Shown here in pieces: positions 1 through 57,197 of a stretch of 57,197 nt of DNA. Numbering within the stretch: the first letter of the stretch is position 1; the number at the start of each line of letters is the position of its first letter. Origin of the DNA: Anaerolineales bacterium (GTDB taxonomy: Bacteria > Chloroflexota > Anaerolineae > Anaerolineales > RBG-16-64-43); the NCBI GenBank assembly GCA_016932475.1, contig JAFGCU010000042.1, positions 1 through 57,197 of the forward strand. The letters are read 5' to 3'. Below the pieces are notes generated by a model that worked only from the letters and a program-made list of their open reading frames with translations, was not told the origin of the DNA and ran no database searches. The position numbers and the translations under genes are program-made.

Positions 1-57
1 GACCGGTGGGTATGGCTGTCTGGACAAGCAGACACACTCAGTCATATACCACCGGTC
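1..57. repeat. Nested inverted repeat (stem-loop) at window edge
   Basis: The outer arms GACCGGTGG/CCACCGGTC (about 1-9 and 49-57), extended by TAT/ATA with one bulged G, enclose a perfect inner hairpin TGTCTG/CAGACA (17-22 and 29-34). The remaining bases to 204 lie downstream of the minus-strand dtd gene. They contain no convincing gene, only a G-rich run (81-89) and a short repeat ending GGCTCGGAATGACC that recurs near 1920. The function is unknown; it could be a terminator or a small repeat element cut by the window edge. Confidence 0.45.
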
Positions 58-204
58 TCCTTTTTGATACTACACTAACAGGGGGAGGGTTTGTTCATGC
101 CTATTCCCGGAAGATGGATAATTGGGGAGGGGGATGGGATGGTAATATTGAAATAGATACCGATTCCTTGCCCTCGCCTTCCGCTCGGGCTCGGAATGAC
201 CCGG

Positions 205-645
205 TTACGGGTGCTCCAGCACGATCGTAAACGGCCCGTCGTTAATTAATTCCACCTGCATTCGCGCGCCGAATTGTCCGGTGCGGGTGGGAATTCCCAT
301 TCCGGTCAACCGTTCCGCAAGATAGTTGACCAGGGGCTCGGCGATTTCCGGCGCGGCGGCGTCGGTGAAGGAAGGCCTTCTCCCTTTGCGCGCGTCCGCA
401 TACAGCGTGAATTGCGAAACAACCAGCGCTTCCCCTTTGACATCCAACACCGATAAATTGGTCTTCCCCGCGTCATCTTCGAAGATCCGCAAGTTCGCGC
501 ACTTCTCCGCGAGGAAATCCGCCGCGGCTTGTCCGTCGCCGTGGCCGATTCCAACCAGGATCAGCAGCCCGCGGCCGATCGCAGCGATCGCCTCGCCGTC
601 GACCGTTACGCTCGCCTTTTGGACTCTTTGGAGGACAATTCTCAT
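205..645 (-). CDS. dtd: D-aminoacyl-tRNA deacylase (DTD)
   Basis: This cytoplasmic proofreading enzyme hydrolyses D-amino acids (and glycine from tRNA-Ala) off mischarged tRNA. The 146-aa length is typical of the family. The two DTD signatures are present: SQFTLYAD at residues 77-84, which carries the catalytic Thr region, and a C-terminal NDGPFT at about 135-140, where many homologues read NxGPVT; it holds the Gly-Pro chiral filter. The N-terminus MRIVLQRV is the usual family start. It is followed on the same strand (upstream in transcription) by trpS across a 133-bp gap containing an inverted repeat, so it may be co-transcribed with that second tRNA-charging gene. The identification is secure. 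Confidence 0.93.
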
Positions 646-684
646 ATGGGGAAAAGCACCCTGGGGGAGCGAATATCAACTATG

Positions 685-774
685 GACCATCGACAATCGA
701 CGATCGACCATCGGGAAGAAAAAAAGCGGCCCAGACAATTATCGGCGATGGTCGATGGTCCATCGTCGATGGTC
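685..774. repeat. Imperfect inverted repeat built from CGACCATCG/CGATGGTCG units
   Basis: The left arm (about 685-713) contains GACCATCGACAATCGACGA and more. The right arm (about 745-774) carries the reverse complement with a few changes, so transcripts of either strand could fold into a long stem. It sits between dtd and trpS and may act as a weak terminator or processing site; it may equally be a simple dispersed repeat. Confidence 0.55.
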
Positions 775-778
775 GAAT

Positions 779-1768
779 TCACGGCAATCCCAGCGCCGCG
801 CGCACCTCGTCCATCGTCTGATCCGCGAGGACCCGCGCGCGCTTGGCGCCGTCGGCGAGCACGTCCCAGACATAATCCGGATTCTTCGCCAGTTCGGCGC
901 GCTTTTCGCGGAATTCCGCCAGCTCGCGGTTGATGCTCGCCGCCAGGCTTTTTTTATCGTCGACACAGCCGAGTTTGGCGCTGCGGCAGTCGGCCGCGAT
1001 CCGTTCCACATCCGCCTCCGGCGTGAACGAGCGGTGCAGGGTGAACACGTTGCAGATTTCCGGGCGGCCGGGGATTGTGCGGTGCGTGCGCTGCGGGTCG
1101 GTGACCATCGTCATCACCCGGGCCGCGGTTTCGGCCTCCGTCAGCGCCAGCTCGATCTGGTTGTTGAGGCTTTTGCTCATCTTCTGCGCCCCGTCGGTGC
1201 CGATCACCTTGGGGTAGTTGGTCGTCTTCATCTGCGGTTCGACCAGCACCTGCTTGCCGGTCTTGAAGTTGAACGAGCGCACGATCTCGCGCGTGAACTC
1301 CAGATGGCTCTCCTGGTCGATCCCGACCGGGACGATATCCGCCTTGTACAGCGCGATGTCCGCCGCCATCAGGACCGGGTAGCCCACCAGCCCGTAGTTG
1401 ATGTTATGCGGATGCATGCGCGCCTTTTCTTTGAAGGTCGGCAGGTCGGTCAGCTTGCCGAGCGGGGTGAACATCGAAAGGATCGTATGCAGTTCGGTCA
1501 CCTGCGGGACGTGGCTTTGCACGAAGAGGATCGACTCCTCCGGGCGGATGCCCGCCGCCAGCCAGTCCAGCGCCATCTCGGCGGTGTTGCCGCGCAGGAG
1601 GTGAAAATCCTCGAGCGTGGTCAGCGCGTGCAGGTCGACGATGCAGTAGACGCAGTCGTATTCCGCCTGCAGCGCGACGTAATTCCGGATCGCGCCGAGG
1701 TAATTTCCGAGATGCTGGCGGCCCGTCGGGCGGGCGCCGGAGAAGACACGTCCTTTTTTGTTGGCCAC
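779..1768 (-). CDS. trpS: Tryptophanyl-tRNA synthetase
   Basis: This class I aminoacyl-tRNA synthetase charges tRNA-Trp. The 329-aa protein has the class I signatures: a HIGH-type HLGN at residues 19-22 within GRQHLGNYLGAI, and KMSKS at 196-200 within GAQKMSKSLNN. Length and the position of both motifs match the compact bacterial TrpRS. The start at MANKKGRVFSGARPTG leaves the usual short lead into the Rossmann fold. It precedes dtd in the direction of transcription. Nothing appears missing. Confidence 0.96.
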   Translation of the reverse strand: MANKKGRVFSGARPTGRQHLGNYLGAIRNYVALQAEYDCVYCIVDLHALTTLEDFHLLRGNTAEMALDWLAAGIRPEESILFVQSHVPQVTELHTILSMFTPLGKLTDLPTFKEKARMHPHNINYGLVGYPVLMAADIALYKADIVPVGIDQESHLEFTREIVRSFNFKTGKQVLVEPQMKTTNYPKVIGTDGAQKMSKSLNNQIELALTEAETAARVMTMVTDPQRTHRTIPGRPEICNVFTLHRSFTPEADVERIAADCRSAKLGCVDDKKSLAASINRELAEFREKRAELAKNPDYVWDVLADGAKRARVLADQTMDEVRAALGLP

Positions 1769-1905
1769 GGTATGGATCCTTTGATTCCGGGATCATTCCG
1801 CCTGCCCCGCGTGTTCAAAGCCGGGGATCCCTGAGCCGAAGGCGAAGGGCGGGGAATCAATTGCGGATGCGAACAACGATTCGTTAATTACGTGTTCGAT
1901 TCCTC

Positions 1906-1922
1906 GCCCCGAAGTGCGGGGC
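1906..1922. repeat. Small GC-rich hairpin between mutS2 and trpS
   Basis: GCCCCG (1906-1911) and CGGGGC (1917-1922) form a perfect six-base stem with a five-base loop. The flanking words TTCCTCGCC and GGCTCGGAATGACC recur near 165-200 and are partly inverted at 1815-1850. The rest of 1769-1974 holds no gene. With no U-run after the stem, this is more likely a repeat fragment than an efficient terminator. Confidence 0.35.
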
Positions 1923-1974
1923 TCGGAATGACCGTTCCCGGTCGAAGCGAAAGTATATCACGCCGGCAGGGCCG

Positions 1975-4350
1975 TCAGGTTTCCAGGCGCGCGATGGTTA
2001 CGCCCTCGCCGCCTTCGATCTCGCCGCCGGTTTCGACGTTCGCCACCTGCGGATGCTTGCGCAGCGCTTCGCGCACCGCCCCGCGCAGTTTCCCCGAGCC
2101 CTTCCCGTGGATGATCCGCACCCACGGCAGGCCGGCGGCCACCGCGGAATCTATGTAGCGGTCCAGCTCGATCAATCCGTCTTCGACCATCATCCCGCGC
2201 ATGTCAAGTTCCAGGCCCGGGCTGTGTTTGGCGGTCCGCGTCGTCGGCGAAGGGGACGCCTTGATCACGGACGCTGATTTTTCCGGTGCGGGGACGTCTT
2301 CGGGCAGGATGAAATCCCCGCGCTCGGCGCGGATGCGCAATGCGCCAAGCTGAAGCTCGTAGGCGCCGCCCTCGCGGCCGGTGATCTTCCCCGATACGCC
2401 GAGCCCCTTCATACGGACCGTGTCCCCGACGCGCGCTTCGCGCAGCGGCGCGGCGGCGGGATTTTCCACGCCGGGCTTCTGCGTATTGCGTTCGATCCGG
2501 TCCTCAAGTTCCCGCGCCTCGGCGGCGATCTTCTGCAGTTCCGGCGCGGCGGCGTGGCCCGCCCGGCGGCGGAGCGCGCGCAGTTCGTCGAGCAGTCCCT
2601 CGAGTTCGTGCTCCGCCTGAGCGCGGCTTTCTTCGAGGATGCGGTTGCGCTCCTCCTCGATCCCGCCCAGCCGGTGGGCGAGCGTCCGTTCGCGCTGAAG
2701 CGCGCGGCGGTTGAGTTTTTCGGCGTCGGCCCGTTCGCGGCGAGCCGTCTCGCGCTCGCGTTGGATTTTTTCCAGGAGCCGGTCGGCTTCGAGGTCGCCC
2801 GCGTCGACCATCGAGCGGGCAACGGCGAGGATCTCCTCCGGGAGGCCCAGCCGCCGGGCAATGGCGAGCGCATTCGAGCGGCCCGGCAGCCCGAGGATCA
2901 GCCGGTAGGTCGGGCGCAGGGTGCGCAGGTCGAATTCCATGCAGGCGTTTTCCGCTCCCGGCGTGTTGTAGGCGAAGGCTTTCAGTTCCGGATAGTGTGT
3001 CGCCACCAGGGTCGGGATCCCGCGCCGCAGCAGCTCGGAGAGGATCGCCCGCGCAAGCCCGGATCCCTCCTGCGGATCGGTCCCGGCCCCCAGTTCGTCG
3101 AGGATCACGAGCGACTGCGGCGTGGCGGCGGCAAGAATGCGGATGATCTGCCCGACATGCGCCGAGAAGGTCGAAAGCGATTGCTCGATCGATTGTTCGT
3201 CGCCGATGTCGGCGTAGATGGAATCAAAGAGCGCCGACTTCGATCCGTTCCCGGCCGGGATGTGCATCCCGCACTGGATCATCAGCGCCAGCAGGCCGGC
3301 GGTCTTGAGCGCGACGGTTTTCCCGCCGGTGTTCGGCCCGGTGATCACGAGCGCGCGCACGCCCGGCCGCAGGGCGATGTCGATCGGCACCACCTGCGCC
3401 GGATCCAGGAGCGGATGACGCGCGGCGTGGAAGAGCAGGGGGGTGAAATCCTCCGGCGGCGATGCCGGAATTTCCACGAGTTCGGCCCGCACGGCGTTCA
3501 ACACCGCCGCATACCGGGCGCGCGCCACCGCCGCGTCGAAATCTGCGAGAGAGTCGACCGTCCGGATGATGGGCTCGCGCTGCCGGCCGATCTGATCCGA
3601 AAGCGCGGCGAGGATGCGGTGGATTTCCTCCTGCTCTTCGAGGATCGCCTCGCGCCAGCGGTTGCCGAGTTCGACCGTGGCCAGCGGTTCGATGAACAGC
3701 GTCGCGCCCGAGGAGGATTGATCGTGGACGATTCCGCGCAGGCGGCCTTTGAATTCGGAGCGAAGCGGGATAACGTAACGGCCTTCGCGCTGGGTGAGGA
3801 TCGGTTCCTGGAGCTGGGAGGCGTGCTCGGAGAGGATGCGCTGCAGGCGGGTCAGCAGCCGGTCGTGGATGGTGCGCACCTCGGCCCGCAGCGCGCCGAG
3901 CTTGGGGGAGGCGCTGTCGAGCACTTCGCCTTCGTCGTTGATCGTGCGGCCGATGGCGTCGATCAGGCCGCTGCCGTCCTCCATCCGCAGGGCGATCCGG
4001 TTCAGGGCGGGTGCCTCGTCCGCGATCCGGGCCAGCGAGCGGCGGATGGCGCGCGCGGACCCGAGCGTCGCGCGGACGGCGACCAGCGATTCCACCGGCA
4101 GGGTGATCCCGCGCGCGGCATCCTCGGCCGCCGGGCGGATATCCCGCGCGCCGCCGATCGAAATATCCGCGTGGCGGTCGATGAGCATCCGCGCCTGGCC
4201 GGTTTCATCAAGCCATTGCCGCGCCGCGGATAAATCCGCCGCGGGGCGCATGGCCAGGATGCGTTCGCGGGATGCGGAAAACGACGCGTGTTCCGCCAGC
4301 CGTTCCAGCACCCGGTGCAATTCCAATGTCCGCAGCGATTTTTCGTCCAT
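1975..4350 (-). CDS. mutS2: MutS2 family endonuclease / ribosome-collision ATPase
   Basis: MutS2 is a MutS-related ATPase with a C-terminal Smr nuclease domain. It suppresses recombination or, in Bacillus, splits collided ribosomes. The 791-aa product shows a MutS core with Walker A GPNTGGKT near residues 338-345, Walker B LVILDELGAGTD near 413-424, a charged coiled coil (about 530-640), and the Smr domain from about 715 with LDMRG (usually LDLRG) and HGKGSGKLR. The start is set at MDEKSLRTLE because this is the normal family N-terminus. An in-frame ATG at 4428 overlaps the upstream PAP2 stop as ATGA, but would add 26 residues unlike MutS2. It probably shares a transcript with the PAP2 gene. 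Confidence 0.93.
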   Translation of the reverse strand: MDEKSLRTLELHRVLERLAEHASFSASRERILAMRPAADLSAARQWLDETGQARMLIDRHADISIGGARDIRPAAEDAARGITLPVESLVAVRATLGSARAIRRSLARIADEAPALNRIALRMEDGSGLIDAIGRTINDEGEVLDSASPKLGALRAEVRTIHDRLLTRLQRILSEHASQLQEPILTQREGRYVIPLRSEFKGRLRGIVHDQSSSGATLFIEPLATVELGNRWREAILEEQEEIHRILAALSDQIGRQREPIIRTVDSLADFDAAVARARYAAVLNAVRAELVEIPASPPEDFTPLLFHAARHPLLDPAQVVPIDIALRPGVRALVITGPNTGGKTVALKTAGLLALMIQCGMHIPAGNGSKSALFDSIYADIGDEQSIEQSLSTFSAHVGQIIRILAAATPQSLVILDELGAGTDPQEGSGLARAILSELLRRGIPTLVATHYPELKAFAYNTPGAENACMEFDLRTLRPTYRLILGLPGRSNALAIARRLGLPEEILAVARSMVDAGDLEADRLLEKIQRERETARRERADAEKLNRRALQRERTLAHRLGGIEEERNRILEESRAQAEHELEGLLDELRALRRRAGHAAAPELQKIAAEARELEDRIERNTQKPGVENPAAAPLREARVGDTVRMKGLGVSGKITGREGGAYELQLGALRIRAERGDFILPEDVPAPEKSASVIKASPSPTTRTAKHSPGLELDMRGMMVEDGLIELDRYIDSAVAAGLPWVRIIHGKGSGKLRGAVREALRKHPQVANVETGGEIEGGEGVTIARLET

Positions 4351-4424
4351 GGTTTTTCGTCGGGCGATCCACAACCGCCCGTGATCGGTTTTGCAGGGGC
4401 GCGGCGCCGCCGCGCCCGTTCCAT

Positions 4425-4973
4425 TCATAGGATCAGCACAAACGCAATCCCGAACGCCACCCCCAGCACCGCCCCGCCGGCCACGTCGGAAAGATAATGC
4501 ACGCCCATCGCCACCCGCGCGTACATCACCAGCGGCGCCCACAGGAAGAACAACACGCACAACCACCAGGGGCCGAGCGCGAGCGTAAGAATCGCCAGCA
4601 TCGCCATCCGCGCCGCGTGGCCCGAGGGGAAGGAGTGCGGGTCGGTCGAGCGGTAGATCAACCCCCAATCGCCCGCCGGGCGGCTGCGGCCGATCAGCCG
4701 TTTCAGCCCGACCGCCGTCAGCGCGGTGATGCACACGGCGAGGAACATCACCAGCATCCGCCATTTCCATAATCCGTCACCCGCCAGCCAGACCAGCCCC
4801 ATCACCGGGATCATGAACCACGAATCCGCCGAATGCGCCAGGAACCGGAACAGGTTTCGCAATCCGCCGCTTTGCTTCGCCACGTTCCATTTCGCGGACC
4901 AGCGCGCATCGAGTTCGAGCAGGCGCTTCAGGCGCGGGTGCTCCGCAGCGGATGGACGGTGTGTATTGGTCAT
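4425..4973 (-). CDS. PAP2-superfamily membrane phosphatase
   Basis: This is an integral membrane phosphatase of the PAP2 (type 2 phosphatidic acid phosphatase) fold. Such enzymes act on lipid phosphates, including undecaprenyl pyrophosphate; the substrate here is not determined. The tripartite signature is complete: KRLIGRSRP, FPSGH and ARVAMGVHYLSD (KX6RP, PSGH, SRX5HX3D with Ala for Ser). Several hydrophobic segments surround these motifs. The ATG at 4973 (MTNTHRPSAAE, 182 aa) is preferred over a GTG at 5030. The gene ends 75 bp before the MutS2 start on the same strand. Confidence 0.85.
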   Translation of the reverse strand: MTNTHRPSAAEHPRLKRLLELDARWSAKWNVAKQSGGLRNLFRFLAHSADSWFMIPVMGLVWLAGDGLWKWRMLVMFLAVCITALTAVGLKRLIGRSRPAGDWGLIYRSTDPHSFPSGHAARMAMLAILTLALGPWWLCVLFFLWAPLVMYARVAMGVHYLSDVAGGAVLGVAFGIAFVLIL

Positions 4974-5063
4974 GATGGCGGGAAGGTTCTCCGGGATCTC
5001 GGGATTTGGCCGGCGGGTATCCGGATACACTCGTCAATATGGCGGAGCGGTCGGGGATCGCGC

Positions 5064-6005
5064 CTAGACCTTAAGGCTCAGGATGGCTTCGCGGACGATG
5101 CCGGCGGAATGGGTTAACAGCTTTTCCTCCTCCGCGTCCAGCGCCATCCCGAATGTGTCGAGCACGCCATCGCCCCCCACCAGATGCGGCAGGGAGACCG
5201 TCACATTCTCGATCCCGGCTACGTTCGCGGTCGGCGTGCAGACGGTAAGGATCGAGCGCTGATCGCGCAGGATCACCTCGCAGATACGCGCCAGCGCGCT
5301 GCCGATCCCGTAATACGTCGCCCCTTTGCCCTCGATGATCCGGTAGGCCGCGCGGCGCACGGCCTCGTCGATCCGCCCGGATTCATCGCACTCGCGGCAG
5401 GGAGTGCCCCGCCGGCAGAATTGATCCACCGGCATGCCGCCCACGGTCGCAATCGACCAGGTCAGGACTTCGGAATCCCCGTGTTCCCCGACCACATACG
5501 CATGCATATGCTGAGGGTCCACGCCGAGATGGCGGCCCAGCAGCGTCCGGAAGCGGGCGGTGTCGAGCGTGGTGCCGGACCCAAGCACCCGGGTGGAGGG
5601 CACTCCAAACGGCGCGGCGCATTTAGCCGCCACATGCGTCATCACATCCACCGGATTGGTCACCATCAGAAGCACCGTGCCGGGAGCGTGCTTCAGCACA
5701 TTCGGCACGACCTCGGCGACGATCGCGGCATTGCGGGCAAGGAGATCCATGCGCGTTTCGCCCGGCTTCTGAGCGGTGCCGGCGGTGATGATCACAACCT
5801 GGCAGCCGTCCAAGTCGGGGTACTCCCCGGCCCGGACCTGCAATTGGTGCGCGAAGGGCACCGCATGGAGGATATCATCCGCCTCGGCCTGCGCGCGCTG
5901 GGGGTTCTTGTCCACCAGGACGATTTCCCGGCCTACCCCGCGCATGACCATCGCATACGCGGCGGTCGATCCGACCACACCACTGCCGATGATGCCGATT
6001 TTCAT
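5064..6005 (-). CDS. ldh: L-lactate dehydrogenase
   Basis: This cytoplasmic enzyme interconverts pyruvate and L-lactate with NAD(H). The 313-aa protein begins [13 protein letters not shown] (dinucleotide-binding loop). It has the substrate-specificity loop QKPGETRMD at residues 79-87, where Gln rather than Arg marks lactate and not malate dehydrogenase, and the catalytic His at about 175 in GEHGDSE. The start at 6005 has GGAAAGGA eight bases upstream on the minus strand; an ATG at 6026 would add seven unlike residues. The C-terminal end is a normal LDH terminus. It implies a fermentative capacity. Confidence 0.94.
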
Positions 6006-6083
6006 AACGCCGTCCTTTCCATCCAATCCGAGCTGCCCGACGGGCGTGATTATAGTCCATGTGCATGCGGACTCATGTGCCCC

Positions 6084-6116
6084 AAAAAAAAAGGGCTCCG
6101 CCGACGGAGCCCTTTC
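6084..6116 (-). terminator. Rho-independent terminator for the beta-helix lipoprotein gene
   Basis: The stem GGGCTCCG/CGGAGCCC (6093-6100 and 6105-6112) has a four-base loop. On the plus strand it is preceded by nine A residues, so minus-strand RNA ends hairpin plus U9. It lies about 45 bp after the stop of the lipoprotein gene. Confidence 0.88.
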
Positions 6117-6159
6117 GAAAACCGGTTGGATTACTCGTTTGGTACTGCGTCGGATTGCG

Positions 6160-8643
6160 TTACTGCTTGCACTGCCCGACCGTCACCTGCCGGTAGACCG
6201 CGCTGCGGACCAGAATCTGGCCGTCCGGGCCGTTGGCGACAAATTGAACCGCCAGCCAGAGATCTCCGTTTAATTTGGATACATCCGGAAAATCTTCGCT
6301 GAAGACGGTAAGTTTGTACCAGCCGCCGCCCTGGGGGATCATCGCCAATCCGCCGCCCCAATCGGTGACGTTCGCGCCTTCCTTCTCCTCCAACCGGTAG
6401 AACAACCCGACGGATTGAACCGATTGCTCGGGGGAGATTCTGACTTCGATGGTTACTTCTTTGGGCTTGCAGGCTCTGCCGATTTTTGTATAGATCAAAT
6501 CGGTCGAGAAGTTCACCGGATCGAATTTGATCGCGGCGGCCGTGGGCGTAAGGGTGGGGGTCGGCGTGATGGTGACTGCCGGCGGCGTGGCCGTGGAGGG
6601 GCTTTCGGCTTCGAAAGCGCCCATGTCGCAGTGCAACCCCTGCGGGCGGCCGATCCCGCGTTGATCGGCGGCCATGCAGGTGGCATCGTCGCCGGTTTCG
6701 AGCGCCGGGCTGCCGGGCAGCAGAGCATGGGTGAATGTGGGCCCGCCGTTGTCGGCCAGCGGCCCGAGGTTGGCCGGCAGGCCGGAAAGATCGCCCGGCC
6801 CGGCCAGCGCGCAGGTGCCGTCGGTATCGAGGTTGTTCCCCTGGGAGGTGACGGGCAAGCCGCCGCAATTCCCCGCGGTGTGATCCGCCACGATGGTGTT
6901 GCGCAGTGCGACCAGCGAGGGATTCTGAACGTGCACACCCCCGCCGGTGTTGGCGGCGACGGTTACATTGCTCAATCCGACATTTCCGTTCCCCACTTCC
7001 AGGCCGCCTCCGGCGGTCCCCGCGGTGTTCCCGCTGACGGTCATGTTCGCCAGGCTGATTTTGCCCGCCGCCAAGCCCCACAGGTAGAGGCCGCCGCCGG
7101 TTGCTGCGGCGGTGTTGCCGGAAACGGTCGAATTCTGCATCGCCGCCGAGATGTTGTATCCGGCGATCCCGCCCCCGTCGCCGCTCGAGTGGTTCCCGAC
7201 AACCTCGCTTTGGTCCATCGTCAGCGTTCCGCCGTTCATCCGGATTCCGCTTGCGGCGTTGTCGCGGATCGAGCCTTGGTTGATCTCAAGATCGGCGTTG
7301 ATCGCGCCGATTCCGGAAAAGCCGTTCTTAACGAATTTGCTGCGCGTAATGAGGATATCCACCGTCGCGCCGGATACGAAGGATTCGATCCCGGAGAGCG
7401 TGTTGGCGCTGACGGAGCTGTCCATCACCCGGACTTCTCCGCCTTCGTTGTAGATGCCGTCGCCGGTGTTGCCTTCGATGGACGAGTCGGTGATGTACAG
7501 GTTATTCATGCTGTAAATGCCGCCGCCCAGGCCGCCGCTGGCGGGGGCTGAATTGGCGATATTCCCGGCGCCGATCCGGCCGACGACGGTCCCATCCTCG
7601 ATCCACAACGTGGGATTGTTGTTGGTGTTGACGAAGATACCGCCGCCGTGATGCTTGGCGCGGTTGTTGATCAGCGTGCTCGCCGCCAGGTGAGACGTGC
7701 CGGCGTCGATGTACATCCCTCCGCCGTCGTACCCGTAGTTGCCGTCGAAGGTGCAGTTTGTCAAAATCATCATCGTTCCCGGCAATCCCCACAGGTACAA
7801 TCCGCCGCCCTTGTGGCCGCCGGTGTTGCCCTCGATCGTGGTGTTGCGGATGTCCGGGTTGCCCGCCATCGAGAGGTAGATCCCGCCGCCGTCGGTCGGG
7901 ACGGCATTGTCGGCCACGCCGCCGTGGTCCAGCGTCAACGATCCTCCCACGACCCGCAGGCCGCCGCCGGTATTGCGGTCCATGGTGACGTAATCCATGG
8001 TGAAGACGGTATTGATCCCGTTGACGCCCGGCCCCGTGTTCTCGAAGACGGTGGAGTTTTCCAGGCTGATGCTGACACCGCCCGCGGCGGTAAAGGAATC
8101 GATTCCGCTGGCCTGGTTGACCGCGACTTCGAGATGGTCCAGTGTAAGGTTCCCGAGGTTTTCGATCCCGTGAAGTTGGAAGCGCGAGATCTGCAGGCCT
8201 TTTATCACGGCATTGATTCCGTCGGCGATCTTGAACCCGCTGACCACCGCCAACAGCGAGGATCCATCCACGCGCACAACCGGCTTCCCGCCGTCGAATT
8301 CGGGTTGCGAGGTGCCGTCGATCGTCACCGTCTCAGTTATCTCCGGCAGGGGCTTGAGGGGATAAATCGTCTGATCGTGCGCGGGGAGATTGAAAAGAAT
8401 GGTCTGCGCGCCGGCCAGGGCGTTGGCTTCCTCCATCGCCGCACGCAGCGTGCATTCCGTCAGGCTCGTGCCGGTCCGGCAATAGCCGTCGCCGGGGCTG
8501 GAATCGCCCGCATCGCCCGAATGGTTCACGGTGAAAATTCCGCCTCCCCCGCATCCGGTTGCCAGCAGGAGAACGAGGGAAGCTGCGAGGAAGAATTCAA
8601 GTTTACGAAGGCATACCCGTGGAACGATGGTTTTGATGAGCAT
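6160..8643 (-). CDS. CSLREA-domain parallel beta-helix lipoprotein with Thr-Pro linker
   Basis: This is a large (827 aa) exported surface protein. Residues 1-31 form a lipoprotein signal with lipobox LATGC (Cys31). A CSLREA-type N-terminal module follows (TVNHSGD..., [15 protein letters not shown]). A long parallel beta-helix comes next, rich in repeating GNTxGxGGGxY, ADNA and NSTVSGNT rungs. After it is a choice-of-anchor-Q-like end ([34 protein letters not shown]). [10 protein letters not shown] linker then leads to a C-terminal beta domain of about 120 residues. The ATG at 8643 has GGAGGGA seven bases upstream. It is monocistronic, with its own terminator. The role is probably adhesive or carbohydrate-binding; no catalytic residues can be assigned. 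Confidence 0.82.
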
Positions 8644-8676
8644 GGTTCCCTCCATTTTTTTCGGATCGGGGAGAAG

Positions 8677-8718
8677 AAAAAAGACCGCTAAGGAAGATTG
8701 TATATAAAAAAGACCGCT
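8677..8718 (-). promoter_or_regulatory. Thirteen-base direct repeat upstream of the lipoprotein gene
   Basis: The word AAAAAAGACCGCT (plus strand) occurs exactly twice, at 8677-8689 and 8706-8718, 29 bp apart. In minus orientation this reads AGCGGTCTTTTTT, and a TATACAAT-like -10 lies between the copies. The position 35-75 bp upstream of the start codon suits a regulator site. No clear -35 was found. Confidence 0.35.
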
Positions 8719-8819
8719 TGTGCCTGGAAATGGAGGATGACTGGAAGTTTTGTGGAGGTTTTGGCCGATGAGGTGAATAATCCGGGGATTGCAGACCAAC
8801 TTAAGGGGAGTTGCGCCTT

Positions 8820-10091
8820 TTATCCGTTGTACTGGCGGAGTTCCGGCGTTGTCGCCGCGATCCAGGCCGTCGCCGCGATGGCTCCCAACCCGCCCAGGAC
8901 CACCGAGGCCGGCGCGCCCAAGGCATCGGCCACGGCCCCGGCTTCGAACTCGCCGAGCTGCGGCCCGCCCATGAAGAAGAGCATATTCAGGCTGACCATC
9001 CGTCCGCGCAGCGAGTCCGGAGTCTGAAGCTGGCGGGCGGTGTTGCGGACGACCATGCTGATCATATCGGTCGCACCGGTGACGGCGAGGGCGGCGAAGG
9101 TGATCCAGAAGCTCCGGGAGATTCCGAAGACGGCCGTCGCCAGGCCGAAAAGGCCGACGGCGATAAGCAGCACCGGACCCTGGCGGGGGATCCGGTGGAT
9201 CAGCGATAGGAAGATGCCCATCCCGAGCGCTCCGATCGCGGCCGCCGAAAAGAGCACGCCGTACCCTTCCGCCCCGACGCGGAGAATATCGGCGGCGAAG
9301 ATGGGCAGAAGCGCCGTCGCGGAGGCGAAGAAGGTTGCGATGAAATCGAGGAGCATCGTCGAGCGGATGATCGGATGGGCGAAGACGAACCGCATCCCTT
9401 CTTTCGCCGCCCCGAGCGATATCGGCGACCGTTCCCTCGTCCCGCCGCCGACCCCTTTCATTGCCAGCAGGGAATAGATCACCGCCAGAAACGATACGGC
9501 GTTGATCAGGTAAACCCAGCCCAGGCCGGCCTGCCCGATCATCAATCCGGCCGCCGCCGGGCCGATGACGCCGGCGGCCTGCATCATCGTCGAATTCAGG
9601 CTGAAGGCGTTGGTCAGGTCCCGGCGCGGAACAAGAGCCGGAATGAGGGATTGGCGCGCCGGGGCATCGAACACGCCGAAGGATGCGCTGAGGATCATCA
9701 ATCCATAGAGCCATCCGATGGTCATCGCGCCGGAAAAAGAAAGGGCGGCGAATCCCAGCGCCACCGCCGCCAAACCGGATTGGGTGAAGATCATCAGCCG
9801 CCGCCGGTCGACGGAATCCGCCACCATGCCGCTCAGGATCCCGAACAGGAAGATCGGCGCCAGCCGGCACAGCCCAACCGCGCCGAGCGCGAGCGGGTCG
9901 CCGGTGAGCGCGTACACCTGCCACAGGATCGCCGCGGATTGCATCTGGCTTCCGGAGACGCTGATGAACTGCCCGGCCCATAGCAGGCGGAAGTTGCGCT
10001 GGCGCAGGGCGGCGAAACGGAGCGGCCGATCGGCGGGGGATTGAGCGTCTTCTCGACCGGGGGAGGGATTGCTCGCAGAAAGGTCGGCCAT
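8820..10091 (-). CDS. MFS transporter, EntS/MFS_3-like exporter
   Basis: This is a polytopic inner-membrane major facilitator of 423 aa with about twelve hydrophobic segments. The loop 2-3 signature region is GMVADSVDRRRLM, and the stretch PALVPRRDLTNAFSLNSTMMQ with IGPAAAGLMIG is characteristic of the EntS/MFS_3 exporter group. Members export siderophores, macrolides or other small molecules; the substrate is unknown. The ATG at 10091 has no strong ribosome-binding site. It stands alone between the lipoprotein gene and nadE, with repeats on its 5' side. Confidence 0.82.
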   Translation of the reverse strand: MADLSASNPSPGREDAQSPADRPLRFAALRQRNFRLLWAGQFISVSGSQMQSAAILWQVYALTGDPLALGAVGLCRLAPIFLFGILSGMVADSVDRRRLMIFTQSGLAAVALGFAALSFSGAMTIGWLYGLMILSASFGVFDAPARQSLIPALVPRRDLTNAFSLNSTMMQAAGVIGPAAAGLMIGQAGLGWVYLINAVSFLAVIYSLLAMKGVGGGTRERSPISLGAAKEGMRFVFAHPIIRSTMLLDFIATFFASATALLPIFAADILRVGAEGYGVLFSAAAIGALGMGIFLSLIHRIPRQGPVLLIAVGLFGLATAVFGISRSFWITFAALAVTGATDMISMVVRNTARQLQTPDSLRGRMVSLNMLFFMGGPQLGEFEAGAVADALGAPASVVLGGLGAIAATAWIAATTPELRQYNG

Positions 10092-10111
10092 GGGATTTTT
10101 GGATATAAGAT

Positions 10112-10276
10112 CGTCATGCCCGCGTGATTGTAGCGGGCATCCAGAGACTTTGTCCTTCCTCCAGCGAAAAGACTCTGGATTCCCGCCAAACCCACCCTCG
10201 CTTCGTAATCATCCCGGCTCATGATACAGATGCGAGCCGGGATGCTGCGCGAGGGCGGGCGCGGGAATGACAGCTC
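10112..10276. repeat. Composite stem-loop repeat (GTCATGCCCGC family)
   Basis: The element opens with CGTCATGCCCGC. It contains a perfect hairpin ATGCCCGC/GCGGGCAT (10116-10123 and 10133-10140), a CCAGAG/CTCTGG pair (10141-10146 and 10171-10176) and an inner stem-loop of about 60 bp (CCCTCGC...GCGAGGG), and ends GGGAATGACAG. It resembles elements at 26414, 41440, 51107, 52024 and 56929. It contains no gene and may act as a transcription end between nadE and the MFS gene. Confidence 0.6.
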
Positions 10277-10346
10277 GATAAGAACGGATTTCATTCAAAA
10301 GAAGAGCGATCCGGTTTTTGGGGAACCGCGAGAGTTATCCTTTGGT

Positions 10347-11180
10347 TCAGGTGCCCCAATCCCGCAGGTAGAGGAAGTCGTAGCCGACCGTGCGGTTGCT
10401 GAGCTTGGCGATCGGCGGCAGGACCCGTTTGAACTGATTGCGGCGGACGATCTCGACCACCCGTTCGACGAACGCCTTTTTAAACCCGGCTTGGACGCAT
10501 TCCTCCGGGCTGTAGCGTTCGTCGACGAGCAGGTACAGCAGTTTGTCCACTTCTTCGTACGTGAAACCCAACTCGCCCTCGTCCGTCTGCCCCGCCCACA
10601 GGTCGGCCGTCGGCGGTTTGGCGACGATCCCTTCCGGCACTCCCACATCGCGCGCGAGCTGGCGGACCTGGGTCTTGTACAGGTCCCCGAGCGGGTTGAG
10701 CGCGCAGGCGGAATCGCCGTAGAGCGTGGTGTAGCCGAGCATGATCTCGGTCTTGTTGCCCGTCCCGATGACCAGCCCATGGCATTCCGCCGATTGGTCG
10801 AAGAGGATGATCATCCGCTCGCGCGCCATGATGTTCCCCTTGCGGCGCGCGTCGATCGAGGGGACCTGCGCGAAAAGAGGCTCGACCATCGGGGTGATAT
10901 CGATGGTCAGGGATTTGACGCCCGTGGCCTGGATCACCTGCTCGGCATGGCGGAGAGAATCCGCTGAGGATTTCTTGTACGGCATGCGCACCGCCAGGAC
11001 GTTGGCCGGACCGAGCGCTTCCGCCGCCAGGTAACATGAAAGCGCCGAATCCACGCCTCCGGAGAGCCCCACCACGCCGCAGGTCATCCCGGCGCGGGTG
11101 ATCTCTTCGCGCAGGAAGGAGGTCAGGATTTTACGCGCCAGACCGGTGTTGATCTCCAGGAGGCCGGGGACATTGACCAT
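10347..11180 (-). CDS. nadE: NAD+ synthetase, synthetase subunit
   Basis: This enzyme converts deamido-NAD, ATP and an ammonia donor to NAD, the last step of NAD biosynthesis. The 277-aa protein has the N-type ATP pyrophosphatase loop SGGVDS at residues 40-45 and the conserved stretches GTGNKTEIMLGY and GDSACALNPLGDLYKTQV. It lacks a glutaminase domain, but the preceding gene encodes one. The ATG at 11180 is chosen because GAGGGA lies five bases upstream. An ATG at 11195 overlaps the upstream stop as ATGA and cannot be excluded. The overlap predicts translational coupling and a two-subunit enzyme. Confidence 0.92.
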   Translation of the reverse strand: MVNVPGLLEINTGLARKILTSFLREEITRAGMTCGVVGLSGGVDSALSCYLAAEALGPANVLAVRMPYKKSSADSLRHAEQVIQATGVKSLTIDITPMVEPLFAQVPSIDARRKGNIMARERMIILFDQSAECHGLVIGTGNKTEIMLGYTTLYGDSACALNPLGDLYKTQVRQLARDVGVPEGIVAKPPTADLWAGQTDEGELGFTYEEVDKLLYLLVDERYSPEECVQAGFKKAFVERVVEIVRRNQFKRVLPPIAKLSNRTVGYDFLYLRDWGT

Positions 11181-11191
11181 GGTTTCCCTCA

Positions 11192-12064
11192 TCATCGCAG
11201 GTTGTTGGCGCGGCCGGATTCGCCCAGGATCCTCTGCAGTTCCCGTTGCATGAGCGCCGTGCGCTCGTCGCGCAGGAGCGGCAAACGGGCGCGGGTGCGG
11301 TGCAGCTGGTTAAGGTCGAGCTCGGCCAGGGTCAGCGACTCCTCGTGGTACGGCGCCTTGGTGATCTGCCGCCCGTTGGGGTCGAACACCATCGCGCCTC
11401 CCCAGAAGTTCAATCCATCTTCAAAACCCACTTTATTGGTGTGGGCGACGAACGAGGTGAAGGTATTGGCATATCCCCGGATGACCCGTTCCACCCAGCG
11501 CGCCGTTTCCAGTTCGGGGTTCGCGCGCAAGCCGCGTCCGGGCGAGGACGACATGAACAGGAAGAGGTCGGCCCCGTCGAGCCAGAGCAGGTAGGGGGGC
11601 GAGGCGTGCCAGAAATCCTCGCAGATGAGCATCCCGATCCGCCCGAAGGATGTGTCGAAAGCCTGGACCCGGTCTCCGAGCGCAAAGAAGCGGCCTTCGT
11701 CGAACATCCCGTAGGTCGGCAGGTACACCTTGCGGTGGACGTGGACGACTTCCCCGCGGGAGAGGTACGCGGAGGAAATGTAAAACCGGTTGCGGACGTC
11801 TTCTTCGACGAACCCGACCGCGATGTCGATCACGAGCGATGCCTTCAACAGCGGCCGGAAGACCGGATCATCCTGGGCGGGGCGGCAGGCGACCGTCGAA
11901 GCCAGGTCCTGCAGGGCGTATCCGGTCAGTGACAGCTCGGGGAATACGACCAGGCGCGCGCCCGCCTTGCGGGCCCGGCGGATGCAGGCCAAGTGCTTCT
12001 CCAGGTTGGCCGGAACGTCTCCGAGCTTCGTAGAAATCTGGGCCAAAGCAATTCGCAGCATCAT
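11192..12064 (-). CDS. Nitrilase-superfamily amidase, probable glutaminase partner of NadE
   Basis: This is a carbon-nitrogen hydrolase of 290 aa with the full Glu-Lys-Cys triad: Glu43 (FPELSLTGY), Lys112 (HRKVYLPTYGMFDEGRFF) and Cys148 (MLICEDFWH). The wording around Lys112 resembles the glutaminase domain of glutamine-dependent NAD synthetases (LPNYxVFDExRYF). The gene order amidase then synthetase, with overlapping ends, mirrors the domain order of the fused enzyme. The inferred job is releasing ammonia from glutamine for NadE; an independent amidase is the alternative. Confidence 0.83.
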   Translation of the reverse strand: MMLRIALAQISTKLGDVPANLEKHLACIRRARKAGARLVVFPELSLTGYALQDLASTVACRPAQDDPVFRPLLKASLVIDIAVGFVEEDVRNRFYISSAYLSRGEVVHVHRKVYLPTYGMFDEGRFFALGDRVQAFDTSFGRIGMLICEDFWHASPPYLLWLDGADLFLFMSSSPGRGLRANPELETARWVERVIRGYANTFTSFVAHTNKVGFEDGLNFWGGAMVFDPNGRQITKAPYHEESLTLAELDLNQLHRTRARLPLLRDERTALMQRELQRILGESGRANNLR

Positions 12065-12191
12065 GGCGATTATGATACCACTTCCTTATCGTTGGTCATC
12101 GGAAATAAAAAAAATGGGTAAACAGGGGTATAGGCAATGTGTGCCGGTTATTGGAACCCATCCCTAACAGGGTATTGGAATAGGCTAAGGA

Positions 12192-12395
12192 TGTCATTGC
12201 GAGCCTGCCCCCGCGGAGCAAAACTGCTCGCCGTTGCTCCACGAGCAGTTTTGATTTCAAAGCGGGGGGAGCGAAGCGACCCCGGCCTACCCCATCGGGG
12301 CAGGCGAACCAATCTCCTTATTTTTCTGAAGAGGAAGATTGCTTCGCTCCCGGAGCCTGCCCTGAGCATAAGCGAAGGGGTCGCTAGCAATGACA
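12192..12395. repeat. MITE-like element with TGTCATTGC(G/T)AGC terminal inverted repeats
   Basis: The element starts with TGTCATTGCGAGC (12192-12204) and ends with GCTAGCAATGACA (12383-12395). These are 13-bp terminal inverted repeats with one mismatch. Inside are GCAAAACTGCTCG/CGAGCAGTTTTG-type stems and CCTACCCCATCGGGGCAGG. There is no transposase. A related copy lies inverted at 54464-54643. The gap 12065-12545 contains nothing else gene-like. Confidence 0.72.
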
Positions 12396-12480
12396 TCCCA
12401 AATTATCCACCGTCCATAGTGAATTTGATCTTCCTTTTTCCATTCGCTCATCCGCGCGCCTGAAGGCGCACGGCGCATGC

Positions 12481-12486
12481 TATAAT
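12481..12486 (+). promoter_or_regulatory. Possible -10 box upstream of the deacetylase gene
   Basis: A perfect TATAAT lies 60 bp before the start codon, just after a short CGCGCC/GGCGCA stem. No recognisable -35 is found at the right distance, so this is tentative. Confidence 0.3.
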
Positions 12487-12545
12487 CACGAGACGATTTC
12501 CGGAGGCGGTTTTCCCCCATCCTCCGGCGGTCCGGAAAACCCGAT

Positions 12546-13472
12546 ATGTTCCTTCTCGGAAGAAAAAAAAGCCCCGATTCATCCACCGTCCGCCTGGAGA
12601 TCATCCTCTATCATTTCGTGTCGGATCAGCGGAATGATTTCACGCTCTCCGGGCACACCGTCCCGACGGCGGATTTCCGCCGGCAGCTTGAATATCTGGC
12701 CGCCCATTATTCGATCATTCGATTGCGCGATGCGCGGCTGCTGGCGCAGGCGGACCCGGCCCGGCCGTACGCCGCCGTGTGCTTTGATGACGGCTACGAT
12801 TGCATCTTAAAGGAAGCCTATCCCATCCTGGGGGAGATGCGCGTTCCGGCCACGATGTTCATCAATCCCCCGGTCCTGGGAAACCGGGACCTGCTTTGGC
12901 GGGATAAGATACGTTTTCTCATCCGGAAAGGGCTGGAACAGGAGTTCGCGGCGTTCCTGCGGTCGCAGCGGGGCGCCTACCGGTTCGGGCAGCTGGAGAA
13001 GCTGGGCTTTTACAAATGGTCGAAGAATCCGAAATGCCTCCGCACCATGCGGATTCAAAACGATGTGAACGTGTTTTTCACCCGCAAGGGATTCGATCCG
13101 GCGGCCATCGCCTCGGAGCAAAACCTGTTCATGCGGGAGCGAGACGTGGCGCCGATGGAATTCCTCGACTTCGGCAACCATACCTGGTCTCATCCGATCC
13201 TGACCCTGCTGCCCGCCGCCGCCCAAAAAGATGAAATCGGACGCTGCCATGATTTTCTTGTGTCGCGGGGCATGGAACCGGCCGGCCTGGCGCTGCCGTT
13301 CTCTCCGTACAATCGCGACACAGTCGCCATAACCCGAACATTGGGATATCCGTGCATCCTCACCGTGTTTGAGGAAAGCAACTTCCTTTCCCCCGGGAAG
13401 ATGGCACAACCGCTGCTCCTGCACCGCCGGATGGCCCCCAAGGACGCCGGCGGGTTGGCGGCCATCCTGTGA
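12546..13472 (+). CDS. Polysaccharide deacetylase family protein
   Basis: This is a NodB-type carbohydrate esterase (308 aa) that removes acetyl groups from N-acetylated sugars by metal-dependent hydrolysis. The first motif is CFDDGYDC, whose second Asp would bind metal. The second is FGNHTWSHPILT, which supplies the His-X3-His metal ligands. No signal peptide is seen, which fits the cytoplasmic subset that acts on lipid- or nucleotide-linked sugars. It heads a plus-strand run and its stop is one base from a possible ATG for the next small reading frame. The exact substrate is unknown. Confidence 0.82.
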   Translation: MFLLGRKKSPDSSTVRLEIILYHFVSDQRNDFTLSGHTVPTADFRRQLEYLAAHYSIIRLRDARLLAQADPARPYAAVCFDDGYDCILKEAYPILGEMRVPATMFINPPVLGNRDLLWRDKIRFLIRKGLEQEFAAFLRSQRGAYRFGQLEKLGFYKWSKNPKCLRTMRIQNDVNVFFTRKGFDPAAIASEQNLFMRERDVAPMEFLDFGNHTWSHPILTLLPAAAQKDEIGRCHDFLVSRGMEPAGLALPFSPYNRDTVAITRTLGYPCILTVFEESNFLSPGKMAQPLLLHRRMAPKDAGGLAAIL

Positions 13473-13486
13473 TGCCGGAGGCGCCC

Positions 13487-13603
13487 ATGAATGCATCGGA
13501 CCGAAATCCCCGCTTGGCCCGGATCGACCGGGAACCCTATTGCGGATGCCCGGCCTCCGTTGACAGATGGGCATCTCTTTTTTATCATTCGCACCATCCA
13601 TGA
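13487..13603 (+). CDS. Possible 38-aa protein translationally coupled to the P-loop gene
   Basis: This short reading frame, MNASDRNPRLARID... ending FYHSHHP, has an ideal Shine-Dalgarno GGAGG five bases before its ATG, and its TGA overlaps the next gene's start as ATGA (13600-13603). A second in-frame ATG at 13472 would overlap the deacetylase stop. The product holds YCGCP and a terminal HSHHP, so metal binding is conceivable. It may only be a leader that delivers ribosomes to the kinase gene, which lacks its own ribosome site. Nothing is recognised. Confidence 0.4.
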   Translation: MNASDRNPRLARIDREPYCGCPASVDRWASLFYHSHHP

Positions 13604-14163
13604 CGAAATCAATCGTCGCCATCGTGGGCATGTGCGGTTCCGGGAAAAGCGTCGCCGGCGGGCGCCTGGAGCAGCTTGGATACGTCAAGGTTTATTTCGG
13701 CGGCCTGACGATCGAAGAGGTGAAGCGCCGCGGCCTCGAGGTCAATGAAAAAAACGAACGCGCCGTCCGCGAAGAACTGCGCGAGACGCACGGCATGGGG
13801 GCTTTCGCCGTCCTTTCGCTTCCCAAGATCGAAGCCCTGCGGGCGGAGGGGAAGCGCGTCCTGATCGACGGCCTCTATAGTTTTTCCGAGTACAAGATTC
13901 TCAAGCAGAAGTATGGAGACGGCCTGCTGGTGGTCGCCGTGGTCGCGCCCCGCGCGCTGCGCTACGAGCGTCTGGCGCACCGCCCGGTGCGCCCGCTGAC
14001 GGAGGCGGAAGCCGTCTCCCGCGATTATGCCGAGATCGACAACATCGAAAAGGGCGGGCCCATCGCCCTGGCCGATTACACGATTCTCAACGACGGACCG
14101 GTGGAAGACCTGGTCCGGCAACTGGACCGGATATTGGAAACCGGGAAGAGTCTGCAAGCCTGA
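13600..14163 (+). CDS. P-loop nucleotide kinase-like protein (dephospho-CoA kinase-like fold)
   Basis: This 187-aa P-loop NTPase begins MTKSIVAIVGMCGSGKS, the Walker A at about residues 10-17. It continues with a kinase-like layout: an acceptor-side helix (THGMGAFAVLSL), VLIDGLYSFSEY as the Walker B-like strand, and a lid rich in Arg (RYERLAHRPVRP). The pattern resembles the AAA/dephospho-CoA-kinase-like and archaeal UPF0200 proteins, whose substrates are not established. The ATG at 13600 is favoured over 13567 because the earlier start gives unlike residues. It stands directly before a dCMP deaminase, suggesting nucleotide metabolism. Confidence 0.68.
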   Translation: MTKSIVAIVGMCGSGKSVAGGRLEQLGYVKVYFGGLTIEEVKRRGLEVNEKNERAVREELRETHGMGAFAVLSLPKIEALRAEGKRVLIDGLYSFSEYKILKQKYGDGLLVVAVVAPRALRYERLAHRPVRPLTEAEAVSRDYAEIDNIEKGGPIALADYTILNDGPVEDLVRQLDRILETGKSLQA

Positions 14164-14179
14164 GCGAGGATGCGATACG

Positions 14180-14644
14180 ATGAAAATGGATGATGCGGCT
14201 CTCAAACGCAAACGGCCCGGCTGGGACGAATACTTCCTGAAGTTCGCGGCCCAGGCGGCGGCGCGCAGCGATTGCATCCGCGCCCAAGTCGGCGCGGTCA
14301 TCGTCAATCCGCGGCGCAAAGTAAAAGGCACCGGATACAACAACTCCCCCGTCGGAGTGGAATCCTGTCTGGCGCGCGGATACTGCTACCGGATCGCGCA
14401 CAACATTGAATCCGGCACCCGTTACGAAACCTGCCGAAGCATCCACGCGGAACAAAACGCGATTATCCAGGCCGGGGAGGATAACTGCGTGGGCAGCACC
14501 ATGTACCTGTTCGGCCACAATCATGTGTGCATCCTCTGCCGGCGCTTTATCCTCAACGCCGGAATCGTCCGGGTGGTGCTGCAGAAGGATTTCACCACGG
14601 ATGTCGAGGAGATCGATCCGCTCGGCTGGCGCGAGGAATTGTAG
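14180..14644 (+). CDS. dCMP deaminase (cytidine/deoxycytidylate deaminase family)
   Basis: This zinc enzyme converts dCMP to dUMP, feeding dTMP synthesis. The 154-aa protein has the deaminase zinc site: His89 and Glu91 in SIHAEQNAI, and Cys117 and Cys120 in HVCILCRRF. The extra Cys- and His-containing insert between strands (ESCLARGYCYR, RYETCRS) is typical of bacterial and phage dCMP deaminases such as ComEB. The start at MKMDDAALKR has GAGGA upstream. The 16-bp gap from the P-loop gene indicates co-transcription. Confidence 0.9.
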   Translation: MKMDDAALKRKRPGWDEYFLKFAAQAAARSDCIRAQVGAVIVNPRRKVKGTGYNNSPVGVESCLARGYCYRIAHNIESGTRYETCRSIHAEQNAIIQAGEDNCVGSTMYLFGHNHVCILCRRFILNAGIVRVVLQKDFTTDVEEIDPLGWREEL

Positions 14645-14780
14645 ATCGCCGCTCCGGTGACCCCTTCCGCTTCCCGGCAGCACGCCTGAGCGGAACCGGC
14701 TTGCGGACCCATCCACACCGGGTGTTCGAAAACAGGCACACCACCGGTTTGCTTCCATCGCACAGGACCCCGCGTCATCC

Positions 14781-15536
14781 ATGAACGGAAAACCCCGGAA
14801 CAGGATCGAAGAACGGTTCGACCGCGAATCCCCGGCCTGGCGCGAGATCTACCGGCGCTCCGGCCGCAATCCCTTCGCCTACCACGACAAGCAGTACCGC
14901 CGACGGTACGTGCTGGAGATGCTGGGGAAGGGAAGCGGACGGGTGCTGGACCTGGGCTGCGGGGCGGGCGAGTTTTTTGTGGATTTGGGGAAGGCGGGAT
15001 ATTCCGTTGTGGGCGCGGATTTCTCGTCCGAGATGGTCCGCCTCGCGGCCGCCGCAGGCGGCGCCGCTCCCGTCGTGCGCGCCGACGCCGTTCATCCGCC
15101 GTTTGCGCCGCGTTCGTTCCGGGCGCTGATTGCGGTCGGGCTGCTGGAATACCTTCCGGAAGATGGAGGCGCGCTTGCCGAATTGCGGCGCATCATGGAG
15201 CCGGGCGGCGTGCTGGTCGTCACGTTGCGCAACCGGCGCTGCCTGGAGCGGCGGCTTTGGGATGCGTGCATCCGCCGGGGCTGGATGAAACGCATTTCCA
15301 CCGGTTTCTTCCGAGAGCACGATCCGGATGCATTCGAGGCCGCGGCGGCGCACGCCGGGTTCACCGGTTTCTCGCGCCGGTACTGCCATTTTTACCCGTT
15401 GCCGTGGCCGCTTTCCAAATTCCTGGCTCCCGTCAACAATGTTTTGGCACATCTTTGGGAGCGGATCTTTTCGCGCCGCCGCATCCCCTGGCTCGCGTCC
15501 ACCGTTATCGTCTCCTTCCGGGTGCCGGGGGGATAA
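14781..15536 (+). CDS. SAM-dependent methyltransferase, class I
   Basis: This 251-aa protein has the class I Rossmann methyltransferase motif I VLDLGCGAGEF near residues 55-65, then VVGADFSSEMV (motif II acidic residue), an aspartate before PPFAP, and GLLEYLPEDG. The C-terminal third is basic and hydrophobic (FSRRYCHFYPLPWP) and may contact a lipid or membrane. The substrate cannot be told from sequence; quinone, lipid or small-molecule methylation are all possible. It lies 136 bp after the deaminase gene with no gene between. Confidence 0.8.
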   Translation: MNGKPRNRIEERFDRESPAWREIYRRSGRNPFAYHDKQYRRRYVLEMLGKGSGRVLDLGCGAGEFFVDLGKAGYSVVGADFSSEMVRLAAAAGGAAPVVRADAVHPPFAPRSFRALIAVGLLEYLPEDGGALAELRRIMEPGGVLVVTLRNRRCLERRLWDACIRRGWMKRISTGFFREHDPDAFEAAAAHAGFTGFSRRYCHFYPLPWPLSKFLAPVNNVLAHLWERIFSRRRIPWLASTVIVSFRVPGG

Positions 15537-15553
15537 TAGATATTTCACTCCTC

Positions 15554-15775
15554 GCGCGGGCAGGAATAGCCCGCGCTATGATCCCTCGCTCCGCTCGGGA
15601 CAGGCACGATGCCCCCGGCCGGGGGCAGGAATGCAGCCCGCGACAGCGGGCTTCGTGTACCAGCGCCGTCCTTAAGGGCGGCGCGTATGAGCGAAGACGC
15701 AACATTTATCCGCGCGGGCATGAATAACCCGCACCAAGACAAGATGCCCCCGATGGGGGCAGGGTATGGCCCGCG
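15554..15775. repeat. Cluster of six short GC-rich stem-loops upstream of proS
   Basis: Successive hairpins are GCGCGGGC/GCCCGCGC (15554-15576), the palindrome GCCCCCGGCCGGGGGC (15611-15626), GCCCGC/GCGGGC (15636-15651), GCGCCGTCC/GGGCGGCGC (15663-15684, one mismatch), GCGGG/CCCGC (near 15712) and GCCCCC/GGGGGC (near 15748). The spacer words GGCAGGAAT and GGCATGAAT recur. There is no gene; it is probably a dispersed repeat that also separates transcripts. Confidence 0.6.
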
Positions 15776-15822
15776 ATTTCTGGGTATCGAGATCGGCGGC
15801 GGTTTTTCCTGAGGTGACCTTC

Positions 15823-17553
15823 ATGCGCTACTCCCAGCACTTCGGCACGACGCTTCACGAAAATCCCGCCGACGCCGAGACCGCCGGCTTCCGGCTGCTG
15901 CTGCGCGCGGGCTGCATCCGGCCGCTGGCGGCGGGTATCTACAGCTACCTTCCGCTCGGGTACCGGGTGAAGCAAAAGATCGAACGCATCCTGCGCGAGG
16001 AGATGCAGGCCATCGGCGGCGAGGAATTGCTCATGCCGCTGGTGCACCCGGCGGAGATCTGGAAACGGACCGGGCGGTGGGACCAGATCGGCGCCGAGAT
16101 GGGCCGGTTGAAGGACCGGGCCGGGCGCGATATGGCCCTGGCGATGACTCACGAAGAGGTTATCTCTTCCCTGGCGGGTTCGGAGATCAAATCCTACCGC
16201 GACCTGCCGCGCCTGGTGTATCACATCCAGACCAAATGGCGCGACGACCCCCGGCCGCGGGCCGGTCTGATCCGCGTCCGCGAGTTCACGATGTTGGATT
16301 CCTACAGCCTGGATTTGGCGGCCGAGGGGATGGAGGCACAGTACCGGGCCCACGCCGACGCCTATGATCGCATCTTCCGGCGCTGTTCCCTGCCGGTGGT
16401 CGCGGTCGGGTCCGACAGCGGGATGATGGGCGGCAAGCTGGCGCACGAATTCATGTACCTTTCGGAGGTCGGGGAGGATACGATCCTGCTCTGCCCGGCG
16501 TGCGGGTACAAAGCCAACCGCCAGGCCGCGCGATTCCGCAGAAGCGCTTCGCCGCAGGAAGTCCCGCTGCCGGTCGAAAAAGTCGCCACACCGGGAATTA
16601 CGTCGATCGAGGACCTAACCGCTTTCCTGAAAATTTCCGCCGCTCAGACAGCCAAAGCGGTTTTCTTCACGGCCGCCGTCGCCGGCGAAAAAGGAACCGT
16701 GGAGAAGCTGGTATTTGCCGTGATCCGGGGTGACCTTGAGGTGAACGAGACCAAGCTGGCCAACGCCGTCCAAGCGGTCGAGATGCGCCCGGCCCGCGAC
16801 GAGGAGATCCGCGCGACGGGGGCCGTGCCCGGGTTCGCCTCGCCGGTCGGCGTGCGGGGCGCGCTCGTTATCGCGGACGAGTCGATCGCTTCCGCGACAA
16901 ACCTGACCGCCGGCGCGAATGCGGAAGGCTTCCACCAGCGCAACGTCAATTGCGGCCGCGATTATCAGCCGGATGCCGTAGCCGATATCGCCGCCGCCCG
17001 CGACGGAGATGGATGCCCCGAATGCGGGGCGCCGATGCTGGCCCGGCGCGGAGTCGAGATGGGGAACATCTTCCAGCTCGGCACCCGCTACAGCGAACCG
17101 ATGGATTGCCACTACCTCGACCGGGACGGAAAGCGCCGGCCGGTCTGGATGGGATCTTACGGGATCGGGGTCGGGCGCCTGATGGGCTGCATCGCGGAGG
17201 AGCACCACGATGAGCATGGGTTAATCTGGCCCCCCGCGATTGCTCCGTTCCAGGTATCGCTGGTGGGTTTGGGATGCGAAGAAGAAGCGGCACGGGTGTA
17301 TCGGATGCTTGCGGAGGCGGGGGTGGAAGTCTTTTTCGACGACCGCAACGAACGGGCGGGCGTGAAGTTCACGGATGCGGACTTGATGGGCTTCCCGCTG
17401 CGATTGACCGTCAGCGAACGGTCCATTCGCGAGGGCGGGGGGGAGCTTAAGCTGCGCACTTCTCCGGAAAAACGGATCCTTGCGTGGGAAAACATAATCG
17501 GCGAGGTCAAACGCAGGCTTGACGCACTGGCCGCCGGCGGCACCGGGACCTGA
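15823..17553 (+). CDS. proS: Prolyl-tRNA synthetase (bacterial type with editing domain)
   Basis: This class II synthetase charges tRNA-Pro. The 576-aa product starts MRYSQHFG after a good GAGGTG site. It shows the class II core (motif 2 region TKWRDDPRPRAGLIRVREF, motif 3 GSYGIGVGRLMG) and the anticodon-binding domain at the C-terminus. An inserted YbaK-like editing domain (about residues 225-385), opening with a CPACGYKANRQAA stretch, marks the prokaryote-type ProRS that hydrolyses Ala-tRNA-Pro. It ends 10 bp before the tyrosine phosphatase gene and is probably co-transcribed with it. Confidence 0.95.
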   Translation: MRYSQHFGTTLHENPADAETAGFRLLLRAGCIRPLAAGIYSYLPLGYRVKQKIERILREEMQAIGGEELLMPLVHPAEIWKRTGRWDQIGAEMGRLKDRAGRDMALAMTHEEVISSLAGSEIKSYRDLPRLVYHIQTKWRDDPRPRAGLIRVREFTMLDSYSLDLAAEGMEAQYRAHADAYDRIFRRCSLPVVAVGSDSGMMGGKLAHEFMYLSEVGEDTILLCPACGYKANRQAARFRRSASPQEVPLPVEKVATPGITSIEDLTAFLKISAAQTAKAVFFTAAVAGEKGTVEKLVFAVIRGDLEVNETKLANAVQAVEMRPARDEEIRATGAVPGFASPVGVRGALVIADESIASATNLTAGANAEGFHQRNVNCGRDYQPDAVADIAAARDGDGCPECGAPMLARRGVEMGNIFQLGTRYSEPMDCHYLDRDGKRRPVWMGSYGIGVGRLMGCIAEEHHDEHGLIWPPAIAPFQVSLVGLGCEEEAARVYRMLAEAGVEVFFDDRNERAGVKFTDADLMGFPLRLTVSERSIREGGGELKLRTSPEKRILAWENIIGEVKRRLDALAAGGTGT

Positions 17554-17563
17554 GGCGGGCGCC

Positions 17564-17974
17564 ATGCGGAAGATCCTATTCGTCTGTTTTGGCAACTTGT
17601 GCCGGAGCCCAATGGCGGAGGGATTCTTCAACGCGCGCAATACCGATGCCGCGCTCGTTGCCGAAAGCGCGGGCGTGGGGGCGCTGGATGGAAAGCCGCC
17701 ATCCCCGCCGGCCGTCGCGGAGATGAAACGGCGGGGGATCGATATCCTCCGGCACCGGGCGCGGAATATTTCTTCCATTGCAGCGGCCGATTACGATATG
17801 GTGGTCGCGCTGGACAAGGAAGTTGCGGCGTTATTTTCGGCGGCGTTTCCGGAATATCCTGATACGCGCACCTGGATCGTGCCGGACCCGTACGGCGGAT
17901 CGACCGAAGAATACCGCGAGGCCGCGGACATGATATCGGTCCGGGTTGAAAAATTAATCCACAGCATCCCCTGA
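17564..17974 (+). CDS. Low-molecular-weight protein tyrosine phosphatase family
   Basis: This small cytoplasmic phosphatase (136 aa) has the CX5R phosphate loop CFGNLCRS at residues 8-15 (Cys8, Arg14) right after the first strand, and the general-acid Asp in DPYGGSTEEY near residue 109. It could act on phosphotyrosine proteins or as an arsenate reductase relative. The ATG at 17564 follows a weak GAGG site. It lies 10 bp after proS, an association that does not reveal a substrate. Confidence 0.88.
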   Translation: MRKILFVCFGNLCRSPMAEGFFNARNTDAALVAESAGVGALDGKPPSPPAVAEMKRRGIDILRHRARNISSIAAADYDMVVALDKEVAALFSAAFPEYPDTRTWIVPDPYGGSTEEYREAADMISVRVEKLIHSIP

Positions 17975-17988
17975 TTGGCAAAGAAAAA

Positions 17989-18068
17989 TCTCACCGCAGA
18001 GGCGCAGAGAACGCAGAGTTTTTCCATCCATTATTTTTTTCTGCGGCCTCTGCGTCTCTGCGGTGAGA
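17989..18068. repeat. Inverted repeat TCTCACCGCAGAGxCGCAGAG between convergent genes
   Basis: The arms at 17989-18009 and 18048-18068 match at 20 of 21 positions, with an extra GCAGAG word in each flank and T-runs in the loop. It lies between the plus-strand phosphatase gene and the minus-strand hypothetical gene, where it can serve as a two-way terminator. The CGCAGAG word type is common in intergenic repeats of environmental bacteria. Confidence 0.7.
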
Positions 18069-18083
18069 AATGTTTTTATCCAT

Positions 18084-18557
18084 TTACATCTGAGAGAATA
18101 TCAACCCGGTGCCGCGCCGCTCGGCGATGGCCAGGATCTTCACCATGGCGGTTTTTTCATTCATGGTCTGCGCGGTTTCGAAACCGCACCGTTCGAGCTG
18201 GCCGCGCAACAGGCGCACTTCGCCGGCTGTAAGGTATCCGAGATACGTGCTGTCCGTTTCCCTTGCCAGGTTGCCATGCCGTTCCGTCAGGTTCCGCAGC
18301 AACAGGGTCATTTCCGCAAGGTCCGGATTTGCCGCATCCTCTTCGGGCAGCTGTTCGGCAAGATAATCCACGATGCTGCCGATCGGCCGGTACGGTTCTT
18401 CCTCGACCCGGAAGCTGAGAATGTCGTACCCGTCGACCGTGGCCGGAAAATTCCTGCCCGGGATGATCGATGCCCGGATCCTGCGGAGAATATCCCCTTT
18501 TTGAAGGGATTGAAACCGCTCGGCGTCGAATAAATCCGGATGGAAGCAAATGGACAT
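18084..18557 (-). CDS. Hypothetical protein, 157 aa
   Basis: I do not recognise this protein. It starts MSICFHPDLFDAERF, with GGAG ten bases upstream of the ATG at 18557; an ATG at 18614 would add unlike residues. It is soluble and acidic in the middle (RVEEEPYRP, LAEQLPEEDAANPD), with predicted helices and no membrane segment or signal. It stands alone on the minus strand between a terminator-like repeat and the divergently transcribed NfeD gene. Reading-frame composition resembles its neighbours, so it is probably a real gene. Confidence 0.6.
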   Translation of the reverse strand: MSICFHPDLFDAERFQSLQKGDILRRIRASIIPGRNFPATVDGYDILSFRVEEEPYRPIGSIVDYLAEQLPEEDAANPDLAEMTLLLRNLTERHGNLARETDSTYLGYLTAGEVRLLRGQLERCGFETAQTMNEKTAMVKILAIAERRGTGLIFSQM

Positions 18558-18649
18558 TCGGTGCTCCGTTGGGGTGGAGTATACCGGAAAATTTCCAATG
18601 CACTGATATTTCACTCAAGGATGTTCCGGAAAATAGTGCCGCGCTGGGC

Positions 18650-18722
18650 GCCCGCCCCGCGAGTGATGAGCGTCGGCAGCCTTTCGATGCGAAGAATCCG
18701 CGAGGGGGAAAGCCTCCACATG
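18650..18722. repeat. Degenerate copy of the GAGCGATGAGCGCCGG repeat cassette
   Basis: The words GCGAGTGATGAGCGTCGGCAG, ATGCGAAGAATCCGCGAGGGGG match the inner cassette seen more cleanly at 26440, 56949 and 57114. It occupies the divergent gap between the hypothetical gene and nfeD. An AAAGGAGGA ribosome site follows at about 18806. Confidence 0.5.
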
Positions 18723-18817
18723 ACAATCCGATAAAAACACTTACCGGAAGGGATCGAAATACGTATATCAATTTGGAGTATCATTAATTCACCGGAACCG
18801 ATGAAAAAGGAGGATTT

Positions 18818-19408
18818 ATGCTGCAAATACAGGATATTGCCTATTTTTTCCTGATCGCTACAATTTGGACCAGTGTTTTTGCTGTTTCCTCACCCGGGAC
18901 CGGATTGCTGGAACTTGCCGCTTGCGTTTGTGTCGTCATTACCGCGATATTCGCCGTCTGGCTTAATATCCACCTATGGGCGTTCGGCATCCTGGTCGCC
19001 GCTTTCATCGTGTTTCTGATCGAAATCGTCAAACCGATGAAAGGCATTTTCCTGATCCTCTCGGTGATCCTTTTCTCCATCGGCTCGATTTTCCTTTTCC
19101 GGGGAAGCGGCGGCGAATTTGTGGTTGTCTCCTGGCCGCTGGCAATCGTATCCAGTCTGGGAACTACCGGATTCTTCTGGCTGGTCATCCGGAAAGTGCT
19201 GAAGGCCCGAAAAAGACCGGACCAGATGAATCCCTCGGCGGTCGTCGGCCTGATCGGGGAAGCGCAGACGGAGATCTTCCTCGAAGGATCAGTTCAGGTG
19301 GCCAGTGAATTATGGTCGGCCCGTGCCGATACCCATATCCCGGCCGGGTCGCGTGTCCGGGTTGTGTCCCGGGAAGGGTTGATCCTAACCGTTGCCAGGG
19401 AAACCTGA
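18818..19408 (+). CDS. NfeD-like membrane protein
   Basis: This 196-aa protein has four to five hydrophobic segments (residues about 5-110) followed by a C-terminal OB-fold of the NfeD type, including VGLIGEAQTEIFLEGSVQV and IPAGSRVRVVSREGLILTV. It lacks the N-terminal ClpP-like protease of long NfeD proteins. Short NfeD proteins are membrane partners of slipins/stomatins, and a slipin lies one gene downstream. Start: ATG with a very strong AAAGGAGGA. It is the first gene of a three-gene operon with the S9 peptidase and slipin. Confidence 0.83.
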   Translation: MLQIQDIAYFFLIATIWTSVFAVSSPGTGLLELAACVCVVITAIFAVWLNIHLWAFGILVAAFIVFLIEIVKPMKGIFLILSVILFSIGSIFLFRGSGGEFVVVSWPLAIVSSLGTTGFFWLVIRKVLKARKRPDQMNPSAVVGLIGEAQTEIFLEGSVQVASELWSARADTHIPAGSRVRVVSREGLILTVARET

Positions 19409-19409
19409 C

Positions 19410-21281
19410 TTGTCGGAAATTCATACCGCCCCGTTCGGGAGATGGCCCAGTCCCGTCACGCCGCAATCCATCAGCCTGCATACCCGGCTGGAGGATGCGC
19501 AATGGAATCCCGACGGCAGCGCTCTGCTGTGGGTGGAAGGCCGTTCCGGAAAGGGCGTGCTGGTCATCCGCGAGGGCGCGGACGTTCCGCGGGATTTGAC
19601 CGAAGCCCAGAACGTCCGCGGCGGGGTGGGGTACGGCGGCGGGTTGTTCTCGCCGGGAAATGGGTTCGCGGTATTCACCGAAAAAGACGGCAGGTTGTAC
19701 CGCGTGGAGTACGCCGGCGGTTCCGCGCGGCCGATCTCTCCCGGATTCGGCGCCTCGGCCGCACCGGTGCTTTCCCCCGACGGCCGGTGGGTGTTGTATG
19801 TGCATTCGTACGAGGGGGAGGATTCGCTCGCGATCGTGGACTCGGACGGACGCCGATGGCCCCGCAAGCTGGCCGAAGGCGCCGATTTCTACATGCAGCC
19901 GGTATGGAGCCCGCGCGGTGACCGCATCGCCTGGGTGGATTGGAACTTTCCGAGCATGCCGTGGGACGGGACGGTGCTTCGCGGCGCGAAAATATCCAAG
20001 GACCCTCCCGAACTGGAGGAAATAACCGTCCTGGCCGGCGCGGCGGACGTGCCCGTGTTTCAACCCGCATTTTCCCCCGACGGAAACCTGTTGGCGTACG
20101 TCGAGGAACGGGACGAGTGGGATTCGCTCGTCGTCCTCGAGCTGGAGACCGGGAAGAAGCGCATCCTGGTTTCGGGGACCACCATCGCGGAACCGGCCTG
20201 GGTCCAGGGAATCCGGGTCTTCGGCTGGGCGGGGGACGGAAAAAAAATCCACTTCCTGCAAAAAGAAAAGGGTTTTAGTTCCGTGCATGCGGTGGACCTG
20301 GAAACGGAAAGAATAACGCAGCCCGCCTCCGGCCCGTACACCGATCTCGCCCAGATTTCCGTTTCGCCTACCGGGTCCGCCCTTGCGTATATCGCTTCTT
20401 CCTGCGCGATCCCCAAACGGCTCGTCGTGCAGCAGGATAAGCGGTTTACGATCCAGGTCCGCTCATCGTCCGAGCGGCTGGCGGAAGAAGAGCACGCGCT
20501 GCCCGAGCCGGTTTCCTGGCGTTCCGGAGACGGAGCGGAGGTGCACGGGCTGTTTTTCCCCGCGCATAATCCCCGGTTCACCGCGAAAGGCGCACCGCCC
20601 GCGATTATTCTGGCGCACGGGGGGCCGACATCGCAGGTGCCGGCGGCGTATTCCTCCGATACGGTGTTTTTCACCAGCCGCGGCTATGCCTGCCTGGCGG
20701 TGATCTACCGCGGGAGCGCCGGATTAGGCCGGTCCTACCGCAACGCGCTGCGCGGGCGGTGGGGGGAGGTCGACGTGGCGGATGCGGTCTCCGGCGCCGG
20801 GATGCTGGTCGAACGCGGGCTGGCGGATCCGTCGCGGCTGGTGATCAAAGGCGGAAGCGCCGGCGGGTATACCGCGCTGAACTGCCTGATCCGCCATCCG
20901 GGCTTTTTCCGGGCGGGGATCTGCCTGTACGGCGTCACGAATCTTTTCACCCTTGGTGACGGCACGGAGAAATTCGAAAAACATTATCTGGATACGATGG
21001 TGGGCAGGCTTCCGGACGACCGTGAGAAGTTCCTGGCATGGTCGCCGGCGTTCCATGCCGATAAGATTCGCGATCCGCTGGCCGTTTTTCAGGGAGAGGA
21101 GGATGCCGTCGTCCCGCCCAGCCAGACCGGGGAGATCGCCGCGGCGCTCGCGCGCAGCGGCGTACCTCATGTGTACCGGGTTTTCCCCGGGGAAGGCCAC
21201 GGCTGGAGAAAAGCCGAAACGATCGTCTCGTATTATACTGAGGTGGACGCGTTTCTCCACCGCCACGTTTTGTCTGCGTGA
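19410..21281 (+). CDS. S9 family peptidase (prolyl oligopeptidase/acylaminoacyl peptidase type)
   Basis: This serine peptidase of 623 aa has an N-terminal beta-propeller of WD40/TolB-like blades (repeated SPDGxxLxY words, to about residue 340) and a C-terminal alpha/beta-hydrolase domain. The triad is Ser483 (GGSAGGY), Asp565 (QGEEDAVVPP) and His597 (GEGHGW); the oxyanion region is HGGP. There is no signal peptide, so it is cytoplasmic. TTG at 19410 is taken as the start because AGGGAA lies seven bases upstream and it falls just after the nfeD stop; another TTG is at 19392. It is sandwiched between nfeD and slipin genes. Confidence 0.9.
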   Translation: MSEIHTAPFGRWPSPVTPQSISLHTRLEDAQWNPDGSALLWVEGRSGKGVLVIREGADVPRDLTEAQNVRGGVGYGGGLFSPGNGFAVFTEKDGRLYRVEYAGGSARPISPGFGASAAPVLSPDGRWVLYVHSYEGEDSLAIVDSDGRRWPRKLAEGADFYMQPVWSPRGDRIAWVDWNFPSMPWDGTVLRGAKISKDPPELEEITVLAGAADVPVFQPAFSPDGNLLAYVEERDEWDSLVVLELETGKKRILVSGTTIAEPAWVQGIRVFGWAGDGKKIHFLQKEKGFSSVHAVDLETERITQPASGPYTDLAQISVSPTGSALAYIASSCAIPKRLVVQQDKRFTIQVRSSSERLAEEEHALPEPVSWRSGDGAEVHGLFFPAHNPRFTAKGAPPAIILAHGGPTSQVPAAYSSDTVFFTSRGYACLAVIYRGSAGLGRSYRNALRGRWGEVDVADAVSGAGMLVERGLADPSRLVIKGGSAGGYTALNCLIRHPGFFRAGICLYGVTNLFTLGDGTEKFEKHYLDTMVGRLPDDREKFLAWSPAFHADKIRDPLAVFQGEEDAVVPPSQTGEIAAALARSGVPHVYRVFPGEGHGWRKAETIVSYYTEVDAFLHRHVLSA

Positions 21282-21307
21282 TCGCCCATTTCTACCAGGA
21301 GGCCTCT

Positions 21308-22177
21308 ATGGAAACCACTTCATCGATTGTTGTCGCCGGGTTGTGCATTGGTTCGGTTGTTGTTGTCGTGCTGCTGGTGTTGATCGGCAACATAGTCCGC
21401 GTGGTCCGCGAGTACGAACGGCTGGTCATTTTCCGCCTCGGCCGCTCGATCGGCGCCAGGGGGCCGGGCCTTGTCCTGCTGATCCCGTTTGTGGACGAAC
21501 CGCGCAAGGTGGATTTGCGGGAACAGGTCCGGGAGATCGGGCAGCAGGTCTGCATCACCAGGGACAACGCCCCGATCAACATCGACTTTCTTTGGTATTT
21601 TAAAATCGTGGATGCTACCAGCAGCGTCATCCAGGTCGGTTCCTTCGAACAGGCCGCCCAGGGCATGGCCACCACCACCCTGCGGTCGGTCATTGGCGGC
21701 ATCCCGCTGGACGATGTCCTCTCGCAACGCGAGCGCATCAACCAGATTCTGCGGACCCGTCTGGACGAGGTGACCGAACGCTGGGGCGTCAAGGTAACCA
21801 ACGTCGAAATCCGCGAGATCATCGCGCCGCGCGAAGTCCAGGATGCGATGAACCGCCAGATGGCCGCCGAACGCGTGCGCCGCGCCACCGTGACCGAATC
21901 GGAAGGCAACCGCGACGCCGCCGTGAATGTGGCTGAAGGACAGAAGAAATCGGCCATCCTTTCCGCGGAAGGCGACCGGCAGGCCAATATTCTGCGCGCC
22001 GAAGGTTTCGCGCAGGCGCTGCAGACGATCTTCAAAGCCGCCCAGGGGATCGATCAGAAGACGATGACGCTGCAGTATTTCGACACACTCAAGGCGCTCG
22101 GCTCGGGCGCGTCGACGAAATTCATCTTCCCGCTGGAATTCACATCCATGATCGAGAACGTCCTCGGGAAGAAGTAA
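21308..22177 (+). CDS. Slipin/stomatin-family SPFH membrane protein
   Basis: This 289-aa membrane-anchored scaffold has one N-terminal hydrophobic segment (about 8-30) followed by the SPFH domain (EYERLVIFRLGR, GPGLVLLIPFVD, VDLREQ) and a coiled-coil tail (AAERVRRATVTESEGNRDAAVNVAEGQ, ILRAEGFAQAL). The family organises membrane microdomains and regulates membrane proteases or channels. Start ATG at 21308 follows AGGAGG. It is the last gene of the NfeD-peptidase-slipin set, with a terminator hairpin about 40 bp after its stop. Confidence 0.92.
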   Translation: METTSSIVVAGLCIGSVVVVVLLVLIGNIVRVVREYERLVIFRLGRSIGARGPGLVLLIPFVDEPRKVDLREQVREIGQQVCITRDNAPINIDFLWYFKIVDATSSVIQVGSFEQAAQGMATTTLRSVIGGIPLDDVLSQRERINQILRTRLDEVTERWGVKVTNVEIREIIAPREVQDAMNRQMAAERVRRATVTESEGNRDAAVNVAEGQKKSAILSAEGDRQANILRAEGFAQALQTIFKAAQGIDQKTMTLQYFDTLKALGSGASTKFIFPLEFTSMIENVLGKK

Positions 22178-22218
22178 TCCACGGACCGGGGACCCTGTGC
22201 AGTTCGCGTATTGATAAT

Positions 22219-22260
22219 CCGGGAACGGCCGATGCGCTTGCGGCCGTTCCCGGTTTGGTT
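22219..22260 (+). terminator. Terminator-like hairpin after the slipin gene
   Basis: A perfect 12-bp stem CCGGGAACGGCC/GGCCGTTCCCGG (22219-22230 and 22242-22253) has an 11-base loop, followed by a T-rich TTTGGTT. The U-run is poor, so efficiency is uncertain. Its position argues that the following GNAT gene starts after it. Confidence 0.72.
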
Positions 22261-22297
22261 CGGGGGGCGGGCGGGAGGACAACCGGTCGGTTGCGGG

Positions 22298-22753
22298 ATG
22301 ACCATGGAAGGATTGAGCATTACGCCGGCTTCGCTCCGGGACCTGCGCCCGGTTCTCCATCTGGAACGCGTGTGTTTCGGCGTGGATGCCTGGCCGCTGC
22401 TGGATGTCATGAGCGCGCTGGTATGGCCGGGCGGCATCCGGTTGAAGGCGGTGGTCGGCGGCCGGCTTGTCGGCCTGGCGATCGCAGAGCCGGCATGGAG
22501 CGACGGGATTTCCATGATCGCCAGCATCGGCGTGGATCCGGAATTCCGGCGGCGGGGGATCGGATCGGCCCTGCTCTCGAGGTGCGAATCGCTCCTGCCG
22601 GGGAATGTCGTTCGGCTGACGGTCCGGGCGGATAATCCGCCGGCCATCCGGATGTATGAACGGTGCGGGTACACCTTTTTTTCGAGGTTGTTGAATTATT
22701 ACCGGGATGGTCAGGCCGGCCTGGTCATGGAAAAAAACCGGACGGCGGAGTGA
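22298..22753 (+). CDS. GNAT family N-acetyltransferase (RimI-like)
   Basis: This 151-aa acetyl-CoA-dependent acetyltransferase has the GNAT motif A, SIGVDPEFRRRGIGSALLSRCE (Q/RxxGxG/A pyrophosphate loop RRRGIGSA), and the motif B region RADNPPAIRMYERCGYTFFSRLLNYY, which closely resembles RimI-type N-alpha acetyltransferases. The substrate could be a ribosomal protein or a small amine. The ATG at 22298 lies beyond the slipin terminator; 22304 is an alternative. It ends before the convergent mgtC gene. Confidence 0.82.
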   Translation: MTMEGLSITPASLRDLRPVLHLERVCFGVDAWPLLDVMSALVWPGGIRLKAVVGGRLVGLAIAEPAWSDGISMIASIGVDPEFRRRGIGSALLSRCESLLPGNVVRLTVRADNPPAIRMYERCGYTFFSRLLNYYRDGQAGLVMEKNRTAE

Positions 22754-22877
22754 CCGTCGCCGACAGCCGCAATCACCAATACTCCTCTGTGGTTAATCCG
22801 CCGTGGTCCGTTCCCGAGCGGCAGGGTAAAATTCCGCCTTCCGAATTACCCCGGCGATGCCGTTCGCACCCGGGAAA

Positions 22878-23513
22878 TTAATAACTGAGTGATTCAATAC
22901 CCGGATCCCGCAGCAGCGTCTGCAGGAGAAGATCGTGCTGGGCGGGCGGACCTATCGTCAGCCATTTGCAGGTCATCCGGTTCCCGGTTTTTTGCTGCTT
23001 CCTGTCCGCAATCCGCAGATGATGGCTGCGAAAAAGGGCTTCGAGGGCGGCGGTTTTTTCCGGCTGATACCGAAAGACAATCTCGTATTCCCTTTCTTCG
23101 CGGATGCTGCCGATTCTGTGTTCGATGGCCGGGAAGAGCCAAAGCACCGTGAGGCCGATCGCGGTCATGGCGAGTGTCAGCGCATACTCGCCGGCGCCGA
23201 AGCCCATCCCGAGCGCGGAGATGAACCAGATCGTCGCGGCGGTCGTCAGGCCGATCACCCGTCCTTTTTCCTTCATGATTACGCCCGCGCCGAGGAAACC
23301 GACTCCTGTCACCAGCGCCGCGGCGATCCGCCCCGGGTCGCCGTCCGACCCGATGCGGATGGAGAAGATGGTGTACAGCGTCGCGCCGACGGAGATGAAG
23401 ATCAGGGTCCGGAAGCCCGCCGCCTTATCGCGGAACTCGCGCTCCAACCCGATTGCGCCGCCGGCAAGCAGCGCCAGGATGATTTTAACGAGGTCTTCCA
23501 TGGAAAGCGGCAT
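22878..23513 (-). CDS. MgtC/SapB family membrane protein
   Basis: This 211-aa protein has the MgtC core of about five hydrophobic segments with GLEREFRDKAAGFRTLIFISVGATLYTI, GFLGAGVIMKEKGRVIGLTTAATIWF and GMGFGAGEY, all hallmarks of the family. A soluble C-terminal region of about 75 residues (YEIVFRYQPEKTAALEALFRSH) is of ACT-like size. MgtC proteins influence magnesium homeostasis and inhibit ATP synthase in pathogens; the role in a free-living cell is unclear. The ATG at 23513 has AAGGAGA somewhat far upstream; ATG at 23501 is an alternative. Confidence 0.87.
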   Translation of the reverse strand: MPLSMEDLVKIILALLAGGAIGLEREFRDKAAGFRTLIFISVGATLYTIFSIRIGSDGDPGRIAAALVTGVGFLGAGVIMKEKGRVIGLTTAATIWFISALGMGFGAGEYALTLAMTAIGLTVLWLFPAIEHRIGSIREEREYEIVFRYQPEKTAALEALFRSHHLRIADRKQQKTGNRMTCKWLTIGPPAQHDLLLQTLLRDPGIESLSY

Positions 23514-23828
23514 CGGGTCGGGTGTCTCCTTCCATCCGGTCTCCTATGATTCCTGGATGACCGAAAAATGCCTGCGTGCCCCGCATCCGCTCAAGTATAA
23601 TGCCGGAGCCGTAAAACCGGTACCCGAATGCGGCCGGTGGTTTGGGCGCGGGGAGCGTTCCCGGATGCCCGGGCATACGGTTACAATTGGCGGAATTCTG
23701 TGCGGCGTTACGAATTCACGCCGAGAGATAAAATCACTGCTTGGATACCCCCGCATCATTCCGCATCCTCCCGGACGGGAGCATCCGCTCGGACCGGACA
23801 GCGGAAACAAGGCATAACCTGGTGACAT
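23514..23828. other. Divergent intergenic region between mgtC and HAD genes
   Basis: This is 315 bp without a gene. It must hold the promoters of both flanking genes. A TATAAT lies at 23596-23601 (plus) without a clear -35, and a perfect 12-bp palindrome ATGCCCGGGCAT lies at 23665-23676, possibly an operator. No RNA gene was recognised. Confidence 0.4.
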
Positions 23829-24443
23829 ATGGCCATACGCGCAGTTTATTTCGACATCGGCGGTGTAATCCTGCGGACGGAGAATCCCGAGCCGAGGCGG
23901 GAATGGGAACGCCGGCTCGGATTGCAGTCCGGTCAGTTGGTTAAAATCGTTTTTGACAACCCGGTCGCGCAGCAATCCACCGCCGGCGAAGCCACGGAGA
24001 GCGACGTCTGGCGGGAGGTCGGCCGGTCCCTGAATCTCTCCCGGCAGCAATTGATGGAATTGCGCGAGGATTTTTTTGCCGGGGATCAATGGGATGAAAA
24101 CCTGCTGGCATTCATCCGCAAGCTCCGCACCCGGATCCGGACCGGGGTGATCAGCAACGGTTGGCTGGGGGCGCAGGCGGCCATGACGAAGCGGATCAAT
24201 GCCGCCACCTTCGATACGATCGTTTTTTCCGGCGTGGAAAAATGCCGCAAACCGGATGAGAAAATATACCGCCTGGCGCTCGCACGGCTGGGGGTATCCC
24301 CCGGAGAGGCGATGTTTTTCGACGATTTTCAGGAGAACGTCGACGGCGCCAACCGCATCGGCATGCAGGCGGTGCTGTTCGAGGGACCCCACCAGGCGAT
24401 CGAAATGATCCGAAAGATATTCATGCACACCCGCCCGCTTTAA
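23829..24443 (+). CDS. HAD-superfamily hydrolase (subfamily IA)
   Basis: This 204-aa phosphatase-like protein has motif I YFDIGGVI, motif II VISNGW, motif III Lys in KCRKPDEKIYRLAL, and motif IV FFDDFQENVDGANRIG. In motif I the second catalytic Asp (DxD) is replaced: the sequence reads D-I-G-G. Relatives with a D-x-G motif I (for example the YihX-type HAD proteins) are still active phosphatases, so activity on a sugar phosphate or nucleotide is possible. Its stop is one base from the start of the MFS gene, so the two are translated together. Confidence 0.82.
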   Translation: MAIRAVYFDIGGVILRTENPEPRREWERRLGLQSGQLVKIVFDNPVAQQSTAGEATESDVWREVGRSLNLSRQQLMELREDFFAGDQWDENLLAFIRKLRTRIRTGVISNGWLGAQAAMTKRINAATFDTIVFSGVEKCRKPDEKIYRLALARLGVSPGEAMFFDDFQENVDGANRIGMQAVLFEGPHQAIEMIRKIFMHTRPL

Positions 24444-24444
24444 A

Positions 24445-25725
24445 ATGGCCGGCACGCCGAATTCCGGCGGAAGCATTTTCCGGCCGTTCACCGCCTTTCA
24501 GCGCAACGCCAAACTCCTGATGCTTGCCGTGTTTCTCGACGGCATGGCGTATGCGTTCGTCTCATTATTTTTTAATTTCTTCATCCTCGCCCGCGGATAC
24601 GATCTCGGCTTTCTCGGCACGGTCAATTCCATCCCGGCGATAAGCGTCCTCGCGCTGGGGATACCGCTCGGGCGTCTCGCCGACCGCATCGGATACCGGA
24701 CGAGCATGGTGCTGGGGATTGCGGCGGCGTATTTATCATTCTTGGTGGTCATGTTCGCGACATCCCCGGCGGTTTTGCTGGGGGCGATGGCCTTGCAGGG
24801 CGCCGGAAGCATCCTGTATTACCTCAGCGTCTATCCGTTTTTAATGAGGCACTCCGGAGCGGAGGAACGGCCGCTGCTGTTTTCTTCGAACGTCGCCCTG
24901 CAGATCCTGGCCGGGGCGGGGGGAAACCTCGTCGCCGGCCAGCTGCCGGCATGGCTGAAGGCGGCCTGGAACATTGCCCCGGGAACCGCGGAATCGTACC
25001 GGATCGTGCTGTTTGTCGGATTGCTTTGGGGATTGCTTGCGTTAATCCCGCTGCTTCTGTTGAGGAATTTTCCGGCGAATTCCGCACCCGTCGAAGAGCG
25101 AAAACCGGATCCAACCTGGGAACCGGGCGAAAAAGGCCGTGTATTCCGAATGTGCCTGCCCCATCTTCTGATCGGATTCGGCGCGGCGCTGCTGATCCCA
25201 TATTTGAATTTATTCTTCCGTCAGCGTTTTTCCGCAACGGATTCGATGCTCGGCGTGATCTTCTCCGCCTCCGCGGTTATTACCGGAATGGCGACGATGC
25301 TCGCGCCCCGGATTTCGCGGCGGTTGGGGTCGAAAATCCGGGCTGTGATCGTCACCCAAACCGGCTCATTGGCATTCCTATTAATTTTGGGCTTCGCCCC
25401 TTTTTTTCCGGCCGCGGTGGTGGCCTTCTTCCTGCGCGCCGGTTTGATGAATATGTCGGTCCCGCTGTATTCCGCTTTTTGCATGGAGAGTTCCCCGGAG
25501 GGGAAACGGGGAGTGATCAGCAGCCTCTTACAGGTAGCATGGCAGGCCGGGTGGGCTGTCGGGCCGATGATTTCCGGTTTCGTGCAGGCGCGCTGGGGAT
25601 TTGCACCGCTTTTCCTTGCCACCGGTGGTTTCTATCTGGCCGCCATCGCGGTACATTGGCGATTCCTAATCCCCATGGAAGCGAAACATTCCCTTTCGGG
25701 CATGGAGGAGATGCAATCCCGATAA
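24445..25725 (+). CDS. MFS transporter
   Basis: This 426-aa twelve-segment major facilitator has the loop 2-3 motif GIPLGRLADRIGYRTSM. A large central cytoplasmic loop (PVEERKPDPTWEPGEKGR) separates the two six-helix halves. The substrate is unknown; the architecture is close to generic drug/sugar MFS carriers. It has no ribosome site of its own and starts one base after the HAD gene stop (TAAAATG), so it is coupled. The pairing of a HAD phosphatase with an MFS carrier could mean that dephosphorylation and export act on one compound, which is speculation. Confidence 0.85.
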   Translation: MAGTPNSGGSIFRPFTAFQRNAKLLMLAVFLDGMAYAFVSLFFNFFILARGYDLGFLGTVNSIPAISVLALGIPLGRLADRIGYRTSMVLGIAAAYLSFLVVMFATSPAVLLGAMALQGAGSILYYLSVYPFLMRHSGAEERPLLFSSNVALQILAGAGGNLVAGQLPAWLKAAWNIAPGTAESYRIVLFVGLLWGLLALIPLLLLRNFPANSAPVEERKPDPTWEPGEKGRVFRMCLPHLLIGFGAALLIPYLNLFFRQRFSATDSMLGVIFSASAVITGMATMLAPRISRRLGSKIRAVIVTQTGSLAFLLILGFAPFFPAAVVAFFLRAGLMNMSVPLYSAFCMESSPEGKRGVISSLLQVAWQAGWAVGPMISGFVQARWGFAPLFLATGGFYLAAIAVHWRFLIPMEAKHSLSGMEEMQSR

Positions 25726-26413
25726 TGTCATGAAAAAGGGGGAAAAAAGAAAATTGAATATCCGCTATTGGTAATAAGGTTCCCGTACGGGCTTTTATTC
25801 TGTGATGTAGTAAAAAGGAAAGCCCGGAATTCCTTTGTCCTGAGAACCCCCCGCCGGGGAACAGCTGCCAGGCGTTTCTCCAGACAACCCCACCGGTTTC
25901 TACACCGATTCCTCGGTGATGTTTGCCCGAACCGTGCCATCGCACGGATGTGAGCGTCCCAACCGGTTTTGTATCTGAAGCTGCCCGCACCTGATTCTCA
26001 GGAGCAAATCCGGGCTTTCAAAGCATTATCAGTTTACTCGACTGGCTGTCCAAGTCAAGAGGGAAAAGGTTAAAATTTTCAAAATAATTTTTGGTATTCT
26101 CTCAGGCCGGAAAAGACGTAGACGGATTGCCCCGTTCGCATAGACCGCTCACGGAGCGGGCGCCGAAAAGAATCGATTGCACGGAGCAGTAAAAATTGTC
26201 CTTCCTGTATTACCGGTTCTTTTCGGTGAAATCAACTTTAAAAAAAAAGGGAAATCCGGCTGATAAGCTGTGGCGGATTTTCCTTGTGCCCGCTCAGCTT
26301 GACTTTTTTAGGACACGGAATGCCCCGTTCGTGCTTCGCACGCATGGGGCAGGCGCCGAAAAGATCCGAATACACCGAAAAACATTTATTGCAAATGCTC
26401 AGCCAGCGATCGT

Positions 26414-26626
26414 CATGCCGGCACCTACCCCCGCGCCTGCCCTCCGAGCGATGAGCGCCGGCGGTTTCCCGGTGCGAAGTTTTCGCGAGCGGGGGACGCA
26501 TCCCGGCTCGATTCTGGTTCCTGACCCGGGATGAATGCAAAGCGGGGGTGGACTTAGCCGGCATCCATTGAATCACCCAAAAACACTGGACCCCGGCTTC
26601 GAGCACGCCGGGGTGACGGGCAACAC
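26414..26626. repeat. Composite stem-loop repeat (GTCATGCCGGC family)
   Basis: It begins GTCATGCCGGC. It carries the inner cassette CGAGCGATGAGCGCCGG... GGTGCGAAG...TTCGCGAGCGGGGG and a second unit TAGCCGGCATCCA..., and ends with CCCCGGCTTCGAGCACGCCGGGGTGACGG. The last half is nearly the same as the element at 52024-52106. It is purely intergenic. Confidence 0.65.
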
Positions 26627-26870
26627 TAAGAACGCATGCGACGCTACGTTGAAAATAATCCGTGAAAATAACGGCCTACGCTGTTACCCTTTATTTATCT
26701 TTTTCACTATCAATTGCAATCTAGTGCGAAAAAGTTTGGTGTTTTCGGATTTTCTCGATTTTTCGGTGTACTCTTTCTCCGCCCAATAGTCACAGGCAAT
26801 TCAAATATTCGTATGCAGAGCGGATTCTCGTCCCAATCCCTCGGATGAGGTCCGAATTGTCCATTTCTTT

Positions 26871-26876
26871 TATAAT
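26871..26876 (+). promoter_or_regulatory. Possible -10 box for the lipid kinase gene
   Basis: A TATAAT hexamer lies 51 bp before the start codon of the downstream gene. No good -35 is seen at 16-18 bp, so the call is weak. Confidence 0.3.
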
Positions 26877-26926
26877 TCAAGACAACGAGGTTGGAGAAAG
26901 ACCCCTGTTTCCCGGAAGGATCCGCA

Positions 26927-27841
26927 ATGACCAGGATTCGCATGATCTATAACCCGGAAGCGGATCGCGGCAGATCCTACCAGGTGGCGGGTGATCTCCA
27001 CCAGCTCTCCCGCGAATGGGGCGGCGCGGACTGGATTGGCACGGACTATCCCGGCCACGCTTGCGAATTGGCTGCGGCGGCGGCCGAAGCGGGATATGAA
27101 TCCGTGATCGCCCTGGGAGGCGATGGGACCGTGCACGAGGTAGTCAACGGATTGATGATGGTGGAATCCGGCCGCAGGCCGCGCCTGGGTGTGGTGCCGC
27201 TGGGATCGGGGAACGATTTCTGCGCGGGAATCGGCGTGCCGCTTGACCCGGCCGCCGCCATGCGGCGGATATTCAAGGACGGGCGAGTCAAATCCATCGA
27301 CATTGGCCGGGTCAAGGACTTCTCCGGCCGGATCGAGTATTGGTCCAACGTTCTTGGCATCGGGTTTGACGCCGCGATCAATATCCAATCCCGCAGCATC
27401 CCCTGGCTGCATGGGTTCTGGATGTATCTCGCCGCCATCCTGCGGACGATCATTCTGAAATTCGAGCGGCCGCTGCTGGACATCGACATGGACGGGATAA
27501 ACCTATCCGGAAGATACCTGATGCTGACCATCGGAAATGGGGCGCGCGAAGGAGGAGGATTCCGATTCGCGCCGGACGCCGAGATGGACGACGGCCGGCT
27601 GGATTATATGCTCATCGATTCCATCTCCCGTTGGAATATGCTGCGCCTGCTCCCGGAAGTGATGCGGGGGACTCACGGCCGGTTTCCCATGGTGCATTTG
27701 GGGCGGTTCCAAAAACTTCGTTTGCGGGCCGATATGGCGCTCCCGATCCAGGCCGACGGCGAGATGTTTGCCCCGTACGCGGCCGATGTGCGCGAAGTGG
27801 AGGTCCAGGTCATCCCCAATGCGCTGCAGGTGATCGTCTGA
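26927..27841 (+). CDS. Diacylglycerol kinase family lipid kinase (DagK/YegS type)
   Basis: This enzyme phosphorylates a lipid such as diacylglycerol, returning it to phospholipid synthesis. The 304-aa protein has the catalytic-domain motifs IYNPEAD, ALGGDGTVHEVVNG (nucleotide-binding GGDGT near residues 61-66) and PLGSGNDF, with the C-terminal beta-sandwich (NGAREGGGFRFAPDAEMDDGRLD) typical of the family. The ATG at 26927 has GGAAGGA six bases upstream. It begins a tight three-gene run with the Helicase_C_3-like protein and galK. Confidence 0.9.
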   Translation: MTRIRMIYNPEADRGRSYQVAGDLHQLSREWGGADWIGTDYPGHACELAAAAAEAGYESVIALGGDGTVHEVVNGLMMVESGRRPRLGVVPLGSGNDFCAGIGVPLDPAAAMRRIFKDGRVKSIDIGRVKDFSGRIEYWSNVLGIGFDAAINIQSRSIPWLHGFWMYLAAILRTIILKFERPLLDIDMDGINLSGRYLMLTIGNGAREGGGFRFAPDAEMDDGRLDYMLIDSISRWNMLRLLPEVMRGTHGRFPMVHLGRFQKLRLRADMALPIQADGEMFAPYAADVREVEVQVIPNALQVIV

Positions 27842-27843
27842 CC

Positions 27844-29502
27844 ATGCTGACCCTTCTGCACGCGCTTCAGGATGAGACCCCGGATCATTGGCGGGTGATC
27901 GCCGAAGCCTGGGGCGTGGAGTATCCCGCCTCGGCCCGGGATCCGCTCCCGGAGATGATCGCCGGCATCCTCAAACCGGAACGGATGGCGGCGTTCTACC
28001 GGGCGCTGCCCGAATCGTCGCGCGACGCCATCGGTGTGCTCCGCCGTTCCGGCGGAAAACTCCCGGTCGCCGATTTTTTTCACCGCTATGGGGATATCCG
28101 CTCGATGGGGCCGGCGCGCAAACAGCGGGAACAGCCCTGGCGCAATCCGGTTTCCATCGCCGAAAGCCTGTGGTACTCCGGCTGGCTGGGGCGGGCTTTC
28201 ATCCGCGCCGGAGGACGCGCCCAGGAATACGTTTTCCTTCCGGCCGACCTCGAGGCGCTGATACCGGCCGGAGACACCGATGCGCCGCAGGCGTGGAGCC
28301 TGCTTTCCTATCAGCCGGACCGGCGCGAGGCTTTTTATCAGGCCGGAGTCCGGGCGGCGGAGGATGCCTGCACGATGCTCGCGTATGCGCGCAACTGGCC
28401 GCCTCCGTCCTGGAAGGATGCGGCGCGCTGGTTTCCGAAGGAGCCGCTGGACCGGCACATCAAGGAGCCGGCCTCCGTTCCGCTTCTGCACCGCCTGCTG
28501 GCCGAAAAAGGATTGCTGCAGGGCGACCCGCTCCAACCGTCGCCGGAATCGGCGCGCGCGTTTCTGGAAGACGCGCCCGAAGAAGCCGCCGCCGGGCTGA
28601 TCGGGGCATGGAACGATTCCCCGGGCTGGAACGATCTGGCCCGGGCGGGCGGGCTGCATGCGGAGGGCGAATGGCCGAATGATCCCGTCCGCGCCCGGCG
28701 GGAATTCCTCGACGCCCTGCGGACCGCGCCGCGCGGGGAATGGTGCACCGTGGAATCCGCCGTGACGCTGGTCCGAGAATCGCGGATGGAATTCCTGCGG
28801 CCGGCTTCGGAGTTCGACGTCTGGCAGCTGCGCGATGAGACGGGCGAATTCCTGCGCGGGATAGATTCATGGGACCGCGTGGAAGGCGCGCTGGTGCGTT
28901 ACTTCATCTCCGGCCCGATGGCCTGGCTGGGGGCGGTCGATCTTGCGCCGCGCGCCGATCCGAAAGCCTTCCGTTTAACGCCGTTGGCAGAGACTCTATT
29001 CGGTGGAAAATCCGCGGCCGGCGCGCCTGCGGGCATCCGCGCCCGCATTCGCCAGGACGGATCGCTGGTCATCCTGCCGGGGACTCCGCTTCTCCTGCGC
29101 TACCAGCTGGCGCGCTGTGCGGATTGGCTTCCTCCAAAGGGCGGGGCCTACGTCTACCGGATTTCCCCGCGTTCGCTTTCCCGAGCGCGGGAGCAGGGGG
29201 TTCGCGCGGCGCACATTCAGCCGCTGCTCGATTCGCTTGCCGGCCGGGCTTCCGGCGCGCTGCGGAAAGCCGTCCAGCGCTGGGAACAGCGCGGAACCGA
29301 AGCGGCGGTGCGGCCGGGAAAAATCGTCCTTCCCCGCAATCCGGAGGCGGCGAAGGAACTCGCCGCCCTGGCGGAACGCGATCGCGGTACACTCATCCGC
29401 CTCGACGGGCCGGTCTACGTTGTCACCCGGCTGGGATCCAATAAATTGCGAACCCGACTGATCGAGGAGGGTTTTCTCCTCGAAGAAGAGGAAGAAACAT
29501 GA
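27844..29502 (+). CDS. Helicase_C_3-like (XPB/Ssl2-type C-terminal) domain protein
   Basis: This 552-aa soluble protein has a C-terminal half that resembles the Helicase_C_3 domain found in XPB/Ssl2-like helicases: IRQDGSLVILPGTPLLLRYQLARCADW, VYRISPRSLSRAREQGVRAAHIQPLLDSL and ALRKAVQRWEQRGTEA. No Walker A or DEAD-type box is seen, so it is not itself a helicase. The N-terminal half (residues 1-300) looks like several winged-helix-sized helical units with Trp/Pro-rich stretches. The ATG at 27844 follows the lipid kinase stop by two bases, and its stop overlaps galK as ATGA. Function unknown; nucleic acid binding is likely. Confidence 0.6.
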   Translation: MLTLLHALQDETPDHWRVIAEAWGVEYPASARDPLPEMIAGILKPERMAAFYRALPESSRDAIGVLRRSGGKLPVADFFHRYGDIRSMGPARKQREQPWRNPVSIAESLWYSGWLGRAFIRAGGRAQEYVFLPADLEALIPAGDTDAPQAWSLLSYQPDRREAFYQAGVRAAEDACTMLAYARNWPPPSWKDAARWFPKEPLDRHIKEPASVPLLHRLLAEKGLLQGDPLQPSPESARAFLEDAPEEAAAGLIGAWNDSPGWNDLARAGGLHAEGEWPNDPVRARREFLDALRTAPRGEWCTVESAVTLVRESRMEFLRPASEFDVWQLRDETGEFLRGIDSWDRVEGALVRYFISGPMAWLGAVDLAPRADPKAFRLTPLAETLFGGKSAAGAPAGIRARIRQDGSLVILPGTPLLLRYQLARCADWLPPKGGAYVYRISPRSLSRAREQGVRAAHIQPLLDSLAGRASGALRKAVQRWEQRGTEAAVRPGKIVLPRNPEAAKELAALAERDRGTLIRLDGPVYVVTRLGSNKLRTRLIEEGFLLEEEEET

Positions 29503-30704
29503 CACGAGACCAATCTCGCGAAGCACAATTGAGCGCCGCTTTCGAGGAGCGGTTCCATGCACCACCGGCGGGGATCGCCCGCGCCCCCGGCCGGGTGAAC
29601 CTGATCGGCGAGCATACCGATTTCAACGAAGGCTGGGTGTTCCCCGCCGCCATCGAACGGTCGGTTTACCTCGCGGCCTCGCCGCTCCCGGACCCGGTCC
29701 TGGAGCTCGCGGCTTTGGATCTGAATGAAGAGATCACCCTGCCGATGCCGGATCCTTCCAAGCCGGCCGAAGAACAGGCCCGCGCGTACCCGGCTTGGGC
29801 GCGCTACGGAGCGGGGGTGGCCTGGGTGCTGGCCCGCTCGGGCCGGGCCGTGCAGGGCTTGCGCGGCGTTTTTTCCTCGACCGTGCCGATCGGCTCCGGG
29901 TTAAGTTCCTCGGCCGCGCTCGAAGTGGCCTTCGCGACGGCGTTCAAGGCCCTGGGCGGGTGGGAGGCTTCGCGGATGGAACTGGCGCAGGCTTGTCAGC
30001 AGGCGGAGCATGCATTTGCCGGGGTGAAATGCGGATTGATGGATCAGTTTGCTTCGCTGCATGGAAAAGAGGGCTTCGCCCTGCTGTTCGATTGTCGAAC
30101 GCTTGAATTTGAGACGATCCCGATCCCGGCCCAGGCGGCACTGGTCATCGCGGACACCCGTGTGCGTCACAAGCTGGAGGACGGCGGATACAACGAGCGG
30201 CGCGAGCAGTGCGAACAGGCGGTGAAGATCCTCGCGCGCACCCACCCGCAGGTCCGGGCGCTGCGCGATGTGACGACGGCCATGCTGCGGATCGAGAGCG
30301 CCTCGCTGCCCGATCTCGTGCGGATGCGGGCGGAGCACGTGGTCGGCGAATGCGAGCGGACTCTCCTGATGGCGGACGCGCTGCGGCGCGGCGATCTGCC
30401 CTCGGCGGGGGAATTAATGTACGCCGGGCATGCCAGCCTGCGCGATCTCTACCAGGTGAGCGTCCCCGAACTGGATACAATGGTGGCCGCGGCCAAATCC
30501 ATCCCGGGGTGTTACGGCGCGCGGCTGACCGGAGCGGGTTTCGGCGGCTGCACCATCCAGCTGGTGGAGCGGGAAAAAGCCGAAGCATTCGCCGAAGCGC
30601 TGGCGACGAAATACTTCGACGCCACGGGCATCCCGCCGGAAGTGCTCCTTAGCCGGCCGGCCGAAGGCGCGGAGTGGATCAACGGTCCGGGAAAAAAGGA
30701 ATAA
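29499..30704 (+). CDS. galK: Galactokinase
   Basis: This enzyme phosphorylates alpha-D-galactose to galactose-1-phosphate, the entry to the Leloir pathway. The 401-aa GHMP kinase has GRVNLIGEHTDFNEGWVFPAAI (galactokinase signature), the ATP-binding motif PIGSGLSSSAALE and the C-terminal LTGAGFGGCTI. The family length is matched. The start overlaps the preceding stop by four bases (ATGA) and has its own GAGGAAG site. No other galactose-pathway gene is nearby, so galT/galE must lie elsewhere. Confidence 0.95.
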   Translation: MTRDQSREAQLSAAFEERFHAPPAGIARAPGRVNLIGEHTDFNEGWVFPAAIERSVYLAASPLPDPVLELAALDLNEEITLPMPDPSKPAEEQARAYPAWARYGAGVAWVLARSGRAVQGLRGVFSSTVPIGSGLSSSAALEVAFATAFKALGGWEASRMELAQACQQAEHAFAGVKCGLMDQFASLHGKEGFALLFDCRTLEFETIPIPAQAALVIADTRVRHKLEDGGYNERREQCEQAVKILARTHPQVRALRDVTTAMLRIESASLPDLVRMRAEHVVGECERTLLMADALRRGDLPSAGELMYAGHASLRDLYQVSVPELDTMVAAAKSIPGCYGARLTGAGFGGCTIQLVEREKAEAFAEALATKYFDATGIPPEVLLSRPAEGAEWINGPGKKE

Positions 30705-31131
30705 TCCGACGGAACCACTCCGGTTTTCACAGCCTAGCTTCCCGTCACGGACCAAGCCAGGCGACGCAAACCCTTCTTTTTTCGGGATTTTTGGCTGTTG
30801 AATCCATCTCGGAGATATTTGCTGAAACAAAATCCACTCTCGTCTGTCTTATTTTCAAACCCGAGCAGCAACCGTCCGGCACGCAAATACCATTCCATTT
30901 AATAGGAGAATGCCCGCCTCAACCGGAATGTTGCTGGAAGGCATGGGGTGGGGCGGTTTCGAACGATCCGGCTCCGGGGGCGGGGGGAACAGGCCGGGTT
31001 TCGGCGCTAAACCGGCCCGATGATGATCGGTAAAACACAGCTTTTCCGAGGGCGTATATGGTACTGTAAGGCTGTTTCCTGCGGTATATGGGCATCATAT
31101 TCCACGCAATTAATTCCATAGGAGGTGTTTC
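30705..31131. other. Intergenic region upstream of the Lia/PspC-like operon
   Basis: This is 427 bp without a convincing gene. It presumably contains the promoter of the four-gene membrane operon that follows; no consensus -35/-10 pair was found. A strong ribosome site AGGAGG lies just before the next start. No repeats of the families listed elsewhere are seen here. Confidence 0.4.
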
Positions 31132-31680
31132 ATGAATTCCCCGACCAAATCAAGTTTGCGGACCGGTGTGGCACTCATTCTCCTGGGCGTGATTTTTCTC
31201 GTCCTGCAGATCATCCCCGGTATCAGTGAAATTTTCCGGGGAGAAAACGCGTCCGCGCTGGTGCTCTTCGGCGTGGCGCTGATCCTGGCGCTGATCGGAA
31301 TTGCCACCGGCGCCACGGGCATGATCATCCCGGTCTGCATCGTCGCCGGCATCGGCGGCATCTTCTACTGGCAGACCGTGATGGGCGCCGGATACCTCAC
31401 GTGGTCCTATGCCTGGGCTCTCATTCCCGGTTTTGTCGGGGTGGGGATTTTCCTCAACGAGCTGCTGTCCGGCCGCCCGCTCAAGGGCCTGACCGACGCA
31501 ATGGGGCTGATCATCTTCAGCCTCGTCGCCTTCCTGATCTTCGGTTCGCTCTTCGGCGGGATCACCAACGTCGGCCTGGCCGTCCCGATCCTGATCATCT
31601 TCCTTGGGCTGGTCGTCCTGGTGCAGCCGCTGATCAAGCGGATCGGATCCTCGGGCGGGCAGCCGGGAGGGACCTCATGA
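31132..31680 (+). CDS. Polytopic membrane protein (LiaI/LiaF-TM-like)
   Basis: This 182-aa protein consists of about six hydrophobic helices with short loops (TGVALILLGVIFLVLQ, ALVLFGVALILALIG, MIIPVCIVAGIGGIFYW, ALIPGFVGVGIFLNELL, LIIFSLVAFLIFGSLFGG, AVPILIIFLGLVVLVQPL). The Ile/Leu/Gly-rich pairs resemble LiaI/LiaF-type transmembrane modules. The ATG follows a strong AGGAGG and its stop overlaps the next gene (ATGA). It is the first gene of an envelope operon. No enzyme motif is present, so a sensing or membrane-protective role is inferred from neighbours. Confidence 0.7.
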   Translation: MNSPTKSSLRTGVALILLGVIFLVLQIIPGISEIFRGENASALVLFGVALILALIGIATGATGMIIPVCIVAGIGGIFYWQTVMGAGYLTWSYAWALIPGFVGVGIFLNELLSGRPLKGLTDAMGLIIFSLVAFLIFGSLFGGITNVGLAVPILIIFLGLVVLVQPLIKRIGSSGGQPGGTS

Positions 31681-32477
31681 AGTCCGGGGCCGTCTTCTGG
31701 GGAACCCTCATCATCCTGGTGGGCGCCGCGCTCCTGGCGGGCAACCTGCTCGGGGTAAACATCTGGCCGTTCCTCTGGCCGACCGCGCTCATCTTTGTCG
31801 GGGTTTGGTTCCTGGTATGGTCGCGGGTCCGGCCGCAGCCGATGGCGGGGGAGAACGTCTCCATTCCGCTTCAGGGCGCCGTCCGCGCGGATGTGCGCAT
31901 CCGCCACGGCGCCGGCCGCCTGACAATACGCGGAGGCGCCGGGTCGGGAGTCCTCGCCGCGGGTTCCTTCACCGGCGGCGTGCGGCATGAGGAAAACCGG
32001 CGGGGCGATACGCTCGATGCCGAGATGCGTGTGCCCGAAGACATCTGGATGAATTTCGGCGGGCCGTGGATCTTCGGGCCCTGGACCCCGATCCTGTGGG
32101 ATATCCAAATGAACACGGGGATTCCCATGACGCTGGACCTCGAAACCGGCGCGGGCGAATCCAAGGTGGATTTGAGCGCCATGAAGGTTGAATCCATAAG
32201 ATTGAAAACCGGCGCATCGTCAACCGAAATGACGCTGCCCGAGCGCGCCGGAAAAACCGCGGTCAAGGTGACCTCCGGCGCGGCGTCGGTCGTGTTGCGC
32301 ATCCCGGACGGGGTGGCGGCGCGCATCGCGGTGGAAAGCGGCCTGGCGGGCATCACCGTCGACCAGAACCGCTTCCCGCGCAGCGGCGGCGGCTATCAAT
32401 CCGCGGATTACGACCGCGCGGAAAATTCCGTCGATATCAAGGTTGAAACCGGCGTTGGCGCCGTGGATATTCGTTGA
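31677..32477 (+). CDS. Membrane-anchored beta-rich protein (LiaI-TM plus toastrack-like domain)
   Basis: This 266-aa protein has two N-terminal hydrophobic segments (WGTLIILVGAALLAGNLLG and FLWPTALIFVGVWFLVWS), then a domain of repeating beta strands with GAGxxxV and TGAS words (LETGAGESKVDLSAMKVESIRLKTG and later VKVTSGAASVVLRIPDG, VKVETGVGAVDIR). This layout matches LiaF/DUF4097-type 'toastrack' proteins, which act in envelope stress. The ATG overlaps the upstream stop and has GGGAGGG before it. It is followed 16 bp later by the PspC gene. Confidence 0.72.
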   Translation: MKSGAVFWGTLIILVGAALLAGNLLGVNIWPFLWPTALIFVGVWFLVWSRVRPQPMAGENVSIPLQGAVRADVRIRHGAGRLTIRGGAGSGVLAAGSFTGGVRHEENRRGDTLDAEMRVPEDIWMNFGGPWIFGPWTPILWDIQMNTGIPMTLDLETGAGESKVDLSAMKVESIRLKTGASSTEMTLPERAGKTAVKVTSGAASVVLRIPDGVAARIAVESGLAGITVDQNRFPRSGGGYQSADYDRAENSVDIKVETGVGAVDIR

Positions 32478-32493
32478 TCAAGGAGAAGGACAC

Positions 32494-32958
32494 ATGGACA
32501 ACAGATTGTTTCGCAGCAGAACCGACCGGTTTCTCGGCGGCGTGTGCGGCGGGCTCGGCAAATATCTCGGGATCGACCCGACGATCATCCGCTTGGTCTT
32601 CCTGGTGCTGCTGTTCACCCAGGGCTTCGGGTTCCTGATTTACATTATCCTCTGGCTGCTCCTGCCCGTGGAGGGCGGCGCCGAGACGGCAGGCAGGCTC
32701 GAGGATCGCATTGAGGAAGGCGTGAAGCACGTCGGTGACGACATCCGCAACGTTACCCGGACCCCGCATCCGAAGGCAGGATTGTGGTTCGGGCTTGGGC
32801 TGATCGTCCTGGGCGCGGTCCTGTTCGCCGAGCGCCTGGGGGAAATGCTCGAATTGGGATGGCTGACGCGGTGGATCAACTGGTCGACCTTGTGGCCGGT
32901 CCTGATCATCGTCCTGGGTGTGGCGCTCATCCTGCGCGGCACCCGGAAGGGAGAGTGA
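32494..32958 (+). CDS. PspC domain-containing protein
   Basis: This 154-aa membrane protein has an N-terminal PspC domain: RLFRSRTDRFLGGVCGGLGKYLGIDPTIIRLVF followed by a hydrophobic segment. A second pair of segments (GLWFGLGLIVLGAVLFAERL, LWPVLIIVLGVALIL) resembles the LiaI/LiaF transmembrane unit. PspC is a membrane sensor/effector of phage-shock-type envelope stress. The ATG at 32494 follows AAGGAG. It sits between two toastrack-type genes, an arrangement known for PspC/LiaF networks. Confidence 0.88.
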   Translation: MDNRLFRSRTDRFLGGVCGGLGKYLGIDPTIIRLVFLVLLFTQGFGFLIYIILWLLLPVEGGAETAGRLEDRIEEGVKHVGDDIRNVTRTPHPKAGLWFGLGLIVLGAVLFAERLGEMLELGWLTRWINWSTLWPVLIIVLGVALILRGTRKGE

Positions 32959-32962
32959 CGGC

Positions 32963-33874
32963 ATGAATGAGAGATCGCATGATCGCGGGTTGAGCATTGT
33001 CGGACCGTTCATCCTGATCGGTCTGGGGATCGTGCTCCTGCTCCAGCAGTTGAACATGATTCAATGGAGCCTGTGGGAGATCGCCTTCCGGCTGTGGCCG
33101 CTGATCATCATCGCCGTCGGGGCGGACATCCTGATCGCCCGGCGGTCCTTCATCGGGGCGGTCGCCTCGCTGCTGGTCGTCCTGGGGCTGCTCATCGGCG
33201 GGATCTACCTGATGGGGAACAGTCCGGCCGCTGCGGGTGAAAAACTTTCCTCCGAGGAGGTCGCCTACGATCTGGGCGACGCCGCCTCCGGCGATATCCG
33301 CCTGAGCATGGATGCCGGAAAGATGGCGCTCGGAGCCCTCTCCGCGGATTCCAAAAACGTCATCGCGGGGACGATCCGGCAATCGCCGAGGGAGGAAGTC
33401 AACTCGCGGCATAATTTCTCGGGAACGAAAGTCAACGTGAACATCTGGAGCGACTGGCCGAAAAACTATCTTTTCAATGCCGAAATCGACCATACCTGGA
33501 ATCTGGCATTGACCGGGCGCATTCCGCTGGATCTCGACCTCACGCTGGGGGCGGGGGAAATCGTCGCCGACCTGACGGGGCTGACGGTGACATCGGTAAA
33601 CGTGAAAATCGGCGCCGGGCGCCTTCTGCTGACGCTTCCGGAAAATGCGGATATGGACGTGGAAATCAGCATCGGAGCGGGTTCGGCGGAAATCATGCTC
33701 CCGGATGGGACCGCCTACAGGATTGATTGCACGACCGGGGTGGGCAATTGCGAACTCCCGAACGGTTCCGGCTTCTGGGGACAGGACTATACATCACCGG
33801 AGTATTCCTCCGCGGATGAAAAGATTGATATGGAAGTGAACGTCGGAGTGGGCGAAGCCAAAATCGTCCGATAG
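32963..33874 (+). CDS. LiaF-like membrane protein with beta-rich C-terminal domain
   Basis: This 303-aa protein has four N-terminal hydrophobic segments (FILIGLGIVLLLQQLNM, IAFRLWPLIIIAVGADILI, IGAVASLLVVLGLLIGGIYL) and a long extracytoplasmic domain of LTLGAGEIVADLTG, VKIGAGRLLLTLP, ISIGAGSAEIMLP and GVGEAKIVR strands. This is the repeating GAG pattern of LiaF/DUF2154-type toastrack domains. LiaF proteins inhibit or tune envelope-stress two-component systems; no such system is in the window. The ATG at 32963 follows GGGAGAG and lies five bases after pspC. It is the last gene before a strong terminator. Confidence 0.75.
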   Translation: MNERSHDRGLSIVGPFILIGLGIVLLLQQLNMIQWSLWEIAFRLWPLIIIAVGADILIARRSFIGAVASLLVVLGLLIGGIYLMGNSPAAAGEKLSSEEVAYDLGDAASGDIRLSMDAGKMALGALSADSKNVIAGTIRQSPREEVNSRHNFSGTKVNVNIWSDWPKNYLFNAEIDHTWNLALTGRIPLDLDLTLGAGEIVADLTGLTVTSVNVKIGAGRLLLTLPENADMDVEISIGAGSAEIMLPDGTAYRIDCTTGVGNCELPNGSGFWGQDYTSPEYSSADEKIDMEVNVGVGEAKIVR

Positions 33875-33913
33875 GATTGTTGGACCGGATTTTAAAAATA
33901 AAATAATGTTTGC

Positions 33914-33950
33914 GATAAGGCGCGCCGGACCGGCGCGCCTTATCTTTATC
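33914..33950 (+). terminator. Strong rho-independent terminator of the Lia/PspC-like operon
   Basis: A perfect 14-bp stem GATAAGGCGCGCCG/CGGCGCGCCTTATC (33914-33927 and 33931-33944) has a three-base loop, followed by TTTATC. It lies 40 bp after the stop of the LiaF-like gene. Confidence 0.88.
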
Positions 33951-34169
33951 AAGATCAATCCGGACAGGCGATAAAGAGAGTACGCGGAAGTCGCGGAAGG
34001 AGGCCGAAACACCGAAGCCTTCTTTTGTTCACAGTCCCGGTTTGAAAACTTTGGGGATCCTGTTTTCTCGGTGTTTTCGGATCTTCCTGGCGGATCGGCG
34101 GACAGGAATATAACGCCGGGCAGATTCCAATAGATGGTGTTTTCTGATCAATCCATTTTTCGCCCGCTC

Positions 34170-34221
34170 TTGACACACAGGAAAATTGATATATACTCAG
34201 AATATATATACGATATATATT
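34170..34221 (+). promoter_or_regulatory. Near-consensus sigma-70 promoter with PadR-type AT palindrome
   Basis: A perfect -35 TTGACA (34170-34175), a 16-bp spacer and a -10 TATACT (34192-34197) precede the padR gene. Immediately after the -10 lies AATATATAT-ACG-ATATATATT (34201-34221), a palindrome with 9-bp arms over the expected transcription start. PadR regulators bind ATATAT-rich palindromes of this sort, so autorepression of padR and the downstream ABC genes is inferred. Confidence 0.82.
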
Positions 34222-34288
34222 TAGAGAGAAAAGGTGAGATTTTCCCGTTCGGTAGACATTTTTCTTGGATAAACGCCAAAAGGAAAAA

Positions 34289-34831
34289 ATGCTGAAATTC
34301 GCCCTTTTGGGGCTGCTTGCGCAAGATCCGAAACACGGGTACGACCTGAAGAACGAACTCGAGCAGGCGCTGGGCGGCCATTGGGAGATCAATTTCGGCC
34401 AGATCTACACCACCCTGGCGCGCCTCGAGCGCGACGAGCTGGTCCGGGTGGCGGCGGAGGACCGGGACGGACGCGGAAAGAAGACCTACCGGATCACGGC
34501 AGCGGGGCGGAAGGATCTGGCCGCCTGGTTCGAGGAACCGGTGGAAAAGCCCCGCCAGCTCCGGGATGAATTCTTTATCAAATGGATCGTTGGAAAGCTG
34601 GCGGGGCAATCCGATCCGATGAGAATCATCGACCGCCAGCGCCAGGCCTACCTCACCCAACTCCGCGATCTGACCGCGCTCACCGGCCGCGCCGGCGATC
34701 CCAACGTCGAACTGATGGTGGAGGGTGCGATTTTGCACCTGCAGGCCGACCTGCGCTGGTTGGACCTGTGCGAGGAGCGGCTCGAACGCGGCGAGCTGGA
34801 AAAGCCGCGGGCGGCCATACGAAAGGAATAA
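34289..34831 (+). CDS. PadR family transcriptional regulator
   Basis: This 180-aa repressor has an N-terminal winged helix (residues 1-80): MLKFALLGLLAQDPKHGYDLKNELE, then INFGQIYTTLARLERDELV (recognition helix) and a wing DRDGRGKKTYRITAAGR. A helical C-terminal dimerisation part follows. The ATG at 34289, eight codons after a TTG at 34265, is the usual family start and has AAAAGGA upstream. It is the first gene of a run with two permeases and an ATPase, behind a promoter with an AT-rich operator. PadR members typically sense antimicrobials or phenolics and control transporters. Confidence 0.9.
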   Translation: MLKFALLGLLAQDPKHGYDLKNELEQALGGHWEINFGQIYTTLARLERDELVRVAAEDRDGRGKKTYRITAAGRKDLAAWFEEPVEKPRQLRDEFFIKWIVGKLAGQSDPMRIIDRQRQAYLTQLRDLTALTGRAGDPNVELMVEGAILHLQADLRWLDLCEERLERGELEKPRAAIRKE

Positions 34832-34834
34832 CCG

Positions 34835-35988
34835 ATGCTGTTGGATATTGCGTTTAAAACTCTCTGGCGCCGAAAACTCCGCACCCTCCTTACGGTGCTG
34901 GGGCTGGCCACCGCCATCCAGCTGTACATGATGATGACCGCGATCCTCTCCTTTTACGATACCGACATTCAACAGCAGGTCGCCGTTTTTGCCGGCAAGG
35001 TGTTCATTCAACGGCCGATGAAAGCGGTGGGCGCCGGCGAGGATTTTCCTTCGATGAACAGCTCGATCGCCGCGGCGTCCGCCGACTCTATACTCGCCCT
35101 CGAGGGAGTCAATCGTGCGGAGAGCTCGGCGCTCCTGTTCGTACCGCTCCAAGCCGACATGCGTCCGAACATGCCGCCTTCGTATTTCATCGTCGGGATG
35201 GAACCCGGGCATGAAAAAGCCTTCCTCGGAAATCGGAAACCGCAGTCCGGTTCCCTGGCGCTCCAGGACCCGCGCGGGGTGATCCTGGGCACGCGGGCCG
35301 CCGACCACTACCGCCCGGAGGGAAGCCCAATAGCGGCCCGGCCGGGCGATACGATCCGAGTCTTCGAACAGGAATTCACCGTCATCGGCGTGCTGGAGGG
35401 GGCATCCTCCCTTTATAACGGGATGGTGATCATGCCGCTTGAGTCAGCCCAGGAGCTGTTCAACCGGCCGGACACTGTTTCCGCGGTGATCCTTACCCCG
35501 TTTCGCGTGGATGCGGTCGAAGAAATCCAATCCGCCGTCCACGCGGCATACCCGAACCTCCAGGCTTCCAATCAGAAGGATGTCGCCGACAACGCGCGGG
35601 AAATGATGTCTATGCAGCGGGCATTTTTCGGCCTGATCAACCAATCGACGATCCTGACCACGATCATGGTGGTGATGGTCGTCGTGCTGATCGCGGTCAT
35701 GGAACAGCGCAAGGATATCGGCACCCTGCGCGCCATGGGTTCCCGCAAACGCCGGATCCTTGGCATGGTGCTCGGGGAATCGCTCCTGCTGGCGCTGGGC
35801 GGGGGATTGATGGCGCGCTCCCGCTGAATGCGGTCTTTAATTATGGTTTGTATGCCAATCCCGCGGAAACAATTCAATTGTGGCTGTCCACCCTCGGGGT
35901 GTGCCTTGCGATCGGGGTGCTGGCCTCGATCCTCCCCGCCTGGCAGGCGATGCGGGTGGATCCGCTCTCCGCGATGCAAATGGATTAA
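34835..35988 (+). pseudogene. MacB/FtsX-type ABC permease gene with a 2-nt frameshift
   Basis: In its first frame (34835-35827) this encodes 330 aa: an N-terminal membrane segment (KTLWRRKLRTLLTVLGLATAIQLY), a periplasmic core-like domain and two FtsX-type segments. It then runs out as LMARSR-stop. The missing end follows in another frame (LPLNAVFNYG..., LASILPAWQAMRVDPLSAMQMD, stop at 35988). Removing two bases from GCGCGC at 35813-35818 restores a 383-aa protein that aligns end to end with the next permease (387 aa). Either a real inactivating or phase-variable mutation or an assembly error. Four bases separate it from padR. Confidence 0.85.
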
Positions 35989-36024
35989 TCGTACAGCCGG
36001 GAATTCCGGCTGCAGGAGGAAACG

Positions 36025-37188
36025 ATGCTCTTGGATCTTGCTTGGAAGAATATCTGGAGGCGGAAACTGCGGTCACTCCTGACCATCCTTGGGGTGGCGT
36101 CCGCCGTTCAGCTTTACCTGATGGTTCACGGGGTTATGGGGACGTATACCGGCGAAATCAACGGACAGGTTAATGCTTTCGCGGGGAGGATCGTGATCCA
36201 GCAGCAGGTGGAGAGTGGCGGGGGAAAATCGGATCTGACTTCATCCACGAGCAGCCTGATGGAAGAAACCGCCGAAGCGCTGCTGGCGACCGGCGGCATC
36301 GATCGCGCGGCCAGTTCGGCCCTGTTGTTTGTCCCGATCGCCAGGGCGCTCATGCCGTATATTCCGCCCGCGGTGGTTGCGGTCGGGCTCGAGCCCGGGC
36401 ATGAGGCGGCGTACCTGGGAGGGCTGAAGGCCGCATCCGGACGCCTGACCCTGGAAGAGCCTGACGAGGTCATCCTCGGGCAGGGTGCGGCGGAGTATTA
36501 CCGGTCGGAGAACAACGGCGATCCGGTCGGCATCCGCTCGACGATCCCCGTCGGCGGACGAACCCTGAAGGTTGTCGGAATTCTCGGGGATGCGCCCCAG
36601 CTTTTTGCGAATGCCGTCATCATGCCCCTCCCGACCGCGCAAGCCATCTTCGACCGGCCGGGAACGGTCACCTCGGTGATCCTCACGGTGCAAAACACCG
36701 GCGCCGTGGAAACGGTTAAATCATCCATCCAGGCGGGTTTCTCAGGCCTGACGGTATCCACCCAGGACGATATGCTGCGCAGTGCATCCTCCATTCTGGA
36801 TGCGATGAACAGTTTCATGAGCATCATCGAGACCTCCATCCTCACGGTGGCCGTGATCGTGGTGATGATCGTGGTGATCGTCTCGGTGATGGAGGCGCGG
36901 CGGGAAATCGGCACGCTGCGGGCGGTGGGCGCCGCGCGCTGGCGGATCTTCACCATGGTGGCCGGGCAATCGATTGTGCTGAGTATGATGGGAACGCTGG
37001 TTGCCCTGCCGATCGCCTTGTTTTTTGTGCAATGGGGCATGAGCGATTATCTCTCGAGCGTCACAGGCGTGCTGCAAGTCTGGTGGCAGATCCTCGTGAC
37101 TGCGGTCGGAGTCGGATTGGCCGCCTCGATTCTGCCGGCTTGGCAGGCGGTAAGGGTCGATCCGCTGGAATCCCTGAGATATGAATAA
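36025..37188 (+). CDS. ABC transporter permease (MacB/FtsX family)
   Basis: This 387-aa membrane subunit of an ABC exporter has a first membrane segment at residues 12-35 (RKLRSLLTILGVASAVQLYLM), a large extracytoplasmic MacB_PCD-like domain, then three FtsX-type segments near the C-terminus (ILTVAVIVVMIVVIVSVMEARREIGTLRAVGA, LVALPIALFFVQWG, LVTAVGVGLAASILPAWQAVRVDPLESL). It is clearly paralogous to the frameshifted permease before it, so the two would form a heterodimer. A ribosome site AGGAGG precedes the ATG. Such systems export peptides, lipoproteins or macrolides. Confidence 0.9.
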   Translation: MLLDLAWKNIWRRKLRSLLTILGVASAVQLYLMVHGVMGTYTGEINGQVNAFAGRIVIQQQVESGGGKSDLTSSTSSLMEETAEALLATGGIDRAASSALLFVPIARALMPYIPPAVVAVGLEPGHEAAYLGGLKAASGRLTLEEPDEVILGQGAAEYYRSENNGDPVGIRSTIPVGGRTLKVVGILGDAPQLFANAVIMPLPTAQAIFDRPGTVTSVILTVQNTGAVETVKSSIQAGFSGLTVSTQDDMLRSASSILDAMNSFMSIIETSILTVAVIVVMIVVIVSVMEARREIGTLRAVGAARWRIFTMVAGQSIVLSMMGTLVALPIALFFVQWGMSDYLSSVTGVLQVWWQILVTAVGVGLAASILPAWQAVRVDPLESLRYE

Positions 37189-37280
37189 CCAACCCGCATC
37201 CGCCGTCCCCTCCAAAGGTCGGGGGTAAGGGGAACGGCCGGTCCGGGGGGAAAGAGCAATCCTTAAAAAGGAAGGCAACC

Positions 37281-38024
<744 letters not shown>

Positions 38025-38067
38025 GGTTTTTCGGTAGACAGCAAAGTCCGGCTCTTTGCTTGCATCC

Positions 38068-38122
38068 GCCTCACCCCGATGCAGGGGCGACCCATTGGGT
38101 CGCCCCTGCATCGGGGTGAGGC
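38068..38122. repeat. Near-perfect 55-bp palindrome
   Basis: Left arm 38068-38094 and right arm 38096-38122 are perfect reverse complements (27 bp each) with one central base; the inner words are GCAGGGGCGACCCA/TGGGTCGCCCCTGC. It lies between the ABC ATPase stop and the UbiA gene, where it can end or pause transcription. Such exact symmetry suggests a mobile palindromic repeat. Confidence 0.85.
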
Positions 38123-38163
38123 TCTTTTGCCGTGATATGATAACCGTCCCTGGAGAAACCCAA

Positions 38164-39150
38164 TTGAATCCTTCCATGTGGCTTCGGGCACTGCAAGTCA
38201 TCCCAAAAATCAACCGCGCGGAATGGGAGAAACTCGATCTGATCTCCCGCTGGCTGATCGCGACCCGCGCCGCGGTTCTGATCCTGACCTTTTTATCGGC
38301 CGCGGTCGCCGGATTGCTTGCCGCGCGGGACGGGCTTTTCCGCTGGGCGCCGTGGCTGCTGGTGGCGGTCGGGCTGGTGATGGCGCATGCGACCAACAAC
38401 CTGCTCAACGACCTGGTGGATTACCTGCGCGGCGTCGACGAAGACAATTATTTCCGAACCCAATATGGCCCGCAGACCGTTCAACAGGGCTTGCTCTCCA
38501 AGCGGCAGCTGCTGGCGTACGCCGCCGTAACAGGCGCGGCGGCGGCGGCGTGCGGGCTGCTCCTGGCGGCCGAACGCGGCCTTCCGGTCCTGGTGCTGAT
38601 GGCGGTTGGCGCGGCGTTTGTCCTGTTCTACACCTGGCCGCTTAAATATATCGGCCTGGGCGAGTTGACCGTGATCCTCGTGTGGGGGCCGCTGATGGTG
38701 GGCGGGGGGTATTACGCCGTCACCGGCCAATGGGATTGGAACGTGCTGTTGGCGAGTGTCCCGTGCGCGCTCGGCGCGACGACCGTGATCTTCGGCAAGC
38801 ACATCGATAAACTCGAAGCGGATAAACGCAAACGCATCCGCACCCTGCCGGTTCTTCTCGGCGAGAAGGCCGCCCGCTTTGGGGTGATGGGTATGGTGGC
38901 GCTGCAATACCTGCTGGTCCTGGTCCTGATCCTGACCGGTTATTTTTCGCCGGCGATGCTCCTGGTGCTGCCGGCGCTGTACTTCAGCCGCCCGGTCTGG
39001 CAAATGTACCCGCACCCGCGGCCGTTGGAGCCTCCCGCGGAGGCGCAATCCTTCTGGCCGTTGTGGTTCGTGGCGGCCGCGTTTTATCATCACCGGGCAT
39101 ACGGGATCCTCTTCCTGGCGGGGTTGACACTTCAGTGGATTCTGGCATAG
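38164..39150 (+). CDS. UbiA superfamily prenyltransferase (MenA-like)
   Basis: This polytopic membrane enzyme (328 aa, about eight to nine hydrophobic segments) attaches a polyprenyl chain to an aromatic acceptor. The two Asp-rich motifs are present: NNLLNDLVDYLRGVDED (NDxxD type, close to MenA) and KHIDKLEADKRKRIRTLPV. A menaquinone pathway role is the most likely family function, yet no other men gene is near. TTG at 38164 has GGAG eight bases upstream; ATG at 38176 is the next choice. It ends 39 bp before a nitroreductase gene. Confidence 0.83.
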   Translation: MNPSMWLRALQVIPKINRAEWEKLDLISRWLIATRAAVLILTFLSAAVAGLLAARDGLFRWAPWLLVAVGLVMAHATNNLLNDLVDYLRGVDEDNYFRTQYGPQTVQQGLLSKRQLLAYAAVTGAAAAACGLLLAAERGLPVLVLMAVGAAFVLFYTWPLKYIGLGELTVILVWGPLMVGGGYYAVTGQWDWNVLLASVPCALGATTVIFGKHIDKLEADKRKRIRTLPVLLGEKAARFGVMGMVALQYLLVLVLILTGYFSPAMLLVLPALYFSRPVWQMYPHPRPLEPPAEAQSFWPLWFVAAAFYHHRAYGILFLAGLTLQWILA

Positions 39151-39189
39151 CCCGGATTCATCTATTCGGAGATGCCACAGGAGGCCTCG

Positions 39190-39708
39190 ATGGATTTCTT
39201 TGAAGTGATCCGCACGCGGAGGTCCATCCGCCGGTTCGAGGACCAGCCGGTGGAGGAGGAAAAGCTCACCGCCATCCTGGAGGCGGCCAATGCGGCGCCT
39301 TCCGCCGGAAATCTTCAGGCGTATGAGATTTACGTCATCCGGAGCCAATCCGCGCTGGCCCGGCTGGCCAGCCTGCTTGGGAACATGGAATTCTTCGCCG
39401 AAGTCCCGGCCGTCCTGATCTTCTGCGCCAACCCGGAGCGCTCGGTGATCCAATACAGCAACCGCGGCCGGACGCTGTACGCGGTGCAGGATGCGACCAT
39501 CGCCTGCACGCACGCCATGCTGGCCGCAACCGCGCTCGGCCTGGCCAGCGTCTGGGTGGGCGCTTTTCAGGAGAAGGCCGTTTCCGAAGCGCTGGCTTTG
39601 CCCGCCGCCCACCGGCCGGTCGCATTGCTTCCGATCGGTTATCCGGCGGAAACCGTCGAACCGCGCGCCCGGCGGACGTTGAAGGATATTGTCCACCTCG
39701 TAAAATAA
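39190..39708 (+). CDS. Nitroreductase family protein
   Basis: This is an FMN-dependent NAD(P)H oxidoreductase of the nitroreductase fold, 172 aa. It shows the N-terminal FMN contacts (IRTRRSIRRFEDQPVEEEKL, AANAAPSAGNLQAYEIYV) and the C-terminal GLASVWVGAF and PIGYP (phosphate and flavin contacts). Start ATG 39190 has AGGAGG upstream; an in-frame ATG 18 bp earlier is less likely. The physiological substrate is not determined. It probably shares a transcript with the UbiA gene. Confidence 0.87.
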   Translation: MDFFEVIRTRRSIRRFEDQPVEEEKLTAILEAANAAPSAGNLQAYEIYVIRSQSALARLASLLGNMEFFAEVPAVLIFCANPERSVIQYSNRGRTLYAVQDATIACTHAMLAATALGLASVWVGAFQEKAVSEALALPAAHRPVALLPIGYPAETVEPRARRTLKDIVHLVK

Positions 39709-39857
39709 TCTGAGAATATTGGACCCGTCACCCTGGGCAACAACGAAGGGTCTGCACTTGCGGGGGGAGGAGGGATGCTTCGCGTTCCCCGGCGCGCTCG
39801 CAAAATGCGCTCCGCATAACCGCCCCAAAAAGAGAGCTCACGTTGGAGGATTATCGG

Positions 39858-41423
39858 ATGAAGTTGGGAAACCTGCATTGGCTGCCGGCGGTTCTGCTGC
39901 TCGGGTGTTTCGGCTGTGCGCAGGCGTCCGGCGCGAAAGAATTGCGCTACGGGCTGACGCTTGTGCCGACCGGCATCGATCCGCATGTGCATGCTTCATC
40001 GGAACTGGGGATTCCGCTGGCGTCGGTGTACGACACGCTCGTCTTCCGCGATTCGGCCGGAGCGTTCGTCCCGGGGTTGGCGGAGCGCTGGGATGTAACC
40101 CCGGACGGCCTCCAATACACCTTCCATCTGCGGAGCGGTGTCCGTTTCCACGACGGCACGGCATTCAACGCCGCCGCCGTGAAGATAAACCTGGACCGGA
40201 TCCTTGACCCGGCTACCAAATCCCAAAAAGCGCGATTCATGATCGATTCGGTGACGGCGGTTACCGTCCTGGACGATTTCACGATCCGGCTCGAACTCTC
40301 CGAACCGTTTTCCCCGCTGCTGGATTCCCTTTCCCAGGTTTACCTTGGGATGGCCTCGCCCGCGGCTCTGGAGCAATGGGGCGCGGATTATCAGTTCCAC
40401 CAGTCGGGGACCGGACCCTTTCGCTTTATCGAGTACGCGGCGGGGGATCATCTGACGCTCGAGCGAAATCCGGATTATGCATGGGCGCCCTCCACGTACC
40501 GGAACAAGACCGCCGCGCTGGACCGGATCGTGTTCCGCTTCTACGCGGATGCGGCGACCCGCGCGCCGGCGCTGCTTTCCGGCGAGGTGGACGTGATGGG
40601 CGAGGTGCTGCCGGGGGATGCCGCCGACCTGGAAAAAGACGCCTCCTTCTCCGTCTACCCGGTTGCCGTGCCGGGACAGCCCCTGCAATTCTTTTTTAAC
40701 CTCAACCAGGATCCTACCGGCGATGTGCGCGTGCGCCGGGCGCTGCTGGCCGCCACCGATCGCGTCTCGATGGTGCGCACGGTGTTCGGTTCCTATTCTC
40801 CGGTGGCGGTCGGGCCGCTGACTCAGGCGACCTGGGGTGCGGCGAGCGTCGTTCCGGCGGATGCCTTCGACCGCGCCGAAGCGGATACGCTCCTGGAAGA
40901 GGCCGGCTGGAAGGATGTGAATGGGGACGGAATCCGCGAGAAGGATGGGCAACCTCTGCGCCTGACGGTTGTCTACCCGGCCTGGGGGATGACGCCGCAG
41001 ACCGCCGAGCTTCTCGAGGTGCAATGGATGGAAATCGGCGCGGCTGTCGAGCTTGTGCAGGCGGCTTCCTTCTCCGCCCTGATGGAAGCCCGCGCCGGCG
41101 GGCGCTACCATCTGATCTCGATGAACCTGGCCGGGACCGATCCGGACCTGCTGCGGTCCTTCTACCGCTCCGATGGCGCCTACAACTGGGCAGGAGTTGC
41201 CAACAGCGACCTCGATGCGCTGCTGGATCAGGCTGTCAGCACGGCGGACACCGCCCGGCGGATGGATTTATACCGCCAAGCCCAGGAGATCATCGCGCGG
41301 GAATGCCTGATCCTGCCGGTCCGGGATTATGTAAATATAAATGTCGCACACAGCCGGGTTAACGGATTGACGTACTCGCCGCAGGGCTGGTTCCCGGTGC
41401 TCATTGATGTGCAGATGGATTGA
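39858..41423 (+). CDS. ABC transporter substrate-binding lipoprotein, family 5
   Basis: This 521-aa extracytoplasmic binding protein of the oligopeptide/dipeptide/nickel group has a lipoprotein signal with Cys17 (VLLLGC). Family-5 motifs include WDVTPDGLQYTFHLRSGVRFHDGTAFNA and QSGTGPFRFIEYAAGDHLTLERNPDY. The ATG at 39858 has GGAGGA about eight bases upstream; a TTG at 39843 lies inside that site and is rejected. No permease or ATPase of the same system is adjacent, so it is an orphan whose partners are elsewhere, or it acts as a receptor. The ligand is unknown. Confidence 0.88.
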   Translation: MKLGNLHWLPAVLLLGCFGCAQASGAKELRYGLTLVPTGIDPHVHASSELGIPLASVYDTLVFRDSAGAFVPGLAERWDVTPDGLQYTFHLRSGVRFHDGTAFNAAAVKINLDRILDPATKSQKARFMIDSVTAVTVLDDFTIRLELSEPFSPLLDSLSQVYLGMASPAALEQWGADYQFHQSGTGPFRFIEYAAGDHLTLERNPDYAWAPSTYRNKTAALDRIVFRFYADAATRAPALLSGEVDVMGEVLPGDAADLEKDASFSVYPVAVPGQPLQFFFNLNQDPTGDVRVRRALLAATDRVSMVRTVFGSYSPVAVGPLTQATWGAASVVPADAFDRAEADTLLEEAGWKDVNGDGIREKDGQPLRLTVVYPAWGMTPQTAELLEVQWMEIGAAVELVQAASFSALMEARAGGRYHLISMNLAGTDPDLLRSFYRSDGAYNWAGVANSDLDALLDQAVSTADTARRMDLYRQAQEIIARECLILPVRDYVNINVAHSRVNGLTYSPQGWFPVLIDVQMD

Positions 41424-41849
41424 AGGATGATTGCCGGTGCCGGCATGACGATCCCCGACGCGCCGGCATGACGGTACCGTCATCCCGGCGTGCTTTAGGC
41501 CGGGATCCAGAGGCAGCCTGCGTATAATCGCTTGTCGTTCGTGTGAAAAGCCGTGGATGCCGGCCAAGTACACCCTCGCTGTGCAACCATCACTGCTCTA
41601 CCCTCAAAACCGAGCGGTGATGCTCCGCGAGGGCAGGCGTCGGCATGACGACCGCCGTCAACCCGCACCTGGCACCCTTTTCGCACTCTTGACCATGCCT
41701 ACTTGCTTTTTGCCCATATTGGGGACAAAATTACAGTATTAATGACCGGTTTACTCTTACAGGGGGAGGGGCCAATACAATGAAGAAAGCGGCAGCCGCA
41801 TGGGCAGCTCTTCCCTGCGGATGATTGCATTGCGATATGGGAGGGCTGA
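41424..41849. repeat. Intergenic composite stem-loop repeat and pilus-operon leader
   Basis: From about 41440 to 41660 this gap is a composite repeat (CGGCATGACG..., CCGTCATCCCGGCGTGC/GGCCGGGAT, an inner CTCGC...GCGAGGG cassette, GGCATGACGACC). Beyond it lies a leader for the pilus operon: AGGGGGAGGGG at 41761, then a 14-codon frame beginning MKKAAAA at 41780 that ends at 41824. It may be a leader peptide or coincidence. No clear promoter was found. Confidence 0.5.
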
Positions 41850-42455
41850 TTGACGGCGGAGCAGGCAGGGAATATCGGTCTCGGGTTTCTCCTGGTTTGG
41901 CTGGCGGTGGAGACCCTGTGGGACCTTAAAAAATCGGTAATTCTCCCCTTATGGCTGGTTTTCCCGCCTGTCCTGGCGGGATTGGCCTATCAAGCCGTAT
42001 TCGGGAAGTGGTATATCGCCGCGGCGATCGGGATGGCCCTGCTGTTGCATCTCTCCGACAAACTTCTGATCCGGGGAGCGGGGACGGCCATCATGCTTGC
42101 GGCGTCGGCCCTGTCGGGCCATTGGGCCCTGGCCGCCGGATTGGTCCTGTACTGGGTGCTTTGGGAAGCGAACATCGCAGGCGGCGCGGATGCGCTTGCG
42201 GCGTACGCCGCCCTGATGCTCTTCCCGCGCTGGGAGATGTTCGGATTTCTGCTCCTGGGTATTTTGCTCTGGGCGGTGGTCACCATGGTCGTGGTGTACC
42301 GGGGATTGCTGGCGGAACGCTGGAAGCAGATGGCGTACCGCCTGATGCTCCGCCAACTGCCGACCGAGGCCGAATTGAACACCGAAGGCCGGCCGACGAT
42401 CGGCGGGGTCTGGCTGGGGGTGGCGCTGTTTGCGGTGTGGGCGGTGACCACATGA
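41850..42455 (+). CDS. Prepilin peptidase (A24 family, TadV/CpaA-like)
   Basis: This inner-membrane aspartic peptidase cleaves and methylates type IV-like prepilins. The 201-aa protein has about six hydrophobic segments with the two family aspartates: Asp25 (TLWDLKKSVI) and Asp114 in GGAD, a variant of GxGD. It starts at a TTG (41850) with GGGAGGG four bases upstream. It opens a gene order typical of Tad pili, followed 40 bp later by TadZ. The substrates are presumably the three Flp prepilins and the TadE/TadG proteins downstream. Confidence 0.85.
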   Translation: MTAEQAGNIGLGFLLVWLAVETLWDLKKSVILPLWLVFPPVLAGLAYQAVFGKWYIAAAIGMALLLHLSDKLLIRGAGTAIMLAASALSGHWALAAGLVLYWVLWEANIAGGADALAAYAALMLFPRWEMFGFLLLGILLWAVVTMVVVYRGLLAERWKQMAYRLMLRQLPTEAELNTEGRPTIGGVWLGVALFAVWAVTT

Positions 42456-42495
42456 CGGAGTGGATTAAAGAGGAAGAGCGCAGAGAGGCGGATCT

Positions 42496-43557
42496 ATGCT
42501 GAATTTTTTACGGCGCAAGCCGAAACAGAGCGACAAACTGATTGTCCTCCTGGCATCGCAGAACCCGGATCCGAAACTGGTCGATGTGTTGGCCAAACGG
42601 CAGGAGATCATCATGCGCGAAACGTTCACCACCCGCGGCGTGATCCGCGGGCTGCCGGACGCGGATCTGGTCGTGCTCGGAGACGTCATCCCGCTGTGGG
42701 ACGTCGACACTTCCCTGATGCAGAACACCCTCGAGGTCACCGGTATCCCCGTCACCACACCGGATCAGATGCTGTCACAGCCGGAGGAATGGATCTCGAC
42801 GGCGCGGCTGGCCAACCGCAAGAAGCTGCAATACCTCCCGGCGCGGTTCGTGCTGGTGGGCGGCTGGGCGGGCGGGGTGGGCAAATCCTGCCTGGCGCTG
42901 GCGATGGCCAAACGGTTCCGCGAGCGCAACCTCCCCACGGCGATTCTGGAAGCCAGCGAAGGCGGTTCCTACCTGGTCTCGCGCCTCGGGCCACAACTGC
43001 ACTCGTTGTACGACGTCCTGACCGGCGAGGACACGGCCACCGAGTGGGAGGGCGTCAAGCTGTATCCGATCGACCATCGCGCGTCGCAGGTCCTGGCCGA
43101 CGATCCGCGCCTGCCGGATTTCCTGGCCGGTTTAAAGAGGGGGTACACGCTGGTCGTGGTGGACGCCTCTCCCAGCCATCCCTTCTGGCCCCGGTTGCTG
43201 GATCTGGCGACCAACATCATCGTGGTTACCGCTCCGCGAGATGAATCCCTGTTCCAGGCGGAAACGCTGCTCAAGGAACTGGAACCGGTGCGCGCCTCGC
43301 GTCCGGAGCTTAAAATCCACTTAATCATGAATATGGTCCATTCCCTCGGCGAGCGGATCGGCATGTCGGGCATGGTCGCCGCGTCGATCCCCTACAACGA
43401 ACGCTGGGCTTCCCAGCTCGATCCGCGGATTGCGGATCCTCTCCTGAACATTTTGTATCCGGGCTGGATCTCGGGCCCGAACCCCAAGGCATTGCGGAAG
43501 CGGATCCTGGCGGCCAAATCCGGCGGGAAATCTCCAGAGAATTCCGGGAAGAAGTAG
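42496..43557 (+). CDS. TadZ/CpaE-like pilus localisation ATPase
   Basis: This 353-aa protein of the ParA/MinD superfamily places the Tad apparatus in the cell. Residues 1-110 form a receiver-like atypical domain (LIVLLASQNPDPKLVDVLAKR, ADLVVLGDVIP). The nucleotide fold follows with Walker A at 122-132, reading GGWAGGVGKSC. In ParA/MinD the loop is KGGVGKT/S; here the signature Lys is Ala125, as in several CpaE proteins. VVVDASPSHPF is the Walker B-like strand. It stands between tadV and cpaB genes. Confidence 0.87.
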   Translation: MLNFLRRKPKQSDKLIVLLASQNPDPKLVDVLAKRQEIIMRETFTTRGVIRGLPDADLVVLGDVIPLWDVDTSLMQNTLEVTGIPVTTPDQMLSQPEEWISTARLANRKKLQYLPARFVLVGGWAGGVGKSCLALAMAKRFRERNLPTAILEASEGGSYLVSRLGPQLHSLYDVLTGEDTATEWEGVKLYPIDHRASQVLADDPRLPDFLAGLKRGYTLVVVDASPSHPFWPRLLDLATNIIVVTAPRDESLFQAETLLKELEPVRASRPELKIHLIMNMVHSLGERIGMSGMVAASIPYNERWASQLDPRIADPLLNILYPGWISGPNPKALRKRILAAKSGGKSPENSGKK

Positions 43558-43583
43558 CAGCCGCCCGGGCGAAAGGATGGGAT

Positions 43584-44261
43584 ATGGGACGCAGAATATT
43601 CGAAGCCGTCACGGGCATAATTCTTCTGGTTGTCGCGTTCGTCGCGGCCTACTTCTTCCAACAGGCGTATAAAAGCGGCGTGGAGTACCGGGCGCTTCCG
43701 GTGCCGGTGCAGGAGATCCCGCCGTACACGATGCTGACGGAAGAAATGTTCGAGTGGAAGGATTTCCCCAGCGCGCTCATCGGTGGATACGCAAGCACAC
43801 TCTCCCAGCTTACCGGCCGGATGGCCAATTCGCGGATTCCCGCCGGGCTGCCGATCCCGCTGGTGCTGATCAGCTCCCCGGAGGATTACCGCCTGGCGGA
43901 TCCATCGCTGGAAGTCCTCTCGATTCCCGTCTCGGCTCCCTCGGCGATCGGCGGCCAGATCCGGGAGGGGGACAACGTCAACATCTACCGGCTCCTCACG
44001 CCCGGCAGCCTGTTCATCCCGCTGGGCGGGAAGGATCCGATCATGGATTCGGTGACGCTCGTCGCCGAAAATATTCCGGTGGTCATGGTGATCGGAGATT
44101 CCGGCCGGTCGTCGAGTTCTTCCAGCGGCGTGCAGGAAGTTTCCGCCCGCATTCTGATCCTGGCGGTCACGGACGGGCAACGCGATGCGATCCTGACCCT
44201 GATGGGCGAGCTCAACAGCGGGGCCATCATGTGGGTCACGCTTGCGCCCATCGAAACCTGA
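43584..44261 (+). CDS. CpaB/RcpC-like pilus assembly protein
   Basis: This 225-aa protein has one N-terminal membrane segment (FEAVTGIILLVVAFVAAYFF) followed by an SAF-type beta domain (YRALPVPVQEIPPYTMLTEEMFEWKDFP, then NSRIPAGLPIPLVLI) and the RcpC/CpaB C-terminal stretch (LSIPVSAPSAIGGQIREGDNVNIYRL). CpaB acts as a periplasmic adaptor between the inner-membrane machine and the pilus. It is short for the family and lacks the LysM-like extensions of diderm versions. It begins 26 bp after tadZ. Confidence 0.86.
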   Translation: MGRRIFEAVTGIILLVVAFVAAYFFQQAYKSGVEYRALPVPVQEIPPYTMLTEEMFEWKDFPSALIGGYASTLSQLTGRMANSRIPAGLPIPLVLISSPEDYRLADPSLEVLSIPVSAPSAIGGQIREGDNVNIYRLLTPGSLFIPLGGKDPIMDSVTLVAENIPVVMVIGDSGRSSSSSSGVQEVSARILILAVTDGQRDAILTLMGELNSGAIMWVTLAPIET

Positions 44262-44288
44262 CGCATGGAAAGCGATCCGAGGGTATTC

Positions 44289-45617
44289 ATGGCGAAGGAT
44301 GAAACCTACGGCCTGCGGGAAATAGACCGGAAGGTGCTCCCGGAAGTCCAGGAGCACCTGGCGATGCGGAAAATCCGCCCGCCGGATTGGCGCGACGAGA
44401 CGCCCGATTCGCGCCAGAAGTTTTTCGACGCGGTGCGCGGGATCCTGATCTCCTCCGTCTCCCAGTCCGAACTGAACGAGATTGCGACCCGCCTGTGCGA
44501 CGCGCTGACCGGAGTGGGAATCCTCCAGCCGTTCCTGCGCCTGCAGGGGGTGGAGGAGATCTACGTCCGCGGCGGCCGGGTGGCGATGGAACGCAGCGGA
44601 CGGCTGGAGCACCTGGGAGAACTGGCTCCGGCCTCGTACTTCGAGCAGATGATCCGCCGGGTGGCCGACGCGACCGGAAAACCCCTCAGCCCGCTCAACC
44701 TCACGCTGCTGGTGGATCTGCCGGGCGGGGAGCGTTTCACCGCGCTCCTGCCGCCGCTCTCGGATTCGCCGGTGATCAACATCCGCTGCTTCGGCCGGAA
44801 TATGCGCGGGCTGGAAGACTTGGAGCGGGTGGGCACCTTCAATCGCCACATACCTCTGGTGAGCGGGTCGCTCGAGGATATCCGCGACCCGGACCTGCGG
44901 CGCAAAGTCAGCGGACAATCCTCCCCGGTGGCGCGTTACCTGGCCTGGGTGATGGCCACCCTGGCCGGAAGCGTGGTGTTCGCCGGACCGTTCAGTTCCG
45001 GCAAGACGACCCTTTTCAACGCGCTCAGCGATTACTTCCCGGTCGGGGATCCGGTGGCCGTTCTGGAGACGTTCCGCGAGATCCAGATGCGGCCGGAATC
45101 GTTCATGATGCGGGCGATCGCGCCCGCGGAAATCCTGCCGGGGGACACCCGGCGGATCACGATGGACGAAGTGCTCAACATCGTGTACACGCGGGCCAAC
45201 CCGCGCGCGATCATCCTCGGCGAGGTGGTATCTCCCGGCGAAGCGCTGCAGTTCCTGCGCGCGTCGAACCTCGGGCGCAGGGCGTTCACCACGATCCACG
45301 GCGGTTCGGTGGGCGCCGCGCTGCGGCGGCTGGAGGACCTGACGCTTTCCGCCCAGGATGGGCTGACCATGCGGGCGGTGCGGGAAATGGTCGTCAGCGG
45401 AATCGACCTCGTGGTGCTGATGTCGCAGGCCGCCAATCCGAAGGATCCGCGGGCGATCGACCGCTTTGTCGCGGAAATCACGCATATCGTCGACATCGAC
45501 GATAAAGGCGATTACATTACGGAGACGCTTTATCGCGGCGTGGAGGGCGCAGATGTAAGCCTGTACGGGAAGGCCTGGAAGGAAATCACGGGCGGGGATC
45601 CGGGGGGCGGGAAATGA
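44289..45617 (+). CDS. TadA/CpaF secretion ATPase
   Basis: This is the hexameric PilT/VirB11-type motor that powers pilus assembly. The 442-aa product has an N-terminal domain with YVRGGRVAMERSGRLEHLG and VINIRCFGR (all-alpha/PAS-like), then Walker A GPFSSGKTT, an Asp box (VLETFREIQM), Walker B RAIILGEV, and the His box TTIHGGSVGAALRRLEDL. Start 44289 is preferred for its GAGGG five bases upstream; ATG 44265 would add eight residues. TadB starts four bases before its stop. Confidence 0.93.
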   Translation: MAKDETYGLREIDRKVLPEVQEHLAMRKIRPPDWRDETPDSRQKFFDAVRGILISSVSQSELNEIATRLCDALTGVGILQPFLRLQGVEEIYVRGGRVAMERSGRLEHLGELAPASYFEQMIRRVADATGKPLSPLNLTLLVDLPGGERFTALLPPLSDSPVINIRCFGRNMRGLEDLERVGTFNRHIPLVSGSLEDIRDPDLRRKVSGQSSPVARYLAWVMATLAGSVVFAGPFSSGKTTLFNALSDYFPVGDPVAVLETFREIQMRPESFMMRAIAPAEILPGDTRRITMDEVLNIVYTRANPRAIILGEVVSPGEALQFLRASNLGRRAFTTIHGGSVGAALRRLEDLTLSAQDGLTMRAVREMVVSGIDLVVLMSQAANPKDPRAIDRFVAEITHIVDIDDKGDYITETLYRGVEGADVSLYGKAWKEITGGDPGGGK

Positions 45618-46537
45618 AATTGGGCCCGTACCAGCTGCTCTCCCTCGCCGCCGTCGCCTTTGGAATCGGTCTGTTCCTCTCAAGCCGCAGCCTGATTCTG
45701 CTGATGGAGGATGTGATCTTCGGCGTGTGGGATTGGCTTCTGCGCATCCTGCGGCCGGGCGCCCACCGTCTGCGCGACCTGGCGGCGGAAGCCCACTCCC
45801 CGAAGCTCGCCCAGACCATTTACGGAAAGGGGTTCGTCTCCCGGACGGGGATTGCGATCATGCGCTTCCCGTGGCCGATCCTGGTCGGCATGGGCCTGGC
45901 CGTATGGATACGGGATTGGATGCTATCCCCGATCATGATCATCATCGGGGCGGTGATCTCCTCCGCGCTTTTCTCCCGGATGAGCCGCCGGTTCTACAAC
46001 CAGCTGACCGACGAGCTGGAAATGCTGATCCTGCAATTCGTATCCCGCTACCCCCTGCGCAATTCGGTCGCGACCGCGCTTTCCGAGGCGGCCGACCAGC
46101 TTCCGGGCGGCCTACTGCGGGATGCGGCCGCCGGCACGGCCACCCGCCTGAAGCTCCAGGCCGGCGGCAATCCCTACCGCGATCTGGTCGCGGTGCCGCA
46201 TCCGGTGGCGCGGCGGTTCGCGGGCGTGCTGATGCGGGCCGGGATGGCATCGCCGGAAGTGTTCCTCGACCTGCTCGGACAGCTGCGCAAAGACACCGAA
46301 AGCCGCCGCGAACTGCAGCAGCGCGTCCGCCGGGATCTGACGCTCGAATCCGCCACCATCACGATCCTTCAGGTGGTTCTGATCGCCAGCCTGATCGCCG
46401 TCGCGCTGATCCCCTCCTGGAAAGTGTATTACGTGGGATCGGTCGGGAACCGGATTGTGTATCTGCTCCTGGTCGGCATGGGAATTCTCGGGACGGTGAT
46501 CGGGGAGAATGAAGTGCGCTACCTGGAGGAAGCCTGA
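45614..46537 (+). CDS. TadB-like inner-membrane platform protein (T2SSF domain)
   Basis: This 307-aa integral membrane protein is one of two platform subunits that join the TadA motor to the pilus. It has two N-terminal hydrophobic segments (LLSLAAVAFGIGLFLSS; PWPILVGMGLAVWIRDWML), a cytoplasmic helical T2SSF region with ELEMLILQFVSRYPLRNSVATALSEAADQLPGG and AGMASPEVFLDLLGQLRKDTESRRELQQRVRRDLT, and two C-terminal membrane segments. The start overlaps the TadA stop as ATGA, and its own TGA overlaps tadC as TGATG. Confidence 0.88.
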   Translation: MKLGPYQLLSLAAVAFGIGLFLSSRSLILLMEDVIFGVWDWLLRILRPGAHRLRDLAAEAHSPKLAQTIYGKGFVSRTGIAIMRFPWPILVGMGLAVWIRDWMLSPIMIIIGAVISSALFSRMSRRFYNQLTDELEMLILQFVSRYPLRNSVATALSEAADQLPGGLLRDAAAGTATRLKLQAGGNPYRDLVAVPHPVARRFAGVLMRAGMASPEVFLDLLGQLRKDTESRRELQQRVRRDLTLESATITILQVVLIASLIAVALIPSWKVYYVGSVGNRIVYLLLVGMGILGTVIGENEVRYLEEA

Positions 46538-47343
46538 TGTCCATCCGGGTGTTCTCCTGGCTGCTGTTCATTTTCTTCGGGGTGGGCATCGCGCTCATCC
46601 TGTTCAGCATTTTTCGTTTTCTGACGGATATGTTCCAATGGATGCGGAAACCGAAGGGGATTCTCAGCCGGGCGACGGCGATGGCGGTAAGGGCGGAGAT
46701 CGCCCGGCGGCCCGGTTTCTGGATGGACGTCGATTTCCCGTGGCTGACAGCCTACCTGATCATCGCGCCGTTCATGGTGTTGTTGTGGTTCGCGCTGGAA
46801 GGGACCGCGTTCCAGCCATACTCCATCGGCGCGCTGCTGATCCCGGTTCTGGTGCGGCGGTGGATCCTGCGCCAGAAGCGGCGCGAAGCCGGCAACGAAA
46901 TCCGGCAGTTCCTGGTGGAATTGCGCCTGCAACTCTCCTCGGGTGGAACCCTGCGGCCTGCGCTGATGGCGGTGGCGCAGTACGGTCCGCCCAACCTCGG
47001 GCGCCTGCTGCGGCGGCGGCTGTCGAGCCAGGAAAACGGTGTCCAGGTCCTGAGGCATGTGGCCGACGACACCGGCAGCCGCTGGATCGCGGATGTCGCC
47101 GGCCGGGCGGAGGCGGCCCGCGACGGGATGTTGAATCTGGATGAGGCGGTCGCCCAGTCCATCGAACGCGTCACCGGCGAGATGGACACCGAGGTGCGCG
47201 AGGAACTGCAACGCATCCCGACCCGCCTGGTGGTCGTCGTCTCACCGCTCATCCTCGGACCGGCATTGGCCGCCTGGGTGCTTCCGGTTGTCGCCCAGAT
47301 GATCGCCAATTTGGAGGGAATCAACTTCTTTGAGACGTTTTAA
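46537..47343 (+). CDS. TadC-like inner-membrane platform protein (T2SSF domain)
   Basis: This 268-aa protein is the second platform subunit and partner of TadB. It has an N-terminal hydrophobic segment (FSWLLFIFFGVGIALILFSIFRFL), a second pair around residue 70-105, a cytoplasmic helical bundle with FLVELRLQLSSGGTLRPALMAVAQYGPPNLGRLLRRRL and SIERVTGEMDTEVREELQRIPTR, and a C-terminal membrane segment (VVVVSPLILGPALAAWVLPVVAQMIANLEG). It starts within the TadB stop. A 165-bp gap follows before the first pilin gene. Confidence 0.85.
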   Translation: MSIRVFSWLLFIFFGVGIALILFSIFRFLTDMFQWMRKPKGILSRATAMAVRAEIARRPGFWMDVDFPWLTAYLIIAPFMVLLWFALEGTAFQPYSIGALLIPVLVRRWILRQKRREAGNEIRQFLVELRLQLSSGGTLRPALMAVAQYGPPNLGRLLRRRLSSQENGVQVLRHVADDTGSRWIADVAGRAEAARDGMLNLDEAVAQSIERVTGEMDTEVREELQRIPTRLVVVVSPLILGPALAAWVLPVVAQMIANLEGINFFETF

Positions 47344-47472
47344 GGCTGTTTTTAGGGGGGAAAAGCATTGTTCTTACGATGTTTTTACTTCCCAACCGTG
47401 ATTGCCTGCTAAGATTGTCTACAGCCGGTACGAAACAAGTATGCCGGACCCGAATTCAGCAATTATGATACT

Positions 47473-47488
47473 GCCGGAAAAATCCGGC
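47473..47488 (+). promoter_or_regulatory. Hairpin just upstream of the first Flp prepilin gene
   Basis: A perfect stem GCCGGA/TCCGGC (47473-47478 and 47483-47488) with an AAAA loop lies nine bases before the AAAGGAG ribosome site of the pilin gene. It may stabilise the pilin mRNA 5' end after processing or control translation. This is inference from position. Confidence 0.45.
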
Positions 47489-47508
47489 GATGGAAAGGAG
47501 AAAAACCC

Positions 47509-47676
47509 ATGTTTACCCGAAAGCAGAGAGGTGCAAGTCTGGTGGAATGGATCGTCGTGGTCGTGGTTGTCGTCGCCGTTCTCGGCGCGGCCGCCATCGG
47601 CATCGCCGAAGTCACCAGCGGCAAAGCGGGCGAAGTAGAGACCTGGATTGAAGGCCTCGCCACCCCGGTGCCCTAA
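47509..47676 (+). CDS. Flp-type prepilin 1
   Basis: This tiny protein (55 aa) is the pilus subunit of the Tad system. It begins MFTRKQRG-ASLVEW. The prepilin peptidase would cut after Gly8, leaving Ala+1 and Glu+5, and the hydrophobic stretch IVVVVVVVAVLGAAAIGIA follows as the polymerisation helix. Flp motifs usually read G/XXXXE(F/Y); here the residue after Glu is Trp. A strong AAAGGAG precedes the ATG. It is one of three prepilins and carries a longer charged tail (GKAGEVETWIEGL). Confidence 0.83.
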   Translation: MFTRKQRGASLVEWIVVVVVVVAVLGAAAIGIAEVTSGKAGEVETWIEGLATPVP

Positions 47677-47748
47677 ACAGTCGGTCCTGGAATTGCCGAT
47701 CCGCCGGAGTTGCCATGAAGGCGGATAACAGTTGATCGGATCCCTTGG

Positions 47749-47790
47749 TCGGATGGATGGCCTCGCTGCAGTAAAGAGACATCCATCCGA
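47749..47790 (+). promoter_or_regulatory. Hairpin between the first and second Flp genes
   Basis: A perfect 11-bp stem TCGGATGGATG/CATCCATCCGA (47749-47759 and 47780-47790) has a 20-base loop. With only TTAAGG after the stem it is not a classical terminator. It could be an attenuator or a 3' stabiliser that raises flp1 mRNA above flp2. Confidence 0.55.
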
Positions 47791-47820
47791 TTAAGGATTC
47801 AGGGATAAGGAAGGACCAGG

Positions 47821-47970
47821 ATGCTAGCAGACCGCAGAGGGGCCGATTTGGTGGAATGGATCGTCGGGGTGGTCATTGTCCTCGGCGTGGTCGGCGCATC
47901 GGTGTACTCGTTATTCCAGACTCTGGGTGGGGAGTTCACGGAACTCGACAACGCCATCTCCGTTCCATAA
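47821..47970 (+). CDS. Flp-type prepilin 2
   Basis: This 49-aa prepilin has N-terminus MLADRRG-ADLVEW, cleavage predicted after Gly7, Glu at +5, and a hydrophobic helix IVGVVIVLGVVGASVYSLF. The following residue is Trp, as in prepilin 1. Its tail is acidic (GGEFTELDN). A ribosome site AAGGA lies upstream, and a hairpin separates it from prepilin 1. The relation between the three pilins suggests a duplicated gene that has diverged. Confidence 0.78.
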   Translation: MLADRRGADLVEWIVGVVIVLGVVGASVYSLFQTLGGEFTELDNAISVP

Positions 47971-47993
47971 TGCATGGAGAGAGGAATAACACG

Positions 47994-48140
47994 ATGATTC
48001 GCAGAAGCAGGGGGGCCAGCATGGTGGAATACATTGTCCTGCTCGTCCTGATCGCAGGATTGGTTGGCGGAGCGGTGCTCGCGCTTTCCAACACCATAAA
48101 CACGAATATTTCCAACGCCTACAATAATCTGGGTTCGTAG
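47994..48140 (+). CDS. Flp-type prepilin 3
   Basis: This 48-aa prepilin reads MIRRSRG-ASMVEY, with Gly7 at the cleavage site, Glu+5 and the canonical Tyr+6. The hydrophobic helix is IVLLVLIAGLVGGAVLAL, and the tail is Asn-rich (NTINTNISNAYNNLG), which looks like a standard Flp C-terminus. It begins 24 bp after the prepilin 2 stop with an AGGAA site. Of the three, it is closest to the usual Flp major pilin. Confidence 0.84.
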   Translation: MIRRSRGASMVEYIVLLVLIAGLVGGAVLALSNTINTNISNAYNNLGS

Positions 48141-48152
48141 GAAGAGGACGGG

Positions 48153-48674
48153 ATGCCGAGCCGGGTAGTCTGGATGAGCCGAGGATCTTGGGGGCTTTCC
48201 ATTCGGGAAGCATGCTTTTTCCCGCCGGGAGGCGGCGCCCGCCGTTTCCGGAGCCCGCGGCATGGTCAGGCGTCGCTGGAAGTATTGATCGTCCTCCTCC
48301 TTCTGATCCCCCTCATTTTCGGAGCCTTTGCCCTTTCCCGGGGCGTGGCCATCAAATCCTCTCTGGATTCCGGCGTGGCGGTTGCGGTGCGGGCGCTTTC
48401 GCTGGATCCCTCCAATTGGACCTTCGCGTCGAATGCGGTCACTACGACCGTTGCGCAGAATGTCTTTGGAGGCAGCGGTCTGGGCCCCATCCATTTCGAA
48501 GCGTATAACTCCTCCGGAGCACAACTTTTCGAATCGACCTTCGACGACCTCGTGCTTGGCGATGGTTTTTATATTGTTGCCTGGGTGGTGTACAGCCCGC
48601 AGGTCCCATTGCTGCCCCTCGCGCCCATCACCCTTCGGGCCCGGCATTACGGCATAGTGGAAAGGGTCGACTGA
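48153..48674 (+). CDS. TadE-like pseudopilin
   Basis: This 173-aa minor pilin or pseudopilin has a short basic N-terminus, then HGQASLEVLIVLLLLIPLIFGAFALSRGVAIKSSLDSG, the TadE type: Gly-Gln-Ala-Ser-Leu-Glu before a single hydrophobic helix. The rest (about 110 residues) is extracytoplasmic with Ser/Thr and Gly. The prepilin peptidase probably processes it. It is encoded 12 bp after prepilin 3 and one base before the TadG-like gene. Confidence 0.82.
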   Translation: MPSRVVWMSRGSWGLSIREACFFPPGGGARRFRSPRHGQASLEVLIVLLLLIPLIFGAFALSRGVAIKSSLDSGVAVAVRALSLDPSNWTFASNAVTTTVAQNVFGGSGLGPIHFEAYNSSGAQLFESTFDDLVLGDGFYIVAWVVYSPQVPLLPLAPITLRARHYGIVERVD

Positions 48675-48675
48675 A

Positions 48676-49293
48676 ATGCAGCCCGCTGGGATATTCCGCC
48701 GGGCGGCCGCGGGCCGGTCGTATCGGTTCCGGAAAACACCGCGCGGCCAGATCCTTGTCCTGGCCTTAATCTTCATTATGATGTTTTTTCTGGTGGCGGT
48801 GGCGCTGATCGACGTCTACAGCGTGACGGAAGCGCGCGCCTGGGGCTACCGGGCGGCGCAGGCGGCGGCGCTGGCCGGAGCCTCGAGGACGACAGGCGGC
48901 TGGATCTTCTATCAACCGACGGTCGACCCTTCACTGCCGACTCCGACACCGCGCTCGGATAATTGCATGGATCCGGTCCGGGCCGAATTGGATCCGGTCC
49001 TGGCCGCGGACGCCGCCTATGCCATGCTCGACCAGGAGATGCAGGCCCGGGGGTTTGCCTACAACTATGAAATCCGTGTCCTGCCGGATTTTACCGGGGG
49101 AACGACGGTCGGCTGGCCGCCGGGATCGGCGCGGCTGGGCGGCGGGGATTGGAGTTCGGCGGAACCGGCGGTGGGCGTGTATCTCTGGTTCGACGTGCAT
49201 ACCTTCCTGAGCGGGATTGTTGGACGCTCCTCGGTAACCGTTCACGTCTTTGCCGCCGCCGGAGTGGCCCAGCCGCTGGTTTGCCCGCCTTGA
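48676..49293 (+). CDS. TadG-like pilus-associated protein
   Basis: This 205-aa protein has RGQILVLALIFIMMFFLVAVALIDVYSVTEARAW near the N-terminus, the TadG/TadE_N pattern (Gly-Gln then a hydrophobic helix), and an extracytoplasmic remainder containing PTPTPR and several aromatic strands. TadG-like proteins sit at the envelope interface of Tad pili. The full TadG von Willebrand domain is absent, so this is a short version. The ATG lies one base beyond the TadE stop. Confidence 0.72.
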   Translation: MQPAGIFRRAAAGRSYRFRKTPRGQILVLALIFIMMFFLVAVALIDVYSVTEARAWGYRAAQAAALAGASRTTGGWIFYQPTVDPSLPTPTPRSDNCMDPVRAELDPVLAADAAYAMLDQEMQARGFAYNYEIRVLPDFTGGTTVGWPPGSARLGGGDWSSAEPAVGVYLWFDVHTFLSGIVGRSSVTVHVFAAAGVAQPLVCPP

Positions 49294-49311
49294 TTTAAGA
49301 GGTAGTTATTG

Positions 49312-50628
49312 ATGAATGCGCAACCAAACATCCAACCATTCCAGAACAAGCACCGTCGCAGCGGGGTATTTTGGATTGCCGGAGCGGTTTTATTTATCGC
49401 TCTATGCGGTGGATTGACCGCACCGGGCGGAGTCCGTCCGGCGCGGGCGCAGGGGACCACGCCGACCTTTACGCCCCCGACTCCATCCACCTGCATGTAC
49501 ATCCAGTACGCCTACGTGACCGAGACATCGGTCGTGGTCGGCGTGAATAACAACACCGGGAGTACGACCCGCCTTTCCAGAGCGACCCTCGACTGGCCGT
49601 CGGGCCTGGGGGGTAGCGGCGGGGATTACGTGGATTATTTCCGATTCGGGGGAGCCCAATTTTATAATGGGAATGCCACCGTTCCGCCGACAAGCAGAAA
49701 CGTCAGCAACAGCGCCACCTACCAGATCACCCCCGGCCAGACGCGCGATTTCACCGCCGCCTTCGGGGCGGTGCCGCTGAATCGGCCGCTGTATGGATCC
49801 TTTACCGCCACCCTCAACTTCCGAAACGGTTGCAGCGTTTCCATCACCGTGACCCGCGAGCCGCCCCCGTCGGATTGCGCCACGGTGATCAATGCCTACC
49901 TGAGCGGGACAAGTATTTATTATGTCGTATACAACAATCTGGGAGCGAGCACTTACTTCCAAAGCGCGGACCTGGACTGGCCGGATATTCCGAGCCCGAA
50001 CCGTTATGTGAATTACTTCCGCTGGGGGACCGATCAGTTCTACGGCGTCAATGATTACAGCCCGCCCACCTTCGCGACCGATCCGACCCCGGATTATTTT
50101 GCCGCAGGCCAAACCTCTTTCTTCATGGTCAATTTTGGGAACGCCGGGACCCTCGAAGGGGATTTCAAGGTGAGCTTGAATTTCTCCTCCTGTTCCACAA
50201 CCCATACTTTCTCACGATGGGTAACCGTCACCCCCACCCCGACCGCCACCCCGACCGTGACCGCAACCACGATCCCCCTGGCGGGCGCTTCCACCGTCCA
50301 GTTTGCCGCGTTGCTATTAAATGCCCATGATTTCGGGCTTGATGCGCAGACGATCCGGGGCCGGGTTTTGGGGGGAGGCGGGCCGCCCTATACCGTTGTC
50401 ATTTCGGTCGAAGATCCCGACGGCACCATCGCGACGTACAATCAAAATGTGGAGTTGGATGGAACCTTCGAACTGATCCCGTCCGAGACGGGCAATGATA
50501 ATTTCGGCTGTGACAAAGAGGGAATCTGGGAAACCTGGTTCGTTGTAACCGACAGCGTCGGCGGAACAGCCACCAGCAGTATTACCTCCTGGGCGGTTAA
50601 TTTCCCGCGTTCGCACGGAATACCGTGA
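49312..50628 (+). CDS. Secreted protein with internal duplication at the end of the pilus operon
   Basis: This 438-aa exported protein has a signal peptide at 1-48 ending in ARAQG. It then has two related repeats of about 120 residues (61-182 and 189-305), each with a YAYV/NAYL opening, an LDWP word, a DYVDYFRFGGAQFYNGN/RYVNYFRWGTDQFYGVN block, and one Cys near each end (61/174 and 189/294), which could form a disulfide. A TPTPTATPTVTAT linker leads to a C-terminal beta-rich domain. It starts 19 bp after the TadG-like gene and ends at a terminator, so it belongs to the operon. A pilus tip or adhesin role is inferred. Confidence 0.62.
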   Translation: MNAQPNIQPFQNKHRRSGVFWIAGAVLFIALCGGLTAPGGVRPARAQGTTPTFTPPTPSTCMYIQYAYVTETSVVVGVNNNTGSTTRLSRATLDWPSGLGGSGGDYVDYFRFGGAQFYNGNATVPPTSRNVSNSATYQITPGQTRDFTAAFGAVPLNRPLYGSFTATLNFRNGCSVSITVTREPPPSDCATVINAYLSGTSIYYVVYNNLGASTYFQSADLDWPDIPSPNRYVNYFRWGTDQFYGVNDYSPPTFATDPTPDYFAAGQTSFFMVNFGNAGTLEGDFKVSLNFSSCSTTHTFSRWVTVTPTPTATPTVTATTIPLAGASTVQFAALLLNAHDFGLDAQTIRGRVLGGGGPPYTVVISVEDPDGTIATYNQNVELDGTFELIPSETGNDNFGCDKEGIWETWFVVTDSVGGTATSSITSWAVNFPRSHGIP

Positions 50629-50641
50629 TCCCCCTCCTATT

Positions 50642-50690
50642 CCTCCCCCATTAGCCAAAGATCCGATGCGGCCAACGGGGGAGGTTTTCT
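50642..50690 (+). terminator. Terminator of the Tad pilus operon
   Basis: CCTCCCCCATTAGCC (50642-50656) pairs with GGCCAACGGGGGAGG (50670-50684), 13 of 15 positions with G-U allowed at the rest, and TTTTCT follows. It lies 14 bp after the last gene's stop. The sequence is related to the palindrome at 53662-53737. Confidence 0.75.
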
Positions 50691-51496
50691 ATGAAGAATC
50701 CTCCCTCATTTGCTCCTAGAATGGTTTTTTTACTAACTATCCTTCTTGGTGCAAATGGGGGAAGAAACGGAGGGGATTCCTCTGTTGGCGGTTTGAACGG
50801 GGGATTTTTTATTAGGTTTCAAAACCACTGCCTATGGCAGTGAGTAGAATGAAAAGGTTCTACCAGTGAAGTGGAAATTTTTTTTAGGCTGAATAATCAT
50901 TTGACAATCGGGCTGATGTGTTCTCAAAGGATACAGGGAAAATACCGCATCATAGCCCGACTACCCTTCCCCCCAGGGTTCCTCCGTTTCAGAGGATGGT
51001 GCTAATCCCCCCATCCCGAAGGGATGGGGGGGAGCGATCTCGGGGGGGGGGGAACCGGGAAGGCTGCCCGGCAACGATAAATAGCCGGCAGGAGTGCACC
51101 TTCCAGGCGCGACGTTCTAAAGCATGCCCCGTCGTGATTGTAGACGGGGCCACCGTCTTTGGCGATGGTAATTTACTTCCAACCCAACCCCCTCGTCCTG
51201 TCTTCACCCAGGGAGATCTTCGGGGCTCAGACAACCCTTCCCTCGCTTCGCCCGAGGACACGCCCTGGGGCTGTCTACAAAGGAGCTTTCGACATCAACT
51301 TGATCGTCAAGCCCGGGTGTACCTGGCGGGCATCCACCCACTATTTTTAACCCTGGATTCCCGCTGAGAATACGCGGGAATGACGGCCCAGCCATGCCAA
51401 ATATCTTCCTGAAAAACCCAATCGAACACTTTTTGCACAGCCCCCGAGGAGAAGAGAGTGGGGGGGGTAGGACAGCGGTGGGTTTACAATAATCCT
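50691..51496. other. 806-bp intergenic region with repeats
   Basis: No gene or RNA was recognised. A hairpin CACTGCC/GGCAGTG lies at 50826-50842, a TTGACA at 50901 lacks a good -10, and 51107-51395 is a degenerate composite stem-loop repeat (ATGCCCCGTCGTG..., CCCGGGTGTACCTGGCGGGCATCC, GGGAATGACGG). GGGG-rich runs near 51045 and 51461 flank it. It precedes the archease gene. Confidence 0.45.
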
Positions 51497-51901
51497 ATGC
51501 CGCCCTTTGAAGAACTCGATCACACCGCCGACTGGTCCTTCCGCGCAAGCGCGCCCTCCCGTGAGGCGTTGTTTTTGGAAGCGGCGGATGCCCTGTATGA
51601 ACTCGGCGGCGTCAGGACGGTTCCGGATCCGGGCGCAAGCAGGACGCTCCATCTTGAGGCGGATGATCCGGAAAGTTTGCTCGTTTCGTGGTTGAACGAA
51701 CTGCTGTATCTGGCGGAACACGACCGCCTGGCGCTGCGGGAGCTGCGAATCGAATCCTTGACGGATATTTCCCTGCGGGTCTCCGGTCGGCCGGCGGAAA
51801 TTCTCGCGGTCGGAAAACATATCAAGGCGGCGACGTACAGCGGGTTGCATATCACCGAATCCGCGGGCGCTTGGCTGGCGACGGTCGTGCTAGACGTATA
51901 G
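51497..51901 (+). CDS. Archease, RtcB-activating protein
   Basis: Archease makes the tRNA/RNA ligase RtcB multiple-turnover and widens its NTP choice. The 134-aa protein shows the family layout: an N-terminal ELDHTADWSF (the usual DHTADVG, with the conserved Asp), WLNELLYL, and the C-terminal KAATYSGLHI and LDV ends that form the metal site. ATG 51497 is the natural family start; an earlier ATG at 51458 gives unlike residues. A TACAAT box seven bases before the start could mean a leaderless mRNA. RtcB is the next gene. Confidence 0.88.
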   Translation: MPPFEELDHTADWSFRASAPSREALFLEAADALYELGGVRTVPDPGASRTLHLEADDPESLLVSWLNELLYLAEHDRLALRELRIESLTDISLRVSGRPAEILAVGKHIKAATYSGLHITESAGAWLATVVLDV

Positions 51902-51915
51902 AAAGCAACCTAAGC

Positions 51916-51974
51916 CCGACGCCCTAACCCTCTTCCCCTTACCTTAAGGGAAGGGGGAGAGGAGGTTGGGTCAG
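51916..51974. repeat. Imperfect inverted repeat after the archease gene
   Basis: CCCTAACCCTCTTCCCCTT and the opposing AAGGGAAGGGGGAGAGGAGG form an imperfect long stem. It is a common type of CCCTCTCC-rich intergenic palindrome. It may reduce read-through into rtcB or only be a repeat. Confidence 0.55.
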
Positions 51975-52023
51975 GATTTATGGCATAAAAAAAAGGAAAA
52001 AATGACACATCTCAGCAAGAGTT

Positions 52024-52106
52024 CGTCATGCCGGCGTGAACTTAGCCGGCATCCACTGCTTCGTCGTAAAACACTGGACCCCGGCTTTAAGCACGCCGGG
52101 GTGACG
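52024..52106. repeat. Short composite stem-loop repeat (GTCATGCCGGC family)
   Basis: It runs CGTCATGCCGGCG...TAGCCGGCATCCA, then CTGGACCCCGGC...GCACGCCGGGGTGACG. Each half forms a hairpin, and the second half is a near copy of the end of the 26414-26626 element. It lies between archease and RtcB genes. Confidence 0.7.
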
Positions 52107-52182
52107 AGTAAAAAATCCTGTCCATCCTGAACCAATCCTGTAAATCCTGTCTATTTTCCCGGCGTGGAATGGCGTGGCGGAC

Positions 52183-53634
52183 ATGGCATCGAAAACCGAT
52201 TTCCATAAAATCGATGATTATCTCTGGGAACTTCCCGCATCCCACCGCGGAGAAATGCATACGGCGGTCCGGATAATCGCCGACGACGCACTGCTCGAGG
52301 ATGCGCTCGGCGATCTTTCCGTTGAGCAGGCCATGAATGTCGCCAGCCTCCCGGGGCTGGCGGGCAGGGTGGTGGTGATGCCGGACGTCCACCAGGGGTA
52401 CGGCATGCCGATCGGCGGCGTGATGGCGGCCCGGATCGGAGAAGGAATGATCTCGCCCGGCGCGGTCGGATACGACATCAATTGCGGCGTGCGGTTGCTC
52501 TCCTCCTCGATCGTCTTCGAGGAGGCCGAAGACAGACTCGCGGACCTGGCGACGGCGCTTTACCGAAATTGCCCGAGCGGGGTGGGGGAAAAGGGCAGCG
52601 TGCCCCTGACGGTGGACGAACTGGACCGGGTGTGCCGCGAGGGCGCGCGCTGGGCGCTGCGCAAGGGGTATGCGGACAGGAACGACGTGGATCGCACCGA
52701 GGAGGAAGGCTGCCTGGAGGGGGCGGATACGCAGCAGGTTTCGGCGCGCGCCAAAGAGCGCGGCCGCGGCCAGCTCGGGACGCTCGGGGCGGGGAATCAT
52801 TTTCTGGAAGTGGACGTGGTCGAGCGGATCTTCGATGCGCCGGCGGCCGCGGCGATGGGATTGCGCGAAGGGTGCCTCGCGCTGCAGATCCACTGCGGGT
52901 CGCGCGGGTTCGGTCACCAGATCTGCACCGATTATGTGCAGAGTTTTCAATCGGCCGTAAAGCGCTACGGGATCCGTCTGCCGGACCGCGAGCTGGTGTG
53001 CGCGCCGATTGATTCCGCCGAAGGGAGAGCCTATCTGGGGGCGATGAAAGCCGCCGCCAATTTTGCGTTCGCCAACCGTCAGGTGCTGGCCTTCCACGCC
53101 CGCCGGAGTTTTAAGGAAGTGTTCGGCGGAACAGGGATCCGCTGGCAGCTTTCACAGGTTTACGACCTCGCCCATAATATGGCCAAGATCGAAACCCATA
53201 CTATTGATGGGCGCAGGGAAAAAGTCTGTGTCCACCGCAAAGGCGCCACACGCGCCTTCGGCCCCGGCCACGAAGGTATTCCACTGGAGTTTAGGCCGCT
53301 TGGGCAGCCCGTGCTTGTTCCCGGCTCGATGGGAACCGCTTCCTGGGTGCTGCTCGGAACCGCCGGCAGCATGGAGCTTTCCTACGGTTCGTGCTGCCAC
53401 GGGGCGGGGCGGGTGATGAGCCGCGCCCAAGCCAAGCGCGAGGTGCGCGGCGACAGACTGCGCGGCGATCTTGAGCGGAGCGGTGTCCACATCCGCGCGG
53501 GTTCGCTGCCCGGGTTGGCGGAAGAAGCGCCGCAGGCCTACAAGGATGTGGACCGAGTGATCGCCGCCGTGTGCGGCGCGGGGATCGCGCGGAAAGTCGC
53601 CCGTTTGCGGCCGGTGGCGGTGGTGAAGGGATAG
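52183..53634 (+). CDS. rtcB: RNA-splicing ligase RtcB (3'-phosphate RNA ligase)
   Basis: RtcB seals 2',3'-cyclic phosphate or 3'-phosphate RNA ends to 5'-OH ends, using GTP and manganese. The 483-aa protein has the conserved stretches [31 protein letters not shown] (metal Cys), [12 protein letters not shown] (metal His), [33 protein letters not shown] and [11 protein letters not shown], where the His forms the GMP adduct. ATG 52183 (MASKTDF) is the usual start; a GTG at 52174 adds three residues. Archease lies about 280 bp upstream with repeats between them, so they may be separate transcripts. Confidence 0.96.
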
Positions 53635-53661
53635 CCCCCTCCGAACCTCCCCCTCCTTTAT

Positions 53662-53737
53662 CCTCCCCCGTTAGCGTTTTCGTTTGAGGAGGATTCTTAG
53701 GGGATAAGGCTTCTCTCGAAAACGCTAACGGGGGAGG
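53662..53737. repeat. Perfect 21-bp inverted repeat after rtcB
   Basis: The left arm 53662-53682 (CCTCCCCCGTTAGCGTTTTC) and right arm 53717-53737 are exact reverse complements around a 34-bp loop. It lies 28 bp after the rtcB stop and before the Nudix gene, so it may terminate rtcB. The same core, shorter and degenerate, is the terminator at 50642. Confidence 0.82.
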
Positions 53738-53771
53738 GATGGGAGAGGGCAGGTCAGAACCAAGGAGCATT

Positions 53772-54410
53772 ATGCCAAATTCATCAAACGGTGCCATTCC
53801 CCGCTGGCTGGAATGGGCGCGGGAGATACAAGCCTTGGCCCAGACCGGTCTGCATTACGCGCCGGACGATTACCACCGCGATAGGTACCGCCGACTGATC
53901 GGAATCGCGGCCGAGATTGTTGCAGAACATTCCACGTTGGAGACGGACGGCCTGGTGCGCGTGTTCCATTCCGCGCGGGGTTACGCCACGCCCAAGGTTT
54001 CCGTGCGCGGTGCGGTCTTCCGGGGCGGGAAGATCCTTCTGGTGCGCGAGCGGACGGACGGAGGATGGTGCATGCCTGGCGGTTGGGCGGATGTCGGCGA
54101 CTCGCCCTCGGCTATGGTTGAGCGGGAAGTGATGGAAGAGAGCGGCCTGCGGGTCCGCGCCGCCCGCTTGGTGGGTGTGTACGATAAAAACAACGAGATC
54201 GGGCAGCGAGAGGTGATGCATCTCTACGATTTGGTATTTCTTTGCGACGATCTGGGGGGTGAGCCGGGTTCCAGCAACGAGACCAGCGACGCGCGGTTCT
54301 TCGGACTCGACGAGATTCCGGCGCTCTCCACAGCGCGGACCTCGGTCCGCAACATTCAGGAAGCATTTGCCCATTGGAAGGATCCTGCCCTGCAACCGGT
54401 TTTCGATTGA
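53772..54410 (+). CDS. Nudix hydrolase with N-terminal Nudix_N-type domain
   Basis: This 212-aa hydrolase cleaves nucleoside diphosphates linked to another moiety. The N-terminal 55 residues (WLEWAREIQALAQTGLHYAPDDYHRDRYRRLIGIAAEI) look like the helical Nudix_N domain found in some ADP-ribose and NDP-sugar hydrolases. The Nudix box is GGWADVGDSPSAMVEREVMEESGL (GX5EX7REUXEEXGU). ATG 53772 has AAGGAG upstream. It follows rtcB and its palindrome, with no further partner before a 420-bp gap; the substrate is not known. Confidence 0.85.
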   Translation: MPNSSNGAIPRWLEWAREIQALAQTGLHYAPDDYHRDRYRRLIGIAAEIVAEHSTLETDGLVRVFHSARGYATPKVSVRGAVFRGGKILLVRERTDGGWCMPGGWADVGDSPSAMVEREVMEESGLRVRAARLVGVYDKNNEIGQREVMHLYDLVFLCDDLGGEPGSSNETSDARFFGLDEIPALSTARTSVRNIQEAFAHWKDPALQPVFD

Positions 54411-54463
54411 CTCCGCCTCCGTTGGTGTTCCCCTTGGCAGGAGTTGAAAAAGAAAGAAACTGG

Positions 54464-54643
54464 TGTCATTGCGGGCGGTCCGAGGGAGCGAAGCAAATCA
54501 CCCCGTTCGAACAAGAGGAGATTGCTCCCTCTGCCCCGGTTGGGTCGGGCCGGGGTCGCTGCGCTCCCCTCGATTCACAAACAAAACTGCTCAAGGAGCA
54601 AAGGCGGGCGGTTTTCCCCCGCGGGGGCAGGCTCGCCATGGCA
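54464..54643. repeat. MITE-like element, inverted relative of the 12192 copy
   Basis: It starts TGTCATTGCGGGC and ends GGCTCGCCATGGCA. The reverse strand of its end (TGCCATGGCGAGCCTGCCCCCGCGG) closely follows the start of the 12192-12395 element, and both share the AAACTGCTC/GAGC-type inner stem. It is about 180 bp and contains no coding capacity. The remainder of 54411-54830 holds no gene; a strong GAAAGGAG site precedes the next start. Confidence 0.65.
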
Positions 54644-54830
54644 TATTCATCCTTTTTCAACACCCAGCGGGGAATAATCTGCCCGAGTTGGGCGTAAACT
54701 CGCTACCACTAACAGGAGCGGGGAAAATATCGTAGAATAGGACTCTCTACCGGGAGCATTCCGTCATCATCCGTCATTCATTCATATCGCACCCATAAGA
54801 CCCTCCCCGGTAACGGAAAGGAGAACAACC

Positions 54831-55505
54831 TTGTCGAACAATCTTTTGTTGACGCTGGCCGTCATCGGGGGAACCGGAGCGGAAGGCAGCGGACTGGCCA
54901 TGCGTTGGGTCCGCTCGGGGTACCGGGTGGTGATCGGTTCCCGATCCGCGCAAAAAGCAGCCGAGCGTTGCGCGGAACTTAACCAGCAAATGGGGGAGCC
55001 CGGGCTCATCTCCGGCGCGGAGAATTCTGCTGCGGCGAAATCCGCCGACCTCATCGTCCTGGCGGTTCCCTACGGCGCGCAGAAGGATATTCTGGAAAGC
55101 ATCCGCCCCGAGCTTAATGGGAAGATCCTCATAAATGTCGGCGCCTGGATCAACCCGGAACGGCCCGCGACGGTGGAGCTTCCGCCGGGCCTCTCCTCCA
55201 GCCTGGAAGCGCAGGAGCAACTCGGCGCGGACGTTCGGGTGGTGGCGGCGTTCCAGAACGTATCCGCCGAATACCTCAGCGACCCGGAGCGGGAGATCGA
55301 TTGCGACGTGCTGGTATGCGGCGACGATGCCGAAGCGAAAGTCTCCGCGATGCGGATGGTGGAGGCCGCGGGGATGACGGCCTACGACGCCGGTCCCCTG
55401 AAGAATTCCATCGTCGTCGAAGGCTTCACTTCGATCCTGGTGGGGATCAACAAACGGTACCACGCGCGCCTGGCCGGCATCCGCATCACCGGCGTTTCGC
55501 TCTGA
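54831..55505 (+). CDS. npdG: NADPH-dependent F420 reductase
   Basis: This enzyme reduces coenzyme F420 with NADPH, supplying F420H2 to F420-dependent oxidoreductases. The 224-aa protein has the dinucleotide fold VIGGTGAEGSGLAMRW (residues about 11-26), VIGSRSAQKA (NADPH phosphate contact), LAVPYGAQKDI, and the C-terminal DAGPLKNSIVVEGFTSILV (substrate contact region). TTG start with a good AAAGGAG eight bases before it. It lies directly before cofE, an F420 biosynthesis gene. Confidence 0.88.
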   Translation: MSNNLLLTLAVIGGTGAEGSGLAMRWVRSGYRVVIGSRSAQKAAERCAELNQQMGEPGLISGAENSAAAKSADLIVLAVPYGAQKDILESIRPELNGKILINVGAWINPERPATVELPPGLSSSLEAQEQLGADVRVVAAFQNVSAEYLSDPEREIDCDVLVCGDDAEAKVSAMRMVEAAGMTAYDAGPLKNSIVVEGFTSILVGINKRYHARLAGIRITGVSL

Positions 55506-55525
55506 CCGCGGCGGGGGCGCGCGCT

Positions 55526-56302
55526 GTGATCCCGGGGCGGTCCCTGCGGTTAACCGCGCTTGCCAATTTCCCTCTCATTCGGGAGGGCGACGACCTAGCC
55601 CGGCTGATCCTCGCAGGATTGGATGCTGGCGGCCTGCGCCTGGAAGACGGCGATATCCTGATTCTTGCCCAGAAAATCGTATCCAAAAGCGAAGGGCGCC
55701 TGGTCGATCTGAAAGGCGTCGAACCCTCGGTCCGCGCGCGCGCCATCGCGGAAAAATCCCAGAAGGATCCGCGATTTGTCGAAATGGTTCTGCGTGAGAG
55801 CCGCGAGGTGCTGCGCGTGAGGCCCGGGCTCCTGGTCGTCGAACACCGGCTGGGGTTCATCTGCGCCAACGCCGGGGTCGACCGGTCGAACATCGGGGCG
55901 GAGGATGGCGAAGGCGAGCGGGTGCTGCTTCTGCCCGAGGATCCGGATGCCTCCTGCCGGTCGCTGCGCAGCCGGATGAAGGAGGAGGCGGGGGCCGAGG
56001 TCGGCGTCGTCATCAACGATTCGCACGGACGCGCCTGGCGCAATGGCATCGTCGGCGTGGCGATCGGCGTAGCCGGTTTGCCGGCCCTCGAAGATCTCCG
56101 CGGCCGGATGGACCTGTATGATTATCAACTCCAAATCACTCAGGTGGCGGCCGCGGATGAACTTGCCTCGGCCGCCTCGCTGCTCATGGGCCAGGCCGAT
56201 GAAGCGCTCCCGGTCGTCCATGCCCGCGGATTCCCGTACCCCATGCGGGAATCGACCATGGTGGAACTGATCCGTCCCAGGGATCAGGACGCATTCCGAT
56301 AA
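55526..56302 (+). CDS. cofE: Coenzyme F420-0:L-glutamate ligase
   Basis: CofE adds gamma-linked glutamates to F420-0 in a GTP-dependent reaction, a late step of coenzyme F420 biosynthesis. The 258-aa protein reads [61 protein letters not shown] and [27 protein letters not shown], which are CofE family stretches. GTG at 55526 is taken as the start: it gives the natural N-terminus and the frame before it is unlike the family. Only 20 bp separate it from npdG, so F420 synthesis and reduction are jointly transcribed. Confidence 0.9.
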
Positions 56303-56334
56303 GCCCGCCCGGAGAAAACAAGGAGAATCCGCCC

Positions 56335-56895
56335 ATGCCTGTCGGCTCGATGGATGAACGAGTTTGGAGGGTGATCCGGTCCGAACCGGGCCCCGACCTG
56401 CGGATCTTCAAGAGTCGGTACGATTGGATCGAAAATCCCCGCAATCAAAAAGTGCTGCAAGCCCTCATTCTCGAAGCGGGCGATTGGGTGAATGTGGTGG
56501 CGCTGACGCCGGACGGGAAAATCGTCGCGGTCCGCCAGTTCCGCTTCGGGGTCCAGCGGCAGTCGCTCGAGATTCCCGCCGGCCTGGTGGATCCGGGGGA
56601 GACTCCGCTGGAGGCGGCGCGGCGGGAATTGGCGGAAGAGACCGGGTACACCGCGCGCGAATGGAAATCCCTCGGTTGGTCGTATGCCAACCCGGCTTTC
56701 CTCGACAACCGCGCGCATTATTTCCTGGCCACCCATGTCAGGCGCACCCAGGAACCGCAGCTCGATGCCGGGGAAGATATTATTTGCACCGAACTCACAA
56801 TGGATGAGGCGCGCCGCGCGATCCAAACCGGAACAATGCGCAACACCATGACGCTGCTGGCGCTTTCAAAAGTGTTCGATATGCGGGAGGCGTAG
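56335..56895 (+). CDS. Nudix hydrolase, ADP-ribose pyrophosphatase-like
   Basis: This 186-aa enzyme probably hydrolyses ADP-ribose to AMP and ribose-5-phosphate. It has the Nudix box [23 protein letters not shown] near residues 82-104, preceded by [18 protein letters not shown], a layout typical of ADP-ribose pyrophosphatases (NudF). The N-terminal strand [27 protein letters not shown] fits. ATG 56335 has AAGGAG upstream. It follows cofE by 32 bp, probably as the last gene of the F420 run. Confidence 0.88.
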
Positions 56896-56928
56896 CAGGG
56901 AGATCGTTATTCATGCATGAATAGTGAC

Positions 56929-57186
56929 CGTCATCCCGGCGCCTGCCCCCCGAGCGATGAGCGCCGGTGTTCTCCCGGTGCGAAGCCTTCGCGAGCGGGG
57001 GTGTTTTCGGCCGGGATCCAAGTATCTATCCCTGATGCATATTTTGAAAACCATGGATGCCGGCCACAAGCACGCCGGCATGACGATTACGACGTCATCC
57101 CGGCGCCTGCCCCCCCGAGCGATGAGCGCCGGTGTTCTCCCGGTGCGAAGCCTTCGCGAGCGGGGGTGTTCTTGGCCGGGACCTAA
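56929..57186. repeat. Two tandem copies of a 93-bp stem-loop cassette
   Basis: Copies at 56929-57021 and 57094-57186 begin CGTCATCCCGGCGCCTGCC and contain CGAGCGATGAGCGCCGG and GAAGCCTTCGCGAGCGGGGG. They differ only by one extra C and a few bases (TTTTCGG/TTCTTGG). A GTCATGCCGGC-type hairpin (about 57052-57084) separates them. They are clean examples of the family seen degenerate at 18650 and 26414. The window ends just after. Confidence 0.8.
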
Positions 57187-57197
57187 GAATCCATCCC

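Follow-up and report, generated by a model that had tools for sequence, protein, structure and literature searches.

Proteins of the PilC/PilY1 type have a variable N-terminal region, a constant C-terminal region and a Sec signal. At type IVa pili PilC/PilY1 is described as a non-pilin modular adhesin which caps the minor-pilin complex, and in a table of the same source the row for non-pilin tip-located effectors holds entries for T4aP, T2SS and T4bP only (PMC10191384). The tip subunits that two papers propose for Tad pili are pilins with grafted domains (PMC12075869, PMC12607857). In Myxococcus the Kil/Tad “Tip” complexes place exchangeable exposed domains at the Tad tip, the variable domain lying within the TadG/KilN minor pilin itself (PMC12075869), and this suggests by analogy that the domains displayed on a Tad pilus can be swapped. 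CpaL of Caulobacter is a candidate Tad tip subunit with a pilin module and a vWA domain (PMC12607857). A non-pilin Tad/Flp pilus tip protein was not found in the excerpts available from the literature on Tad tips, adhesins, PilY1 and Chloroflexota.

The window considered here is the whole stretch from position 1 to 57,197 of contig JAFGCU010000042.1 (GCA_016932475.1) of an Anaerolineales bacterium, whose genome is called G000 below. Its Tad operon ends in the gene for a protein, P0001, which on balance is probably a non-pilin, Sec-exported adhesin of the Tad pilus with its C-terminal domain docked on a TadE/TadG tip. This preference draws on gene adjacency and on the exchange of heads among relatives. 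Tip location, docking and adhesion are put forward by analogy, in the sense of a PilY1-like way of working and not of membership in the PilY1 family.

The Tad operon of the window

Genes like those for CpaF, TadB, TadC, CpaB, TadE and Flp lie in one run, a Tad operon, and since several of the matches fall below curated cut-offs the system is best taken as a divergent Tad. The features in window positions are:

41850-42455, + strand: candidate prepilin peptidase (PF01478 at E 0.41 only; labelled by position and by eye)
42496-43557, + strand: CpaE/TadZ-like (weak ParA-type matches, best E 0.03)
43584-44261, + strand: CpaB/RcpC-like (PF08666 E 1.6e-5, PF16976 E 5.7e-5)
44265-45617, + strand: CpaF/TadA-like ATPase (PF00437 E 2.5e-9; TIGR03819 E 9.6e-21, below cut-off)
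45614-46537, + strand: TadB-like platform protein (PF00482 E 0.006, below cut-off)
46537-47343, + strand: TadC-like platform protein (PF00482 E 0.0027, below cut-off)
47509-47676, + strand: third Flp-like ORF, RGASLVEWIV (PF07963 N_methyl E 8.9e-5)
47821-47970, + strand: second Flp-like ORF, RGADLVEWIV (sequence only)
47994-48140, + strand: Flp-type pilin candidate (PF04964 E 0.0013, below cut-off)
48153-48674, + strand: TadE-like minor pilin (PF07811 E 3.2e-5)
48676-49293, + strand: short TadG-like minor pilin, 205 aa (family alignment; weak NCBIfam TIGR03816, E 0.017)
49312-50628, + strand: P0001, CDS of 438 aa, modular and probably secreted (ATG at 49312, TGA ending at 50628)
50626-50800, + strand: strongly structured 3' region of the operon (RNA folding z −4.2)

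Among the three Flp-like ORFs (47509-48140) Flp_Fap is matched by one, weakly, and the three may be major and minor pilins. The P0001 gene starts 18 bp after the TadG-like gene on the same strand, with a Shine-Dalgarno-like AAGAGG just 5' of its ATG, and is present in a single copy in its own genome. An earlier note made from the sequence had described it as co-directional with the Tad genes, which is so, and as lying before a terminator, which is not borne out: where 5.6 terminator-like sites were expected in 47300-51500 a consensus scan gave 4, and none of the 4 directly follows the P0001 stop. The RNA just past that stop (50626-50800) is predicted to fold unusually strongly and holds no terminator-like site.

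In a genome of the same genus (G001) the Tad genes are arranged alike and are followed, as last gene, by a P0001 orthologue of 58% identity. These Tad genes are also present in a further genome of the family (G003), where the protein in the slot after TadG has only the C-terminal domain in common with P0001. The remaining two genomes of the family (G002, G004) gave no match to TadG or P0001. Archease and RtcB genes lie 3' of the Tad operon at 51458-53634, and likewise in G003. Further TadE genes of G000 are on contigs C25 (14120-14245, L198) and C44, including a 509-aa open frame on C25.

Architecture of P0001

The protein divides into an export signal, two copies of a domain here named LDWP, a linker and a C-terminal domain:

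49312-49449, + strand: putative Sec signal peptide, residues 1-46 (sequence and hydropathy; cleavage site by eye)
49480-49863, + strand: LDWP domain copy 1, residues 57-184, with Cys61 and Cys174 (repeat alignment; AlphaFold2 pLDDT 91.4)
49864-50226, + strand: LDWP domain copy 2, residues 185-305, with Cys189 and Cys294 (repeat alignment)
50221-50277, + strand: Thr-Pro linker, residues ~304-322 (sequence)
50263-50625, + strand: conserved C-terminal domain, residues 318-438, with a W.V.....H motif at the C-terminus (alignment of relatives)

The signal has an Arg-Arg pair, a hydrophobic stretch at about residues 16-41 and then ARA/QG (the slash marking the putative cleavage site), and so P0001 is probably secreted. 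Residues 1-46 contain no Glu, and so a class III motif with its Glu is absent; with no Pfam TadE match and no N-terminal pilin motif P0001 falls outside the TadE and class III (pseudo)pilins. The duplicated domain with matching Cys pairs that the earlier note had described is clearly present: residues ~58-183 and ~186-303 share 47 of 117 aligned residues with a BLOSUM62 score of 166, which is reached by 0 of 5000 shuffles of the second repeat (mean 32, maximum 64), and Cys61/Cys174 align with Cys189/Cys294. The Thr-Pro linker and the C-terminal region which follows it are likewise there. That region is beta-rich by the look of its sequence; a single-sequence model of the C-terminal domain alone reached a pLDDT of 45.8 and gives no usable fold.

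Scans of P0001 against Pfam (E<=1) and NCBIfam returned no match, neither the conserved C-terminal PilC domain nor a vWA domain being found by Pfam, and a search of PDB sequences with P0001 gave nothing above chance. A related-locus search with P0001 as the query found no relative. A search of 61 genomes recovered relatives in 12, its own included, with G003 found through the C-terminal domain only. The LDWP family is defined here by a Cys...N...W...Cys core and a profile match, both of which P0001 has; an alignment of 23 domains shows no variation at two Cys, at one Asn and at the Trp of LDWP.

A constant C-terminal domain with exchangeable heads

In the slot after TadG, G000 and G001 have LDWP heads and G003 has another head, which itself has no Pfam match, yet the C-terminal domain is 55% identical. 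Elsewhere a different head (alignment A10) is common to G195, G343, G310, G459 and G445, and its PDB matches, weak ones with a best E of 0.019, are neurexin and laminin G domains together with a GH16 glucanase; G317 has Trp-rich repeats in this place, and G360 and G455 carry other heads. Given a head that varies among relatives and a tail that does not, P0001 may be an interchangeable sticky part of the pilus.

Searches with the C-terminal domain, which is some 115-120 aa long, gave matches at E<=0.001 in 9 of 396 class genomes (profile A7) and in 6 of 400 phylum genomes (profile A8), each count including G000, G003 and one match later dropped. The matches set aside were L164, which is PKD-like (iE 7.7e-4), and L176, by eye a dehydrogenase (iE 1.1e-5). 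This leaves 14 credible loci in 12 genomes. TadE and TadG adjoin the gene at nine of these (the window, L017, L018, L159, L160, L161, L162, L163 and L171), and at L172 TadG lies about 1.5 kb upstream. The other four have no Tad match, namely L158 over its whole 19-kb contig, L175, and L173 and L174 on short contigs. With the seed loci (window, L017, L018) removed and L172 counted, Tad linkage is 7/11. The gene is 3' of TadG in the window, L017, L018, L159 and L171, and 5' of TadE in four loci from family f53 (L160-L163); the linkage has therefore outlived a change of gene order.

With the window TadE and TadG as phmmer queries both were matched at 5 of the 6 non-seed loci of the class (L158-L163), against no TadG and one TadE (L083) in the same scan of 38 LDWP loci. 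A TadG profile made solely from G000, G001 and G003 matched 8 of 303 genomes, six of them non-seed, and the C-terminal domain is present in four of the six (G195, G310, G317, G343), against 9 of 396 genomes overall, and absent from G167 and G249. A ten-locus TadG profile (A9) matched 11 of the 396 class genomes, and the C-terminal domain is present in seven of the 11; as A9 was built from TadG beside these very genes, the Fisher values obtained (4e-11, 3e-8) are circular and are not used. In three of the 11 TadG genomes (G249, G435, G167) no C-terminal-domain gene was found beside TadG in the available sequence, that of G167 being a 3.9-kb contig with a partial match. In G445 the contig stops about 0.5 kb past TadG, inside an ORF with head and linker, and 40 aa of a tail are found as a fragment on a different contig.

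Judged from these sequences, the C-terminal domain, which the earlier note had mentioned just as a beta-rich end, is the mark of a family of modular proteins that are linked to Tad and exchange their heads, and it offers a searchable marker for this part in Chloroflexota. Three copies occur in genome G455 (L172, L173, L174), in long multi-domain proteins with Thr-Pro linkers.

The LDWP domain and its partners

The LDWP domain has no name in Pfam or NCBIfam; Pfam matches to single members of profile A5 are scattered and weak (best E 6.4e-4). With a profile of 23 domains it turns up in 52 of the 396 class genomes, G000 being one of the 52. Its architectures were surveyed at 39 loci, being the LDWP-bearing ones of the 61-genome search plus the best-scoring 29 of the 51 other profile-positive genomes, which gave 43 domain ORFs, or 44 domain proteins counting P0001. 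Pfam TadE (PF07811, E<=0.01) is fused to LDWP in 24 of the 44, and three others (L075, L079, L085) have the prepilin N_methyl motif (PF07963), so that 27 carry a TadE or prepilin N-terminus; among the rest, L023, L058, L062 and L077 have an N-terminus cut by a contig end. These TadE-LDWP fusions of Anaerolineales share the domain and Thr-Pro linkers with P0001, and differ from it in that LDWP sits on a class III pseudopilin and part of them end in C-x-D-C; P0001 instead starts with a Sec-type signal and closes with another C-terminal domain.

Other partners are Ser/Thr kinase, PKD, SdrD_B/DUF11 and PQQ proteins; LDWP is thus a module that pilus proteins share with others. One Ser/Thr kinase (L026:6636-8498) has the domain at its C-terminal end, which suggests use as a sensor module. 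CpaF-, TadB-, TadC-, CpaB- or CpaE-like genes are found in none of the 38 LDWP loci other than L017 (about 6-19 kb each); LDWP as such is therefore not tied to Tad operons, and the TadE-LDWP genes there stand apart from a Tad operon. A second set of 33 LDWP proteins from genome contigs was fetched through TadE-region patterns and for that reason is left out of the evidence on TadE fusion. Proteins with LDWP and a Thr-Pro stalk end in C-x-D-C in 9 of the 43 domain ORFs (L020, L021, L022, L058, L065, L066, L069, L071, L083) and in 16 of the 33 in the second set; the terminal motif is possibly an anchor or cross-link.

The earlier suggestion that the protein is unique to its lineage thus fails for the LDWP domain and may still hold for the combination. 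The arrangement of two LDWP domains followed by the P0001 C-terminal domain was met, besides G000, in one congener alone, and may be lineage-unique.

The fold of the LDWP domain

The AlphaFold2 model of LDWP, made from 35 aligned domains, is all-beta and predicts a beta sandwich with a mean pLDDT of 91.4. With this model Foldseek places Sulfolobus FlaF first (E 2.4e-4), and eight of the first nine rows are FlaF, archaeal pilus or archaellum, row 2 being an unrelated Nocardia protein with an immunoglobulin-like fold. In VIA-align FlaG, FlaF and an archaeal pilus take the top six places, at Z 9.0 to 8.3, led by FlaG 5tuh (rmsd 2.8, 88 aligned, 24% identity), but unrelated chains start at 8.2, a lead of less than one Z unit. 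The structure prediction and search of one repeat that the earlier note proposed thus yields a beta sandwich and a ranking headed, by a small margin, by archaeal FlaF/FlaG and archaeal type IV filament subunits.

Profiles A1 and A5 do not list FlaF/FlaG at E<=10 among PDB sequences. Antibody heavy chains matched by A5 (best E 0.0011) are read as chance, since A1 lists just one antibody, at E 5.5, and no entry of a viral structure library was matched at E<=0.001. Given the small Z margin and the want of a PDB sequence match, what is claimed for LDWP is a resemblance of fold, not homology. The resemblance is an apt one because FlaF/FlaG are type IV filament subunits or accessory proteins and LDWP is mostly on pseudopilins in the proteins examined. 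LDWP would share with archaeal ArlF/ArlG (FlaF/FlaG) and with the subunits of archaeal type IV filaments an Ig-like sandwich, theirs being the best-ranked solved folds, but the operon context is another.

A proposed tip protein and its alternatives

P0001 resembles PilC/PilY1 in being a non-pilin with a putative Sec signal, a variable head and a constant C-terminus, encoded with minor pilins, and differs in having no Pfam match at all. In contrast to the Kil/Tad tips, TadG here is short (~165-205 aa) and the variable head is on a separate protein without a pilin motif; in contrast to CpaL, P0001 matches neither a pilin module nor a vWA domain. The modular architecture, the constant C-terminal domain with swapped heads, the TadE/TadG linkage and the LDWP-TadE fusions are features read from sequence, and the path from these to a working pilus part is conditional. 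A Sec-type route would export P0001. Its C-terminal domain would be the base, docked on the short tip complex formed by the TadE/TadG minor pilins, and the Thr-Pro linker would keep the head away from that base. The exchangeable head, which in the window's genus consists of two LDWP domains, would make the contacts outside. Elsewhere in the class the LDWP module is most often joined directly to TadE or prepilin N-termini. The earlier note had proposed a pilus-associated adhesin; its first half gains from the TadE/prepilin fusions (27/44) and the loci beside TadE/TadG (9/14), while adhesion we infer.

That the C-terminal domain might anchor P0001 to the wall or outer layer, as in a surface receptor for instance, and that the operon is shared for co-expression, seems unlikely, although a Sec-type signal with no pilin motif would suit a cell-envelope protein, and so would the Thr-Pro linker of P0001, such linkers being common on surface proteins. 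Profile A8 also resembles repeats in 6xi3, a large adhesion protein (four weak repeats with a summed E of 6.6e-6), but the best single repeat has an i-Evalue of 2.1 and homology is not claimed. Such a role leaves unexplained why the gene tracks TadE/TadG in families f1, f53, f58 and f73 and in two gene orders.

Rather improbable is that the Tad machinery secretes P0001 as an effector or enzyme with the C-terminal domain as export signal. A constant C-terminus with exchanged heads fits this too, as does the weak likeness of sibling heads to laminin-G/GH16 chains, and PulA (T2SS) and TcpF (T4bP) are given as non-pilin tip-located effectors (PMC10191384). However the Pfam scans of P0001, of sibling proteins and of their heads, which for G455 took in L172, turned up no enzyme family. 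An ArlF/ArlG-like stator or clamp, a non-pilin Ig-fold protein bracing the filament in the envelope without outside contact, is very improbable: ArlF/ArlG likewise are without class III signals and with Ig folds (PMC13319060) and FlaF tops Foldseek and FlaG VIA-align for LDWP, but siblings beside TadE/TadG carry unrelated heads in place of LDWP and no FlaF/FlaG sequence match was found among PDB sequences.

With P0001 read as a docked tip adhesin, a wider and more tentative proposal, held with somewhat less than even confidence, is that Chloroflexota Tad pili have an undescribed family of non-pilin tip adhesins, with a constant docking domain and heads swapped by lineage (LDWP, laminin-G-like, Trp-rich and others). 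If so, Tad (T4c) systems would gain the non-pilin tip effector for which no entry is given, and an exported protein of its own, constant at the base and swappable at the head, would be a second way to set what a Tad pilus touches, in a class across which LDWP recurs as a pseudopilin head.
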